Shown in pieces: positions 1-64,000 of a DNA stretch of 64,000 bases. The position numbers were made by a program, and so were the translations under genes. The notes below the pieces were generated by a model, which worked only from the letters and a program-made list of their open reading frames with translations, searched no databases and was not told the DNA's origin. Source of the stretch: Burkholderia sp. BCC1644. Its GTDB lineage: Bacteria; Pseudomonadota; Gammaproteobacteria; Burkholderiales; Burkholderiaceae. Numbering within the stretch: the stretch's first letter is position 1; each line of letters begins with the position of its first letter. The DNA lies in NCBI RefSeq assembly GCF_902833225.1, contig NZ_CADFEI010000023.1, positions 1 through 64,000 on the forward strand, written 5' to 3'.

Positions 1-703
1 AGGCCGGCGCTTCGGTCGGCCGCACCGGATCGATGATGTTGCTCGCCGGGTCGAATGCAAACCGCTCCTTCGCGACCGGACTGATCGCCTCGATCAGTCG
101 CCCGACCGGGTCATAGCGGTAATCGATCCCGCCCTTGCGGCTATCCTCGATTCGCGATAACTGCCCTACCGCGTCATAGCGATACCGCCGCTCAGCAAGC
201 GGCGCAGGCGACGTCGACCGCTGAATCGTCTGTTGCAGCACACGTCCTGCCGGATCGTAGTGCGTGCGCTGCCCGACCTTGCTCGACAGCACCCGCACTG
301 TCTCGCGATGAAGGTCATCGCGCTCGAATTGCACACGCTCCTCGCCATCGAGCAGCATCCCGTGCACATATCCCGAGCCATACATCAGCCAATCAACCGC
401 ATGGCCATCCGGCCGCACGGTACGTCGCCGGTTGCCGAGCTCGTCGTATTCGTGATGCCACACATAGCTACGCCGCTCGCCGAACAAATCGTAGGCGTGA
501 TGTTCGCGCACGAGATTGCCGACCGGATCGAAGAAGAACTGCACGCGGCTGTACCGGTTCACCGCGTCGATCAGCCTGCCGCTCCGGTCGTACGCAAACC
601 GTTCCTCGCTTTCCCCCGCGACACGCTTCATCAGGCGGCCATTTGCGTCGACGTCGATCGACGTCACGCAACCCGCTTCATCAACCGAAACAAGGCTGCC
701 GCT
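1..703 (-). pseudogene. Displaced Rhs core fragment (runs off window edge)
   Basis: This stretch is a near-identical copy of 2460-3162 inside the complete rhs gene; I counted about seven mismatches over 703 bases. It corresponds to roughly residues 905-1138 of the full protein, in the middle of the YD-repeat core, and is read in the same leftward direction. Homology starts abruptly at 703, mid-repeat, with no start codon or ribosome site of its own. The 96 bases between it and the immunity gene (704-799) show no gene. Such orphan core fragments downstream of an Rhs toxin/immunity pair usually lead into an alternative C-terminal tip that can be exchanged by recombination. That continuation would lie left of the window, so its tip cannot be seen. 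Confidence 0.85.
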
Positions 704-799
704 CTGCCTTTGTCTTGTCCGATGAGACTGGTCCTGCGGCGACAATCTCAGCCCCAACCACCAATAACACCAAGAGCCGCTCGCGCAGTCCTTTTTGCC

Positions 800-1234
800 C
801 TATACCGATGAATCAAAATACCAAATCAAGAAATCATTAAATGTAGCCCAGCGCGCCGAAATATTTCCATTTATAAAATCATTTAGATCAGAAATATCGA
901 GATCGTAGACCGCGCCATCATCATTGCCGTACAGGTACATCCCCTCGCTTTCATCCGACGTTAAAGCCAGATATTGTTCCGGAATACCGTAGCGATCCCT
1001 AACATACTCCGTTTGGTCCGGAATCGCCGGGATGGACGGACCCTCGATATCAAGCAACTCAGCAACAGGCCGCGGACTTATAAACCCCCCCTGATACTTG
1101 AGGTAGAACTGCCCGAAATCAGTATCTGAGGCAACGCCCAGATCCTGAAGTGCCCTCATGGCTGTTTTCGGATCATCCCTAGCGATGTCGCCTGTGGATC
1201 CAGCCAGGTACTGATCAACTGTTGATGGAATCAC
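800..1234 (-). CDS. SUKH (SMI1/KNR4-like) immunity protein for the Rhs toxin
   Basis: A 144-residue acidic cytoplasmic protein resembling the SMI1/KNR4 (SUKH) superfamily, whose bacterial members neutralise polymorphic nuclease toxins. The family-like core runs from DFGQFYLKYQGGF to the YLYGNDDGAVYDLD stretch. The start is best placed at the GTG at 1234: it forms a GTGA overlap with the rhs stop and has a GGAGG nine bases upstream. A GTG three codons earlier lies too close to that site. Overlap with rhs implies translational coupling, so immunity is made with the toxin. The gene is clearly richer in A+T than the Rhs core, as expected of an exchangeable toxin/immunity module. The role is inferred from position and family resemblance; the pairing is untested. 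Confidence 0.75.
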   Translation of the reverse strand: MIPSTVDQYLAGSTGDIARDDPKTAMRALQDLGVASDTDFGQFYLKYQGGFISPRPVAELLDIEGPSIPAIPDQTEYVRDRYGIPEQYLALTSDESEGMYLYGNDDGAVYDLDISDLNDFINGNISARWATFNDFLIWYFDSSV

Positions 1235-4200
1235 AGATTGCACCCTCCATTTTTTAACGCGTTCGCCCCTGCCGCGCGATCTTGCCAGTATTGCTTTCGA
1301 TCAATGTCGAAGGCATCGCGATCAACGGGGAAATCAGGATTCTTTTGATTTCCATATGGATGCAATGCCTCGCGACCTGCGCCACTGGCAGCCCTGTGTG
1401 TGCTCGTTGTTACTTCGAACAAGGGGCCAGTGGATTGTTGACGAGAATGGTGCAACTGAATCTGCTGAGGCACGCCATTTTTCATCATAAATGGCGCGCC
1501 ACCTTCCATTGCTCGCTGCAAATTGGTCTTCCCTCGATGCTCCATATCCCAATCAATATCTTGCTGAAAAACGGTATACGTGAGACCTGTACCTTTCTTA
1601 CACGGCCCCCAGCTCCCTTTCTTGAAGCGACTCAAGCCCAGTGGATCGATCCACTCAACAGGGTTGGGCGCGTATTGATAGACGTTGATGCCGCCCCCGA
1701 GACTGATCGGATCCTTGCTAATAAAGCGGCCGCTACTCGGATCATAGTACCGATGCCGGTTGTAGTGCAGTCCAGTCTCGTCATCGCCTTGTTGCCCCTG
1801 AAACCGCAGCTGATTCTTCGCTACGATCCCCACCGCCTTTGATGCTCGTGCAATCACCTCCCGCGCTTCACCCCAAGCCTTATACGACGCTTCCCATACG
1901 ACATCGCCGTCGTCATCCGTCAGCAACTGCGGCGTCCCAATCTGATCGCAGTGGTAATAGAACAGCACCGCGCCACCCCGCCGCTCTGGCGCCTTCTGCA
2001 GCGGATCATCCTCCGGCACATAGCGGTCGGTACTCTTCCATTCGGGCGTAGCAATTCCTTCCACCGGCTCGGCCACATACTGCGCCAGCGGCACAAACGT
2101 TCCCGGCTCGTACAAATAGTGCGTGCCACGCTCGCCATCGCTCTCATACGCCAGCGCGTCACCATCCCATCCGAACACCGTCCGATCGCCATTCACCTCC
2201 TTAGCGATCCGGCGGCCGAACGCGTCATAGAAATACCGTGACTGACTCTGCCGCGACGCCTCCGCGACCCGCGCCGACTGCAAGCGATTGAATTCGTCCC
2301 ACTCGTATTCCTGCTCCCCCACCGGCGTACGCTTGCGCACCAGATTCCCGCGCGTGTCGTACTCGAAGTGCATCCCCGCGTACGCCTTCAGCAGGTTGCC
2401 CAGCACCTTCGGTACCTCGGGCGGTAACGTGCTTTCCGGTCTCACCGGGCTCGGACGGGAGGCCGGCGCTTCGGTCGGCCGCACCGGATCGATGATGTTG
2501 CTCGCCGGGTCGAATGCAAACCGCTCCTTCGCGACCGGACTGATCGCCTCGATCAGTCGCCCGACCGGGTCATAGCGGTAATCGGTCCCGCCCTTGCGGC
2601 TATCCTCGATTCGCGATAACTGCCCCGCCGCGTCATAGCGATACCGCCGCTCGGCAAGCGGCGCAGGCGACGTCGACCGCTGAATCGTCTGTTGCAGCAC
2701 ACGTCCTGCCGGATCGTAGTGCGTGCGCTGCCCGACCTTGCTCGACAGCACGCGCACCGTCTCGCGATGAAGGTCATCGCGCTCGAATTGCACACGCTCC
2801 TCGCCATCGAGCAGCATCCCGTGCACATATCCCGAACCATACATCAGCCAATCAACCGCATGGCCATCCGGCCGCACGGTACGTCGCCGGTTGCCGAGCT
2901 CGTCGTATTCGTGATGCCACACATAGCTACGCCGCTCGCCGAACAAATCGTAGGCGTGATGTTCGCGCACGAGATTGCCGACCGGATCGAAGAAGAACTG
3001 CACGCGGCTGTACCGGTTCACCGCGTCGATCAGCCTGCCGCTCCGGTCGTACGCAAACCGTTCCTCGCTTTCCCCCGCGACACGCTTCATCAGGCGGCCA
3101 TTTGCGTCGACGTCGATCGACGTCACGCAACCCGCTTCATCAACCGAAACAAGGCTGCCGCTGTCCGGGTCGTATTGATAACGCGTCGACTTGCGATCAA
3201 AACCGATTTCCTCGATCAACCGCCCCGCCGGATCGTAGTGGAACTGGTACGTCGCAAGGTTCGCATCGGTCAGCGCGGTCAAGCGGCCAAGACGGTCGTA
3301 ACGATACGCAATCGTCTGCCCGAGCGCATCCGCGCGGCTCGCAATACGACCCACGGCATCGTAGCCGTATCGGGTCGATCGATTGAGTTGATCCGTATGC
3401 CGCAACAACCGGCCTTCTGCGTCGTATTGCACGTGCTCGACACCGGCCGGCGAACGCGTCTCCGTCAATTGGCCGTTCGGGCCATAACCGTAGGCAACCA
3501 CGCCACCGGACGCGTCCTTTGTCTCGATCACGCGGCCGATATCGTCGTACCGCCACTCCGTCTTCTTTCCGGAGCAGTCCGTGTAGTTCGTCAATTGCCC
3601 GGCGATGTTGTATTCGAGTGCCTTCGAGCCGCCCTTCGCATCGGTGATCTGCGTAGGCAACCCTTTGTCGTTGTAGGCATACTTCGTCGCATGCTCGAGC
3701 GGATCGATTTCCTCGACGAGGTTGCCGGCATCATCGTACTTGCGCTGCCAGACATGACCGTTCGGATCGACAAGCCGGATCATCTGATCCTTGTCGTCGT
3801 ACGCCATCTCGACAATGCTGCCGTCCGCGCGCTCGTGCCATGTCCGGTTGCCATGCGCGTCATAACGCATCTGCTCGATGCTGCCGTCTTGCAGAATGTG
3901 CAGCGTCAGATTGTCGTGCTCGTCGCGCCGGAACCATTCCTCGCTTCCGTCCGGATAGGCGATTCGATAAACGTACCCCTTGATATTGAAGTAATAGCGC
4001 GACATCTGACCGAGCACATCGGTCACGTAGGTCAGCCGAATGTTCGGATGCCATGCAAGGCGGATATCGAGGCTGCCGTCGTCCGCGTACTCGCGCACGC
4101 ATTTCGCGTTCGCGTTGTCTTCAGCGTCCGCGCCGTCCCATTCAAGCGTCATCCCGCGGCCGGTGCGATCGGTATAACGCGTCACGAGATGGCGGCGGTA

Positions 4201-5874
4201 CTGATAGCTCCACGCGTTGCCGTACCGGTCGGTTGCGCGCACGAGATCGCCCGCTTCGTCATAGGCGTAATTCGCAAGCGTACGGCGCGCTCCGTCCTCG
4301 AGCACCTGCTCGATCAGCACGACCCGGCCTTGCTTGTCGTGCTCGAACGACAGCACGTTGCCACTCGCATCGATCAAGCGTGCCACGCGGTCGAGCGCGT
4401 CGTAATCGAGCGTGATCGTATTGCCCGCACGGTCCTTCTGCATCGCCAGCCGGAACGCATTACCGCGCCGTTCATACGCGTGAAGCTGGTCGTGACCGTA
4501 TGCAATCGTGACCCACGTCTCGTCCAGGCGTGTCAGCGTCAGGTTCTCCGCGAGGTCGTCATACACCCCTCCGACTGCAAGCGCTCGATATTCGATGCTG
4601 CGCCCGCTGGCGTCGCGAAAGAACCATGTATCGCCTTCGACATCGATGCGCGTCGTATAGGGCGTGAGCCACCGCGCGCCAAGTTCCCCGTTGTCGTATG
4701 CGGAGAGGCGCGACCGATAAGTGCGCGCCCAGACGAGCGGCAGCGCGCCGGGCAGTTCAAAGTCCGCGTGAGTGAAAGTCTCGTCGCCGAAAGCAAAATC
4801 GATCGACCCGGTCGACGCACCAACCCCACAACCTTTACAAGGACTCTGGCCAGCACCTTCCGCATGCGCCTGCTGTCCGGTCGCACCTGCCGGCTCCTGA
4901 GGACGATCATGCTGCGCGCGCCCCTTGCCGCCGGGCGGCACGTCGGCGGTCTTTTCATGAAGCTTGCCGCGTGCGCGCACCCTTGCCACGGCCTCGATCA
5001 CTTGCGCGATCAGCCACAGCATCTTGCCTTCTTCGCTGCCGTTCAGATCGCGGATCGCCTTCGCGACTTTCGGCGCCTCGGTCTTCAGGAACGCAACGAT
5101 ATCGCGGAACGGTTGCAGCCACGAATCCGGAGCAAGCTTCGCAGCAGTCCCGGCCGTCGCGTTTCCGGCTTCCTTCCCCAACGCGATCGAACCTTCGTAC
5201 CCGTACTCGATCGCGTCAACCACCAGCATCGGGTTGTACCAGGAGCGCTTGTCCATCTTCCGAGCGATCTGCGCGGTACGCCGCACGTTCGCGCTACTGT
5301 CGAAAATTTGCCCTTTGAGGGCGAGCTCCAGTCCGGTCGCAATACCGACCATCAATTCCTGCGCCTTGTGTGCGCAGTCGTTCAGCAGCTCAACAAGAAC
5401 GTCCTGCAGGGTCTTCAGGAAGTTTTCGATTTCGGTCGCGGCAGCGGCGTTGACGTGCGTTACAAGCACCGAGATGAGCGCTGCCCCGAGATTGCCTCGT
5501 GAAATCAGCAATTGATTGCGCACGAGCGCCAGAAGCGGGCGCGCCGACAGGCGAAACGATGCCAGCGGCGGCGGAACCGGAATGACCCCGATCAGGTTGA
5601 TTGCGAGCCCAAGGTAGTCGAGCAGATTGGCGTGGCGCTTCTCGACGATCATCACGATGTCGCAAACCGCGTCGTAAAACGCCATCAGGTTGCCGATGAT
5701 CGGCACCGCGCTCGCGAACGTTTTGAGATCCTCGAACGAAACGTGATTGCCGCTGATCTTGAGCAACCACTTATTGAAACGGTCGCCCCCCGCCGCCACA
5801 TCTTTCGGCGAAATATCGCTGAGCCAGGAAACGGCCTGTTCCTTCTCGGCGCCCGGTGGAAGTTGTTGTGCCAT
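1231..5874 (-). CDS. Rhs family T6SS effector with C-terminal LHH nuclease tip
   Basis: A 1547-residue Rhs (YD-repeat) toxin. Residues 1-300 form a helical N-terminal region with hydrophobic stretches near 52-75 and 88-105, and no PAAR domain is evident. A linker with a CKGCG motif (346-350) precedes a DUF6531-like segment from about residue 355. Dozens of YD repeats then build the shell that encloses the toxin. The conserved Rhs core ends with YQYAPNPVEWIDPLGL, DPLGL being residues 1410-1414, the usual self-cleavage boundary. The remaining 133 residues are the variable tip; IQLHHSRQQSTGPLFE places it in the LHH branch of the HNH/EndoVII nucleases, so it probably cuts DNA in rival cells. The gene starts 56 bases after vgrG, suggesting delivery on that VgrG, and its stop overlaps the immunity gene. 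Confidence 0.9.
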   Translation of the reverse strand: MAQQLPPGAEKEQAVSWLSDISPKDVAAGGDRFNKWLLKISGNHVSFEDLKTFASAVPIIGNLMAFYDAVCDIVMIVEKRHANLLDYLGLAINLIGVIPVPPPLASFRLSARPLLALVRNQLLISRGNLGAALISVLVTHVNAAAATEIENFLKTLQDVLVELLNDCAHKAQELMVGIATGLELALKGQIFDSSANVRRTAQIARKMDKRSWYNPMLVVDAIEYGYEGSIALGKEAGNATAGTAAKLAPDSWLQPFRDIVAFLKTEAPKVAKAIRDLNGSEEGKMLWLIAQVIEAVARVRARGKLHEKTADVPPGGKGRAQHDRPQEPAGATGQQAHAEGAGQSPCKGCGVGASTGSIDFAFGDETFTHADFELPGALPLVWARTYRSRLSAYDNGELGARWLTPYTTRIDVEGDTWFFRDASGRSIEYRALAVGGVYDDLAENLTLTRLDETWVTIAYGHDQLHAYERRGNAFRLAMQKDRAGNTITLDYDALDRVARLIDASGNVLSFEHDKQGRVVLIEQVLEDGARRTLANYAYDEAGDLVRATDRYGNAWSYQYRRHLVTRYTDRTGRGMTLEWDGADAEDNANAKCVREYADDGSLDIRLAWHPNIRLTYVTDVLGQMSRYYFNIKGYVYRIAYPDGSEEWFRRDEHDNLTLHILQDGSIEQMRYDAHGNRTWHERADGSIVEMAYDDKDQMIRLVDPNGHVWQRKYDDAGNLVEEIDPLEHATKYAYNDKGLPTQITDAKGGSKALEYNIAGQLTNYTDCSGKKTEWRYDDIGRVIETKDASGGVVAYGYGPNGQLTETRSPAGVEHVQYDAEGRLLRHTDQLNRSTRYGYDAVGRIASRADALGQTIAYRYDRLGRLTALTDANLATYQFHYDPAGRLIEEIGFDRKSTRYQYDPDSGSLVSVDEAGCVTSIDVDANGRLMKRVAGESEERFAYDRSGRLIDAVNRYSRVQFFFDPVGNLVREHHAYDLFGERRSYVWHHEYDELGNRRRTVRPDGHAVDWLMYGSGYVHGMLLDGEERVQFERDDLHRETVRVLSSKVGQRTHYDPAGRVLQQTIQRSTSPAPLAERRYRYDAAGQLSRIEDSRKGGTDYRYDPVGRLIEAISPVAKERFAFDPASNIIDPVRPTEAPASRPSPVRPESTLPPEVPKVLGNLLKAYAGMHFEYDTRGNLVRKRTPVGEQEYEWDEFNRLQSARVAEASRQSQSRYFYDAFGRRIAKEVNGDRTVFGWDGDALAYESDGERGTHYLYEPGTFVPLAQYVAEPVEGIATPEWKSTDRYVPEDDPLQKAPERRGGAVLFYYHCDQIGTPQLLTDDDGDVVWEASYKAWGEAREVIARASKAVGIVAKNQLRFQGQQGDDETGLHYNRHRYYDPSSGRFISKDPISLGGGINVYQYAPNPVEWIDPLGLSRFKKGSWGPCKKGTGLTYTVFQQDIDWDMEHRGKTNLQRAMEGGAPFMMKNGVPQQIQLHHSRQQSTGPLFEVTTSTHRAASGAGREALHPYGNQKNPDFPVDRDAFDIDRKQYWQDRAAGANALKNGGCNL
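2460..3162 (-). repeat. Long direct repeat: in-gene copy of the displaced Rhs core fragment
   Basis: Partner of 1-703 (offset 2459 bases, same orientation). The few differences include positions 126, 167-168, 194, 293, 298 and 377 of the left copy. Two copies of this length and identity are substrates for homologous recombination, which would delete the intervening tip and immunity gene or swap tips. Confidence 0.9.
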
Positions 5875-5930
5875 GTCGTTTTTGGTTCAAGTCTCGATTT
5901 GTTGTTCCAGACGGCTGATGCACCGCTCGC

Positions 5931-8900
5931 TCAGGATTTCAGCGGTCCACCGAATCCGCTCGTCGGCAGCTTCATGCCGGTTGCCCCCGCAGCGGATACC
6001 ACCGTCGTAGCGCCCTTGCCGGCGACGCCGGGCAGCGCCCCCTGCAGCATCCCGGATGCCGCGTTCGCGGCCGGCGCAGCCAGTGCGGCAAGGCCACCCT
6101 GCCGTGCAGCCTGTACCATCCCGGCGACCTGCTTCGCAGCGCTGCCGAGGCTCGAAGCCGTCTGTAACGCGGACACTGCGCCTGCGCCACCTAATGCACC
6201 CGCCGCAGCCGGCAACGCGGAGCTCGCCAGTCCGCCCAACGCAGCACCGGCCCCACCTCCGCTCGCAAGTCCCATCGCAGCCGTCGCAGCCGCAGGCGCC
6301 ATTCCCTTCAACTGGCTCGCAAGCTGCTCCGACGCAGCAGCCTGCGCCGCCTGCGGCGACGCCTCAACGGACTCGACTGGCCACTGCACCTGCTTGAAAT
6401 AATTCGCCGGTTGATCCGACTCGCGCGGATCCTTCCCGAACTCGACACGCACCGCGCCCGGCGGCAAACCGCTCACGGCCGTATAGCCGCTGTTGTCGAG
6501 CGCCCCCTTCTTCAGCACGGCGCCGTTCACGTCTTTCACCGTGAACAGCCCGCCCTTCACGGCCTCGCCGTTCACGTACTTGTGAAACAACTCCAGCTGC
6601 CCCGGCTGATCCGGCCGCGGGCTCGGCAACGGATACCCCATGCTCGCCGGCCCCGCGAACGTATGCGACGCACCCTTCACATCGACCGCGCCCGGCGTAT
6701 GAATCTCGATGTTCCCGCCTTGAATGCGGATATACCCGCCGCCGCTCGTCAGCAGGATCCCCTGATCGGCCGCGATCTCGATCCGATCCGTCGCCGACAC
6801 CACCTTCACCGCCTTCTGCGCGGTCACCTCGATGTTGTCCGACTGCGCCTGGATCTCGACCTTGCCCTTGCCGGCAAACAGCTTCATCCCCGCGTTCTGC
6901 ACGAACAGGCTCAGCTTCTGCCCAATGCTCCCGATCAGCGATTTGCCCGCGGCCACGTGCACGCTTTGCCCGCTCGCCACGTTCACATGATCGTTCGCGA
7001 CCACGTGCACCGACTGCTGCGTCGACATCCCGATTCCCGACGGGCTGCCGAACAGCATCACCGGTTCCTTGAACGCATTTGCGCTACCGGTGCCGCCACC
7101 TGCCGTGCGCCCGCCCGACGCGCTGCCCGATGCGCTGTCCTGCGTCGCGTCGGTGAACGCGCGCATCGTGTCGTGCGCGTCCTTCAGGCTTTCCGCCTGA
7201 TGCTGCTCGCTCACGCCCGACATCGCCTCGACCAGGCTCTCGCCCGTCACGAGCTGCTGCTGCGCTTCCTTCACGTCGAGCGGCTGGCTGTTCGCCGCCT
7301 TCGGGTGCGTCGTCACGTACAGGCCCTGGCTCGCGCGCACCGCGCCGTACGCATCCGATCGCAGGTCGAACCCGCTGCCCAGATACGCCCCGCGCGAATT
7401 CGCGCTGTGGTCGATGATGTAGCCCAGATGCAGCAGGCTGTTCGCGCTGCTGCTCATCAGTTGCACGCGGTTCTGGCCGGTCGCGTCGTCCATCACGAGC
7501 TGGTTGTACCCGCCGCCCGAATACTCCTTCGACCGGTAGCCGGACAGGATCCCGTCGCTATGCCACTGCGGCTGGTTCGCGCCGTTGTACACGCGCCCGA
7601 CGGCCAGCGGCCGGTCGCAGTCGCCGCCGACGTAGTCGATCAGCACTTCCTCGCCGATGCGCGGCACGTGCACGCCGCCGTAGCCGCCGCCCGTATCCGA
7701 TTGCACGACGCGCACCCAGCAGGATGCGTTCTCGTCGCCCGGATTCATCCGGTCCCACACGAACTGCACGCGGATCCGGTTCAGCGAGTCGGTATGGACC
7801 TCCTCGCCCTGCGGCCCGACGACGATCGCCGTCTCGAGATGCATCTCCGGTTTTTTGTGCTCGAACGGGCTGCGGTACGGCACGCTCACGCGCTGCGCCT
7901 CGACCTCGACGAGATAGAAGCCGGTCGATCCGTCGTCGTGCGGCACGCGAAACGCGGGACTGGCACCGTAGCGTTCCTGTGCGCCTGCCAATGCCTCGCG
8001 CAGGCTGTACGGAAAATCCGCGCTGTCGCTCGCAACGGGCAGGTTGTTCTCGATCCACCACGCGACCTCGATCGCGGCGAATTCGCGCTGACCGGCGGAA
8101 TCGCGATCGTGCTCGGGATGTTCTGCCAGCGTGAAGCGCCGGCCCGCATCGATCGCGCGCACGCCGCCCGCGCCATGGAAGCGCTTCGCCTGCGACTCCC
8201 ACTCCTCCATCTTGACCTTCGTCAGATGGTCGCCGCGCGTCTGGTCCAGATACGTATAAGCGCCCGTGTATTCGTACACCTCGAGCTGGTCGGGCAGTTC
8301 ACCCTGGCCGGCCATCGTCGGCAGCGACGTCCCTTTCGGATTCGACGGCTGCGCAGGATTCTTGTAATCGAACGTGCGCGTCGATCGCGTGACGCTCTGC
8401 AGCGTGCGCGTGCCCGACCATTGCGTGAACGCGTCGGCCCCGCTTGCCGCACCGCCGCGATAGAAGCTCACCGTTTCCGGTGACAGCGGCGCAAACGCCT
8501 GCAGGTTGTCGGTAATCACGAGCGTGTGCGACTTGCCGTCGTCGGCCTGCTGCCACGCGCAGTAGAGTCCCTCGTCCTCCATCAGGCGATGCACGAAATG
8601 CCAGTCGGTATCGTGCTGGCGCGTATACGAGCGATTCGGCAGCGGCTTCGACAGCGCGAAGCGGAAATGGCCCTTGGCCTGCGGATGATGGTTCAGCACG
8701 TCGCTGATGATCTGGTCGACGGTCGTGTCGTTCCAGAGCCGCTGGTCGCGACGGAACTTCAGGAAATGGGTGAAATCGGCGAACGTGAGCTGATAGGTCG
8801 TCAGTCCGCCGTCGGCGCCCAGCCGGCGCGCGGTATGCACGTATCCGTTGATCGGCCGATAGCTGCGGTTGCCTTGCTCGATCCACAGCGTGACAGGCTG

Positions 8901-9101
8901 CGCGATCAGTTTTTTAAGCTCCAGATCGCCTTCGGTCGACAGTACGTCGAGCGTAAACTCGTACGCGCGCCCGATGCGCGAGTGGCCGACTGCCCGCTGC
9001 ACGGTCAGGACGTCGCCCCCCAACGGCGTATCGAGCTTCAGCAACCGGTCCTGCTGAAGCAACCCGCCGCGCAACGCGGCGATTGTGTTCTGCATGTTCA
9101 T
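5931..9101 (-). CDS. vgrG: Type VI secretion system spike protein VgrG
   Basis: VgrG trimers form the puncturing tip of the type VI secretion machine and carry effectors. With the ATG at 9101 the protein has 1056 residues. Residues 1-430 match the gp27-like VI_Rhs_Vgr base, and about 440-515 the gp5-like OB fold (RVQFVWDRM, SCWVRVVQ, GEEVLIDYVGGD). A DUF2345-like beta-prism follows at about 690-830, then a small transthyretin-like segment (about 840-905). The last 120 residues are an unusual Ala/Gly-rich tail. An in-frame start at 9155 would add 18 basic residues; I prefer 9101, preceded by a purine-rich AAAAAAGG site, because the conserved VgrG sequence begins there. It is the first gene of the vgrG-rhs-immunity unit. 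No DUF4123, EagT6-like or PAAR adaptor gene lies between vgrG and rhs. Confidence 0.93.
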   Translation of the reverse strand: MNMQNTIAALRGGLLQQDRLLKLDTPLGGDVLTVQRAVGHSRIGRAYEFTLDVLSTEGDLELKKLIAQPVTLWIEQGNRSYRPINGYVHTARRLGADGGLTTYQLTFADFTHFLKFRRDQRLWNDTTVDQIISDVLNHHPQAKGHFRFALSKPLPNRSYTRQHDTDWHFVHRLMEDEGLYCAWQQADDGKSHTLVITDNLQAFAPLSPETVSFYRGGAASGADAFTQWSGTRTLQSVTRSTRTFDYKNPAQPSNPKGTSLPTMAGQGELPDQLEVYEYTGAYTYLDQTRGDHLTKVKMEEWESQAKRFHGAGGVRAIDAGRRFTLAEHPEHDRDSAGQREFAAIEVAWWIENNLPVASDSADFPYSLREALAGAQERYGASPAFRVPHDDGSTGFYLVEVEAQRVSVPYRSPFEHKKPEMHLETAIVVGPQGEEVHTDSLNRIRVQFVWDRMNPGDENASCWVRVVQSDTGGGYGGVHVPRIGEEVLIDYVGGDCDRPLAVGRVYNGANQPQWHSDGILSGYRSKEYSGGGYNQLVMDDATGQNRVQLMSSSANSLLHLGYIIDHSANSRGAYLGSGFDLRSDAYGAVRASQGLYVTTHPKAANSQPLDVKEAQQQLVTGESLVEAMSGVSEQHQAESLKDAHDTMRAFTDATQDSASGSASGGRTAGGGTGSANAFKEPVMLFGSPSGIGMSTQQSVHVVANDHVNVASGQSVHVAAGKSLIGSIGQKLSLFVQNAGMKLFAGKGKVEIQAQSDNIEVTAQKAVKVVSATDRIEIAADQGILLTSGGGYIRIQGGNIEIHTPGAVDVKGASHTFAGPASMGYPLPSPRPDQPGQLELFHKYVNGEAVKGGLFTVKDVNGAVLKKGALDNSGYTAVSGLPPGAVRVEFGKDPRESDQPANYFKQVQWPVESVEASPQAAQAAASEQLASQLKGMAPAAATAAMGLASGGGAGAALGGLASSALPAAAGALGGAGAVSALQTASSLGSAAKQVAGMVQAARQGGLAALAAPAANAASGMLQGALPGVAGKGATTVVSAAGATGMKLPTSGFGGPLKS

Positions 9102-9426
9102 GGCTACGGCCTTTTTTCTTTTGACGCGCCCTCGGATGGCGCGAGCACTGGACATCGCTCGCGCGATTTTACAGAGAAATTACGTCAGTCCCTGAAAACC
9201 CACCGGAATTGCAGACGCGTCATTCGTTCCGCCCGCACGCCGCCTGCACCCACGCCAGCCAGCCCGTGCCCCCGTCGTGCCCCCTGAAATCGATTGCAAT
9301 CAGGGCCAATTCGACTTCCGGCGCGGCGCGGTTGCGAGTAGTGTCTACGTGCCCGTATTCCGGCCTCACCCGGGTCCGACCGAGACCCGGCGCTCACCAC
9401 ACGACACTGAACCCTGGAGATCTGCG
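9102..9426. other. Divergent intergenic region between vgrG and the cystine-binding gene
   Basis: 325 bases without a gene between the leftward vgrG unit and a rightward gene, so it should hold both promoters. I see no convincing -35/-10 pair or operator. A ribosome site (CTGGAG) precedes the rightward start. Confidence 0.5.
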
Positions 9427-10227
9427 ATGAAACGTTCGAAGTTCCTGCTGTCGGGCCTGCTGCTCGCGTCGGCCCTCGGCTTTACGGCGGTCGCCGCGCA
9501 CGCGGACGACCTGCTCGATTCGGTGAAGAAAACCGGCGTGCTGCGCGTCGGCCTCGAGGGCACCTATCCCCCGTTCAACTCGCGCGGCACGTCCGGTCAG
9601 CTCGAGGGCTTCGACGTCGACGTCGCGAACGCGGTCGCCGGCAAGCTCGGCGTGAAGACGCAGTTCGTCCCGACCGAATGGAGCGGCATCATCGCCGGCC
9701 TGCAGGCCGGCAAGTTCGACGTGATCGTCAACCAGGTCACGATCACGCCGCAGCGCAAGGAAGCGCTCGACTTCAGCGAGCCGTACACGTACTCGGCCGC
9801 GCAGCTGATCCAGCGCAAGGACGACACGCGCAACTTCAAGTCGCTCGACGACTTCAAGGGCAAGAAGCTCGGCGTGACGCTCGGCACCAACTACGACCAG
9901 ATGGCACGCGCCGTGCCGGGCATCGAGGTGCAGACGTATCCGGGCGCGCCGGAAAAGCTGCGCGACCTTGCCGCGGGCCGGATCGAGGCAACGCTCGACG
10001 ATCGCCTGATGCTGCCGTACATGATCAAGACGTCGAACCTGCCGCTGCGCGCGGGCGCGATCGTGAACGGCGGCAAGCAGGAAATGGCGATCCCGTTCCG
10101 CAAGGGCAACCCGAAGTTCGAGAAGGCGATCAACGACGCGCTCGATTCGCTGCGCAAGGACGGCTCGCTGAAAAAGATCTCGATGCACTGGTTCGGCGCC
10201 GACGTGACGGTGCCGGTCGCGCAATAA
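9427..10227 (+). CDS. tcyJ: Periplasmic cystine/amino-acid ABC transporter substrate-binding protein
   Basis: A 266-residue solute-binding protein of the family 3 (SBP_bac_3) type. An N-terminal signal peptide ends near AAHA (residues 22-25), giving periplasmic export. The mature part follows E. coli FliY/TcyJ closely: LRVGLEGTYPPF, DVIVNQVTIT, DFSEPYTYS, GKKLGVTLGTNYDQ and a C-terminal HWFGADVT. L-cystine is therefore the likely ligand, though related amino acids cannot be excluded. The ATG at 9427 is preceded by CTGGAG; longer in-frame starts would hide the signal peptide. No permease or ATPase gene is adjacent, so its ABC partners must lie elsewhere, and it appears to be transcribed alone up to a hairpin at 10246-10280. 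Confidence 0.85.
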   Translation: MKRSKFLLSGLLLASALGFTAVAAHADDLLDSVKKTGVLRVGLEGTYPPFNSRGTSGQLEGFDVDVANAVAGKLGVKTQFVPTEWSGIIAGLQAGKFDVIVNQVTITPQRKEALDFSEPYTYSAAQLIQRKDDTRNFKSLDDFKGKKLGVTLGTNYDQMARAVPGIEVQTYPGAPEKLRDLAAGRIEATLDDRLMLPYMIKTSNLPLRAGAIVNGGKQEMAIPFRKGNPKFEKAINDALDSLRKDGSLKKISMHWFGADVTVPVAQ

Positions 10228-10245
10228 ACGGCCCGGTGTTTCAAC

Positions 10246-10280
10246 GCGTCACGCCGTTCATTTCGATGAACGCGTGACGC
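10246..10280 (+). terminator. Hairpin with TTCG loop after the binding-protein gene
   Basis: GCGTCACG (10246-10253), a bulged C, CGTTCAT, a TTCG tetraloop, then ATGAACG and CGTGACGC (10273-10280) give a 15-pair stem. It starts 18 bases after the stop codon, between two convergent genes. There is no T run on either strand, so it may end transcription poorly and mainly protect a 3' end. Confidence 0.6.
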
Positions 10281-10287
10281 CTCCCCC

Positions 10288-10491
10288 TCAAGCCGCTTCG
10301 TCGAAGCGCGCCAGCAGCATCTGGCCGATCGGCGTCAGCGCCGGACGCGCCGCCACGGCGTTCATGCGCGCCTGCGTGTCGTCCACCAGCCGCTTCTCGA
10401 CCAGCACGGCAAAGGCCGGATTCGATTGATCGACGCTGTCCGGCGCACGCGCAATGCGCAACAGCATCGAGAATTCATGCGGACTCAGCAT
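10288..10491 (-). CDS. Small hypothetical protein (67 aa)
   Basis: A 67-residue soluble protein starting MLSPHEFSMLLRIA and ending LTPIGQMLLARFDEAA. The start at 10491 is supported by an AGGAG-type site (AGGAGACAAGGACC before ATG); upstream in-frame methionines lack one. Its helix pattern, LL-helix then a T-x-x-G-x-x-L helix, loosely recalls small winged-helix folds, but I do not recognise a family. Third-position GC matches its neighbours, supporting a real gene. Function unknown. Confidence 0.6.
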   Translation of the reverse strand: MLSPHEFSMLLRIARAPDSVDQSNPAFAVLVEKRLVDDTQARMNAVAARPALTPIGQMLLARFDEAA

Positions 10492-10845
10492 GGTCCTTGT
10501 CTCCTGATCGTCCGCGATCCGGTTCGAACCGGCGTCGATCGTATTTTTGAATGAAATGGCGCGATGCATGACCGTCGCGCCGCCGGGAGCGAGATCCCGG
10601 CAGGCCTGCCTGCGACGCGGGCACGTCGTCGCGAGCGGGTTGCGCACGTCGCGGATCCGGCGATGCCGCCGCGACGGGAACGTGCAACGTTATGGGCACA
10701 CCATGACGTGGCCGTGACAGGAAAACGGGGCGCAAAACAGCGCGCGTCGCATGCCGTTTCGATTCGATGCCGATCCAATTGACGAAGACGGGCCGCATCA
10801 CATGCGTGGCCGCCGGTTCCCTGCTCGCCGGCCGTGTCGCCCCCT
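10492..10845. other. Intergenic stretch, no gene seen
   Basis: 354 bases between two leftward genes. Open frames on both strands lack ribosome sites and recognisable sequence. It must hold the promoter of the 67-residue gene; I see no defined element. Confidence 0.5.
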
Positions 10846-11388
10846 TCATCGCGGATCGGCCGAATACGGGAACCCGCCGCGCGCCGATCCGCTCGCATGG
10901 CGCATGCAGCGCACGACCACGTTCACCGCGCGCCCGAGCGTCATCCCGACGAGCACGCCCCATACCGCGAACGACAGCACCACGAAGCCGCTCGTCGCGG
11001 CCCACGGCGCTTGCACGGCGACCGCGTAATGGATGCAGGTTTCGGCAACGAACGTCAGCGTCAGCGTGACGAGCAGGCTCGCGTCGCCGGGCAGGCGCAC
11101 GCGCAGGCCCGAGGCGGCCGGGCGGTACTCGAGCCGCCACCGGCTCGCGTGCAGCCAGCCCAGCGCCGCACCGCCCAGGACGGCCGCCAGCGCAATCGCG
11201 TTCGCTTCGATGCCGGCATGCGGAAAGCGTCCGTTCAGGCTGACGATGCCGAGCATCCCGAACGCGACGGGCGAGATCAGCGGACGGGCCGCCGGCACCT
11301 CGCGCGGAAAACAGCGCTTGATGCCGACATAGAGCAGCACGCAGAACATGACGTACACGTAAGGCTTCAGGTGAAGGAGCGTGGACAT
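10846..11388 (-). CDS. Hypothetical inner-membrane protein (180 aa)
   Basis: A 180-residue protein with about five predicted membrane helices: VYVMFCVLLYVGI, ISPVAFGMLGIVSL, AIALAAVLGGAALGWL, LLVTLTLTFVAETCIHYAVAV and a glycine-rich last helix ending VLVGMTLGRAVNVVV. It resembles the small conserved membrane proteins annotated as DUF6622 in Burkholderia, but I give that from memory and weakly. The start at 11388 (MSTLLHLKPYVYV) was chosen because the upstream 52 residues are Arg-rich and not protein-like. It stands alone, divergent from the histidine kinase gene. Function unknown. Confidence 0.65.
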   Translation of the reverse strand: MSTLLHLKPYVYVMFCVLLYVGIKRCFPREVPAARPLISPVAFGMLGIVSLNGRFPHAGIEANAIALAAVLGGAALGWLHASRWRLEYRPAASGLRVRLPGDASLLVTLTLTFVAETCIHYAVAVQAPWAATSGFVVLSFAVWGVLVGMTLGRAVNVVVRCMRHASGSARGGFPYSADPR

Positions 11389-11780
11389 GGTCGGAATCGC
11401 CTGATCGGAGTGGACACGGCCATACCGTACTGCCCGATCCCGACCGGCGGCGCAGCTTGCGACGGGTGGCGGAAATTCGCGGACGAGTTGCGCGTCGCGG
11501 CGATGATCGTTTGGCGAATCGGGACGGCTGACGCGCCATCGCATCCCGCAGCCGGCGACGTCTGAACCCGTCGGCGCTTCGCACTCGACGCGCGACCGGC
11601 AACGCCCCGTGTCCTTCCGCAGCGCCTTCCACTACACTCGTGACGGAAACCGGCCAACCGTCGGCAGCCGAAGCGCTTCGTCGAAGCCGCGCGCCGTTCG
11701 TCGCAACGCGTGCGCGATCGGTCCATCCAGCAGTAAGGTCAGGCCATCAGCGCATCGCGCGCCCACCCTTACCCGACACC
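11389..11780. other. Divergent intergenic region upstream of the two-component operon
   Basis: 392 bases between the leftward membrane-protein gene and the rightward kinase gene. It should contain both promoters. LytTR regulators often bind paired 9-11 bp direct repeats; I did not find an obvious pair here. No gene is supported. Confidence 0.5.
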
Positions 11781-12866
11781 ATGCGAGCCACGTCCGACCC
11801 GTCGCCGATTCCGCAGCCACCCACCGGCGCCCCACCCCGGCTGCTGCGCGATCCGGCCATGCTGCTCGCGTTCGCGTGCTTCAACTCGGTTGTCGGCCTC
11901 GGTTTCTGGGCGCTCCATTTCAACGAACCGCCGTTGCCTTACCTCGTCGTCGCCAACGCGATCGGTTTCTGCGCACTGCTGTTCAGCCATGCCGCCGATC
12001 GCCTGCTGCCGCGCAAGCCGGGGCTCGCGCTGAAGGCCGTCGTGATCGCACCGGTCAGCGTACTCATCGGTTTCGAGATCTCGGCAGCGATCGTCCGCGG
12101 GAACGTGCCTCATGTGTTCGGGCGCGCCCGCCTCGGAACGTGGGACAACTACGGGCCGTCGTTTCTGATCTCGGCAATCCTGTTCGTGTGCGTATCGCTG
12201 TTCCTGCAGTCCATGCGCATGCGTGCGACGCTCGAGACCGAGCGCCGCGAAGCTGCCGAAGCGCGCCAGGCCGAGACGGCCGCGCGCCTGGCGCTGCTGC
12301 AGGCGCAGATCGAGCCGCACTTCCTGTTCAATACCCTCGCGAACGTGCAGAGCCTGATCGAGCGCGATCCGGCCCGCGCATCCACGATGCTCGACAGCCT
12401 GAACCGCTACCTGCGTGCGAGCCTGCGACGCACGCGCGATGCGACGTCGACGCTCGGAGAAGAACTCGAACTCGTCGAAGCATTGCTGAAGATCGCATCG
12501 ATCCGGCTCGGCGAGCGGCTTTCTTATACGATCGACGTGCCGGCGGATCTGCACGCGTTGCCGTTCTCGCCGCTGCTGCTGCAGCCGCTCGTCGAGAATG
12601 CGCTGCTGCACGGGATCGAGCCGTCCATCGACGGCGGCGTGATCGTGATTCGCGGCAGGATGCGGGGCGACAGGCTCGAACTCAACGTGATCGATACGGG
12701 TGTCGGCCTCGGCAAAAGCGACACGCGCCTGCACGGCGGCGTCGGGCTCGCCAACGTCGCCGCGCGCATCCGGACGCTGCACGGCGAGCGCGGCCGTGTC
12801 ACCGTCGAAACGAACGTCGCCGCCGCGCATGGCGTCACCGCTACCCTGCTGACTCCGATCGACTGA
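11781..12866 (+). CDS. LytS/AlgZ-type sensor histidine kinase
   Basis: A 361-residue inner-membrane kinase of the His_kinase (PF06580) type. Four membrane helices span about residues 25-145 with little periplasmic sequence. A short coiled coil (about 147-175) leads to the phosphoacceptor motif QIEPHFLFN, with His180. The ATPase domain follows: LLQPLVENALLHGI is the N box and DTGVGLG the G1 box. Start at 11781 (MRATSDPSPI) is preferred over an in-frame ATG at 11640 because the extra 47 residues are Arg/Pro-rich and non-conserved in character. It is followed after one base by the LytTR regulator gene, its obvious partner. The sensed signal is unknown. Confidence 0.88.
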   Translation: MRATSDPSPIPQPPTGAPPRLLRDPAMLLAFACFNSVVGLGFWALHFNEPPLPYLVVANAIGFCALLFSHAADRLLPRKPGLALKAVVIAPVSVLIGFEISAAIVRGNVPHVFGRARLGTWDNYGPSFLISAILFVCVSLFLQSMRMRATLETERREAAEARQAETAARLALLQAQIEPHFLFNTLANVQSLIERDPARASTMLDSLNRYLRASLRRTRDATSTLGEELELVEALLKIASIRLGERLSYTIDVPADLHALPFSPLLLQPLVENALLHGIEPSIDGGVIVIRGRMRGDRLELNVIDTGVGLGKSDTRLHGGVGLANVAARIRTLHGERGRVTVETNVAAAHGVTATLLTPID

Positions 12867-12867
12867 C

Positions 12868-13602
12868 ATGCCGACCGCCCTCATCGCCGACGACGAACCG
12901 AACCTGTCCGCCTCGCTTGCGCAGCGGCTTCGGCAACTCTGGCCCGGACTGGAGATCGTCGCGATGCCGCGCAACGGCGTCGAAACGCTGGCTGCGCTGA
13001 ACGCGTCGCCACGCCCGGACATCGCGTTTCTCGACATCCGGATGCCCGGCATCGACGGGTTGAAGCTCGCCGCGCTGGTGCCGGACGTGCATGTCGTGTT
13101 CGTCACGGCCTACGACGAGTATGCGGTCGACGCGTTCGATCGCGCGGCGGTCGATTACTTGCTGAAGCCGGTGACGGACGAACGGCTGCTGCGCTGTATT
13201 GCGAAGCTTCAGCGCGGCGGACCGGTGCTTGCGCAGGCCGATGCGCTCGCGCAGGCGGCACAAGCGAGAGACGCGGTGCCGATCCGCTGGCTGACGGTAG
13301 GCGTGAAGGATGCAACGCGGCTCGTCTCGGTCGACGACGTGCTGTATTTCCAGGCGTCGGAGAAATACACGGAAATCGTCACGGCCGGCGAACGGCTGGT
13401 GATTCGCACGCCACTGAAGGAACTGATGCAACGGCTCGATCCGGAGCGGTTCGCGCAGGTGCATCGCGGCGTGATCGTTGCGTACGCAGCGATCGATCGC
13501 ATCGAGCGCGACTTGCTCGGAAGATTGCGGATTCGCGTGCATGGGCAGCGGGAAATGCTGCCGGTCAGTCGTGCGTATGCGGGATTGTTCAGGCAGATGT
13601 GA
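12868..13602 (+). CDS. LytTR-family response regulator
   Basis: A 244-residue transcription factor. Residues 1-115 are a receiver domain with Asp8/Asp9 for metal, Asp56 as phosphoacceptor (FLDIRMPG) and Lys in YLLKPV. Residues about 140-244 form a LytTR DNA-binding domain (VDDVLYFQASEKYTEIV, LDPERFAQVHRGVIV). It pairs with the PF06580 kinase one base upstream, as AlgR with AlgZ and LytR with LytS. Targets cannot be read from the sequence; the neighbouring membrane-protein gene, divergently transcribed, is a candidate because LytTR systems often control small membrane proteins. That link is inference only. Confidence 0.9.
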   Translation: MPTALIADDEPNLSASLAQRLRQLWPGLEIVAMPRNGVETLAALNASPRPDIAFLDIRMPGIDGLKLAALVPDVHVVFVTAYDEYAVDAFDRAAVDYLLKPVTDERLLRCIAKLQRGGPVLAQADALAQAAQARDAVPIRWLTVGVKDATRLVSVDDVLYFQASEKYTEIVTAGERLVIRTPLKELMQRLDPERFAQVHRGVIVAYAAIDRIERDLLGRLRIRVHGQREMLPVSRAYAGLFRQM

Positions 13603-13830
13603 TCGGATCGGTCTGCTGCACCGGCAACACGATTACGCGCCGACAGGCAGTGGATGGCATGTTGGCAGTCTGCGCGGCTGCAATGCGCCGCTGCGTTCAG
13701 ATTCGTCGACGATGCTTCGCGCCGCGCGATCCTTCATTGATTCGACAGATCGATGTCGAAAAGACGGACTCCATGTCGCTGCACAGAACAAACGACAACC
13801 CACGGGCCGGGAAAGTGAACGCTGAAATGA

Positions 13831-13864
13831 CGAAGGGCCGGGAGGAAAACCTCCCGGCCCTTCG
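13831..13864 (-). terminator. Strong hairpin; former tRNA-Thr terminator
   Basis: A perfect 15 bp stem (13831-13845 with 13850-13864) around an AAAA loop, built on GGGCCGGGAGG/CCTCCCGGCCC. Read leftward it lies five bases beyond the tRNA 3'-end duplicate at 13869 and is followed by TCATTT, the place expected for the tRNA terminator before the islet inserted. It may also end the rightward response-regulator transcript. Confidence 0.7.
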
Positions 13865-13868
13865 AATT

Positions 13869-13913
13869 TGGTGCCGGCTGCAGGACTCGAACCCGCCACC
13901 TGATGATTACAAA
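13869..13913 (-). repeat. Left att site: 45 bp duplicate of tRNA-Thr 3' end
   Basis: Identical over all 45 bases to 18071-18115, starting exactly at the CCA end of the tRNA and running through the T arm and the anticodon. The match stops at 13914 (G here, T in the tRNA gene), so this copy cannot fold into a tRNA. It marks the far junction of the islet. Confidence 0.9.
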
Positions 13914-13956
13914 GCAGTTGAAATTTTCAAGCATTACAAGCACTTAGGGAAGCATT

Positions 13957-13966
13957 GCGTTTCCAA
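13957..13966 (-). repeat. Arm-type repeat, left end (inverted copy)
   Basis: GCGTTTCCAA, the reverse complement of TTGGAAACGC found at 14020-14029 and 18021-18030. It lies 44 bases inside the left att site. The placement resembles integrase arm-binding sites. Confidence 0.5.
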
Positions 13967-13991
13967 ACCTGCCGATCATATCGCCTTCTCG

Positions 13992-14008
13992 GCCTTATCT
14001 GATAAGGC
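13992..14008. repeat. Perfect 8+8 bp palindrome in the left islet end
   Basis: GCCTTATC-T-GATAAGGC lies between the two arm-type repeats at the left end and 80 bases before the first islet gene. It could be an operator for a dimeric regulator, such as the islet's XRE protein, or part of the recombination site. No second copy was noticed. Confidence 0.5.
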
Positions 14009-14019
14009 TTGGCGTCGAA

Positions 14020-14029
14020 TTGGAAACGC
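14020..14029 (+). repeat. Arm-type repeat, left end (direct copy)
   Basis: TTGGAAACGC, facing the inverted copy at 13957-13966 across the palindrome and matching the right-end copies. Confidence 0.5.
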
Positions 14030-14090
14030 GGACGACGCCGGCCGCACCCACTGCGCTAGACTGTTCATCAAACCACAAAACGGGATTCAT

Positions 14091-14789
14091 ATGTCTCAGC
14101 TTGGCCTAACTGAATATGTAATGGCAGGCGCGACTCTACTCGGGCCCGTCCTTGCAGTTCAGGCGCAGAAGTGGGTGGAGCGGACTCGCGAAGCGACCAA
14201 TCGTAAGCAGATGGTCTTCACTACGTTGATGGCGACGCGGCAATCTCGAGTATCGATCGACCACGTTCGAGCGCTAAATTCCATCGACCTCGCATTTTAC
14301 GGCCGACGCATACTGGGAGTTCCGCTCCGCAGTCGGAAGGCCCAAGCAGTCCTCGACGCGTGGCACGACTACCACGCCCACCTCTCTGTCCCCCTCGAGC
14401 AGCGTCCGAACACCGAAGCCGAAACTCGGGAATGGAACGGGCGCGGCGACGAGTTGTTTACGAACCTGTTGGAGCGACTCGCTGCTGCTACTGCATACAA
14501 ATTCGATCGGCAACAATTGAAATCTGGCAGCTATTCACCGGAGGCGCACGGGACAGTCGAACTCGAGCAAAATCTCTTACGGCGATTCGTCCTCGAGTTG
14601 TTGGCGGGCGATCGCACTCTCCCGTTGGATGTGCGGACAATACAGGTGGACCCAGACGCGGCAGCAAGACAACATGACTTCCAAGAACGTGTGGTTACCG
14701 CTCAGGCGGAGATCGCTATGAAGTTGGGCGAAGCCATCGATCGTCTAGCACCTACGCGCGTCAACGATAACGCTCACGCCGAACGATAA
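14091..14789 (+). CDS. DUF6680-like membrane-anchored hypothetical protein
   Basis: A 232-residue protein with one N-terminal hydrophobic segment (YVMAGATLLGPVLAVQ) and then RKQMVFTTLMATRQSRVS, followed by a helical body. From memory this pattern, GP-LAVQAQKW then KTLMATR, matches proteins annotated DUF6680, whose function is not established. The ATG at 14091 follows the islet's left-end repeats directly; a long upstream in-frame extension would run through the att site and is not credible. It is first in a rightward series of islet genes, with 182 bases before the next, so it may be expressed separately. One topology is a single anchor with a cytoplasmic domain. Confidence 0.75.
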   Translation: MSQLGLTEYVMAGATLLGPVLAVQAQKWVERTREATNRKQMVFTTLMATRQSRVSIDHVRALNSIDLAFYGRRILGVPLRSRKAQAVLDAWHDYHAHLSVPLEQRPNTEAETREWNGRGDELFTNLLERLAAATAYKFDRQQLKSGSYSPEAHGTVELEQNLLRRFVLELLAGDRTLPLDVRTIQVDPDAAARQHDFQERVVTAQAEIAMKLGEAIDRLAPTRVNDNAHAER

Positions 14790-14971
14790 AAATGACCGCA
14801 GGCGGTCGTTAGCCGGGGTGTATGCTTCGCTGACACGATGTCCGCGCCCGAACGTCCAGTGCGCAACGGAAGCGCTAGATGCAAATGGTGTATCCTACTC
14901 GGCCGTCCGGCTCGGCCGTCCGGCCGGCTCTGTCTCTGGTTAGTGGTCGATGTTCTCTTGGAGAAACACAG

Positions 14972-15616
14972 ATGGAGCTGCAAAGCGACAAGATGACCCT
15001 GGTAATTGCAGGGGCTTGGAATCCGGCAATCTTGACCCCACAGTGGATCGCCCAGCATGTGCTCGGCTTTCCTGCCGACCGTGACTTCCAAGTCGGCGTG
15101 GAGTTGCCGATACAGGAATATGGGCAAGCACCACGGTTCAGTTTTGAATCGCTATCGGTGATGGCTACGCCGGCCACACTGCTGTTTGCTTTGAACGCTG
15201 ATGACCGTCCCCACGTACAGAAGACATTCGAAGTTGCCGCGAAGGTACTAGAGCTTCTCCCTCATACTCCTGTCTCTGGTGTCGGTGTAAATTTCATGTT
15301 CACTGACACGAAACCCGATGCCAATGTCGCGACTACGTTTCGCTCGCACGACGGTGTACTCGCAAAACTCCCGGACGAGGAGCAGAACGCCACGATTGTG
15401 CAGCAATCGTGGCAAGCTACAGTGAAACTAAGCGATCACTTAGCGAATGTGAATTGCATCAAGCGAGGCGATCGATTCGAAGTGGCGATAAACCATCACT
15501 TCAACGTAAGTTCGGCAGTCGGAGCGAAGCGAATAGTGGAAAACCCCGAAGCGTTCGACACACTCTTGGGTCTGTCCAGAATTATCATTGACGGGTTGGA
15601 TGATGGAGAAAAGTGA
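14972..15616 (+). CDS. Islet hypothetical protein (214 aa), first of a coupled trio
   Basis: A 214-residue soluble protein that I do not recognise. It begins MELQSDKMTLVIAGAWNPA and has alternating strand-like and helical stretches, with no signal peptide, membrane segment or catalytic motif. Its size and mixed fold vaguely recall TIGR04255-type proteins of defence islands, but no diagnostic motif supports that. The start at 14972 has a TGGAGA site 8 bases upstream. Two tandem 13 bp repeats (CTCGGCCGTCCGG, 14898-14923) lie in the leader. Its stop overlaps the next start in ATGA form, so the two are translationally coupled. Confidence 0.7.
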   Translation: MELQSDKMTLVIAGAWNPAILTPQWIAQHVLGFPADRDFQVGVELPIQEYGQAPRFSFESLSVMATPATLLFALNADDRPHVQKTFEVAAKVLELLPHTPVSGVGVNFMFTDTKPDANVATTFRSHDGVLAKLPDEEQNATIVQQSWQATVKLSDHLANVNCIKRGDRFEVAINHHFNVSSAVGAKRIVENPEAFDTLLGLSRIIIDGLDDGEK

Positions 15617-15972
15617 TGAAAAAAATAGAGACCAACGCATTGTCCACCAATATGAATTTTGACATCGGAGCAAAGGAATTTGCCTACGATGCCGGTGCGT
15701 CCCGCGGTACAACTGCGATCGAAAATCGCTTCACCACTACGTCGCCGTCTGCCGCCAAAATTTCAGAGCCATGGTTTAGCGAATCAAGTCTCGTTCAGGG
15801 AACCGCTCCCCATAACCGTCCGCGGACGGTGTCAGTAAACGTAACATCGTCTACCGCCACGGTGACATTAGCTGTGAAACCGTCCGTAATCGCCTCGGAG
15901 GAGCGCCAACAGCGCCTAAACGAGTCCATCCGACTTGGCTTTTTACCGCCCAGCCGAAACACAGCCGCCTGA
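15616..15972 (+). CDS. Islet hypothetical protein (118 aa), Ser/Thr-rich
   Basis: A 118-residue protein starting MKKIETNALSTNMNFDIG. Residues 30-90 are low-complexity Ser/Thr/Ala (for example SVNVTSSTATVTLAV), probably flexible or beta-rich, and a charged helix EERQQRLNESIRLG closes the protein. No family is recognised. ATG at 15616 overlaps the previous stop (ATGA); a GTG one codon earlier is an alternative. The next gene starts two bases after its stop. Sandwiched position and small size fit a linker, adaptor or regulatory subunit of the trio. Confidence 0.65.
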   Translation: MKKIETNALSTNMNFDIGAKEFAYDAGASRGTTAIENRFTTTSPSAAKISEPWFSESSLVQGTAPHNRPRTVSVNVTSSTATVTLAVKPSVIASEERQQRLNESIRLGFLPPSRNTAA

Positions 15973-15974
15973 AT

Positions 15975-16907
15975 ATGAATGAGACCGAATTCGGCAGCCT
16001 TGGGGAGGCGACCGACATCCGGGCCGACACGGCCCCTGTGCCGAATTTGTACAAGGCCACCCCTAATAGATGCCTAGAACAAGGCGATTTGATCCAGAAA
16101 GACTCGGATTTCGTTCGCGGTCCGCTGACTACTTACCATCGGTATCACGTTGAGAACGAGGCAAACGAGATGTTTGCCGTTCTGACACAGTCCTGCGACC
16201 TTGCACGCCGCGGTGACGCCCCCTGCAAGGCGCGATACATCTCGGTCGCGCCGGTTCGCTCTGTTCGTCATGCCCTCGCGCGCAATTTTGATAATTTCTT
16301 AGTGCGCACGCCTGGTGGATTGTTTTCCATCGGCTCTACAGAGACAGAGGCTCGCTACAAAGATTTTCTGTCGAAGCTGATAAATAATAACGATAGTCGA
16401 TATTTCTATCTTCCTTCGCGACCGGAGCTCGGCTTGGCAGAAGACAGTTGCATAATGCTTCCGCTTGCCTTACCGGTTAAAGTCGAGCACTACGACCTTT
16501 GTACCCAAGGCCGCATCGCGCAATTGGATGATCTGTTTCAAGCCAAGCTAGGCTGGTCAATTGGCCAGCAATACTCGCGGGTGGGCACACCGGACTGGCC
16601 GGACGACGAGCTCGACAAAAAAGTGACCGCGTTAAGCGAGCGAACACAGGTATGGTTCCCACCAAACGACTTTGATCAGTTGAGAAATTTTATCCAGGAT
16701 TTTGAGACGAACAATCCAGGTCAGACGCTAACACTGGAAGATCTCGAATCGCTCCGCGTGAAAATAAAGAACCGAAAGGAATTGGCAATAGATGCCATTT
16801 TCGATCTGTTAAATGACATTCTGCCCCCACCCGGAAAAGACAGATTCAATATTCGAAAGAAACTTCGACAAAGCTCTGATTTTTCAAAATTCTTTCCTAA
16901 TTCGTAA
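15975..16907 (+). CDS. Islet hypothetical protein (310 aa) with TQSCDLA motif
   Basis: A 310-residue soluble protein, last of the islet trio. A notable segment is EMFAVLTQSCDLARRG (about residues 65-80), followed by ARYISVAPVRSV; similar (T/S)Q-x-CD motifs occur in uncharacterised proteins near defence genes, but I cannot name a family. The middle has aromatic and charged patches (RYFYLPSRPELGL). The C-terminal third is helical and charged. It starts two bases after the preceding stop. The Cys-Asp pair could be catalytic or metal-binding; that is a guess. AT-rich codon use (runs of AAT, TTA) sets it apart from flanking chromosomal genes. Confidence 0.72.
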   Translation: MNETEFGSLGEATDIRADTAPVPNLYKATPNRCLEQGDLIQKDSDFVRGPLTTYHRYHVENEANEMFAVLTQSCDLARRGDAPCKARYISVAPVRSVRHALARNFDNFLVRTPGGLFSIGSTETEARYKDFLSKLINNNDSRYFYLPSRPELGLAEDSCIMLPLALPVKVEHYDLCTQGRIAQLDDLFQAKLGWSIGQQYSRVGTPDWPDDELDKKVTALSERTQVWFPPNDFDQLRNFIQDFETNNPGQTLTLEDLESLRVKIKNRKELAIDAIFDLLNDILPPPGKDRFNIRKKLRQSSDFSKFFPNS

Positions 16908-17616
16908 AATTTACGCTCGCACGTAACCACTTCAAATCTGCGCGCGGCTCATAAATCGCTCTGTTGCCAGAGCGATAAAGCTACAAAATGCGCCGTGCGT
17001 GGCGTTGGCATGCATCAAAGGGCACGAGTGCCAGGAAAGCGAGATCTCGCCAGCATTAGCGCCAGTCGGCCCAGTGCACGCGGGACAGACTTAGCGAAGG
17101 ATTGGGGCGGGCGGTAGAAAGAGGTCTAAAGCGTTACGCCGGTGGCCCCTGCTCATTCTCAGCGGAACACTGCCCCCGCCCGTGAAGCGCACCGCCCCGG
17201 CAGAGAGGGACAGGTATCATCGTCAGGGCTAGCAAGGCTGCATAACCAAGGCGCATAAAAGTGCATAGGCGAATCCGCCCACCGATCGCCGCGCGGTCCG
17301 TGCTGGCCGGGCCCGAGCGGCCAGTGCATGCGTGCACAAAAACCACTCAATTCGGCGGGCAGGTGGGGCGGGGCTACAACTGCGCGCGCCGGATCCGAAT
17401 CAGCCCGCCCTAGGGGTCGAACCGCCCCCAAGGGCTGCACCTGCCACGTGCACACAGCCCCCGCCACGGGCCTGCTGCGCGCTACCCCACCAGGGCGACC
17501 AGCGACCGACCGCTCTGAGGACACGTGAACCCGCCGACTCCGTGCATGGATACAGGCGAAAAATGCCGCCCAGCACCGAAGTCCCAGGCAGCTCTCTGCT
17601 GCGCCAACCACTCTCG
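16908..17616. other. 709-base islet stretch without a convincing gene
   Basis: AT-rich at first, then strongly GC-rich from about 17130. Open frames here are Arg/Pro-rich, overlap on both strands and lack ribosome sites. A 17-base motif GCCCGAGCGGCCAGTGC at 17311-17327 recurs with two changes at 14846-14862. The stretch may be decayed sequence, a regulatory or replication region, or an RNA gene; nothing decides between these. Confidence 0.5.
16955..16976. terminator. Hairpin after the islet trio
   Basis: ATCGCTCT and AGAGCGAT pair perfectly around a six-base loop, 47 bases after the stop of the 310-residue gene. No T run follows on the plus strand, so termination is only possible, not shown. 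Confidence 0.4.
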
Positions 17617-17862
17617 TCAGACGTCAACCTGCGCGTCCGTGATGCCGAGCGCGGCGGCGATCTTCTCGCGCGTCGACTTGCGCAGCTTCTCGCTGCTCTC
17701 CTGTTGAGCGTAGGCGGACTGGCTGATGCCGAGTCGCGTCGCGACTTCGACCTGCGTCAGCCCGAAATATTCGCGCCACGCACGCAGGGGCGTCACCCCG
17801 TCGACCGTTGCGCTGACAACTTCATGAGGAATCAAATCGCGATCTTCTCGGCGCTGCGTCAT
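17617..17862 (-). CDS. XRE-family helix-turn-helix regulator
   Basis: An 81-residue protein with an HTH_3 domain over about residues 30-75: LRAWREYFGLTQVEVATRLG then ISQSAYAQQE, the recognition helix region. It looks like the antitoxin half of a HigBA/RelE-type pair, but only about 200 bases separate its start from the tRNA and no toxin frame is present there. It is the only leftward gene of the islet and sits at the tRNA end, where excision or gene-expression regulators are often found. It may control islet genes or be an orphaned antitoxin. Confidence 0.75.
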   Translation of the reverse strand: MTQRREDRDLIPHEVVSATVDGVTPLRAWREYFGLTQVEVATRLGISQSAYAQQESSEKLRKSTREKIAAALGITDAQVDV

Positions 17863-18000
17863 GTGTTACTCGGAGGGGATCGTCATGAGGGCTTGCACTC
17901 ATTCCGGCCCGCGACTTGCTTTGCGACAAGACGGAACCCTTGCTTGAAGAAACGCTACGTACACAGCACGTAGCTGAACAAGCCTGTTCGCCAATGCAGA

Positions 18001-18010
18001 TTGGAAATGC
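18001..18010 (+). repeat. Arm-type repeat, right end (one mismatch)
   Basis: TTGGAAATGC, one base different from the TTGGAAACGC copies. It is spaced 20 bases from the next copy and 61 bases inside the right junction. Confidence 0.45.
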
Positions 18011-18020
18011 CGAGGGGGAA

Positions 18021-18030
18021 TTGGAAACGC
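18021..18030 (+). repeat. Arm-type repeat, right end
   Basis: TTGGAAACGC, identical to 14020-14029 at the other end of the islet and 41 bases inside the right junction. Confidence 0.5.
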
Positions 18031-18031
18031 G

Positions 18032-18062
18032 AAGGGGCTACGCAAACATCGCGTAACCCCTT
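18032..18062 (-). terminator. Islet-borne terminator for tRNA-Thr
   Basis: AAGGGGCTACGC (18032-18043) pairs with GCGTAACCCCTT (18051-18062), one G-T type mismatch, loop of seven. Read leftward it starts nine bases past the tRNA CCA end. It replaces the original terminator, now 4.2 kb away at 13831-13864. Confidence 0.65.
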
Positions 18063-18070
18063 GTCAGATA

Positions 18071-18146
<76 letters not shown>

Positions 18147-18164
18147 GTAGCGCGAGATTCTACC

Positions 18165-18692
18165 TCATTTCACGATCTTGAGGCGAGGTCTGTTGCCACC
18201 TTTCGAGCCGTCGCCATCGCCGTCGGTTTTCGGCGGTTCGTCGGCGCCTTCGGAGGGTTCCTCGTTCGCGCCACGGTCGGCAACCGGCGTCAACGCAGCA
18301 GGCGATTCGACGCGCGGCGCATCATCCGTCTGCTCGGCTTCTTCGTCGAACGCGCCCGAATCCTCGCCTTCACCCGCAACCGCATCGACCTGGAATGCCA
18401 TCCCCTGCCCGTTCTCGCGCGCGTAGATCGCGAGCACGTTCGCCACCGGAATCTCGATCTTGTGCGCCTTCCCGGAGAACCGGGCCGTGAACTCGATCCA
18501 CTCGTTGCCCATCTGCAACTGGCTCGTCGCCTCGAAGCTGATGTTGAGCACGATCTCGCCGTCACGCACGAACTGACGCGGCACGCGCGTCGAGTTGTCG
18601 ACTCTCACCGCGATGTGCGGCGTGTAACCGTTATCGGTGCACCACTCGTACAGCGCGCGCAGCAGATAAGGCTTCGTTGAAATCTCTTGCAT
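18165..18692 (-). CDS. sspB: ClpXP specificity-enhancing factor SspB
   Basis: A 175-residue adaptor that delivers ssrA-tagged, stalled-translation products to the ClpXP protease in the cytoplasm. The substrate-binding domain fills residues 1-110 (KPYLLRALYEWCTDNGYTP, GEIVLNISFEATSQL, EIPVANVLAIYARENG). A long acidic flexible linker follows, and the protein ends with the ClpX-binding tail RPRLKIVK. I chose ATG 18692; a GTG one codon upstream is possible. It lies 71 bases after sspA, the usual pairing, and between sspA and the tRNA. Confidence 0.95.
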   Translation of the reverse strand: MQEISTKPYLLRALYEWCTDNGYTPHIAVRVDNSTRVPRQFVRDGEIVLNISFEATSQLQMGNEWIEFTARFSGKAHKIEIPVANVLAIYARENGQGMAFQVDAVAGEGEDSGAFDEEAEQTDDAPRVESPAALTPVADRGANEEPSEGADEPPKTDGDGDGSKGGNRPRLKIVK

Positions 18693-18763
18693 CACAATCC
18701 TCGAACCCGGAGCGGGCGCGCGGCACGCCGCGCCGCCCTCCCCGTCTTGCCTTCATTGCATCA

Positions 18764-19375
18764 TCAACGACGCATGACCTTTTCGGACGGCGTCAGTGCT
18801 TCGATGTAGGCCGGACGGCTGAAGATCCGTTCGGCGTACTTCATCAGCGGCGCGGCATTCTTCGACAGCTCGATGCCGTAGTGATCCAGGCGCCACAGCA
18901 GCGGAGCGATCGCGACGTCGAGCATCGAGAACTCTTCGCCGAGCATGTACTTGTTCTTCACGAAGATCGGCGCGAGCTGCGTCAGGCGATCGCGGATCGC
19001 GAGGCGTGCCTTCTCGTGATTCTTTTCCGCTGCCTTGCCCTTCTCGTTCTCGAGCGTGCTGACGTGGACGAACAGTTCCTTCTCGAAGTTGAGCAGGAAC
19101 AGGCGTGCACGTGCGCGTTGCACCGGGTCGGCCGGCATCAGCTGCGGATGCGGGAAGCGCTCGTCGATGTACTCGTTGATGATGTTCGATTCGTACAGAA
19201 TCAGGTCGCGCTCGACCAGAATCGGCACCTGACCGTACGGGTTCATCACCGAAATGTCTTCCGGCTTGTTGAACAGGTCGACGTCACGGATTTCGAAGTC
19301 CATGCCCTTCTCGAACAGCACCAGCCGGCAACGCTGGGAGAACGGGCAAGTTGTGCCGGAATACAGAACCATCAT
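18764..19375 (-). CDS. sspA: Stringent starvation protein A, GST-fold
   Basis: A 203-residue RNA-polymerase-associated protein with a glutathione S-transferase fold. The thioredoxin-like part (YSGTTCPFSQRCRLVLFEKGMDFEI, PYGQVPILVERDLILYESNII) is followed by the all-helical C-terminal half. In enterobacteria SspA binds sigma70 holoenzyme and promotes acid and stationary-phase survival. The paired position upstream of sspB supports the identification. Two adjacent ATG codons (19375, 19372) could each start it. Confidence 0.95.
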   Translation of the reverse strand: MMVLYSGTTCPFSQRCRLVLFEKGMDFEIRDVDLFNKPEDISVMNPYGQVPILVERDLILYESNIINEYIDERFPHPQLMPADPVQRARARLFLLNFEKELFVHVSTLENEKGKAAEKNHEKARLAIRDRLTQLAPIFVKNKYMLGEEFSMLDVAIAPLLWRLDHYGIELSKNAAPLMKYAERIFSRPAYIEALTPSEKVMRR

Positions 19376-19469
19376 ATTTGCGTTTCCTCAAAAAAGCCGA
19401 GGGCCGGCACGCGGCGGCACCCCTTTCACGGGTTCCGCCTTGCGCCGGCCCCACGCCGGTCAGGCGTGT

Positions 19470-20228
19470 TTACTTGATATCTTTCCAGTACGCGGCATTG
19501 AGCCGCCAGGCCAGGAAAGTCAGGACACCGAGAAAGATCAGCACCCACACGCCGAGGCGTTTGCGGGTCTGCTGGGCCGGCTCGGACATCCATGTCATAT
19601 AGGCCACCAGATCGGCAACAGCAGCATCATAGTCGGGCGACGAGAGCGTGCCCGGTGTGACCTGCTGGAAGCCGACGAGCGTGTGGACCTTCTCGCCCGT
19701 CTCCTCGTCCGTCTTGTCTTCGAATTTGGCAATGCGCTGCCCCTGCAGTTGCCACAACACATGGGGCATGCCGACGTTCTCGAACACCGCGTTGTTCCAG
19801 CCGGTCGGCCGCGTATCGTCGCGGTAGAAACTCCGCAGATACGTATACAGCCAGTCGCGGCCGCGCGCGCGCTCCTCGACCGACAGGTCGGGCGGCGTGG
19901 TGCCGAGCCAGTTCTTCGCGTCTTCGGGCCGCATCGCGACGGACATCGTGCTCCCGACCTTGTCGGTCGTGAACAGGAGATTCGCTTCGATCTCCTTCTG
20001 GGATATGCCCAGATCCGTCAGACGGTTGTAGCGCATCAGGTTCGCGCTGTGGCAGTTCAGGCAATAGTTTACAAACAATTGCGCGCCGTGCTGAAGCGAA
20101 ACGAGATTTTCCGTGTTATCGGGCGCCCGGTCGAGCGGAAAATTACCTTCCGCCCGCACGGCCGGCGCCGCCAGCAGCGCACACGCGGTCACCCCGATCA
20201 GCGCGAGTGTCGAAAGCAGTTTCTTCAT
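19470..20228 (-). CDS. petC: Ubiquinol-cytochrome c reductase, cytochrome c1
   Basis: A 252-residue c1 subunit of the respiratory bc1 complex. A signal peptide (LLSTLALIGVTACALLAAPAV) exports it. The heme is attached at CLNCH (in NYCLNCHSANLMRYN), and a later Met-rich region (DKVGSTMSVAMRPEDAK) supplies the axial ligand candidate. A single C-terminal helix (LGVWVLIFLGVLTFLAW) anchors it in the inner membrane. It takes electrons from the Rieske centre and passes them to soluble cytochrome c. Last gene of petABC, 21 bases after petB. Confidence 0.97.
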   Translation of the reverse strand: MKKLLSTLALIGVTACALLAAPAVRAEGNFPLDRAPDNTENLVSLQHGAQLFVNYCLNCHSANLMRYNRLTDLGISQKEIEANLLFTTDKVGSTMSVAMRPEDAKNWLGTTPPDLSVEERARGRDWLYTYLRSFYRDDTRPTGWNNAVFENVGMPHVLWQLQGQRIAKFEDKTDEETGEKVHTLVGFQQVTPGTLSSPDYDAAVADLVAYMTWMSEPAQQTRKRLGVWVLIFLGVLTFLAWRLNAAYWKDIK

Positions 20229-20249
20229 GTCGTTCTCTCCTCGCTCACG

Positions 20250-21629
20250 TTAATGGGGCTTGAAGCGCACCCGCTCCGGCGGCTGCTTGAACGTGCCAAG
20301 CGGCGTCCAGACGGGCATGCCGAGGAAGAACGCGAAGTAGATCAGCGCGCAACACTGCGCGATCAGCGTGGCCGCCGGCGATGGCGGCCGCGTGCCGAGG
20401 AACGCGAGGGTCAGGAACGCCGCGACGAAGATCCCGAGGAACACCTTGTGGAACAGCGGCCGGTAGCGGATCGACTTCACCGGGCTGCGGTCGAGCCACG
20501 GCAGGAAGAACAGCGTGATCACCGCCGAACCCATCACGACGACGCCCCAGAACTTCGACTCCGTCAGGTACATGAACACGACGATCGCCGCGGCCAGCAC
20601 CGGCAACCCGGCCTTCCACTTGCCGCGCGCACGGATCAGTGCGAGCACGCCGAGCAGCGCGATCACGATCATCAGCACGATCTTGAACGGGTCGGTGGTC
20701 GCGCGCAGCATCGCGTAGAACGCGGTGAAGTACCAGACCGGCGCGATCTCGGGCGGCGTCTGCAGCGGGTTCGCCGGGACGAAGTTGTTCGCCTCGAGGA
20801 AGTAGCCGCCCATCTCCGGCGAGAAGAACACGATCAGCGCGAAGATCATCAGGAACACGCACACGCCGAGGAAATCGTGCACCGAGTAGTACGGATGGAA
20901 CGGGATGCCGTCGAGCGGGATGCCGTTCTCGTCCTTCTTCGCCTTGATCTCGATGCCGTCCGGGTTATTTGACCCCACTTCGTGCAGCGCAACGAGGTGC
21001 GCGACCACGAGGCCGACCAGCACGAGCGGAATCGCGATCACGTGGAACGCGAAGAAGCGGTTCAGCGTGACGTCGGACACGACGTAGTCGCCGCGAATCC
21101 ACAGCGACAGATCCGGGCCGACGAACGGAATCGCCGAGAACAGGTTCACGATCACCTGCGCGCCCCAGAACGACATCTGGCCCCACGGCAGCAGGTAGCC
21201 GAAGAATGCCTCGGCCATCAGGCACAGGAAGATCGCGCAGCCGAAGATCCACACGAGCTCGCGCGGCTTGCGGTACGACCCGTACAGCAGCCCGCGGAAC
21301 ATGTGCAGGTAGACGACCACGAAGAACATCGATGCACCGGTCGAGTGCATGTAGCGGATCAGCCAGCCCCACGGCACCTCGCGCATGATGTACTCGACCG
21401 ACGCAAACGCGAGCGTCGAGTCGGGCTTGTAGTTCATCGTCAGGAAGATGCCCGTGACGATCTGGTTGACGAGCACCAGCAGCGCGAGGGAGCCGAAGAA
21501 GTACCAGAAGTTGAAGTTCTTCGGCGCGTAGTACTCGGAAACGTGCTTCTTCCAGGTGGACGTGAGCGGGAAGCGCTGGTCGATCCAGCCGGTGAGACCT
21601 GTCGTGGAGACTTCCTTGTTGTCGGCCAT
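20250..21629 (-). CDS. petB: Ubiquinol-cytochrome c reductase, cytochrome b
   Basis: A 459-residue polytopic cytochrome b fused across b and subunit-IV regions, as in proteobacterial bc1. The two bis-His heme sites lie in WLIRYMHSTGASMFFVVVYLHMFRG and in FFAFHVIAIPLVLVGLVVAHLVALHE. The PEWY-type Qo motif appears as PPEIAPVWYF, a PVWY variant of the loop. ATG at 21629 is the conserved start (MADNKEVSTTG) and overlaps the petA stop by one base. It oxidises ubiquinol and contributes to the proton-motive force. Confidence 0.97.
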   Translation of the reverse strand: MADNKEVSTTGLTGWIDQRFPLTSTWKKHVSEYYAPKNFNFWYFFGSLALLVLVNQIVTGIFLTMNYKPDSTLAFASVEYIMREVPWGWLIRYMHSTGASMFFVVVYLHMFRGLLYGSYRKPRELVWIFGCAIFLCLMAEAFFGYLLPWGQMSFWGAQVIVNLFSAIPFVGPDLSLWIRGDYVVSDVTLNRFFAFHVIAIPLVLVGLVVAHLVALHEVGSNNPDGIEIKAKKDENGIPLDGIPFHPYYSVHDFLGVCVFLMIFALIVFFSPEMGGYFLEANNFVPANPLQTPPEIAPVWYFTAFYAMLRATTDPFKIVLMIVIALLGVLALIRARGKWKAGLPVLAAAIVVFMYLTESKFWGVVVMGSAVITLFFLPWLDRSPVKSIRYRPLFHKVFLGIFVAAFLTLAFLGTRPPSPAATLIAQCCALIYFAFFLGMPVWTPLGTFKQPPERVRFKPH

Positions 21630-22249
21630 CACGCTTCTCCTTTCTCGTCCTTGCCGATCACGAGGGTCGTTGCCGACGTGAACATGTAGGGCGGGATGTC
21701 GAGATTCTGAGGCGCCGGTTTGTTCTTGAACACACGGCCGGCGAGGTCGTAGGTCGAACCGTGACACGGGCAGAGGAAACCGCCCGGCCAGTCATCCGGC
21801 AGGTTCGGCTGCGGACCCGGCGTGAAGCGTTGGCTTGGCGTGCAGCCGAGGTGCGTACAGACGGCCATCACGACGAGAATGTTCTTGCGATCGGCCCGCG
21901 AGCGATATTCGTTCGCGCAATACGCGGGCAACGGCATCGTATAGGGCTTTTCGGTGGTCGGATCGGCCACTTCCTTGTCGGCCTTGACCACGTCGGCCAG
22001 CATCGAATCGGTGCGATTCAGGATCCAGACAGGCTTGCCGCGCCACGGCACGGTGACCATTTCACCAGGCTTCAGCCCGCTGATATCGACCTCGACCGGT
22101 GCACCGGCCGCTTTCGCTTTCGCGGACGGCGCTAGCGACGCCGCGAAAGGTATTACGGTGGCTACGCCTCCAACGCCACCTGCTACGGATGTCGCAATCA
22201 GCCAGGTACGGCGGCCGCTGTCGACGCGTTTCTCTTCCTTGTCTCGCAT
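21629..22249 (-). CDS. petA: Ubiquinol-cytochrome c reductase, Rieske iron-sulfur protein
   Basis: A 206-residue Rieske protein. A Tat-type N-terminus (SGRRTWLIATSVAGGVGG) anchors it and directs folded export, fitting the tatABC genes a few kilobases away. The 2Fe-2S ligands are in CTHLGC and CPCHGS. ATG 22249 (MRDKEEKRV) is chosen as the conserved Burkholderia start; in-frame ATGs up to 22327 add a charged leader without a good ribosome site. First gene of petABC. The 218-base upstream gap (22250-22467) is AT-rich and should hold the promoter. Confidence 0.95.
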   Translation of the reverse strand: MRDKEEKRVDSGRRTWLIATSVAGGVGGVATVIPFAASLAPSAKAKAAGAPVEVDISGLKPGEMVTVPWRGKPVWILNRTDSMLADVVKADKEVADPTTEKPYTMPLPAYCANEYRSRADRKNILVVMAVCTHLGCTPSQRFTPGPQPNLPDDWPGGFLCPCHGSTYDLAGRVFKNKPAPQNLDIPPYMFTSATTLVIGKDEKGEA

Positions 22250-22467
22250 CACACGCCCCACTTCTGAGTTGGATTTTCCGTCACGACTTTTCATTCCGCC
22301 GCTAGTTTGCTCGAATGGAGTCGCCATTTACAAGGCCCGGAGATGAAAATCCCTTCGAAGTGATTGATAGTCAAGGGTTTTCCCCCACTATCGGAGCGAT
22401 TAAATCATTTCTCTTTTAAGCATCCGCTACATTGTGAAATTTCGATGCGCCGCCGCAAATCCGGGGT

Positions 22468-23214
22468 TCAGACCGGATTATGAATATCGATAAAAAGGTG
22501 TTCGATATCGAATTCTTCGGACAAGTGGGCGCCAAGTGCCTGGATTCCGTAACGTTCGGTCGCATGGTGCCCCGCCGCAACGAAGGCGACGCCGCTCTCG
22601 GCCGCCGTGTGCGTCACGTATTCGGAGACCTCGCCGGTCAGATACACGTCCGCGCCGGCGTCGATCGCCGCGTCGAAATAGCTCTGCGCTGCGCCCGTGC
22701 ACCACGCGATACGGCGCAGCTGCATCTCCGGATCGCCGAACACGAGCGGCGTACGGCCTAGCGTGCGCTCGACCTTCGCGACGAAGTGCTCGAGCGTGAC
22801 CGGCATCGGCAGCGTCGCCATCCAGCCGAGGTCGCCTTCGCCGAAACGCTGCTCGCCGATCAGCCCGAGCTTGTTGCCGAGCTGCGCGTTGTTGCCGAAT
22901 TCGGGATGCGCGTCGAGCGGCAGGTGGAACGCGAACAGGTTCAGGTCGTTCCTGAGCAGCAGCTTCAGGCGCTGGTACTTGCGGCCCGTGATCTGCGGCG
23001 CCTCGTTGCGCCAGAAATAGCCGTGATGGACGAGCACGGCATCTGCCCCCCATTCGAGTGCGGCTTCGAGGAACGCGACCGACGCGGTGACGCCGGTGGC
23101 GATCTTCTCGATCTTGCGGCGCCCCTCGACCTGGAGGCCGTTCGGGCAATAGTCCTTGAAGCGCGCGGTTTCAAGGGTATTGTTCAAGTACAATTCAAGT
23201 TCGATCCGATCCAT
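22468..23214 (-). CDS. Nif3-like dinuclear metal centre protein
   Basis: A 248-residue member of the Nif3/DUF34 (YbgI) family, hexameric proteins with a dinuclear metal site. The metal ligands are likely in [13 protein letters not shown] and in [15 protein letters not shown], both characteristic. The biochemical role of the family is still uncertain; GTP cyclohydrolase-related and metal-insertion roles have been discussed. ATG at 23214 starts the conserved [11 protein letters not shown]. It diverges from the DegS-like gene, leaving only 21 bases between the two start codons, so their promoters must overlap the coding sequences. Confidence 0.9.
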
Positions 23215-23235
23215 ATAAACCTCTAATCCATTCAG

Positions 23236-24441
23236 ATGCTTAGACGCTTCTGGCTGTTCTTCGCGCAGGCGGTTACCGTGCTGCTCGCGCTGATGTTCAT
23301 CGTCGTGACGCTCAAGCCGCAATGGCTGCAACGGCAAGGACAGCTCGGCAAGCAGCTCGCCACGCCGATCGTTGCGCTGCGGGAAGTCGCGCCGGGCATC
23401 GGCGGCGCACCGGCGACCACGTCGTACGCCGAAGCCGCGCAGAAGGCGATGCCGGCCGTCGTCAACGTGTTCTCCAGCAAGGACGGCTCGCTGCCGCCCG
23501 ACCCCCGCGCGAAAGATCCGCTGTTCCGCTACTTCTTCGGCGACCGCAACGCCCGCAAGCAGCAGGACGAACCGGCAGCCAACCTCGGCTCGGGCGTTAT
23601 CGTGAGCCCTGAAGGTTACATTCTAACGAACCAGCACGTCGTGGACGGCGCCGACCAGATCGAAGTCGCGCTCGCCGACGGCCGCACGGCCACCGCAAAG
23701 GTGATCGGCAGCGATCCCGAGACCGACCTCGCCGTGCTGAAGATCAACATGACGAGCCTGCCGACGATCACGCTCGGCCGCTCCGACCAGTCGCGCGTCG
23801 GCGACGTCGTGCTCGCGATCGGCAACCCGTTCGGCGTCGGCCAGACGGTCACGATGGGGATCATCAGCGCGCTCGGCCGCAATCACCTCGGCATCAATAC
23901 GTTCGAGAACTTCATCCAGACCGACGCGCCGATCAACCCCGGCAACTCGGGCGGCGCACTGGTCGACGTGAACGGCAACCTGCTCGGCATCAACACGGCG
24001 ATCTATTCGCGCTCGGGCGGCTCGCTCGGCATCGGCTTCGCGATTCCCGTCTCGACCGCGCGCACGGTGCTCGAAAGCATCATCACGACGGGCTCGGTCA
24101 CGCGCGGCTGGATCGGTGTCGAACCGCAGGACGTCACGCCGGAGATCGCCGAATCGTTCGGGCTCCAGCAGAAATCGGGCGCAATCGTCGCCGGCGTGCT
24201 GCAGGGCGGCCCGGCCGACAAGGCCGGCATCAAGCCGGGCGATATCCTCGTGAGTGTGAACGGCGAGGACATCACCGACACGACGAAGCTGCTGAATACC
24301 GTCGCGCAGATCAAGCCCGGCACGCCGACCAAGGTGCACGTCGTACGCAAGGGCAAGGAGCTGGACGTGAACGTCGTGATCGGCAAGCGCCCGCCGCCGC
24401 CGAAGCAGGCGCTCGACGAGCAGGACAGCGATACCGAGTGA
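23236..24441 (+). CDS. DegS/HtrA-type periplasmic serine protease
   Basis: A 401-residue S1C protease. One N-terminal helix ([19 protein letters not shown]) anchors it to the inner membrane with the protease in the periplasm. The triad is His134 ([10 protein letters not shown]), Asp164 (DPETDLAVL) and Ser238 ([11 protein letters not shown]). A single PDZ domain covers about residues 290-395. One PDZ plus a membrane anchor is the DegS architecture, the sensor protease of envelope stress, rather than two-PDZ DegP. Whether it activates a sigma-E pathway here is not shown. It ends at a bidirectional terminator facing tatC. Confidence 0.92.
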
Positions 24442-24494
24442 GATTCGGCAGGCGGGCGGCGCGACATCACGTTCGTTACCGTCGGTGGAAATGA

Positions 24495-24522
24495 AAAAGG
24501 GCAGCCGGTTGGCTGCCCTTTT
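24495..24522. terminator. Bidirectional terminator between degS-like gene and tatC
   Basis: AAAAGGGCAGCC and GGCTGCCCTTTT pair perfectly around a GGTT loop. T runs occur on both strands, so it can end the rightward protease transcript and the leftward tat/his transcript. Confidence 0.85.
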
Positions 24523-24645
24523 GCTTTGCTTCGATCTATCCGTCTTGCCGGGAAGGTGGCCTCGCCACACGCTTGCCGGACGGCTGCGCCACCGAGCAGC
24601 TCCGGTCCGGCCCAGCGGGCCAGCCCGTCGCGCTGCGCGCCGCCG

Positions 24646-25434
24646 TCAACTCGCGGCTTCGCCGTTCCCCGTCTCGCCCTCTTCGGCCGGCTTCTTCGGC
24701 ACGAAGAACCGCGCGGCCAGCAGCCCGATCTCGAACAGCACGATGAGCGGCAACGCGAGCATCAGTTGAGAGAACACGTCCGGCGGCGTGACGACCGCCG
24801 CGACGACGAACGCGCCGACAATCACGTACGGCCGCATCTCCTTGAGCTTCTTCAGCGAAAGCAGGCCCATCCGGACGAGCAGCACGACGACGATCGGCAC
24901 CTCGAACGTGACCCCGAACGCGATGAACATCCCGAGCACGAAGCTCAGGTAGTTGTCGATGTCGGTCGTCATCTCGGCCCCGAGCGGCGCATTGTAGTGC
25001 GCCATCACGCGGAAGATCGTCGGGAACACGAGGAAGTACGCGAATGCCATCCCGCACAGGAACAGCACATAGCTGCTGCCGACGAGCGGCGTGACGAGCT
25101 TCTTCTCGTGCTGGTACAGCCCCGGCGCGACGAACGCCCAGATCTGGTACAGCACGACCGGCAGCGCGATCACGAGCGCGACGAGCATCGTGACCTTCAT
25201 CGGCACGAAGAACGAGCCGGTGACGTCGGTGACGATCATCTTGCCGTCCTTCGGCAAGTTCTCCATCAGCGGCCGCGCGAGCAGCCGGAAGATGTCGGGC
25301 GCCCAGTAGACGAGCCCGAGGAACACGACGATCACGGCCAGGCCCGCGCGAATGATGCGATCGCGAAGCTCGACGAGATGGGAAATGAAGGTTTCTTCCG
25401 GGGCGTCGCCCGGGTTCTGCTGGGGGTCGCTCAC
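24646..25434 (-). CDS. tatC: Sec-independent translocase subunit TatC
   Basis: A 262-residue, six-helix inner-membrane protein that binds twin-arginine signal peptides and, with TatA and TatB, exports folded proteins. The N-terminus ETFISHLVELRDRIIRA and the loop AYFLVFPTIFRVM match the family. GTG at 25434 is chosen: an in-frame ATG at 25653 would lie inside tatB. It is last in tatABC, 41 bases after tatB. The Rieske protein PetA is an obvious local substrate. Confidence 0.95.
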   Translation of the reverse strand: MSDPQQNPGDAPEETFISHLVELRDRIIRAGLAVIVVFLGLVYWAPDIFRLLARPLMENLPKDGKMIVTDVTGSFFVPMKVTMLVALVIALPVVLYQIWAFVAPGLYQHEKKLVTPLVGSSYVLFLCGMAFAYFLVFPTIFRVMAHYNAPLGAEMTTDIDNYLSFVLGMFIAFGVTFEVPIVVVLLVRMGLLSLKKLKEMRPYVIVGAFVVAAVVTPPDVFSQLMLALPLIVLFEIGLLAARFFVPKKPAEEGETGNGEAAS

Positions 25435-25475
25435 GCCGGCCCTCGGTAGGATAAACGAGCGAGCATGCGCTCGGC

Positions 25476-26006
25476 TCAGAAGAAGCGCGTCGGCCGGCGC
25501 AGGCTGGCCGGCTGGTGGCGCGCGACACGCGCTGCGCCCGACTGCACGTGCGTGCGGCGGGTGGTCGCGCGCTTGTACCAGACAGGCGTCGCCGCCTGCT
25601 TCACGCGCCAGTTGCGGCGCTTCGGCGCAAGCGCGGCCGGACTGCCACGCCACGACGGCGCCGCGGGCGCATCGGAACCGTAAGAACCGGCGTTACCGGA
25701 AGCCTCGTCGAGACCGCCGACCGCGGAATGCCACGTGTCGTTCAGGTCCTTCTCGTGCTCGCGGAGGTTGTCGTGAATCGTCGTCTCGACATTGCGCGCG
25801 GCCGACTCGAAATCGGTCTTCATCGTCCGCAACGCGTCGAGTTCGATTTCACGCGAGACCTCGGCCTTCACGTCGTTGATGTACCGCTGCGCACGGCCGA
25901 ACAGCGCGCCTGCCGTACGCGCGACGCGCGGCAGGCGCTCGGGGCCGAGCACCACGAGCGCGACGACGCCGATCAGCGCCATCTTGGAAAGACCGAGATC
26001 CAGCAT
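25476..26006 (-). CDS. tatB: Sec-independent translocase subunit TatB
   Basis: A 176-residue protein with one N-terminal helix (MALIGVVALVVLGPERLPR), the family's GPERLP hinge, and an amphipathic then charged coil (about 30-95). The C-terminal 60 residues are basic and low-complexity. With TatC it forms the signal-peptide receptor. It starts 26 bases after tatA. Confidence 0.95.
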   Translation of the reverse strand: MLDLGLSKMALIGVVALVVLGPERLPRVARTAGALFGRAQRYINDVKAEVSREIELDALRTMKTDFESAARNVETTIHDNLREHEKDLNDTWHSAVGGLDEASGNAGSYGSDAPAAPSWRGSPAALAPKRRNWRVKQAATPVWYKRATTRRTHVQSGAARVARHQPASLRRPTRFF

Positions 26007-26032
26007 CGCGAATGCCTGTCAGCGTGCCGGCG

Positions 26033-26263
26033 TTACGCCTTGTTCGAATCGGAACGCGTCGTTTCCTTCGCGTTGACGTCGACCGAGCCCGTGCGCGGCA
26101 GCTGCTGCGCATCGGCCGGCGTTTCGCCTTCCTTCATGCCGTCCTTGAAACCCTTCACTGCGCTGCCGAGATCGTTGCCGATGTTGCGCAGCTTCTTCGT
26201 ACCGAAAACCAGCGCGACGATCAGCAGCACGATCAGCCAGTGCCAAATGCTCAATCCACCCAT
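26033..26263 (-). CDS. tatA: Sec-independent translocase subunit TatA
   Basis: A 76-residue pore-forming subunit. Start [20 protein letters not shown] gives the membrane helix, then [14 protein letters not shown] is the classic amphipathic hinge. ATG 26263 has GAGGAG 10 bases upstream; an ATG 21 bases earlier overlaps that site. First of tatABC. Confidence 0.95.
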
Positions 26264-26355
26264 GATGAAACTCTCCTCAACCACGCCGCCGGGCGGCGCA
26301 AATCGCCGGCGACACGCCGGCTTCGACTATCGATGCGGGGAAACGCCCCGCGCCG

Positions 26356-26721
26356 TCAACCCATCCGTTGCCAGGGGCGCGGACCGGCCAGGATATGCGC
26401 GTGCAGGTGGTAGACCTCCTGCCCGCCGCCCGGGCCCGTATTGATGACCGTGCGGAAACCGGTTTCGCCGCCCGTGTACGCGACGCCGAGCTGGTCGGCA
26501 AGGCGCGCGACGAGCAGCATCAGCCGGCCGAGCATCGGCGCATCGGCCGCACTCGCCGCCGACAACGTCGGCAGGTGCTGACGCGGAATCACGAGCACGT
26601 GCGTCTCGGCCGCCGGGCGGATGTCGCGGAACGCGACGAATTCATCGTCCTCGTGCACCTTCGTGCTCGGGATCTCGCCTGCCGCGATCTTGCAGAACAG
26701 GCAATTCGGATCGTGACTCAT
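26356..26721 (-). CDS. hinT: HIT-family purine nucleoside phosphoramidase
   Basis: A 121-residue histidine-triad hydrolase. The active-site motif is HLHAHI (105-110), and an N-terminal CLFCKIAAGEIP gives two Cys that commonly bind zinc in the family. HinT enzymes hydrolyse AMP-lysine and other phosphoramidates. It lies 32 bases after the DUF4870-like gene within the his-tat transcription block, an arrangement common in betaproteobacteria. Confidence 0.92.
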   Translation of the reverse strand: MSHDPNCLFCKIAAGEIPSTKVHEDDEFVAFRDIRPAAETHVLVIPRQHLPTLSAASAADAPMLGRLMLLVARLADQLGVAYTGGETGFRTVINTGPGGGQEVYHLHAHILAGPRPWQRMG

Positions 26722-26753
26722 GTTGCTCCTGCGAAACGCCCGCGCGCGGCCGG

Positions 26754-27146
26754 TCAGAACCACGCCTGCGGATCGAGCGTCTTGTTGTCGTTCAGGTACA
26801 GCCAACCCTTGATGATACGGTACAGCGTCCAGATCCATGTGACAAACATCACTGCAAATCCGATCACGACGAATGCCAGCGCGAACCCGATGACGTACGC
26901 GATCAGCGCGCGCCAGAACGTGCGGATCTGCCACTCGAAATGATCGGCATACGGCGTGCCGGCCACATCGCCGCGCTTCACGTAGTTGATGATGATCGCG
27001 ATGATGCCCGTGACGCCACCCGTCAGCCAGTGAAATGCATACAGGCCGTAGAGCACGTGAGTGAGCGTGCGCAACCCGTTCAGGCGTTCGGCATCCGCCG
27101 CCCCCGGCACCGCAGGCGTCGGAAACTGGTTCGACGTATCGTTCAT
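26754..27146 (-). CDS. DUF4870-like small membrane protein
   Basis: A 130-residue inner-membrane protein with three helices (VLYGLYAFHWLTGGVTGIIAII, RALIAYVIGFALAFVVIGFAVMF and the C-terminal segment to IIKGWL). The layout, a short polar N-terminus, NYVKRGDVAGT loop and a terminal YLNDNK, fits the DUF4870 group, whose function is unknown. ATG 27146 is preferred to one eight codons upstream. It sits 71 bases downstream of hisE and 32 upstream of hinT, co-directional with both. Confidence 0.8.
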   Translation of the reverse strand: MNDTSNQFPTPAVPGAADAERLNGLRTLTHVLYGLYAFHWLTGGVTGIIAIIINYVKRGDVAGTPYADHFEWQIRTFWRALIAYVIGFALAFVVIGFAVMFVTWIWTLYRIIKGWLYLNDNKTLDPQAWF

Positions 27147-27217
27147 GATGCTACCCCCGTTAGATGACAATTCTTACAGCTTACCGTACTGTTGCCACCG
27201 CGGCGGGACGATGCATG

Positions 27218-27583
27218 TCAGCCGCCGTTTTCCTCGCGCTCGCGGCGCTTGCGCAACGCCTTTTCCTCGATGCCCGACAGTCCCTCGCGGCGCTCGAGTT
27301 CGGCGATCACGTCGGCCGGGCTCAGGTCGAAGTGCGACAGCATCACGAGGCAGTGGAACCACAGGTCGGCCACCTCGCCGACGAGCGCGGTCGGCGCGCC
27401 GCCCTGGCGCACGTCCTTCGCGGCCAGCACGACTTCCGTCGCCTCTTCGCCGATCTTCTTCAGCACCGCGTCGTCGCCCTTGTGGAACAGGCGCGATACG
27501 TACGATTGATCGGGGTCGCCGCCCTTGCGGCTATCGATCACGGCCGCGAGGCGCAGCAGCGTGTCTTCGGTCGATTGCGTCAT
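27218..27583 (-). CDS. hisE: Phosphoribosyl-ATP pyrophosphatase
   Basis: A 121-residue MazG-like enzyme that hydrolyses phosphoribosyl-ATP to phosphoribosyl-AMP, the second step of histidine synthesis. The acidic metal-binding motifs are [13 protein letters not shown] (46-58) and EVADLWFH (70-77). The C-terminal tail is strongly charged. Its ATG overlaps the hisI stop in ATGA form, the two enzymes acting in sequence. Separate hisI and hisE genes, rather than the fused hisIE of E. coli, are typical here. Confidence 0.95.
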
Positions 27584-27995
27584 TTGTAGATGTGTTCGGG
27601 ATCTTTCAGCACCGGTTCGACCGCGACCCAGTCGCCGTTGTCGACGGTGCCTTCGAATTTCTGGAAGAAGCACGAATGCCGGCCGGTGTGGCACGCGATG
27701 CCCGACACCTGCTCGACCTTCAGCAGCACGACGTCCTCGTCGCAGTCGAGCCGCACCTCGTGCACGTGCTGCACGTGGCCCGACTCCTCGCCCTTGAACC
27801 ACAGGCGCTTGCGCGAGCGCGAATAATAGACCGCGCGCTGGGTCTCGATCGTCTTCGCCAGCGCCTCGCGGTTCATCCACGCAAACATCAGCACGTCGTT
27901 CGTCGACGCTTCCTGCGCGATCACCGGCACGAGGCCGTTGTCGTCCCAGCGGACCTTGTCGAGCCACGCGGGCAATGCATTCGTTTCCGTATTCA

Positions 27996-27996
<1 letters not shown>
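27580..27996 (-). CDS. hisI: Phosphoribosyl-AMP cyclohydrolase
   Basis: A 138-residue zinc enzyme that opens the adenine ring of phosphoribosyl-AMP. The magnesium site is Asp84/Asp86/Asp88 (DCDED) and the zinc cysteines are Cys85, Cys102 and Cys109 ([10 protein letters not shown]). Its stop overlaps hisE and its start overlaps the hisF stop by one base. Confidence 0.96.
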
Positions 27997-28769
<773 letters not shown>

Positions 28770-28806
28770 GATGGTGCGCCAGAGGCCGCGATGGGACGGC
28801 CGGTTG

Positions 28807-28830
28807 CGGAGGCCTCGCGCGAGGCCTCCG
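28807..28830. repeat. 24 bp perfect palindrome between hisA and hisF
   Basis: CGGAGGCCTCGC followed directly by its reverse complement, centred in the 105-base hisA-hisF gap. In RNA it would fold into a tight GC-rich hairpin. No T run follows on the transcribed strand, so it is more likely a processing or stability element than a terminator. Confidence 0.6.
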
Positions 28831-28874
28831 GTCAGGGCCGCCCGCAGGCAGCCCCGGCGAACGGGACAACCGCG

Positions 28875-29630
28875 TTACGCGTTGTCGAGTTCGCCGTTCA
28901 GTTCGTCCGCGCGCTTTTGCGCGGCCGCGAAATCGAGATCGCCGGAGTAGATCGCACGGCCGCAGATCACGCCTTCGACGCCGTGCTCTTCCACTTCGCA
29001 CAGGTTCTCGATGTCCGTGAGGTTCGACAGGCCGCCGCTGGCGATCACCGGGATGCCGACTGCCTGCGCGAGCTTCACGGTCGCCTCGATGTTGATGCCC
29101 TGCAGCATCCCGTCGCGGCCGATGTCCGTGTAGACGATCGATTCGACGCCGTAGTCCTCGAACTTCTTCGCGAGATCGATCACTTCGTGGCCGGTCAGCT
29201 TGCTCCAGCCGTCGGTTGCGACCTTGCCGTCCTTCGCGTCCAGCCCGACGATGATGCTGCCGGCGAACGCGGTGCACGCGTCCTGCAGGAAGCCCGGATC
29301 CTTCACGGCCGCCGTGCCGATGATCACGTAGGACAGGCCCGCATCGAGATACTTCTCGATCGTCTCGAGGCTGCGGATGCCGCCGCCGAGCTGTACGGGG
29401 ATTTCATCGCCGACTTCGTCGAGGATCGCTTCGATCGCCTCGAGATTCTTCGGCTTGCCGGCGAATGCGCCGTTCAGGTCGACCAGATGGAGCCGCCGGG
29501 CGCCGAGATCGACCCACTTGCGGGCCATCGCCGCCGGGTCCTCGGAAAAAATCGTGGCCTGGTCCATATCGCCCTGTTTGAGGCGCACACACTGACCGTC
29601 TTTGAGATCGATGGCCGGAATCAGCAGCAT
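28875..29630 (-). CDS. hisA: ProFAR isomerase
   Basis: A 251-residue TIM barrel that isomerises the aminoaldose ProFAR to the aminoketose PRFAR. Catalytic Asp8 (PAIDLKDG) and Asp131 (VGLDAKDG) are both present, and GGGIRS and ASGGLSN bind phosphate. It is evolutionarily paired with HisF. A 163-base gap separates it from hisH, larger than elsewhere in this operon. Confidence 0.97.
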
Positions 29631-29793
29631 AGCAATCGGGTGTCGTCGTGGAAAATGAAAAGAATCCGGCGCGTACCGGCCAATCCGGTACCGCGCCGTC
29701 TCGCTAGTTTAGTACAACTCTTTCGGCGCTTTCGCGTGTGCGCCCCGTGCGACAGGCCTTTCCAGCCCGCCGACTGTGGCACGCACGCGACGT

Positions 29794-30435
29794 TCACGGT
29801 TTCCAGTGTACGAAGTTGCGATACAGACGCAACCCGACCTCCGCGCTTTTCTCGGGGTGGAATTGGGTCGCGAAGAGGTTATCCCGCGCGACCGCGGACG
29901 TAAACGGCGCGCCGTATGCCGTTTCGCCGACCGTATGCGCCGGGTTGTCCGGCGTCACGTAATAGCTGTGCACGAAGTAGAAATACGCGTCGTCGGGCAC
30001 GCCGTCCCACAGCGGGTGCGGCTGCGACTGGCGCACGCGGTTCCAGCCCATCTGCGGCACCTTGAAGCGCGAGCCGTCGTCCTGCACGCGACCGCCGAGC
30101 TCGAAACGCACGACCTTGCCGGGCAACAGGCCGAGGCCCTTCGTGTCGCCTTCCGCGCTCCAGTCGAACAGCATCTGCTCGCCGACGCATACGCCGAGCA
30201 GCGGCTTCGTGCGCGACGCCTCGATCACGGCCTCCTGCAGGCCCGATTCGCCGAGGCAACGCATGCAGTCGGGCATCGCGCCCTGGCCGGGCAGCACGAC
30301 GCGGTCGGCCGCGCGAATCGCGGCCGGCGTGTCGACGATCGCCACGTCGGCGGCCGGTTCGGCCTTCTTGAGCGCCTGCGCGACCGAGCGCAGGTTGCCC
30401 ATCCCATAATCCACAATCGCAATCGAAGTTTTCAT
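29794..30435 (-). CDS. hisH: Imidazole glycerol phosphate synthase, glutaminase subunit
   Basis: A 213-residue class I glutamine amidotransferase supplying ammonia to HisF. The triad is Cys83 (GVCVGEQ), His193 and Glu195 (FHPEKS); the oxyanion-strand motif PGQGAMPDC is typical of HisH. Its start overlaps the stop of the marC-like gene (ATGA), so it is translationally coupled to a membrane protein with no known histidine role. Confidence 0.97.
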
Positions 30436-31052
30436 CTCAGTGCAGGCAGTAGCGCCCTCAGTCCATTGACGATGAATTCCACCGCCAGCGCCGACAGCAT
30501 CAGACCCATCAGCCGCGTGGCGATGTTGATGCCCGTGCGGCCGATCCAGTTCGCGATCGGCTCGGCGAGCCGCATCGCGACGAAACACAGAAAAGCCAGG
30601 ATCGCGCCGATCGCAACCAGCCCGACCCGTTCATACCAGTGATGCGCGTTCGCCGCATAGATGATCACCGTGCTGATCGAGCCGGGGCCCGTGAGCAGCG
30701 GAATCGCCAGCGGCACGACCGCGATGTTGTTCTTCAGCTCGGCCTCGTGGCGCTCCTCCGGCGTCGATCGCGTGTTGCCGATCTGCGCGTTCAGCATGTT
30801 GATCGCCATCAGCAGCATGATGATCCCGCCGCCCACTTCGAGCGACCCGACCGAAATGCCGAAGAAGTTGATGATCTGCTGTCCGAGCAGCGCGGTCACC
30901 GTCATCACGCAGAACACCGACACCGAGGCGATCCGGATCGTGCGACGCCGCTCGTCGTCCGTCTGCTGCGCCGTCAGGCTCAGGAAGAACGGCACCGCGC
31001 CGACCGGATTGATCAGCGCCAGCAGCGAAATGAACGATTTGAGCAGATCCAT
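30432..31052 (-). CDS. MarC-family inner-membrane protein
   Basis: A 206-residue, six-helix member of the MarC/YhcE (UPF0056) family. Conserved features include [16 protein letters not shown] near the N-terminus and a central helix [23 protein letters not shown]. Physiological function is unknown; a multiple-antibiotic role once proposed for MarC was withdrawn. The gene is embedded in the his operon between hisB and hisH and overlaps hisH by four bases. The arrangement recurs in Burkholderia, which suggests stable co-expression rather than a recent insertion. Confidence 0.93.
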
Positions 31053-31114
31053 CGCAAGCCGGCGCCGCGCGCCGAAGCCGTGAGGTTGTCCTTAGCGTCC
31101 GTCCATCCGGACGG

Positions 31115-31702
31115 TCAGAGGCTGCCTTTCGTCGACGGAATCTGCCCCGCCGCACGCTCGTCGAGCTCCACCGCCGCGCGCAGCGCACGGCCGAAGGCCT
31201 TGAACACCGTCTCGAGCTGATGGTGCGCGTTGATCCCGCGCAGGTTGTCGATGTGCAGCGTGACGCCCGCGTGGTTCACGAAACCGCGGAAGAACTCGAT
31301 CGACAGGTCGACGTCGAACGTGCCGATTCGCGCACGCGTGAACGGCACGTGGAATTCGAGGCCCGGACGGCCCGAGAAGTCGATCACGACGCGCGACAGC
31401 GCCTCGTCGAGCGGCACGTACGAATGGCCGTAGCGGCGGATGCCCTTGCGGTCGCCGATCGCCTTCGCGACCGCCTGACCGAGCGTGATGCCGACATCCT
31501 CGACCGTGTGGTGGTCGTCGATATGCGTGTCGCCATGCGCTTCGACCTCGAGATCGAACAGACCGTGTCGCGCGATCTGGTCGAGCATATGGTCGAGAAA
31601 CGGCACGCCGGTGGCCAGCTTCTGCTGACCGGTGCCGTCGAGATCGAGCTTCACACGGATCTGCGTTTCGCTGGTATTGCGAACGACTTCCGCCACACGC
31701 AT
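31115..31702 (-). CDS. hisB: Imidazoleglycerol-phosphate dehydratase
   Basis: A 195-residue monofunctional dehydratase, lacking the phosphatase domain of enterobacterial HisB. The manganese-binding signature HHTVED is at 64-69 with a second copy-like HHQLE near the C-terminus, reflecting the internal duplication of the fold. ATG at 31702 starts MRVAEVVRN. It dehydrates imidazole glycerol phosphate to imidazole acetol phosphate. A separate histidinol-phosphatase must exist elsewhere. Confidence 0.96.
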
Positions 31703-31767
31703 GGCAATTCCTTGATTGAGTCTGAAGTAAATGGGGATTGATCGTCGCGCGCCGCCGCGCCCTGGGC

Positions 31768-32841
31768 TCAACCGGGCAGCGCGAGTTTCAAGGCGGCCAG
31801 CAGGCGGGCGTTTTCGTCGGGAGAACCGACGGTCAGCCGCACGCATTCGGCCAGCAATGGATGCATTTTACTCACGTTTTTGACCAGCACCCGCTCGGTG
31901 AGCAGCGCATCGAACACGGCAGCCGCATCCGGCACGCGTACCAGCAGGAAATTGCCCGCGCTCGGGAACACCGTCGCGCCCGGCAGCGCGGCCACGGCCT
32001 GCGCGAGACGCGTGCGTTCCGCGCGCAGCTCGGCCGCCTGCGCATCGAGCACGTCGAGGTGGTCGAGCAGGAAATCGGCGGTCGCCTGGGTCAGCACGTT
32101 GATGTTGTACGGCGGGCGCACCTTGTCGAATTCGGTCAGCCACGCGTGCCGCCCGACGAGATAGCCGAGGCGGATGCCCGCGAGGCCGAGCTTCGACACC
32201 GTGCGCATCACCACGATGTTGTCGAACTCGGCGGCGCGCGGCAGCCACGAACGCTCGGCGAACGGCTGGTACGCCTCGTCGATCACGATCAGGCTGTGCC
32301 GCGCGGCAGCGATGATCCGCTCGACGTCGGCATCGTCGTACAGCGTGCCGGTCGGGTTGTTCGGGTACGCGAGATAGACGATCGCGGGCCGGTGCTCGGC
32401 GATCGCCGCGAGCATCGCGTCGACGTCGAGCGTCAGGTCGGCCTGCAGCGGCACGCCGACGAATTCGAGCTGCGCCAGCTTCGCCGACAGCTCGTACATC
32501 ACGAAGCCCGGTACCGGTGCAAGCACCTTCGCGCCCGGCTGCGCGCACGCGACCGAGATCATGCTGATGATTTCGTCGGAGCCGTTGCCGAGCAGCACTT
32601 CGCAACCGGCCGGCACGCCCATCGCGTCGCGCAGCTTGTCGAGCAGCGCGGCCGGGCGCGGCGCCGGATAGCGGTTCAGCGCGACCTGCGCGAGACGCTC
32701 GCCGAGCGCCGCGGCGAGCGGTTCGGGCAGCGGATACGGGTTCTCCATCGCGTCGAGCTTCACGAACCCGCTCGCGTCGGGCACCGGGTAGCTCGTCATC
32801 GCGAGCACGTCGCGGCGGATGATGTCTTGTGGCGTCGTCAT
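31768..32841 (-). CDS. hisC: Histidinol-phosphate aminotransferase
   Basis: A 357-residue fold-type I PLP enzyme. The PLP lysine is Lys217 in [25 protein letters not shown] and DEAYQPFAE are the other cofactor motifs. It transfers an amino group from glutamate to imidazole acetol phosphate. It lies between hisD and hisB. Confidence 0.96.
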
Positions 32842-32983
32842 GGTCTCAAGCCGGCGTGCGTCGCGCCGGCATCAAATGGTCGGCAAGGCGGCGGCTGCCG
32901 CCCTGCACTCGTCTCCAGCCCCGTTCGCGGGTGCGGCCGGCACCGGCGCGTCAGCGCCCGCCCCGGCCCCGCGCAGTGCGTGG

Positions 32984-34300
32984 TCAGCCCTTCATCCGGA
33001 ACTCGGCGCTCTTCGCGTGCGCCTGCAGCCCTTCGCCGTATGCGAGCTCGGATGCGATCTCGCCGAGCGTCTGCGCGCCTTCCGCGCTGACTTCGATCAG
33101 GCTCGAACGCTTGATGAAGTCGTACACGCCGAGCGGCGACGAGAAGCGCGCGGTGCGCGACGTCGGCAGCACGTGGTTCGGGCCCGCACAGTAGTCGCCG
33201 AGGCTTTCGCTCGTGTAGCGGCCGAGGAAGATCGCACCCGCGTGACGGATCTGCTGGCCCCATTGCTGCGGTTCCAGCGCCGAGATTTCCAGGTGTTCCG
33301 GCGCGATGTCGTTCGCGATCCGGCACGCTTCGGCCATGTCGCGCACCTTGATCAGCGCGCCGCGCCCTTCGAGCGATGCGCGGATCACGTCCCGGCGCGG
33401 CATCGACGGCAGCAGCTCGGCGATCGCCTTCTCGACGCGGTCGAGGAACGCGCCGTCCGGGCACAGCAGGATCGACTGCGCGAGCTCGTCGTGCTCGGCC
33501 TGCGAGAACAGGTCCATCGCGACCCAGTTCGGATCGGTCGTGCCGTCGCACAGCACGAGGATTTCCGACGGCCCCGCGATCATGTCGATGCCGACCGTGC
33601 CGAACACGCGGCGCTTCGCCGACGCGACGTATGCATTGCCCGGGCCGCAGATCTTGTCGACGGCCGGCACCGTCGCCGTGCCGTATGCGAGCGCGCCCAC
33701 CGCCTGCGCGCCGCCGATCGTGAACACGCGATCGACACCGCCGAGCAGTGCCGCGGCCAGCACGAGGTCGTTCTTCACACCGTCCGGCGTCGGCACGACC
33801 ATCACGATCTCGCCGACCCCCGCGACGCGCGCGGGAATCGCGTTCATCAGCACCGACGACGGATACGCGGCCTTGCCGCCCGGCACGTACAGGCCGACGC
33901 GGTCGAGCGGCGTGACCTTCTGGCCGAGCACCGTGCCGTCCGCTTCCGTGTACTGCCAGCTATGCGTGCCGCACTCGATCTTCTGCTTCTCGTGGTATGC
34001 GCGCACACGCGCGGCGGCCGCTTCCAGCGCCGCGCGCGCCTTCGGCGCGAGACCGTCGAGCGCCGTCTGCAGCGCGTCCTGCGGCAGTTCGAGCGCGGCG
34101 ACGCTGTTCGCGCTCAGCCGGTCGAAGCGGTTCGTGTACTCGAGCACCGCGGCGTCGCCGCGCGACTTCACGTCGGCGAGGATCTGCGCGACCGATTGCT
34201 CGATCGCCTCGTCTTCGCTCGCCTCGAACGCGAGCAACGCGCGCAGTGCGGCGCCGAAGCCTTCGCTTGTCGAATCGAACTTGCGGATGGTGATGGACAT
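32984..34300 (-). CDS. hisD: Histidinol dehydrogenase
   Basis: A 438-residue zinc-dependent NAD enzyme performing the last two oxidations to histidine. Zinc ligands Gln267 and His270 lie in FSQAEHDE, and [15 protein letters not shown] with [10 protein letters not shown] are family signatures. The gap to hisC (142 bases) is GC-rich and holds no gene. Confidence 0.97.
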
Positions 34301-34324
34301 GGGAGTTCCGTTACGGTGATGCGC

Positions 34325-34978
34325 TCAACCGCCATTCTGCGACGCGCGTTCGAACGCGTCGAGGATCGGCTTGAGCGCCGCGCGCTTCAACTTCAGCGCA
34401 GCCTGGTTCACGACGAGGCGCGACGAGATCGCCATGATCTCCTCGACCTCGACCAGATTGTTCGCCTTCAGCGTGCCGCCCGAGCTGACGAGGTCGACGA
34501 TCGCATCGGCCAGCCCGACCAGCGGCGCCAGCTCCATCGAGCCGTACAGCTTGATCAGGTCGACGTGCACGCCCTTCGCGGCAAAGTGTTCGCGCGCCGT
34601 TTCGACGTACTTCGTCGCGACGCGCAGGCGCGCGCCCTGGCGCACGGCGCTCGCGTAGTCGAAGCCGGCCGACACGGCCACCGACATCCGGCAGCGTGCA
34701 ATGTTCAGATCGATCGGCTGGTACAGGCCCGAGCCGCCGTGCTCGACCAGCACGTCCTTGCCGGCCACGCCGAAATCGGCCGCGCCGTATTCGACATAGG
34801 TCGGCACGTCGCTCGCGCGCACGATGATCACGCGCAGGTCCGGGTTCGTCGTCGGCAGGATCAGCTTGCGCGACGTTTCCGGATCCTCGGTCACCTGCAC
34901 GCCGGCCGCGGCCAGCAGCGGCAGGGTTTCCTCGAAAATCCGGCCCTTCGACAGGGCGAGGGTCAGCGGCGCGGTCAT
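34325..34978 (-). CDS. hisG: ATP phosphoribosyltransferase, short form
   Basis: A 217-residue catalytic subunit starting the histidine pathway by joining ATP and PRPP. The PRPP loop region is [13 protein letters not shown]. It lacks the C-terminal allosteric domain of the long form, so it should need HisZ as regulatory partner; hisZ is not in this window. Its ATG overlaps the murA stop (ATGA), making the his operon a continuation of the murA transcript. Confidence 0.96.
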
Positions 34979-36324
34979 GCTTGGCTCCCGGAAAGGCGGC
35001 GCACGTTCGCGCCGACGGCGGTCAGTTTGGCTTCCATGCGGTCGTAGCCGCGGTCCAGGTGGTAGATGCGGTCGACGAGCGTTTCGCCTTCGGCGCGCAG
35101 CCCGGCGATCACGAGGCTCGCCGACGCACGCAGGTCGGTCGCCATCACGTTCGCGCCCGACAGCTTCTCGACACCCGTCACGAGCGCGGTATTGCCGTCG
35201 ATCGTGATGTGCGCGCCGAGCCGGTTCAGCTCCTGCACGTGCATGAAACGGTTCTCGAAAATCGTTTCGACGACTTGCGCGGTACCCGTCGCGACCGTAT
35301 TGAGGGCCATGAACTGCGCCTGCATGTCGGTCGGGAACGCCGGGTATTCCGACGTGCGGATCGTCACCGCGGACGGCCGGCGGTCCATCTTCACGCGCAA
35401 CCAGCTGTCGCCTTCCTCGATCGACACGCCCGCTTCGCGCAGCTTGTCGATCACCGCGTCGAGGATGTGCGGGCGCACGCCCGTCAGCATCACGTCGCCG
35501 CCGGCCGCCGCGACCGCGCACAGGAACGTGCCGGCCTCGATGCGGTCGGGGATCACCGAATGGCGCGCGCCGTGCAGCCGCTCGACGCCCTGGATCACGA
35601 GGCGATCGGTGCCGATGCCGTCGATTTTCGCGCCCATCGCGACCAGCAGGTGTGCGAGATCGCTCACTTCCGGTTCACGTGCCGCGTTTTCGATCACCGT
35701 CTCGCCGTCCGCGAGCGTCGCGGCCATCAGCAGGTTTTCCGTGCCCGTCACCGTGATCATGTCGGTCACGATGCGCGCGCCCTTCAGGCGCTTCGCGCGT
35801 GCTTCGATGAAGCCGTGCTCGATGCTGATCTCGGCGCCCATCGCCTGCAGGCCCTTGATGTGCTGGTCGACCGGACGCGCGCCGATCGCGCAGCCGCCCG
35901 GCAGCGATACCTTCGCCTCGCCGAAGCGCGCGAGCAGCGGCCCGAGCACGAGGATCGACGCACGCATCGTCTTCACGAGCTCGTACGGCGCGACGAGGTT
36001 GTCGACGCGCGACGCGTCGAGCTGCACGCGGCAGCCGTCGGTCTCGCTCTTCACGCCCATCTGGTTCAGCACCTTCAGCGTGGTGCGCACGTCCTTCAGG
36101 TTCGGCACGTTGTCGAGGTCGACCGGGTCGGCGGTGAGCAGCCCCGCGCACAGGATCGGCAGCGCGGCATTCTTCGCGCCCGACACGACGATCTCGCCGG
36201 ACAGGCGTTTGCCGCCTTCGATCACGAGCTTGTCCATCCCCTGTCCCTGCGATTCCCCGTTGGCGGCCGGGTGTGCCGTGGCGACGCTCTGGACGGCGTC
36301 GCGCTCGTTGACGGTGACTTGCAC
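34975..36324 (-). CDS. murA: UDP-N-acetylglucosamine 1-carboxyvinyltransferase
   Basis: The first committed peptidoglycan enzyme, transferring enolpyruvate from PEP to UDP-GlcNAc, and the target of fosfomycin. The catalytic cysteine is in [11 protein letters not shown] (Cys145 here, Cys116 from the internal start), and the KNAALPIL motif binds substrate. I use the GTG at 36324 (449 residues, MQVTVNERD), because a related Burkholderia protein I recall keeps this N-terminus while lacking the internal methionine. ATG 36237 (MDKLVIEGG, 420 residues) is a real alternative. It lies 14 bases after ibaG. Confidence 0.95.
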
Positions 36325-36338
36325 TCAGTGATTTCCGG

Positions 36339-36578
36339 TTATGCGTTCTGCCATTCGGCGGGCGTCAGCGTCTTCATGCTGAGTGCGTGAATTTCCTGCT
36401 TCATGCGATCGCCGAGCGCCGCGTAGACGAGCTGGTGCCGCTGGATCGGACGCTTGCCTTCGAAGGCCGCCGACACGATCGTCGCGAAGAAATGCTGGCC
36501 GTCGCCTTCGACTTCCAGATGCGTGCAGGCGAGACCGCCGGCGATGTATTGCTTGACCTGTTCGGGAGTCGGCAACAT
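36339..36578 (-). CDS. ibaG: BolA-family protein IbaG
   Basis: A 79-residue BolA-like protein that, with monothiol glutaredoxin, handles iron-sulfur clusters. The conserved His-containing RHQLVYAALGDRMKQEIHALS helix region and HLEVEGDGQHF strand fit the family. Position beside murA and downstream of the mla genes is the same as in E. coli, which favours ibaG over bolA. Confidence 0.9.
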   Translation of the reverse strand: MLPTPEQVKQYIAGGLACTHLEVEGDGQHFFATIVSAAFEGKRPIQRHQLVYAALGDRMKQEIHALSMKTLTPAEWQNA

Positions 36579-36635
36579 GGTGTAAGGCTCCTGTCGGCGC
36601 GCGCCGCCCTGGAGGGCGGCCGCAGCCTGTCGATA

Positions 36636-37391
36636 TCAATGACGCAGTTTGTAGCCGGTCGCGAGCAGCCGCATCGCGATCAGCGCGAGCAGCACGAAGA
36701 AACCGGTGACGATCGCGAGGCTCGCGAACGGGTTGATGTCGGACGCGCCGAAGAACCCGAAACGAAAGCCGTCGATCATGTAGAAAAACGGATTGAGACG
36801 CGAGATCTCGCGCCACACGGGCGGCAGCGAGTGCGTCGAATAGAACACGCCGGACAGGAACGTCAGCGGCATGATCAGGAAGTTCTGGAACGCGGCGAGC
36901 TGGTCGAACTTCTCGGCCCAGATCCCGGCGATCAGGCCGAGCGTGCCGAGGATCGCCGAACCGAGCAGCGCGAACGCAATGATGAACAGCGGCGCCGCGA
37001 AGTGCATCGGGATAAACCAGATCGTCACGACGAACACGCCCGTGCCGACCGCGAGCCCGCGCACGACCGACGCGAGCACGTACGCGCCGAAGATGTCGCG
37101 GTACGACAGCGGCGGCAGCAGCATGAACACGAGGTTGCCGGTGATCTTCGACTGGATCAGCGACGACGAGCTGTTCGCGAACGCGTTCTGCAACACGCTC
37201 ATCATCACGAGGCCCGGCACGAGAAAGCTCACGTACTCGACGCCCGGATACACCTCGACGCGGCCCGACAGCGCGTGGCCGAAGATCGTCAGATAGAGCA
37301 GCGCCGTGACGATCGGTGCGCACACCGTCTGGAACGACACCTTCCAGAAGCGCAGCAGTTCCTTGTAGAACAGCGTTTGAAACCCGCTCAT
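36636..37391 (-). CDS. yadH: ABC-2 type permease (YadH-like)
   Basis: A 251-residue inner-membrane permease with six helices and the ABC-2 signature region LTFLSGVFYSTHSLPPVWREISRLNPF. It starts MSGFQTLFYKELLRFWK, and its ATG overlaps the stop of the ATPase gene (ATGA). The pair matches E. coli YadG/YadH in size and layout. The substrate is unknown; drug or lipid-linked export has been proposed for relatives. Confidence 0.87.
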   Translation of the reverse strand: MSGFQTLFYKELLRFWKVSFQTVCAPIVTALLYLTIFGHALSGRVEVYPGVEYVSFLVPGLVMMSVLQNAFANSSSSLIQSKITGNLVFMLLPPLSYRDIFGAYVLASVVRGLAVGTGVFVVTIWFIPMHFAAPLFIIAFALLGSAILGTLGLIAGIWAEKFDQLAAFQNFLIMPLTFLSGVFYSTHSLPPVWREISRLNPFFYMIDGFRFGFFGASDINPFASLAIVTGFFVLLALIAMRLLATGYKLRH

Positions 37392-38314
37392 GCCAATCCC
37401 TCGATGACGTCTGCCCCGTTCATCACCTGGACGAACACATCTTCGAGGTCGGCCTTGCGGACCTCGATCTCGTCGAACGTGCAGCCCGCCGCGCGGCAAT
37501 TCGCGAGGATCCGCTCGACATCGTCGTAGCTCGCGAGGCGCAGCAGGTGCTCGCCCGGCGCGCGGGCGGCCGGATCGGACTCCAGCCCGCGCAACTCGGA
37601 CGGCAGCGCGCCGGTCGCGAGCCGCAGGTACAGCTGCAGCCCCGCGAAGCGGCGCAACAGCGCGTCGGTACGGTCGAGCGCGACCACTTCGCCACGGCGC
37701 AGCATCGCGATGCGGTCGCACAGCGACTCGGCTTCCTCGAGGTAGTGGGTGGTCAGCACGATCGTGTGACCCTCGCGGTTCAGGCGCGAGATGAATTTCC
37801 ACAACGTCTGGCGCAGTTCCACGTCGACGCCGGCGGTCGGCTCGTCGAGCACGATCACGGGCGGCCGGTGCACGAGCGCCTGCGCGACGAGCACGCGGCG
37901 CTTCATCCCGCCCGACAGCGCGCGCATGTTCGCGTCGGCCTTCTCGGTGAGGTCGAGATTGGCCATCACTTCATCGATCCAGTCGTCGTTGCGGCGCAGC
38001 CCGAAATAGCCGGACTGGATCCGCAGCGTCTCGCGAACGGTGAAGAACGGGTCGAAGACGAGCTCCTGCGGCACGACGCCGAGCGCGCGGCGCGCACCAC
38101 GGAAGTCCTTGACGACATCGTGGCCGCGCACCGAGATACTGCCTTCGTCGGCCCGGGCGAGCCCGGCGAGGATACTGATGAGCGTGGTCTTGCCTGCGCC
38201 GTTGGGGCCGAGCAGACCGAAAAACTCGCCTTCCTCGACCGACAGGCTGACGCCCTTGAGCGCCTGAAGCGACTTGTAGCGCTTCTTGACGTGACGGATT
38301 TCTATGGCTGACAT
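37388..38314 (-). CDS. yadG: ABC transporter ATP-binding protein (YadG-like)
   Basis: A 308-residue ATPase. Walker A is LGPNGAGKTT (about 35-44), the signature ALSGGMKRRV and Walker B VIVLDEPTAGVD. A C-terminal extension of about 80 residues follows the core, common in this subfamily. ATG 38314 begins MSAIEIRHVK. It works with the overlapping permease gene as an ABC-2 exporter, substrate unknown. A 190-base gap separates it from mlaB. Confidence 0.9.
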   Translation of the reverse strand: MSAIEIRHVKKRYKSLQALKGVSLSVEEGEFFGLLGPNGAGKTTLISILAGLARADEGSISVRGHDVVKDFRGARRALGVVPQELVFDPFFTVRETLRIQSGYFGLRRNDDWIDEVMANLDLTEKADANMRALSGGMKRRVLVAQALVHRPPVIVLDEPTAGVDVELRQTLWKFISRLNREGHTIVLTTHYLEEAESLCDRIAMLRRGEVVALDRTDALLRRFAGLQLYLRLATGALPSELRGLESDPAARAPGEHLLRLASYDDVERILANCRAAGCTFDEIEVRKADLEDVFVQVMNGADVIEGLA

Positions 38315-38506
38315 GACTGTGCGCGACGCAAGGGCCGCGACGCCTATTCTGTGCTTGCTGCGAATGAAAATGGGGGCCGGACGCCGATTGGCTGCCCCGC
38401 AAAACGCTTGATTATAGGGCAAACCGGCTGGTGGAGCCGGTGCCGGAGGCACGCGGCCTGAAGCGTGCGCGCGCCGGCTGGCGCGGCAGGCTCCGGTCGG
38501 ACAGGG

Positions 38507-38782
38507 TCAATGTCGCCCGGTGCCTTCGATGAGCGCGTCGACGCCGTAGGCGCGCGCGAGGCTGGCGAGCTTCGGAGGGAGATTGAGGATGTCGAGGGTC
38601 GCGCCGCGCGACTTGGCGGCACGTTGCCATGCGAGCAGCACGGCGAGCGCGGACGAGTCGAACTGCGTCAGCGCCGCGCAATTGACGGCGGTGGCGCCCG
38701 CGCCGATGCGCGCAAGACCGTCCGCGAGCGCGGACTTCGCGCTCGCGACGGTCAGCGAGGAGCCGGCTTCGAAACCGCTCAC
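38507..38782 (-). CDS. mlaB: STAS-domain lipid transport subunit MlaB
   Basis: A 91-residue STAS protein, the small cytoplasmic partner that stabilises the MlaF ATPase. The motif NCAALTQFDSSALAVLLAW contains the DSS phospho-site-like loop. The GTG start at 38782 overlaps the mlaC stop (GTGA), which fixes the start. Confidence 0.9.
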   Translation of the reverse strand: MSGFEAGSSLTVASAKSALADGLARIGAGATAVNCAALTQFDSSALAVLLAWQRAAKSRGATLDILNLPPKLASLARAYGVDALIEGTGRH

Positions 38783-39411
38783 GACGCTTGCTTGCCGGCG
38801 GCAAGTTGCTGGTTGCGCTGCGTGAGGAACTGGATCAGGCCGTCCACGCCGCTTTGCTGGATCTTCTCGTTGAACTGCTGCTGGTACGTCTGGATCAGCC
38901 ATGCGCCGAGCACGTTCAGGTCATACACCTTCCAGCCGCTTGCCGACTTGTACAGGCGGTAATCGATCTGGACCGGCTGGCCGTTGTTCATCGCGACGGT
39001 CTTGACCACGACATCGGTATCGGCCGGATCGGCACGGAACGGCGGGTACTGGATCTGCTGGTCCGGCTTCAGCTGCGCCAGCGCGCCCGAGTACGTGCGG
39101 ATCAGCAGCAGCTTGAACTGCTCCTGAACCTGCTGCTGCTGCTCGGCCGTTGCCGTGCGCCAGTTGCGGCCCATCGCGAGCTGCGTGGTGCGGCGGAAAT
39201 CGGTGTACGGCAGGATGTCCTTGTTGACGATCGTGATGATGCGGTTGGTATCACCCTGCTTGATCGTCTGCGCCTTGACTTCGTCGAGCACCTGCTGCGT
39301 CGCCGTCTTGATCAGCGCCTGCGGGTTCGACTGGTCGACTTGCGCGTGAGCTGCGCTGCCGAACGAGAACAGCGCCGCGAAAACGGGGATCAGGAACAGT
39401 TTTTTCATCAT
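38779..39411 (-). CDS. mlaC: Periplasmic phospholipid-binding protein MlaC
   Basis: A 210-residue Tol-Tol-Ttg2-type protein carrying phospholipid between MlaA in the outer membrane and MlaD. A signal peptide (KKLFLIPVFAALFSFGSAAHA) is followed by the family's YTDFRRTTQLAMGRNWR and DYRLYKSASGWKVYDLNVLG. Start at ATG 39411 or the adjacent 39408; CAGG lies just upstream. Confidence 0.93.
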   Translation of the reverse strand: MMKKLFLIPVFAALFSFGSAAHAQVDQSNPQALIKTATQQVLDEVKAQTIKQGDTNRIITIVNKDILPYTDFRRTTQLAMGRNWRTATAEQQQQVQEQFKLLLIRTYSGALAQLKPDQQIQYPPFRADPADTDVVVKTVAMNNGQPVQIDYRLYKSASGWKVYDLNVLGAWLIQTYQQQFNEKIQQSGVDGLIQFLTQRNQQLAAGKQAS

Positions 39412-39519
39412 AGTGACCTGCATGATTGAGTCGATGCGGAGGTTGGAGCAGGTAGCTTACGCGCAAGTTCGCGCACGCTACCGACTGAATCGTTTCCGGC
39501 TGTAACGAATGTAAATCCG

Positions 39520-40455
39520 TCAGTGCAGCCGGATGCTCGGGAAGCGGAACCCGCCCGGCGACGGCGGCGCCACCTGCATCGCCGGCACGTTCGTTTCGCT
39601 GGCCGGATTCGGCGATTCGGCCGTGCCCGAGGCCGGCGCAGCAACCGCCGCGCCCGATGCGCCCACCGCTGCTGCACCTGCCGTACCGGCTGCCGCCGGT
39701 GCCGCGCCGTCTTCCGGCAGGTCGTACTTCGGCAGCGCGTCGTTGCTCGACGTCGCGGCGGCCTCGCCGCGCGCGTTGCTGATCAGCATCTGGCGGCGCT
39801 GCAGGTACGCGTTGCGCACGAACGAATACTTGTCGAGCGCCGCGGCATCCAGCACGTCGCCCGCGCCGAGCAGGTTCGAACGCGTGTTGACGAGGTTGAC
39901 GCCGAACAGGCCCCAGCTCAGGCCATCCGGCTTCACGTAGGTGAGCGGGTTGCCGACGTAGTCGACGCCGAGGCCGGCCGTGTCGCGCAGCGTGCTCGGG
40001 CCGAGCAGCGGCAGCACGAGGTACGGGCCCGACGGCATGCCGTAGCGGCCCATCGTGATCCCGAAGTCGGCCGTATGCTTCGGCAGCTTCGCGATCGTCG
40101 CGACGTCGAACAGGCCGCCGACGCCGAACACCGTGTTGATCACGACGCGCATGAGGTCGCCGACGCCGTCCGCGATCCGCAGCTGCACGATGTTGTTCGC
40201 CGCGATGTAGACGTCGCCGATGTTCGAGAAGAAGTTCGTCACGCTGTCGCGCACCGGCTGCGGCACCACGTACTGGTAGCCCTTCGCGACCGGCTTCAGC
40301 GCGTACGTGTCGACCGTATCGTTGAACGTGTACATCGTCCGGTTGAAGCCTTCGAGCGGATCGCCCTTGGTCGGCGTCTGCACGGTCGCGCAGCCGCTCA
40401 ACGCGGCGACTGCCGCTACCGCCAGCGCGGCGTGCCTGATGCGGATCGTCTGCAT
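39520..40455 (-). CDS. mlaA: Outer-membrane lipoprotein MlaA (VacJ)
   Basis: A 311-residue lipoprotein with a lipobox LSGC (residues about 20-23). The MlaA core (DPLEGFNRTMYTFNDTVD, GPYLVLPLLGPSTLRD) removes phospholipid from the outer leaflet. The C-terminal 90 residues are an Ala/Pro-rich, probably disordered tail. ATG 40455 lies 8 bases after AAGAGGG; an ATG two codons earlier is too close. In E. coli mlaA is unlinked; here it sits between mlaD and mlaC. Confidence 0.93.
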   Translation of the reverse strand: MQTIRIRHAALAVAAVAALSGCATVQTPTKGDPLEGFNRTMYTFNDTVDTYALKPVAKGYQYVVPQPVRDSVTNFFSNIGDVYIAANNIVQLRIADGVGDLMRVVINTVFGVGGLFDVATIAKLPKHTADFGITMGRYGMPSGPYLVLPLLGPSTLRDTAGLGVDYVGNPLTYVKPDGLSWGLFGVNLVNTRSNLLGAGDVLDAAALDKYSFVRNAYLQRRQMLISNARGEAAATSSNDALPKYDLPEDGAAPAAAGTAGAAAVGASGAAVAAPASGTAESPNPASETNVPAMQVAPPSPGGFRFPSIRLH

Positions 40456-40486
40456 GGTCATTACCCTCTTCTTTTCTCTCGTGTGG

Positions 40487-41038
40487 TTATTGGGCCGCCG
40501 CGCCGGACACTGCCGACGCCGGAACCGCCACCGGTGCCGGCGCAGCCGGTGCACCGGCTGCCGGCTTCGCACCGCCCGCATCGGCGGCCTTGCTGTACAG
40601 GAACTGGCCGATCAGGTTCTCGAGCACGATCGCCGACTGCGTCATCGTGATCGTATCGCCCGTCTTCAGCATTTCGGTGTCACCGCCCGGATCGAGACCA
40701 ATATATTGCTCGCCGAGCAGGCCCGACGTCAGGATCTTCGCCGACGAATCCTTCGGGAATTGATACTGGCCGTCGACGTCGATCGTCACGAGCGCCTGGT
40801 ACGTGTTCGTGTCGAAGCCGATCGACTTCACGCGGCCGACCACGACGCCGGCACTCTTCACGGCCGCGCGCGGCTTCAACCCGCCGATATTGTCGAATTT
40901 CATCTTCACTGCATAGGTCGGCTGAAACGACAGCGAGCTCATGTTGCCGACCTTCAGCGCCAGGAACAGCACCGCAAGGAAGCCCACCACCACGAACAGG
41001 CCGACCCAGAAGTCGAGAGCAGTCTTTTTCATCGTCAT
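40487..41038 (-). CDS. mlaD: MCE-domain protein MlaD
   Basis: A 183-residue inner-membrane-anchored protein forming the hexameric lipid channel of the Mla complex. One N-terminal helix (FWVGLFVVVGFLAVLFLAL) leads to the MCE domain (FDNIGGLKPRAAVKSAGVVVGRV). The Ala/Pro-rich C-terminus replaces part of the usual helix. An internal ATG (41032) is an alternative start. Confidence 0.94.
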   Translation of the reverse strand: MTMKKTALDFWVGLFVVVGFLAVLFLALKVGNMSSLSFQPTYAVKMKFDNIGGLKPRAAVKSAGVVVGRVKSIGFDTNTYQALVTIDVDGQYQFPKDSSAKILTSGLLGEQYIGLDPGGDTEMLKTGDTITMTQSAIVLENLIGQFLYSKAADAGGAKPAAGAPAAPAPVAVPASAVSGAAAQ

Positions 41039-41062
41039 CCCAAAATTTGGCTTGGCTGAGGC

Positions 41063-41830
41063 TTAGCTGAACATCAGCGCGGTCAGCAGGAAATCGAGGC
41101 CGAGTACGGCGAGCGACGCGAACACGACCGTCTTGGTGGTCGCGCGCGACACGCCTTCGGGCGTGGGCTTCGCTTCATACCCTTGATACAGCGCAATGAA
41201 GGTCACGGCGAACCCGAACACGATGCTCTTGATCACACCGTTGCCGACGTCGGCCCAGACCTGGACCCCGCCCTGCATCTGCGACCAGAACGCGCCCGGA
41301 TCGACGCCGATCAGCACGACGCCGACGAAGTACCCGCCGAGCACGCCGACCGCATTGAAGATCGCGGCAAGCAGCGGCATCGCGATGATGCCCGCCCACA
41401 GGCGCGGCGCGATCACCGTCTTGATCGGGTCGACCGCCATCATCTCGAGCGCGGTGAGCTGTTCGCCGGCTTTCATCAGACCGATCTCGGCCGTGAGCGA
41501 CGTGCCCGCGCGGCCCGCGAACAGCAGCGCGGTGACGACCGGCCCGAGCTCGCGCACGAGCGACAGCGCGACCAGCAGGCCGAGCGCCTGCTCGGAACCG
41601 TAGCGGTTCAGCGTGTAATACCCCTGCAGGCCGAGCACGAAGCCGACGAACAGCCCCGACACGGCAATGATCACGAACGAATAGTTGCCGAGGAAGTGGA
41701 TCTGCTTCGTGACCAGCCGCGGCCGGCGCAGCAGCGGGAAGAATTCCAGCACGAGGCGCACGAACAGCCGCGTGCCGTAGCCCGCGCGCTCGAGGCCGCC
41801 GATGACGTAACGTCCGATCGCGCTGATCAT
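41063..41830 (-). CDS. mlaE: Lipid transport permease MlaE
   Basis: A 255-residue permease of the MlaE family. The signature is in [20 protein letters not shown] and [17 protein letters not shown]. It forms the membrane core of MlaFEDB. Its ATG overlaps the mlaF stop (ATGA). Confidence 0.95.
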
Positions 41831-42648
41831 GCGCGCCCTCCGCCGAGCCCGAAATCCGCTGCGAGCGGCGGGCTCGTGTAATGAAATTTGAACGGGCCGT
41901 CCGGTGCGCCGTCGATGAACTGCCGCACGCTCGGATCGGTCGACGCGCGCAGCTCGTCGGGCGTACCCTGCGCGAGCACGCCGCCGTTGGCCAGAAAGTA
42001 CACGTAGTCGGCGATCGCGAACGATTCCGGCACGTCGTGCGTGACGAGGATCGACGTCGCGCCGAGCGCCTGGTTCAGCGTGCGGATCAGGTTCGCGGTG
42101 ATGCCGAGCGAGATCGGGTCGAGGCCCGCGAACGGCTCGTCGTACATGATGAGCTGCGGATCGAGCGCGATCGCGCGGGCGAGCGCGATCCGGCGCGCCA
42201 TCCCGCCCGACACCTCGGACGGCATCAGGTCGCGCGCGCCGCGCAGGCCGACCGCGTTGAGCTTCATCAGCACGAGGTCGCGGATCAGGTCTTCGGGCAG
42301 GTCGGTATGCTCGCGCAGCGCGAACGCGACGTTCTCGAACACCGACATGTCGGTGAACAACGCGCCGAACTGGAACAGCATGCCCATCTTGCGGCGCAGC
42401 GCATACAGGCCATCGCGCGTTTGCGCGCCGACATCGGCGCCGTCGAACAGCACCTGGCCGCGACGCGCACGCACGAGGCCGCCGACCAGGCGCAGCACGG
42501 TGGTCTTGCCGCAACCCGAGCCGCCCATGACCGCGACGACCTGCCCACGCCCGAAGCGCAGGTTCAGGTTGGACAGGACGAGGCGGTCGCCGTAGCCAAA
42601 GTCGACGTCGCGAAGTTCCAGCAGGGTCTCGGTAGGAGTGGGGCTCAC
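41827..42648 (-). CDS. mlaF: Lipid transport ATPase MlaF
   Basis: A 273-residue ABC ATPase. Walker A is GGSGCGKTT (42-50), the signature [14 protein letters not shown] and Walker [16 protein letters not shown] start at 42648. It powers retrograde or anterograde phospholipid traffic that keeps the outer membrane asymmetric. First gene of mlaFEDACB, and so of the leftward block that runs on to tatC. Confidence 0.95.
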
Positions 42649-42732
42649 GGAGCTGACAGTCCTTATACGCAGAACGCCGAATTATAGGGCCTGCATTGGA
42701 ATGATGTCGTGACGCCGTTCCGGGCCCTGCGG

Positions 42733-43854
42733 TCAATGATTGTCAAATTGTCCGGGAAAGCACTGCTGCAGTGCAATAAGCGCCGTCCGATAATCGGCCG
42801 CGCCCGTGACCGCACTGACCACCGCCACGCTGCCGACCCCTGTCGCCAGCACGGCCGGCAGCGCGTCGAGCCCCACCCCGCCGATCGCGACGAGCGGCGC
42901 CCGCGCGCCCGCGAAGCGCGCATAGCGGGCAATCCGCGCGAGGCCCTGCGGCGGCGCGGCAACGGCCTTCGTGGCGGTCGCGTAGACAGGGCCGAGCGCG
43001 AGGTAGCTCGGGCGCTCGTGCAACGCCCGCAACATCTCGTAATAACCATGGCTCGAAAGTCCGAGCCGCAGGCCCGCGCGCGCAATTGCGGCCAGATCGG
43101 CCGTCTCGAGGTCTTCCTGACCCAGATGAACGCCGTACGCGCCTTCATCTGCTGCGATCTGCCAGTGATCGTTGATGAATACGCGCGCATCGGGATAGCG
43201 GCGCCCCGCCTCGACCGCGCGCGCGATTTCCCGGCGCAGCGCATCCGGCGTCGCGCCTTTCACGCGCAGTTGCACGGTCCGCGCGCCGCCATCGAGCACG
43301 CGTTCGACCCAGTCCGCATCCGGGACGACCGGATAGAGGCCGAGTTGCGCGGGGCACGGCGCGAACGCCGGCTCCGGCGCGGGCGGCAGCCCGGCGACCC
43401 GCGGGAACCGCGCGGCGTCGACCGGCCACGCATCGTCGGCGCGCGTCTCGTCGCCGTCGCGCCAGGCCAGCGCGAGCACCAGCGCGTCAACCGGCGCGAA
43501 GCCGCAATCGAGGAATGCCGCGAGGGCCGCGATCCAGTCGTCCGCGAGCGGATGGGCGGCGTCGAGCGCGTAGCGCGCGCCCGCCGCATGCAGCACCGCG
43601 CCCTGCTCGTCGAATTCGATCGCGACCGCGTCCGGCGAGGCCGGCCGCGACGCGGCCGACGCGCGCGCCTGCGCGGTGCGGTCGCCGGCCGACACGATCA
43701 GCACGTCGCCGTCGGCCGGCACGTCGGGCGCCGCCACGCAGAGCCGCCACGGCGCCGCGCCATCCGGCCAGTCGCCGAGGCGGGCGCGAATTCGTTCGGC
43801 CGCTTCGGCCAGCTCGTCGGCCGGCGGCCAGAATGCATCGGCGAAAGCGCTCAT
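42733..43854 (-). CDS. thiE: Thiamine phosphate synthase with N-terminal extension
   Basis: A 373-residue protein, about 165 residues longer than a usual ThiE. The C-terminal 200 residues are the TIM-barrel synthase joining HMP-PP and thiazole phosphate: [41 protein letters not shown] and [10 protein letters not shown]. The N-terminal part ([13 protein letters not shown] onward) is Ala/Asp-rich, with [10 protein letters not shown] and an internal [15 protein letters not shown] stretch loosely recalling ThiD-like phosphate-kinase folds, but no kinase motif is intact. ATG 43854 overlaps the thiG stop (ATGA). Confidence 0.93.
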
Positions 43855-44666
43855 GCGCCGCCCCCGTCCTGGTGCCAGAACGGCATGCCGACGACCGGCG
43901 TGCTGGCGTGCGCAGTTTCGCGCGCGTCCATCGGCCCTGCCAGATACGCGGCGCGCCCCGCCTCGACGCCCTGCGCAAAGGCGCGCGCCATGATCTCCGG
44001 GTGCGTGGCCTGCGACACGGCCGTGTTCAGCAGCACGCCGTCGAAACCCCACTCCATCACCTGGCAAGCATGCGACGGCACGCCGAGCCCCGCGTCGACG
44101 ATCAGCGGCACGTCGGGCAGCCGCTCGCGCAGCACGCGCAGGCCGTACGGGTTCACGACGCCCTTGCCCGTGCCGATCGGCGCACCCCACGGCATCAGCG
44201 CCTCGCAGCCGACATCGAGCAGGCGCCGGCCGATCACGAGATCCTCGGTACAGTACGGCAGCACCTTGAAACCGTCCTTGACCAGCTGCGCGGCAGCCTC
44301 GATCAGCCCGACCGGATCGGGCTGCAGCGTGTAGTCGTCGCCGATCAGCTCGAGCTTGATCCAGTCGGTGCCGAACACCTCGCGCGCCATGTGCGCGGTC
44401 GTCACGGCCTCGGCGACGGTCTGGCAACCGGCCGTGTTCGGCAGCAGCGGCACCGCGTGGCGCTTGAGCAGGTCGAAGAAGCCGGCTTCGGCCGTGCCGC
44501 CCGTCATCTGGCGGCGCAGCGCGACCGTCACCATCCCGGGACGGGACGCGGCGATCGAATCGGACAGCGACTGCAGCGACGGATAGCGCGACGTGCCGAG
44601 CAGTACGCGGCTTGCAAAGGTTTCGCCGTACAGCGTCAGCGCGTCGGCGGATGTGAGGGACGTCAT
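43851..44666 (-). CDS. thiG: Thiazole synthase
   Basis: A 271-residue TIM barrel that builds thiazole phosphate from deoxyxylulose phosphate, dehydroglycine and ThiS thiocarboxylate. The Schiff-base lysine is Lys104 (DWIKLELIGDD), and APIGTGKGV with DAGLGVPSHA are conserved loops. It lies 38 bases after thiS. Glycine oxidase ThiO in the same operon makes the dehydroglycine, the aerobic route. Confidence 0.96.
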   Translation of the reverse strand: MTSLTSADALTLYGETFASRVLLGTSRYPSLQSLSDSIAASRPGMVTVALRRQMTGGTAEAGFFDLLKRHAVPLLPNTAGCQTVAEAVTTAHMAREVFGTDWIKLELIGDDYTLQPDPVGLIEAAAQLVKDGFKVLPYCTEDLVIGRRLLDVGCEALMPWGAPIGTGKGVVNPYGLRVLRERLPDVPLIVDAGLGVPSHACQVMEWGFDGVLLNTAVSQATHPEIMARAFAQGVEAGRAAYLAGPMDARETAHASTPVVGMPFWHQDGGGA

Positions 44667-44704
44667 GTCGTTTTCCTGGAAGAGCGGGGACGAACCGGCG
44701 GCGC

Positions 44705-44902
44705 TCAGCCGCCCGCGACGGGGTGCACGACGTCGAGCTTGTCGCCCGTCGCGAGCGCGCGCGCCGCATGCTGCGTGCGCGCGACGAAATTGCCGTTCAG
44801 CGCGACCGCGTACGGCGGACGCGCGCCGTACGCGGCGAGCGCGTCGGCCACCGTCGCGCCGTCGGGCAGCGTCAGGGTCTGTTGGTTGATCTGGATATCC
44901 AT
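44705..44902 (-). CDS. thiS: Sulfur carrier protein ThiS
   Basis: A 65-residue ubiquitin-like protein ending in the essential Gly-Gly (HPVAGG), which is adenylated and thiocarboxylated to carry sulfur to ThiG. No thiF is in this window, so the activating enzyme is elsewhere. It lies 32 bases after thiO. Confidence 0.95.
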   Translation of the reverse strand: MDIQINQQTLTLPDGATVADALAAYGARPPYAVALNGNFVARTQHAARALATGDKLDVVHPVAGG

Positions 44903-44934
44903 GAGGCTCGGTCGGATTCGGTCGGCGGCGCGCG

Positions 44935-46071
44935 TCAGGCCGGCTGGCGCGCGTCGCTGCGGTGATGAAGAAGCGTCGGCCAGCGCGCGGCATCGCGCCA
45001 CGCGGCGAACGCGTCGGCGTCGCCGAACGCGCCGCCGAGCGCGGCTTGCGCGAACGCGACGGCCGCGTGCGCGACTTCCGGCGCGATCATGAAGCCGTGC
45101 CGGTACAGGCCGTTGACGGCGAGCGTCGACGCGCCGTCCCAGATCACCGCCGGGCGGTGATCGGGCAGCGTCGGCCGGCACTGCGCATTGAGTTCGAGGA
45201 TGCGCGCCTCGCCGAACGCCGGGTGCACGGAGAACGCCGCGCTCAGCAGTTCGAGCGCGGAGCGCACGCTGACGGGCGACATGTCCTCGCCCTCCACTTC
45301 GGTCGCGCCGATCACATAGAGATCGTCCTGCTTCGGCGCGATGTACAGCGGGTACCGCGGATGCAGCAGCCGCACGGGCCGGGTGAGCCCGATGCCCGGC
45401 GCATGCACGCGCGCGACTTCGCCGCGGATGCCGCGCAGCGCGGGCAGCGCGGATTTCGCGCCGAGCCCGCGGCAATCGATTGTGAAATGCGCGGCGGGCA
45501 GGTTCGCATCGTCGATCGTGACGTGCCAGTGCAGGTCGACGCTGCGTTCGGCGAGGCCCGCAGCCAACGCGCGCAGCGCCTGGCGATTGTCGAGCTGGCC
45601 TTCGTTCGGCAGTAGCAGGCCGCGCGCGAAGCGACCCGCGAGCACCGGCTCGGCCGCGTCGACCTGCGCGCCGGCGAGCGTCACGAAGCCGCCGTCGAAC
45701 AGGTCGGCCGGCGCGTTCGCGCGCACGCGCCGCTCGAACAGCGGCGCCTCCGCGCGGTCCGCGTGGTGCCAGACGACGAGTGTGCCGTGATGCTGGAAGA
45801 AGACGGGTTCGGGCAGTTCCGCGAGCCACTGCGGCCAGCGTTCGAGCGACGCGGCGCCGAGCTCGGTGATCAGCAGCTCCGCGCTCGCCGCTTCCGCGAG
45901 CGGCGCGAGCATCGCGGCGGCGATCCACGCGGCCGACTGCTCGCCGTCCGGGCCGCCGCGCTCGTAGAGCGCGACGCGATGCCCGTCGCCCGCGAGCCGC
46001 CACGCGATCAGGCGGCCGACGAGGCCGCCGCCGAGCACCGCGAAATCGGGCCGTGCATCCAGGACGTTCAT
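44935..46071 (-). CDS. thiO: Glycine oxidase ThiO
   Basis: A 378-residue FAD enzyme of the DAO family that oxidises glycine to dehydroglycine for thiazole synthesis. The Rossmann motif VLGGGLVGRLIAWRLAGDG is at the N-terminus; RYPLYIAPKQDDLYVIGATE and NGLYRHGFMIAPEV are typical C-terminal segments. ATG 46071 was chosen at the conserved start; a frame extending to 46221 is Arg-rich. First gene of the operon, about 240 bases after the TPP riboswitch. Confidence 0.93.
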   Translation of the reverse strand: MNVLDARPDFAVLGGGLVGRLIAWRLAGDGHRVALYERGGPDGEQSAAWIAAAMLAPLAEAASAELLITELGAASLERWPQWLAELPEPVFFQHHGTLVVWHHADRAEAPLFERRVRANAPADLFDGGFVTLAGAQVDAAEPVLAGRFARGLLLPNEGQLDNRQALRALAAGLAERSVDLHWHVTIDDANLPAAHFTIDCRGLGAKSALPALRGIRGEVARVHAPGIGLTRPVRLLHPRYPLYIAPKQDDLYVIGATEVEGEDMSPVSVRSALELLSAAFSVHPAFGEARILELNAQCRPTLPDHRPAVIWDGASTLAVNGLYRHGFMIAPEVAHAAVAFAQAALGGAFGDADAFAAWRDAARWPTLLHHRSDARQPA

Positions 46072-46311
46072 CGCGCGCCCTCCACGCAAGCGTGCACGAC
46101 GAACGTCGACGCGCGCGCGCCGCCCCGTGCGAACGCACGCGGCATCGGGCCGGGAATCAAGCAAAAGACTGAAGATTGTGCGGTCATCATTCCTTCCGTA
46201 ACGCGCAATGCGCGTACCCAAAAGGACGAAACCGGCAGCAAAGGCCGGCCGGGCGGGACTCGGGCGCTGACCATGTGGGATGGCGGCCAGCGCGGCCCGG
46301 CGGGATCAGAA

Positions 46312-46412
46312 ACTTCCCTCGCCGGTATTACCCGGATCGGGTGCAAAGGGTTTTTCTCAGCCTCGCTGCGCCGCCTGGAACATCCGCCGGCCGCGCCACG
46401 AAGCACCCCTGT
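46312..46412 (-). promoter_or_regulatory. TPP riboswitch (thi box)
   Basis: Read leftward, the conserved aptamer parts appear in order: GGGGTGC, GCTGAGA, ACCC, then ATCCGGGTAATACCGGCG and AGGGAAG. These are the pyrimidine and pyrophosphate sensor helices of the TPP aptamer. It controls thiOSGE, lowering expression when thiamine pyrophosphate is plentiful. I see no clear terminator-antiterminator pair in the 240 bases to thiO, so the expression platform is unresolved. Confidence 0.93.
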
Positions 46413-46691
46413 TTCGTCGTCGGCCATTAGACCATAAAAGCGGAAAGCGCCGCAAACTGTCCCCCATGGTGCAAATTCGCCGTCGGCCTGCGCCGCTCTG
46501 GCACAATGCCCGCAGGCCGGCCGCGGCAAGCGGCCGGTTGCCGCGTCACCGCCGGCCCTTAAGTGCCGTTTAAGACGCGCGGGCGACCATCCGTGCGCCC
46601 GCCGTCAGTCGGCGCCGCGCCCCGGCATGCCGTATCGCGGCGCGCGCCCGGCTTCGCCCGGCCCGCGCGCCGGCTACTCATCAGGAAGCAC
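46413..46691. other. Divergent intergenic region
   Basis: About 280 bases between the riboswitch and the rightward exporter gene. It must hold the thi promoter and that of the exporter. No other element recognised. Confidence 0.5.
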
Positions 46692-48461
46692 ATGACCCAA
46701 TCGATCGATCCCGTCCGCTCCGCCTCCGACGCGCCGCAGGACGAGCGCCCGGTATCCGCATGGAGCCTCATCAAGCCCTACTGGGTATCGTCCGAATGGA
46801 AATTCGCGTGGGGCCTGCTGGTCGCGATCATCGCGATCAACCTCTGCGTGGTCTGGATCAACGTCCGGCTGAACAAGTGGAACGCCGAGTTCTACAACGC
46901 GCTGCAGTCGAAGGACGTCCACGACTTCCCGAACCTGCTGATGCAGTTCTCCGCGCTCGCGTTCGCCTTCATCATCCTCGCCGTGTACGGCCGCTACCTG
47001 CGGCAGATGCTCGGCTTCCGCTGGCGCCAGTGGCTCACCGACCGCTTCCTCGGCCAGTGGCTCGGCGATCGCGCGTTCTACCGGATCGAACGTGATCGTC
47101 TCGCCGACAACCCCGACCAGCGGATCACCGACGACCTCCAGTCGTTCGCGACCACGACGCTCGCGCTGTCGCTCGACCTGCTGTCGACGGTCGTCACGCT
47201 CGTGTCGTTCATCACGATCCTGTGGTCGCTCGCCGGCGCGCTGACGTTCACGCTCGGCGCGACGCCGATCTCGATTCCCGGCTACATGGTGTGGGCGGCC
47301 GCGCTGTACGCGGTGATCGGCTCGCTGATCATCCAGAAGGTCGGCCATCCGCTCGTGTCGATCAACTACCAGCAGCAGCGCGTCGAGGCCGATTTCCGCT
47401 TCGGGCTGATCCGCGTGCGCGAGAACGCCGAGCAGATCGCGTTCTACGACGGCGAGAAAACCGAGACCGGCAACGCGCAGACCCTCTTCATGCGCATCCG
47501 CGACAACTGGTGGCGCGTGATGAAGTACACGAAGCGGCTCACGTTCGTGCTGAGCTTCTACGGGCAGATCGCGATCATCTTCCCGCTCGTCGTCGCCGCG
47601 CCGCGCTATTTCGCGGGTGCGTTCTCGTTCGGCGTGCTGATGCAGATCTCGTCCGCGTTCGGCACCGTCAGCGATTCGTTCTCGTGGTTCATCAACAGCT
47701 ACTCGACCCTCGTCGAATGGCGCGCCACCGTCAACCGTCTGCGCGAATTCAAGCGCGTGATGGGCACGTCGCACCTGAAGGAAAGCCTGTCGCCCGCGAC
47801 CGAGCACGGCGGCATCAATCTGCATTACATCGACGATGCGAAGCTGTCGACGTCGTCGCTGAAGCTCGCGCTGCCGAACGGCAACGCGCTCGCGAACATC
47901 GGCAACGTCACGATCGAGCCGGGCTCGCGCTGGCTCGTGATCGGCAAGTCGGGTTCCGGCAAGAGCACGTTCATGCGCGCGCTCGCGGGCCTGTGGCCGT
48001 TCGGGGACGGCGCGATCGACGCGCCCGTCGGCGCGCGGATGATGTTCGTGCCGCAGACGAGCTATCTGCCGATCGGCACGCTGAAGGCCGCGCTCACCTA
48101 TCCGGCGACGCCCGACGCATTCAGCGACGAAGCGTGCCGCGACGCGCTGCGCGCGTGCCGCCTCGAGGATTACGTCGACCGCCTCGACGAGACCGCGCAC
48201 TGGACGCGCGTGCTGTCGCCGGGTGAACAGCAGCGTCTTGCCGGCGCACGCGTGCTGCTGCACAAGCCCGACTTCCTGTTCCTCGACGAAGCCACCAGCG
48301 CGCTCGACGCCGACAACGAGGCACGCCTCTATCACCTGTTCGCCGAACGGCTGCCGAAGGCCGCGATCGTCAGCATCGCGCACCGCGAGTCGCTGGCCGC
48401 GTTCCACGTCGGCACGATCAACGTCGAACGCGTGAACGCCGGCGACAAGGTCGCCGCGTGA
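46692..48461 (+). CDS. ABC exporter, fused permease and ATPase (SbmA/YddA type)
   Basis: A 589-residue half-transporter with an ABC_membrane_2 (PF06472) domain over about residues 25-330: WRQWLTDRFLGQWL, RIERDRLADNPDQRITDD and EADFRFGLIRVRENAEQIAFY are its hallmarks. The C-terminal ATPase has Walker A GKSGSGKST, signature LSPGEQQRLAGARV and Walker B FLFLDEATSALD. It should act as a homodimer. Relatives include YddA, BacA-related and peroxisomal fatty-acyl transporters; substrate unknown. ATG 46692 follows AGGAAG; it overlaps the next gene by four bases. Confidence 0.9.
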   Translation: MTQSIDPVRSASDAPQDERPVSAWSLIKPYWVSSEWKFAWGLLVAIIAINLCVVWINVRLNKWNAEFYNALQSKDVHDFPNLLMQFSALAFAFIILAVYGRYLRQMLGFRWRQWLTDRFLGQWLGDRAFYRIERDRLADNPDQRITDDLQSFATTTLALSLDLLSTVVTLVSFITILWSLAGALTFTLGATPISIPGYMVWAAALYAVIGSLIIQKVGHPLVSINYQQQRVEADFRFGLIRVRENAEQIAFYDGEKTETGNAQTLFMRIRDNWWRVMKYTKRLTFVLSFYGQIAIIFPLVVAAPRYFAGAFSFGVLMQISSAFGTVSDSFSWFINSYSTLVEWRATVNRLREFKRVMGTSHLKESLSPATEHGGINLHYIDDAKLSTSSLKLALPNGNALANIGNVTIEPGSRWLVIGKSGSGKSTFMRALAGLWPFGDGAIDAPVGARMMFVPQTSYLPIGTLKAALTYPATPDAFSDEACRDALRACRLEDYVDRLDETAHWTRVLSPGEQQRLAGARVLLHKPDFLFLDEATSALDADNEARLYHLFAERLPKAAIVSIAHRESLAAFHVGTINVERVNAGDKVAA

Positions 48462-49234
48462 GCGCACGCGCCGCGCACCTCGAACGCATCGCGCTGATCA
48501 CCGGCGCAGGCTCGGGGATCGGCGCAGCGCTCGCACGGCGGCTCGCGGCGCCCGGCATCGCGCTGGCGCTGCATGCGCGCGGCGCGGACGATTCAGCGCG
48601 GGCACGCCTTGCCGAAGTCGCCCATGCATGCACGACGGCCGGCGCCGAGTGCATCACGCTGACCGGCGATCTTGGCGAACCGGGCGTCGCCGCCGCGCTG
48701 GTCGAGCGCACCGCTACACGCTTCGGCGGGCTCGATCAGCTCGTCGCGAATGCCGGCTTCGCCGCGCGGCAATCCTTTTCCGATCTTTCCACGGACGCGC
48801 TCGCCGCCGCCTTCGCGGCGATGCCCGGCGCGTTCTCCGCGCTCGCACGCCACGCGCGGCCGCTGCTCGAAGCGTCGGCCACACCGCGAATCGTCGCGGT
48901 CAGTTCGTTCGTCGCACACCGCTACCGTGCCGATGCGCCGTTCGCGGCGACCGCCGCCGCGAAGGCCGCGCTCGAATCGCTCGTGCGCACCGCCGCCGCC
49001 GAATTCGCCGCGCACGGCATCACCGTGAACGCGGTCGCGCCGGGCTTCACGCGCAAGGACCACGGCCCGAGCGCCGGCAACGCCGCCGCGTGGGCGCAGG
49101 CCGAACAGGCGACGCCGCTCGGCCGGATCGCCGAGCCCGACGACGTCGCCGCGCTGATCGCGTTCCTGCTGTCCGATGCGGCGCGGCAGATCACCGGCCA
49201 GGTCATTCACGTCGACGGCGGCCTGACGCTCTGA
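48458..49234 (+). CDS. SDR-family protein lacking the catalytic tyrosine
   Basis: A 258-residue short-chain dehydrogenase/reductase fold. The cofactor motif ITGAGSGIGAALARRLA, the NAG motif (LVANAGFAARQ) and C-terminal GQVIHVDGGLTL are present. The catalytic Tyr-x-x-x-Lys region reads TAAAK (in FAATAAAKAALESL), so the tyrosine is replaced by threonine, though the Ser of VSSFVAHRY remains. It may be a degenerate or non-redox SDR. The GTG start overlaps the exporter stop (GTGA), implying a shared task. Confidence 0.85.
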   Translation: MSARAAHLERIALITGAGSGIGAALARRLAAPGIALALHARGADDSARARLAEVAHACTTAGAECITLTGDLGEPGVAAALVERTATRFGGLDQLVANAGFAARQSFSDLSTDALAAAFAAMPGAFSALARHARPLLEASATPRIVAVSSFVAHRYRADAPFAATAAAKAALESLVRTAAAEFAAHGITVNAVAPGFTRKDHGPSAGNAAAWAQAEQATPLGRIAEPDDVAALIAFLLSDAARQITGQVIHVDGGLTL

Positions 49235-49479
49235 AGCGAGCGGCCGGACGTCGTGCGGGCGCGCGGAGCGTCGCTGCCGCCGACGTTTGCGTGGCACGAG
49301 AGCGCGATCGGCACTCACACGTTCCCGGAACACCCGCCGCCCCACGCCGCGCTCCCCCCCTCGCCGCCCGCCGCGCCATCACGCTCTCGTTCCCGTCTTT
49401 TTGGCGCCCCGCTCCCCGCCCGTAAAATAACCGCCACGCGGCAGTGCGAGACGAGACAAGACGAGAGGGGGCGGCAAGC

Positions 49480-50742
49480 ATGCAGGCATTCCAATGGTTC
49501 AACGAACTGTCGACGCGCGAGCGCAGGACGCTGTACGCCGGCTTCGGCGGCTACGCGGTCGATGCGTTCGACTTCATGATCTATTCGTTCCTGATCCCGA
49601 CGCTGATCGCCACGTGGGGCATGTCGAAGAGCGAGGCCGGGATGATCGCGACGAGTTCGCTGATCTCGTCGGCGATCGGCGGCTGGGTCGCTGGCATCCT
49701 CGCCGACCGCTACGGCCGCGTGCGCGTGCTGCAGTGGACGATCGCGACGTTCGCGCTGTTCACGTGCCTGTCCGGTTTCACGCATTCGTTCTGGCAGTTG
49801 CTCGCCACGCGCACGCTGCAGGGCTTCGGTTTCGGCGGCGAATGGTCGGTCGTGACGATCATGATGGCCGAGACGATCCGCTCGCCCGAGCATCGCGCGA
49901 AGGCCGTCGGCACCGTGCAGAGCAGCTGGTCGTTCGGCTGGGGTGCGGCCGCGATCCTCTACTGGGCATTCTTCGCGCTGCTGCCCGAGCAGGTCGCGTG
50001 GCGCGCGTGCTTCTGGATCGGCATCGCACCCGCGCTGTGGATCCTGTACATCCGCCGCAACGTCAGCGATCCCGACATCTACACGGCCACGCGCCGCGCA
50101 CGCGACGAAGGCCGCGTGTCGGGCCATTTCCTCGAGATCTTCTCGCCGCCGCACCTGCGCGCGACGCTGTTCGGCAGCGCGCTGTGCACCGGCATGCTCG
50201 GCGGCTACTACGCGATCACGACGTGGCTGCCCACCTACCTGAAAACCGTCCGCCACCTGTCGGTGTTCAACACGAGCGGCTATCTCGTCGTGCTGATCGT
50301 CGGCTCGTTCGTCGGCTACGTGGTCGGCGCGATCCTGTCCGACCGGCTCGGCCGCCGCGCGTCGTTCATCCTGTTCGCGATCGGCTCGTTCTCGCTCGGC
50401 ATGGCGTACACGATGCTGCCGATCACCGACACCGCGATGCTGCTGCTCGGCTTCCCGCTCGGCATCGTCGTGCAGGGGATCTTCGCGGGCGTCGGCGCCT
50501 ACCTGTCGGAACTGTATCCGGGCGCGATCCGCGGCTCGGGCCAGGGCTTCTGCTACAACCTCGGCCGCGGGCTCGGCTCGTTCTTCCCGATCCTCGTCGG
50601 CTCGCTGTCGCAGTCGATGTCGCTCGTGAAGGCGATCGGCCTCGTCGCGGGCGGCGGCTACCTGCTCGTGATCGTCGCCGCGCTCGTGCTGCCCGAAACG
50701 CGCGGCAAGTCGCTCGTCGACGACCCGGCCGTCGCGTCGTGA
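49480..50742 (+). CDS. MFS metabolite:H+ symporter
   Basis: A 420-residue, twelve-helix major facilitator. The loop 2-3 motif is GILADRYGRVRVLQ and the repeat in the second half DRLGRRASFI. MIYSFLIPTLIATWGMSK and GFGFGGEWSVVTIMMAE resemble the aromatic-acid/sialic-acid sugar-acid symporter groups. ATG 49480 follows AGAGGGGG. The next gene, a D-amino-acid dehydrogenase 25 bases on, suggests an amino-acid or carboxylate substrate; this is inference. Confidence 0.87.
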   Translation: MQAFQWFNELSTRERRTLYAGFGGYAVDAFDFMIYSFLIPTLIATWGMSKSEAGMIATSSLISSAIGGWVAGILADRYGRVRVLQWTIATFALFTCLSGFTHSFWQLLATRTLQGFGFGGEWSVVTIMMAETIRSPEHRAKAVGTVQSSWSFGWGAAAILYWAFFALLPEQVAWRACFWIGIAPALWILYIRRNVSDPDIYTATRRARDEGRVSGHFLEIFSPPHLRATLFGSALCTGMLGGYYAITTWLPTYLKTVRHLSVFNTSGYLVVLIVGSFVGYVVGAILSDRLGRRASFILFAIGSFSLGMAYTMLPITDTAMLLLGFPLGIVVQGIFAGVGAYLSELYPGAIRGSGQGFCYNLGRGLGSFFPILVGSLSQSMSLVKAIGLVAGGGYLLVIVAALVLPETRGKSLVDDPAVAS

Positions 50743-50767
50743 GCCACCGCTTCGTTCCGGAAACCGC

Positions 50768-52141
50768 ATGCACGTGATCGTCCTCGGCGCCGGCGTAATC
50801 GGCGTCACCACCGCCTGGCACCTGCGCGAAGCAGGCTGCGAGGTCACCGTGATCGAACGCGAGGCCGACGTCGCGCGGGCGACGAGCCTCGGCAACGCGG
50901 GCGTGATCGCGCCCGGCTACGTGACGCCGTGGGCCGCGCCGGGGATGCCCGGCAAGATCCTCAAGTACCTGTTCAAGCCCGCGTCGCCGCTGATCTTCCG
51001 GCCGACGCTCGATGCCGCACAGTGGCGCTGGATCGCGTGCTGGCTCCGCGAATGCGAGTTCGAACGGTTCCGCGTGAACAAGCAGCGGATGCAGCGCATC
51101 GCGTATTACAGCCGCGCGTGCCTGCATGCGTTTCGCGAGCGCCATCCGTTCGACTACGGCGCGAGCCGCGGCTACCTGCAATTGCTGCGCGGCGCATTCG
51201 ACGTCGAGATGGTGCAGCCCGCGCTGAAGGTGCTGCGCGATGCCGGCATCGCGTTTCGCGAACTCGACGCGGCGGGCTGCACGGCGATCGAGCCGGGCCT
51301 GCGCTGGGCGCGACAGGCACCCGTCGGCGGCATCTACCTGCCCGACGACGAAGCCGGCGACTGCGCACGCTTTACGCGCGAACTGCGGGCGCTGAGCGAA
51401 GCGAACGGCGTGACGTTCCGCTTTCGCACGCAAGTGCAGGCACTCGACGTTGCGGCGGGCCAGGTGTGCGGCGTGCGGATCGCCGGTAATGGCGATGGCG
51501 ATGGCGATGGCGATGGCGATGGCGATGGCGATGGCGATACGCATGATCGGGCACGACCGAATCCGCACGCATCGAACGCCGGCGGCACGCACCGCGACAC
51601 GCGGCTCGCCGCCGACGCGATCGTCGTCGCGCTCGGCGTCGACAGCGCCGGCCTGCTACGGCCGCACGGCATCGACGTGCCGCTGTATCCGGTGAAGGGC
51701 TACTCGGCGACGCTCTCCGTCGTCGACGACGAAAAAGCGCCGCGCGCCGCGCTGATGGACGAATCCCTGAAGACGGCGATCACGCGATTCGGCCCGACGT
51801 TGCGCGTCGCGGGTACCGCGGAACTCGGTAACCGGCAGGCAGCGCTGCGCCAGCAAGCGCTCGATACGCTGATGAAAGTGCTCGACGACTGGTTCCCGCA
51901 CGCAGCCGATCGCGCATCGGCGCGATTCTGGGTCGGCCGTCGGCCGATGACGCCCGATGGGCCGCCGCTACTCGGCGCGAGCGGGATCGACGGGCTCTGG
52001 CTCAACGTCGGCCACGGCTCGACGGGTTGGGCGATGTCGATGGGGTCGGGGAAGGTGGTGGCGGATCTCGTCACGGGGCGAGAACCCGAGATCGACCTGT
52101 CGGGCCTCACGCTCGCCCGCTACGGCCGGCAGGCCCGGTAG
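50768..52141 (+). CDS. dadA: D-amino-acid dehydrogenase (DadA family) with Gly-Asp repeat
   Basis: A 457-residue FAD flavoprotein of the DadA type, which oxidises D-amino acids to keto acids at the membrane. The Rossmann motif VIVLGAGVIGVTTAWHL, the SLGNAGVIAPGYVTPWAAPGMP segment and C-terminal NVGHGSTGWAMSMGSGK are diagnostic. An insertion of about 40 residues near 240-280 includes eight Gly-Asp pairs encoded by an 8 x GGCGAT repeat (51491-51538). It probably forms a surface loop. It lies 25 bases after the MFS gene. Other dadA-like genes may exist in the genome, so the substrate is not certain. Confidence 0.88.
   Translation: MHVIVLGAGVIGVTTAWHLREAGCEVTVIEREADVARATSLGNAGVIAPGYVTPWAAPGMPGKILKYLFKPASPLIFRPTLDAAQWRWIACWLRECEFERFRVNKQRMQRIAYYSRACLHAFRERHPFDYGASRGYLQLLRGAFDVEMVQPALKVLRDAGIAFRELDAAGCTAIEPGLRWARQAPVGGIYLPDDEAGDCARFTRELRALSEANGVTFRFRTQVQALDVAAGQVCGVRIAGNGDGDGDGDGDGDGDGDTHDRARPNPHASNAGGTHRDTRLAADAIVVALGVDSAGLLRPHGIDVPLYPVKGYSATLSVVDDEKAPRAALMDESLKTAITRFGPTLRVAGTAELGNRQAALRQQALDTLMKVLDDWFPHAADRASARFWVGRRPMTPDGPPLLGASGIDGLWLNVGHGSTGWAMSMGSGKVVADLVTGREPEIDLSGLTLARYGRQAR
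51491..51538 (+). repeat. Hexanucleotide repeat (GGCGAT)x8 inside dadA-like gene
   Basis: Eight perfect tandem GGCGAT units, in frame, encoding (Gly-Asp)8. Slippage would change loop length by two residues per unit without frameshift, so the locus should be length-variable between strains. Confidence 0.97.
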
Positions 52142-52229
52142 GCTCGGTAGGGCGGGACGATATCGTCGAAGCGATGTGCCGACGCGATCGGCATGGCGCC
52201 AGGCCATCACAACGCGGCGCACATGCCAC

Positions 52230-52796
52230 TCACTGCGCCGCCTGACCGTCCGCCCATGCGATCGGCGCGGAGACGATCGGCCGATGCGACACGCCCTCGT
52301 GCGATAGCCGGCTTTCGAACAACGTCAGCGCTTCGACGCGCAGCACGACCGGCCGCCCCGGCGCGCCGCCGTGCGCGGGCTGGCCGACCGCGTCGTGCGG
52401 CAGTCGCGCGAGCGTCACGTGCGGCCGGAACGGCCGACGGTCGGCCGGCACGCCCAGTTCGCGCAGTAGTGCCGACAACCCCGCATTCAGCGCGACGCAC
52501 GCGGGATCGGCCGCCAGCTCCGCGACGATCAGCCTTGCGCGAGGCAAGCTCGGCCACCACGCGATCCGCTCGACCGGCAGCAACGGCAGCGCATGCGCTG
52601 CCGCGAGCGCAGGCAGGTGCGCAGCCAGCGCGTCGCACCGCTCGCGTTCGATCGCGCCGATAAACGCGAGCGTCATATGCAGTTGCGCGGGCAGCGTGCG
52701 CCGCGCGCCACGGGTGACCGGCAACGCGTGCAGCGCGTCGCGCGACGCCGCATCGGGCATCAGCGCGACGAACGCACGGAGCCGGTCGCCGTTCAT
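52230..52796 (-). CDS. thpR: RNA 2',3'-cyclic phosphodiesterase
   Basis: A 188-residue 2H-phosphoesterase of the ThpR/LigT group. The two catalytic motifs are HMTLAFIG and HVTLARL. It opens 2',3'-cyclic phosphate ends of RNA. ATG 52796 overlaps the stop of the upstream symporter gene (ATGA). Confidence 0.9.
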   Translation of the reverse strand: MNGDRLRAFVALMPDAASRDALHALPVTRGARRTLPAQLHMTLAFIGAIERERCDALAAHLPALAAAHALPLLPVERIAWWPSLPRARLIVAELAADPACVALNAGLSALLRELGVPADRRPFRPHVTLARLPHDAVGQPAHGGAPGRPVVLRVEALTLFESRLSHEGVSHRPIVSAPIAWADGQAAQ

Positions 52797-54286
52797 GACT
52801 CGCGCACCGCGCCGCGCGGCGCGCTGGCCGCGTCGGCCGAAGCCACCGGACGCTGCGGCAGCGGCCCGTGTTCGCCCCACACGTCGACCGGCAGCACGCG
52901 CGCGAGCTCGGGAATCGTGTTGCGCGTGAACACCGGATCGGCAATGCCGGCCGCGCGCTGGCGGCGATAGTCGGCCCACGCGGCGTGCGCATACTTGCCG
53001 AGCGCGAGGATCGCGATCAGGTTGATGATCGCCATCAGCCCCATGCTCGTATCGGCCATCGCCCACACGAGCGGCAGTTGCCCGACGCTGCCGAACATCA
53101 CCATCGCGAGCACCGCGACGCGGAACAGCGGCAGCACGCCGCGCCGCTTCGTGATGAATTCGACGTTGCCTTCCGCATACGCGTAGTTGCCGATCACCGA
53201 CGAGAACGCGAGGAAGAAGATCGCGACGGCCATGTAGATGCCGCCCCAGTCGCCGACGTGGCTCGAGATCGCCCGCTGCGTGAGCGCCGCGCCTTCCATC
53301 CCGGTGCCGACCTCGTACTGGCCCGACAGCAGGATCACGAATGCGGTCGCGCTGCAGATCACGATCGTGTCGACGAACACGCCAAGCATCTGGATCAGCC
53401 CCTGCGTGACGGGGTGCCGCGTGCTCGCGGTCGCGGCCGCATTCGGCGCGCTGCCCATCCCGGCTTCGTTCGAGAACAGCCCGCGCTTCACGCCGATCGC
53501 GATCGCCTGGCTAACGGCATAGCCGGTCAGGCCGCCTGCCGCCTGCTCGAGGCCGAACGCGCTCTTCACGATCAGGGCGATCACGTCCGGCACCAGCGCG
53601 ATGTGCGTCGCGACCGCGTAGACCGCGAGCGCGAGGTAGCCGATCGCCATCAGCGGCACGATCACCTGCGCGACCGTCGCGATGCGGCGGATGCCGCCGA
53701 AGATGATCGGGGCGGAAAGCAGCACGAGGCCGAGGCCGACCGTTTCGCGGCTCAAGCCGAACGACGTATGGAACGCGTCGGCGATCGCGTTGGCCTGCAC
53801 CGCGTTGAACACGAAGCCGAACGCGAGGATCAGCGACAGCGAGAACAGCACGCCGAAGCCGCGCGAGCGCAGGCCCGTCTGGATGTAGTACGCGGGGCCG
53901 CCGCGGAAGCTGCCGTCCGGGTGCGACACCTTGAAGATCTGCGCGAGCGTCGCCTCGACGAACGCGGACGACATGCCGACCAGCGCCGTCATCCACATCC
54001 AGAAGATCGCGCCCGGCCCGCCGACCGTCAGCGCGACCGCGACGCCGGCGATGTTGCCGGTGCCGACCCGGCTCGCGAGCCCGGTCGCGAACGCCTGAAA
54101 CGACGAGATGCTGCCCGGCTCACCCTTGCTGCCGACCAGTTTCATGCTGAGGAACAGCGCCTTCAACTGGATCATCCGGAACCGCAACGTGAACCATGCG
54201 CCGGCGCCAAGCAGCAGCGCGATCAGCACGTAGTTCCACAGCACGCCATTGACGGCTTCGATCAGCCCTTGCACGAATGCTTCCAT
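52793..54286 (-). CDS. Sodium:alanine symporter, AGCS family
   Basis: A 497-residue membrane protein of the alanine or glycine:cation symporter family (AlsT/DagA/AgcS). Signatures are GTGNIAGVAVALTVGGPGAIFWMW and FSNEAGMGSAPNAAA. About eleven helices are visible. It takes up alanine or glycine with sodium. The C-terminal 50 residues are polar. Translationally coupled to thpR downstream, with no evident functional link. Confidence 0.93.
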   Translation of the reverse strand: MEAFVQGLIEAVNGVLWNYVLIALLLGAGAWFTLRFRMIQLKALFLSMKLVGSKGEPGSISSFQAFATGLASRVGTGNIAGVAVALTVGGPGAIFWMWMTALVGMSSAFVEATLAQIFKVSHPDGSFRGGPAYYIQTGLRSRGFGVLFSLSLILAFGFVFNAVQANAIADAFHTSFGLSRETVGLGLVLLSAPIIFGGIRRIATVAQVIVPLMAIGYLALAVYAVATHIALVPDVIALIVKSAFGLEQAAGGLTGYAVSQAIAIGVKRGLFSNEAGMGSAPNAAATASTRHPVTQGLIQMLGVFVDTIVICSATAFVILLSGQYEVGTGMEGAALTQRAISSHVGDWGGIYMAVAIFFLAFSSVIGNYAYAEGNVEFITKRRGVLPLFRVAVLAMVMFGSVGQLPLVWAMADTSMGLMAIINLIAILALGKYAHAAWADYRRQRAAGIADPVFTRNTIPELARVLPVDVWGEHGPLPQRPVASADAASAPRGAVRES

Positions 54287-54554
54287 CCGGTTTCCTTGTA
54301 AATAGGGTCAGTCACATGAGGCAGCGACGCGAGCGCAGCCCGAGGGGCGACATGATATGACAGTTTGCAAGAAAAATTACAAAACGAAAGGAAACGAGAT
54401 AACGAAAAATCAGCGCCGGATGTCATCAGATTAGGCGACGCTTCGCGAAAATGACGGACGTCCGCGCGGCGGCAATTGGCGTGGCGCGGCGTGCAACGCA
54501 CATGCGGCTCGACACTCGAAGCGGCATCGGCGCACCTGCGCGCCACCCATGAAA
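54287..54554. other. Intergenic region upstream of the symporter
   Basis: AT-rich tracts near 54360-54410 probably include the symporter promoter. With the terminator that follows, the gap to gltD is 327 bases. No gene seen. Confidence 0.5.
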
Positions 54555-54586
54555 AAAGCCGGGCGCCCTTTCGGACGCCCGGCTTT
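54555..54586 (-). terminator. gltBD terminator
   Basis: AAAGCCGGGCG (54555-54565) pairs with CGCCCGGCTTT (54576-54586), loop of ten, and on the leftward strand it ends in a run of T. It lies 27 bases after the gltD stop. Confidence 0.9.
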
Positions 54587-54613
54587 CGTCGAAACCCGCT
54601 TGCGCGATTCAGC

Positions 54614-56080
54614 TCAGCGCGGCAGTTCCGTATGACCCATCAGGTACGCATCGACCGAGCGCGCGCACTGGCGGCCTTCGCGGATCGCCCACACCACGAG
54701 CGACTGGCCGCGACGCATGTCGCCTGCCGCGAACACCTTGTCGACCGACGTGTAGTACGAACGATCGCCTTCGGTCGCCGCACGCGCATTGCCGCGCGCG
54801 TCCTTCGCGACGCCGAATGCTTCGAGCACCGGCGCTGCCGGTTGCGTGAAGCCCATCGCGAGCAGCACGAGGTCGGCCTTCATCTCGAATTCGGAGCCCG
54901 GCACTTCCTGCATCTTGCCGTCCTTCCATTCGACGCGCACCGCGATCAGCTTCTCGACCTTGCCGTTCTTGCCTTCGAGACGCTTCGTCGCGACTGCCCA
55001 GTCGCGCTCGCAGCCTTCCTCGTGCGACGACGACGTGCGCAGCTTGATCGGCCAGTACGGCCACACGAGCGGCTTGTTTTCCTCTTCCGGCGGCTGCGGC
55101 AGCAGCTCGAACTGCGTGACCTGCTTCGCGCCGTGACGGTTCGACGTGCCGACGCAGTCCGAACCCGTATCGCCGCCGCCGATCACGATCACGTGCTTGC
55201 CCTTCGCGAGCAGCTGGTCGACGAGCTTGTCGCCCGCGTTCACGCGATTCTGCTGCGGCAGGAAGTCCATCGCGTAATGCACGCCCGCGAGCTCACGGCC
55301 CGGCACCGGCAGGTCGCGCGGCGTTTCCGATCCGCCGGCGATCACGACCGCGTCGAACTCTTCCTTCAGCGTGTCCGGCGAGATGGTTTCCTTCGCGAGG
55401 CTGCCGATCGACTCGGGCAACGGATCCTTGCCGATGAACACGCTGGTGCGGAACGTCACGCCTTCCGCTTCCATCTGGCGCATGCGGCGGTCGATCAGCC
55501 ACTTCTCGAGCTTGAAGTCGGGAATCCCGTAGCGCAGCAGGCCGCCGACACGGTCGTTCTTCTCGAACACCGTCACGTCGTGGCCCGCGCGCGCGAGCTG
55601 CTGCGCGGCGGCGAGGCCCGCGGGGCCCGAACCGACGACCGCGACCTTCTTGCCCGTCTTGTGCTCGGCCGGCAGCGGCTTCACCCAGCCTTCCGCCCAG
55701 GCCTTGTCGATGATCGCGTGCTCGATCGACTTGATGCCGACCGGGTCTTCGTTGATCCCGAGCGTGCACGCCGCTTCACACGGCGCCGGGCAGATGCGGC
55801 CCGTGAATTCCGGGAAGTTGTTGGTCGAGTGCAGGACTTCGATCGCCTGCTGCCAGTCCTGGCGGTAAACGAGATCGTTGAAGTCCGGAATGATGTTGTT
55901 GACCGGGCAGCCGTTGTTGCAGAACGGGATGCCGCAATCCATGCAGCGCGCGCCTTGGACCTTCGCGTCCGCGTCGGTCAGTGCCGCGACGAATTCCTTG
56001 TAATGCTTCACGCGCGTGAGCGGTGCTTCGTACGCCTCGTGGCGGCGTTCGAACTCCAGAAAACCGGTTGCCTTGCCCAT
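54614..56080 (-). CDS. gltD: Glutamate synthase (NADPH) small subunit
   Basis: A 488-residue FAD/NADPH and iron-sulfur protein that passes electrons to GltB. N-terminal 4Fe-4S ligands are in [18 protein letters not shown] and [11 protein letters not shown]. The FAD motif is [19 protein letters not shown] and the NADPH motif [14 protein letters not shown] 56080 starts [10 protein letters not shown]. It lies 85 bases after gltB. Confidence 0.97.
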
Positions 56081-56165
56081 AAGGTGCTCTTCTGTTCGGT
56101 GTATCGGGTGGGGGAGCCGCGCGCGGCAGTCATGCGCGCGCGGCATTCGCTATGTCGTTCGTCGC

Positions 56166-60869
<4,704 letters not shown>

Positions 60870-60999
60870 GGGGACACCGTCGTAAAGGGGGCCTGGAGGC
60901 CGTTGAACCGTTTTCTTGTTGCCGTCGATCCCGCTCCCGACGGGAGACGGCGCGGCCGACAGTGGCCGGGCGTGCTTCGCCCGGGCCACCGGAATTCGG

Positions 61000-61029
61000 A
61001 ATATACGCGACGAATCAAGGGAATAGCAA
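61000..61029 (-). promoter_or_regulatory. Putative sigma70 promoter of gltBD
   Basis: Read leftward: TTGCTA (61029-61024), an 18-base spacer, TATATT (61005-61000), about 130 bases before the gltB start. Match is fair, not tested. Confidence 0.4.
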
Positions 61030-61116
61030 CAAAAACCATATGATCGAACCCCAATTAAACAGATGCATCGATCTGGTGCTGTTTTATTAGGGCCGTATCG
61101 TTTTGGTGCAAAAAGA

Positions 61117-61137
61117 AGCGGCGCCCGCAGCGCCGCT
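61117..61137 (-). terminator. Terminator of the transposase-like gene
   Basis: AGCGGCGC and GCGCCGCT around a five-base loop, followed on the leftward strand by CTTTTT. It lies 21 bases after the gene's stop. Confidence 0.8.
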
Positions 61138-61157
61138 CCTGACCCGCCTTTCCGGCA

Positions 61158-61871
61158 TTACTGCTGGATCGGCGGGGTGTTCTCACGCACCTTTCTGGGG
61201 CGTCCGCGCGGCAGCGGCGACACGCGCCGGTTCGCGGTACGCGCCGCCCACTCGCGGTAATGTTCGCCGCCGAGCACCCAGCCCTTCAACGTCGCCTGCT
61301 GCAACTGGTCGGCCTGCCGCTCGTCGAGCGGCTGCTCGCACAGCTCCTTGTACGCGCGCTGGCGGTCGAACGGCGTATTGCCGAGCGCCCAGTAGAGCGG
61401 ATGGTCGGTGATCAGGCTGTCGACGGTGAGCCCGACGTGATGCCGGTAGCTCGACCAGCGATAGGCCTCGGGCGTCGCGACGAGCTGCGAACGCACGGGG
61501 CTCATCTCGACCACGCGGCTCGCGAGCAGGAAATAGCGCTCGCCTTCGATCACGGTCGCGCGGTAGCGGCCTTCCCACAGGGTGCCGCGCCGCGAGTAGC
61601 GCCGGTTGAAATGCGCGACGTAGCGGCGGCCGACAGCCTGCATCGCTTTCGGCAGGCTCGCTTCGTCGCTCGGCGTCACGAGCAGTTGCACCTGGCGCGG
61701 CAGCAGCACGTAGGCATGCACCGACAGGTGATGATCGCGTGCGGCGGCCTTCAGGCAATCGATGAAGAGTTCGTAGTCCTGGTCGTCGACGAACGCGGGT
61801 TGCTGATCCAGGCCGCGCAGTATCACGTGCTGCGGCTGGTCGGGAACGTAGAGTCGTGCTAACCGTGCCAT
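61158..61871 (-). CDS. Y1/REP-associated transposase-like protein with lost catalytic residues
   Basis: A 237-residue protein of the Y1_Tnp (IS200/REP-associated tyrosine transposase) family. The fold markers are intact: ARLYVPDQPQHVILRG at the N-terminus, YVLLP, RRGTLWEGRYRA and WSSYRHHVG. The His-x-His metal motif, normally in NHVHLL, reads RQVQLL (Gln60, Gln62). The tyrosine position of the family's YIELNPVRA motif is Val120 (VVEMSPVRS). It should therefore bind DNA but not cut it. No terminal repeats or target duplication flank it. A basic C-terminal tail (RGRPRKVREN, AT-hook-like GRPRK) may add DNA contact. It has its own terminator and codon use like its neighbours. Confidence 0.88.
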   Translation of the reverse strand: MARLARLYVPDQPQHVILRGLDQQPAFVDDQDYELFIDCLKAAARDHHLSVHAYVLLPRQVQLLVTPSDEASLPKAMQAVGRRYVAHFNRRYSRRGTLWEGRYRATVIEGERYFLLASRVVEMSPVRSQLVATPEAYRWSSYRHHVGLTVDSLITDHPLYWALGNTPFDRQRAYKELCEQPLDERQADQLQQATLKGWVLGGEHYREWAARTANRRVSPLPRGRPRKVRENTPPIQQ

Positions 61872-62006
61872 GCTGAATGTCCGTTTGAACGCGTTAGGAA
61901 ATACCCGGAGGTCCGAAAATGCGCACCTGCGTAGAATGCCTGTCCTCGCGGGGCGCGTAAGCGTACGGTCGTGCGAATCCTAGGGAGAAAACTCTAACTT
62001 ACGAGC

Positions 62007-62036
62007 TTGTTTGGTTTTAAACGCAGTCGTCATAAT
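62007..62036 (+). promoter_or_regulatory. Putative sigma70 promoter of ompW
   Basis: TTGTTT (62007-62012), an 18-base spacer and CATAAT (62031-62036), 28 bases before the start codon, in an AT-rich patch within GC-rich surroundings. Confidence 0.45.
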
Positions 62037-62064
62037 GAGCACGCCTTTGATCGGAGGAGACACA

Positions 62065-62796
62065 ATGAAACGAAAACTGGCCATTACGGGGGCCGCAGCG
62101 CTCGCATTCACGTTTGCGGGCGGTACGGCACATGCACAATCCGCAGGTGATTTCTACGTCAGCACCGGCTGGCTGCACCTTGCACCGCAGGACAGCAGCG
62201 ACCCGCTGTTCGTCTACGGCGTAGGCGGCACGCCCATCAACCAGTCGGTTCCCAACACCGGTGCCGGCATCAGTGACGCCGACACGCTCGCGCTGGCGAC
62301 CGGTTACTTCGTGACCGACCACATCGCCACCGAGTTCATCGCCGGCATCCCGCCGAAGTTCGACATCACCGGCAAGGGCCAGTTCTCGAATTTCGGTACG
62401 CTCGGCCGCGCGTACCAGTGGAGCCCCGCGCTCCTCCTCAAGTACTACTTCAACGACGCCAACGCGAAGTTCCGTCCGTATGTCGGCGTCGGCGCAACGT
62501 ATATCTGGTTTACCGGCGCGAAGATCACGAACAGCGCGTTCGAGAACGGCGTGCTCGGCGGCCCGACCAGTGCGCAGACCAGCAACCAGTGGGCGCCCGT
62601 GTTCAACGCCGGCTTCACGTACAACTTCACGAAGCACTGGTTCGCCGGCTTCTCGATGTCGTACATCCCGGTCAGCGTGACCGCGACCTTCACCACGGCC
62701 CGCCGGACGCAGGTCGGGACGCTGACGGAAACGTCGAAGGCCCATATCTCGCTGAACCCGATCGTGACGTACCTCAACGTCGGCTACCGCTTCTAA
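62065..62796 (+). CDS. ompW: OmpW-family outer-membrane protein
   Basis: A 243-residue beta-barrel porin-like protein. A signal peptide ends near GTAHAQS. The mature part has the family's eight strands, with TLALATGYFVTDHIATEFIAGIP, RPYVGVGATYIWF and a terminal YLNVGYRF ending in the Phe that the Bam machinery recognises. ATG 62065 follows GGAGGAGAC. OmpW forms a narrow hydrophobic channel for small molecules in relatives. It ends at a strong terminator. Confidence 0.93.
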   Translation: MKRKLAITGAAALAFTFAGGTAHAQSAGDFYVSTGWLHLAPQDSSDPLFVYGVGGTPINQSVPNTGAGISDADTLALATGYFVTDHIATEFIAGIPPKFDITGKGQFSNFGTLGRAYQWSPALLLKYYFNDANAKFRPYVGVGATYIWFTGAKITNSAFENGVLGGPTSAQTSNQWAPVFNAGFTYNFTKHWFAGFSMSYIPVSVTATFTTARRTQVGTLTETSKAHISLNPIVTYLNVGYRF

Positions 62797-62878
62797 GCGT
62801 AGTCGAATATTTGGGGAATGGTTAATCCTGCTGCAATTTGTAGCGGATTTTTCCAGACGTAACGTCTCCACGATGCAA

Positions 62879-62916
62879 AACGCCCCGGCGGAAAACCCGT
62901 CGGGGCGTTGTTTTTT
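62879..62916 (+). terminator. ompW terminator
   Basis: AACGCCCCG and CGGGGCGTT pair perfectly, followed by GTTTTTT on the plus strand, 82 bases after the ompW stop. Confidence 0.9.
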
Positions 62917-62965
62917 CGCATCAGGGACATTCCCGAACGGGCCCCTCCGGGCGATGCCGTGATCG

Positions 62966-63736
62966 CTAGACGACGGCGATGTCGTCCAGCGCATCGGGGG
63001 CGATCAGGTCGATCCGGTCCGTGCAGACCGCATCGACGCCCCAGCGTGCGAGTTCGCGCGCCCGTTCGAGGTCGTTCACCGTGTAAACCAGGATGCGCAA
63101 CCCTGCCGCCTTGATCGCGCGCACGAGCGGTTCGTCGAGCCGTTTGTGGTCTGCATGCAACGATACGCAGCCGAGCGCGCCGACGACCTGCGCATGCCAG
63201 TCGTCCGGCACGGCTTCGTAGAGCATCCCGCGCGGCAGCGCCGGCACGGTCGCGCGCGCCTGCTGCAGCGCATCGAACGAGAACGACGACAGTAGCGGCG
63301 GCACCGCCGCATCGCGCCAGTACGCGGCCGCGTCGGCCGCCACGCGCTGCCCGGTCTCGCGCTCGCGCCCCGGGCACGGCTTGATCTCGACATTCGCGGC
63401 CAGCCCGTGCGCGATGCAGCGCGCCGCGGCCGCCTCGAGCGTCGGCATCCGCTCGCCCGCGAACCGCGCGTCGAGCCACGCGCCCGCGTCGAGCGCGGCC
63501 AGCGCCGCATAGCGCATGCCGGCCGCCGCACCCTGGCCGTTCGACGTCCGGTCGACCGTGTCGTCGTGCAGCAGGAACGTCACGTCGTCGGCCGACAGCT
63601 TCGCGTCGAACTCGACCATCCGGTGCCCGCGGCGCGCGCCCTCGTCCAGCGCGGCGAGCGTGTTCTCCGGCGCGAGCGTGCCGCCGCCGCGATGGGCGAC
63701 GACGCGCGGATAGGGCCAGTCGGTGCGAAGGGTCAT
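62966..63736 (-). CDS. ugpQ: Glycerophosphodiester phosphodiesterase
   Basis: A 256-residue TIM-barrel enzyme releasing sn-glycerol-3-phosphate from deacylated phospholipids. The active-site motifs are AHRGGGTLAPENT, EFDAKLS and LLHDDTVDRTSNG. ATG 63736 begins MTLRTDWPYPR; an upstream in-frame ATG would overlap ugpC. It lies 28 bases after ugpC, as in the classical ugp operon. Confidence 0.95.
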   Translation of the reverse strand: MTLRTDWPYPRVVAHRGGGTLAPENTLAALDEGARRGHRMVEFDAKLSADDVTFLLHDDTVDRTSNGQGAAAGMRYAALAALDAGAWLDARFAGERMPTLEAAAARCIAHGLAANVEIKPCPGRERETGQRVAADAAAYWRDAAVPPLLSSFSFDALQQARATVPALPRGMLYEAVPDDWHAQVVGALGCVSLHADHKRLDEPLVRAIKAAGLRILVYTVNDLERARELARWGVDAVCTDRIDLIAPDALDDIAVV

Positions 63737-63764
63737 CGTCGGTCTCTCGGCTAGTGCAGCAGGC

Positions 63765-64000
63765 TCAACCGGCACGCTTGCCGGTCTCGGGATCGAAGAA
63801 ATGCAGCCGGTGAGCAGGCAGCGCGGCCGCGAGCGCCGTGCCGCGCGCGGGACGGTCCGCGTGCGGCAGGCGCACCGCGACGTCGTGATTGCCCCAGCGG
63901 CCGTGCGCGAGATTGTCCGCGCCGAGCAGCTCGCACGAGTCGACCGGCAGCGTCGCCTGCGCGACGCCCGGCTGCGGCGTCATGTGCTCGGGACGCACGC
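63765..64000 (-). CDS. ugpC: sn-Glycerol-3-phosphate ABC transporter ATPase, C-terminal end (partial)
   Basis: The last 78 codons of a MalK/UgpC-type ATPase, cut by the window edge. VRPEHM and the downstream LPVDSCELLGADNLAHGRWG belong to the C-terminal TOBE/regulatory domain. The tail RLHFFDPETGKRAG closely fits UgpC. The start and ATPase core lie beyond 64000. Confidence 0.88.
   Translation of the reverse strand, partial: VRPEHMTPQPGVAQATLPVDSCELLGADNLAHGRWGNHDVAVRLPHADRPARGTALAAALPAHRLHFFDPETGKRAG

What the first reader, a model, noticed from the sequence alone, without database searches (positions are those of the whole stretch)
14091..16907. Uncharacterised islet gene set, candidate new defence or satellite system
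Three genes (214, 118 and 310 residues) are coupled by an ATGA overlap and a 2-base gap, so they almost certainly make one multi-protein system. A DUF6680-like membrane-anchored protein precedes them. None matches a family with a known activity that I can name. The 310-residue protein has a TQSCDLA motif and the 118-residue one is Ser/Thr-rich. The setting, a small AT-richer cargo islet in a tRNA with no transfer genes, is where phage-defence modules are often found. The defence role is inference.
Basis: partly seen in the sequence, partly recalled or inferred. Interest (0 to 1): 0.75.

Follow-up and report, generated by a model that had tools for sequence, protein, structure and literature searches.

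The report
Phage-remnant islet with candidate defence trio
A small DNA islet in a bacterium looks like what is left of a P2-like virus, and it still carries three linked genes that travel together in other bacteria and sit where such viruses often keep weapons against other viruses; that role is likely but unproven.

Summary
The trio is real: genes A (14972-15616), B (15616-15972) and C (15975-16907) are coupled and have no significant match in Pfam, NCBIfam, PADLOC or PHROGs. They recur in the same order in 6 of 6 loci with an intact C. In 2 of 4 loci with readable upstream DNA they follow a type I R-M system. C is homologous to the output domain of response-regulator-like proteins encoded beside R-M genes (hhalign 98.1%; four other pairs at most 0.7%). 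A recurs in another three-gene operon ending in a metallo-beta-lactamase. The islet is a 4,202-bp insertion between 51-bp tRNA-Thr repeats, absent from a same-species genome. Its right part is a P2-family cos site plus a truncated regulator, 77-81% identical to phage AP3. So it is most likely a P2-like prophage remnant that kept its cos-adjacent cargo, the place where E. coli P2-like phages carry anti-phage systems (PMC9122126). At the same tRNA another species holds the defence candidate HEC-01A/B. Defence is the best reading, not shown. DUF6680 was not found with the trio elsewhere.

The parts
13866..13916 (.). left copy of the 51-bp tRNA-Thr end repeat (attachment-site-like)
   Evidence: 96% identical to 18068-18118, spacing 4202; single copy in same-species genome G1072
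14091..14789 (+). DUF6680 gene; islet cargo, probably not part of the trio
   Evidence: PF20385 E 1.6e-44; not found in any other fetched locus
14972..15616 (+). gene A, 214 aa, candidate sensor/adaptor
   Evidence: conserved in 6 of 6 loci with intact C; distant relative in A'-X-MBL operons
15616..15972 (+). gene B, 118 aa, small Ser/Thr-rich linker protein, conserved mainly in its C-terminal part
   Evidence: same place in 6 of 6 loci; profile of three found the other three at E 8e-6 to 3e-5
15975..16907 (+). gene C, 310 aa, TQSCDL protein, candidate effector or output
17235..17420 (+). P2-family phage cos region (AP3 cosL maps to 17361-17381)
   Evidence: 81% to AP3 36353-36499, 77% from AP3 base 1; 38-bp core with two differences from five phages and the G010 islet
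17617..17862 (-). truncated HTH regulator of the phage (81 aa; AP3 homologue 109 aa)
   Evidence: AP3 residues 11-108 at 79%; DNA match ends at 17911, inside the gene; phrog_7241 positions 45-120 of 122
17911..18067 (.). right arm next to the tRNA, partly shared with other elements at this site
18068..18118 (.). right copy of the 51-bp repeat, 3' end of tRNA-Thr
18071..18146 (-). tRNA-Thr(TGT), integration target

Best explanation
The islet is the remnant of a P2-like (Peduoviridae, AP3-related) prophage in tRNA-Thr. A large internal deletion took the integrase, replication and virion genes and left both tRNA-end repeats, a right arm, a truncated regulator, the cos site and the accessory genes beside cos. 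Those accessory genes include a three-protein module, A-B-C, that most likely protects the cell (or the lysogen's own prophage) against other phages or mobile DNA. Proposed mechanism (inferred): A is the recognition or adaptor subunit, because relatives of A stand first in operons with a different last gene (MBL fold). C is the output subunit, because it shares its domain with the C-terminal part of R-M-linked response-regulator-like proteins, where a receiver controls it. B is a small linker that couples or restrains them. A trigger of infection or of R-M failure frees C to act on the phage or stop the cell. Shown: anatomy, conservation, homologies, cos, empty site. Inferred: the deletion history, the role of each protein, defence.
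For: Trio in order in 6 of 6 loci with intact C. Type I R-M directly upstream in two (HsdR and HsdM named by PDB matches). C versus RR output domain: hhalign 98.1%, E 7e-14; reverse search of the own genome hits C at E 3.4e-4 over profile positions 216-341. A versus A': 96.4%; reverse search of the own genome finds only A, E 0.03. A'-X-MBL operons in two organisms. Clean empty site in G1072. cos plus regulator. Largely AP3-like prophage at the same tRNA in G059 and another deleted one in G010 with cos and a C5-methyltransferase. HEC-01A/B between repeats at this tRNA in G041. Phage cargo beside cos: C5-MTase and Vsr, reverse transcriptase, DprA-like and PRTase. E. coli P2 cos-adjacent hotspot with tested anti-phage systems (PMC9122126 passages).
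Against: No phage phenotype. No PADLOC match for A, B or C. The trio is rare: 1 of 101 relatives, 2 of 369 in the class, 2 of 398 in the phylum, 1 of 65 in the own genus. In 5 Bradyrhizobium-like genomes C is broken, so it is often lost. R-M adjacency is absent in the window and in L006. The forward C profile missed 2 of 5 RR proteins and hit a third only at E 0.02. Of 8 proteins from 5 islets at the tRNA site, PADLOC gave strong defence hits to two, both in G041. C, A and the RR domain have no known biochemical activity.
Confidence: 0.58

Rival explanations
1. A-B-C is an accessory of restriction-modification: it senses or regulates R-M activity (alleviation, or a guard that acts when R-M fails) and is an orphan in this islet.
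For: Trio begins 302 bp after hsdR in L011 and 142 bp after it in G362; C's domain is the output domain of RR-like proteins beside C5-methyltransferase, Vsr and MvaI/BcnI genes.
Against: No R-M gene in the islet and none seen next to the trio in Crenothrix L006.
Confidence: 0.17
2. The islet is not a dead remnant but a minimal, integrase-less cos satellite: a P2-like helper supplies integrase and terminase, and the element carries only ends, cos and cargo.
For: Both ends and a nearly conserved cos core kept; a reduced element with a similar right-arm-to-regulator junction in G016; an AP3-related prophage (primase 98%, integrase 94%) elsewhere in the own genome.
Against: G010 shows plain deletion debris (integrase and portal fragments beside cos). 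The regulator is truncated. No cos match in the five own-genome stretches fetched, and the resident AP3-type integrase need not act at tRNA-Thr. No sign of excision or packaging was looked for.
Confidence: 0.2
3. A-B-C serves the phage, for example against host restriction or in lysogeny control, rather than host defence.
For: Phage-borne position here and in L061; a distant C relative beside virion genes in L012.
Against: Chromosomal copies sit directly behind complete hsd genes, which an anti-restriction gene would disable.
Confidence: 0.1
4. A-B-C is an addiction (toxin-antitoxin) unit that stabilises the element.
For: Tight coupling, a small partially disordered-looking B, mobile setting.
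Against: No match to toxin-antitoxin families; three conserved genes, not two.
Confidence: 0.1

Closest known systems
P2-like phage cos-adjacent defence hotspot (Rousset et al. 2022, PMC9122126; passages seen)
   Same: variable accessory genes directly beside a P2-family cos site; systems of unnamed domains occur there, one of them three genes with no clear domain that protects against P1
   Different: Burkholderia-type phage relatives, not E. coli; the neighbours gpA and gpQ are missing here; our genes have no PADLOC match. The sequences of that three-gene system were not compared.
[quoted passage not shown] 2021, PMC8011034; abstract, passages and section 7 seen)
   Same: C aligns with the C-terminal output part of RR-like proteins that lie beside GHKL ATPases and R-M genes
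   Different: C has no receiver and no kinase partner; it comes with A and B. The RR proteins used did not match PF19192, so they are of that type by layout only.
A'-X-MBL operon (unnamed; G557 and Adhaeribacter swui plasmid)
   Same: first gene homologous to A; three coupled genes
   Different: second gene unrelated to B and third unrelated to C by hhalign; third is an MBL-fold protein weakly like MBL proteins of defence systems
P4-like satellites (PMC8628076; passages seen)
   Same: cos shared with P2-like phages and defence cargo beside it
   Different: no integrase, psu, delta, sid or alpha-like gene seen in this islet

Membership tests
P2-type cos-adjacent defence cargo | P2-family cos site next to the genes | tested here: met
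P2-type cos-adjacent defence cargo | placed between replication gene gpA and portal gpQ | tested here: inconclusive
   both genes are absent from the islet; no AP3 gpA-like or portal match in the window
P2-type cos-adjacent defence cargo | anti-phage activity | not testable with these tools
   needs phage assays
P4-like or PICI satellite | own integrase | tested here: not met
   three integrase types from this tRNA site and AP3 integrase find nothing in the islet; no integrase ORF
P4-like or PICI satellite | capsid-hijack or satellite replication genes | tested here: not met
   islet ORFs A, B, C, DUF6680 and HTH have no such match
R-M-linked TCS-like pair (Response_reg_2/HEF_HK) | receiver domain in the output protein | tested here: not met
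   no receiver match in C; alignment covers only the output part
R-M-linked TCS-like pair (Response_reg_2/HEF_HK) | GHKL/kinase partner gene | tested here: not met
   none among islet ORFs
Known defence systems in PADLOC-DB 2.0.0 | match of A, B or C to any model | tested here: not met
   no match at E up to 1
Type I R-M system | hsdM, hsdS, hsdR with the trio | tested here: not met
   present upstream in L011 and G362 but not in the window islet
Toxin-antitoxin module | toxicity of one gene relieved by another | not testable with these tools
   needs expression assays

The most novel reading that the evidence does not exclude
A-B-C is the first recognised form of a modular immune family: a shared recognition subunit (A) plugged into different effectors (C or an MBL protein), with an effector domain (C) that elsewhere is held by a receiver in R-M-linked two-component-like systems. 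It would be an immune circuit that watches R-M or infection and is carried by cos elements so reduced that they may move only with a P2-like helper.
Probability: 0.27. Interest if true: 0.8.

Novelty: new variant of a known kind. Interest (0 to 1): 0.6.

Why it matters
It gives three unnamed protein families a place: cargo beside a P2-type cos site, next to type I R-M elsewhere, with C homologous to the undescribed output domain of R-M-linked response regulators and A shared with an MBL operon. That makes an open question testable: what does the output domain of these R-M-linked regulators do? It also shows a tRNA-Thr site where P2-like prophages decay while cos and cargo remain.

Tried and rejected
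Rejected: DUF6680 as part of the system (tblastn against all loci fetched by then found it only in window-derived loci). Rejected: C or A as members of a PDB family (best E 0.046 and 0.022). Rejected: B related to X, C related to the MBL protein. Rejected: vertical presence in the species (same-species genome has an empty site; 1 of 65 genomes in the genus has C). Rejected as chance: weak Pfam, NCBIfam and PADLOC matches of A, B and DUF6680 such as Peptidase_C33 (0.094), UbiH (0.011), Cas8b (0.0015), tRNA-synt_1f (0.0062). Led nowhere: C in plasmids and phages, A of L007 in plasmids, L012 protein in phages and IMG/VR beyond itself, A of L007 and A' in IMG/VR, motif strings and DUF6680 and HEC-01 in papers, promoter and terminator scan, integrase of the L113 type in the own genome (three matches, best 42% identical, on other contigs). 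A MazF/PemK-like barrel for the N-terminal part of C was considered by eye only and not tested.

Gene calls on A'-X-MBL, hsdS, GHKL in L106 and the cargo of L105-L118 that are not tied to a call above were read by eye. The PDB search for the L106 GHKL-like protein found nothing at E up to 0.01. HsdR of L011 matched PDB HsdR only over residues 668-727, E 1.6e-6.

Full report
What is there. The window holds three coupled genes: A 14972-15616, B 15616-15972, C 15975-16907. A and B overlap by one base, and B and C are two bases apart. None has a significant match in Pfam, NCBIfam, PADLOC-DB or PHROGs; the weak matches of A (NCBIfam, E 0.011) and B (Pfam, E 0.094) lie far below the curated cut-offs. 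The DUF6680 gene (14091-14789) is a clear Pfam member but was found in none of the other loci fetched.

The trio is a unit. Related C genes were sought in 101 relatives (1 match, the window itself), 369 genomes of the class (2), 398 of the phylum (2), 242 of one alphaproteobacterial genus (8) and 65 of the own genus (1); these sets overlap. One scan of genome contigs gave 5 loci, and the C queries to IMG/VR gave 2 contigs. All six have A and B directly upstream in the same order. Identity to the window is 30-52% for C, 26-38% for A and 17-38% for B. L061 has A, B and the start of C before its contig ends. In Nitrobacter (L008) the unit is split around transposase-like genes. Of the 8 matches, one is intact (G1034), five have C in pieces (G494, G843, G895, G956, G1019), one shows only a C-terminal piece near a contig end (G908) and one is the response-regulator protein discussed below (G866); no A was found in the stretches fetched for the broken ones.

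Neighbours. In L011 and G362 the trio begins 302 and 142 bp behind hsdR of a type I R-M locus. HsdM and HsdR were confirmed by PDB matches (the L011 HsdR match is short, E 1.6e-6). The window and L006 have no R-M gene there; L007 and L009 lack enough upstream sequence. So 2 of 4 readable loci. L061 lies behind virion-like genes read by eye.

C and R-M-linked response regulators. G866 matched the C profile through a 357-aa protein with a weak receiver match (PF00072, E 0.00097), in a cluster with a GHKL double ATPase, an MvaI/BcnI endonuclease and, by eye, a Vsr-like and a C5-methyltransferase gene. Relatives of that protein lie in G524, G352 and G695 and on Campylobacter plasmids beside a sensor kinase and a cytosine methyltransferase. 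Profile against profile, C aligns with their C-terminal part over 133 columns (probability 98.1%, E 7e-14), from the TQSCD region to the R-x-G-x-P-D/N motif. Four other pairs gave 0.7, 0.1, 0.1 and 0.3%. In the reverse direction the response-regulator profile searched over the own genome hits C at E 3.4e-4 in its output part; the other three hits are to receivers. Against this, the C profile by plain hmmsearch found L037 (29 bits) and L051 (20 bits), L052 only at E 0.02, and missed L050 and L053. The layout is that of the TCS-like pairs of Bellieny-Rabelo et al. 2021 (PMC8011034), of which I saw the abstract, passages and section 7; what I saw treats the receiver and kinase parts. The proteins used here did not match PF19192.

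A and an MBL operon. The A profile found a distant relative in G557 (E 1.3e-5), followed by a 214-aa gene and an MBL-fold gene. The same order occurs on an Adhaeribacter swui plasmid. A against A': 96.4%, E 1.2e-9; searching the own genome with A' gives A alone, at E 0.03. The MBL protein keeps an HxHxDH motif (by eye) and resembles MBL proteins of DRT and Lamassu models in PADLOC (E 8e-6 and 9.9e-6).

The islet. A 51-bp repeat of the tRNA-Thr end lies at 13866-13916 and 18068-18118, 4,202 bp apart. In G1072 (same species) the two flanks meet at a single copy. Seventeen of 61 genomes in the genus, own included, have a second copy within 40 kb on the same contig (counted). The right part of the islet, 17235-17911, is the cos region of P2-like Burkholderia phages: AP3 36353-36499 then 1-559 (81% and 77%), with matches in 12 phage records. 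The 38-bp cos core differs at two positions from five phages and the G010 islet, which are identical to one another there. The HTH gene next to cos has lost its start relative to AP3. No integrase match was found in the islet.

Relatives of the islet at the same tRNA. G059 has sheath, gpD and primase 91-93% identical to AP3 beside the tRNA, with a second repeat 35 kb away and an integrase next to the tRNA. G010 has an integrase fragment, a portal fragment (92% to AP3), cos, and a C5-methyltransferase between the repeats. G016 has the right arm and pieces of the regulator. G041 has HEC-01A and HEC-01B (E 3.5e-161 and 1e-83) between repeats. Eight proteins from five such loci were given to PADLOC: two strong hits (G041), one weak hit of a T6SS immunity protein, five without any. 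The own genome has an AP3-related prophage elsewhere (primase 98%, integrase 94%); no cos match was seen in the five own-genome stretches fetched.

Reading. One internal deletion of an AP3-like prophage, from the integrase side to the regulator beside cos, gives the islet's order: repeat, cargo, cos, cut regulator, right arm, repeat. In P2-like coliphages the cos-adjacent place holds anti-phage systems (PMC9122126, passages). In the Burkholderia phages it holds a C5-methyltransferase and Vsr (Menos), a reverse transcriptase (KS5), and DprA-like and PRTase genes (Mana), a pair whose E. coli version was found protective in that paper. This, the R-M neighbourhood and HEC-01 at the same tRNA make anti-phage or anti-mobile-DNA defence the best reading for A-B-C. 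The division of labour (A recognises, B links, C acts) is inference from which parts are shared with other operons. No mechanism step was tested.

Limits. R-M adjacency was seen in two loci only and not tested against chance. The host name is not given by any tool; Burkholderia is inferred from the AP3-like prophage and phage matches. The count of loci is small, and the pattern-based scans will have missed relatives.

Noticed in passing
G041 = L104:4851-7350: HEC-01A/B (AAA_21 and DUF4276) between tRNA-Thr repeats at the same site in another species.
   Followed up: partly
L106:636-8814: Another reduced P2-like element at the same tRNA: integrase fragment, portal fragment, cos, C5-methyltransferase and a GHKL-like gene read by eye.
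   Followed up: partly
L062:6433-8816 and L063:4965-7315: Unnamed three-gene operon A'-X-MBL in a proteobacterium and a Bacteroidota plasmid, possibly a second new system.
   Followed up: partly
L012:1-1068: Distant C relative at the cut left end of a viral contig, next to virion-like genes.
   Followed up: partly
G000:C10:136000-155500 (L134): AP3-related P2-like prophage in the window's own genome (primase 98%, integrase 94% to AP3).
   Followed up: partly
L097:4993-6800: TsiV immunity gene and a VRR-NUC-like gene between the response regulator and tRNA-Thr in G037.
   Followed up: no
window 5931-9155: Large VgrG-like T6SS spike gene (by eye) some 5 kb left of the islet.
   Followed up: no
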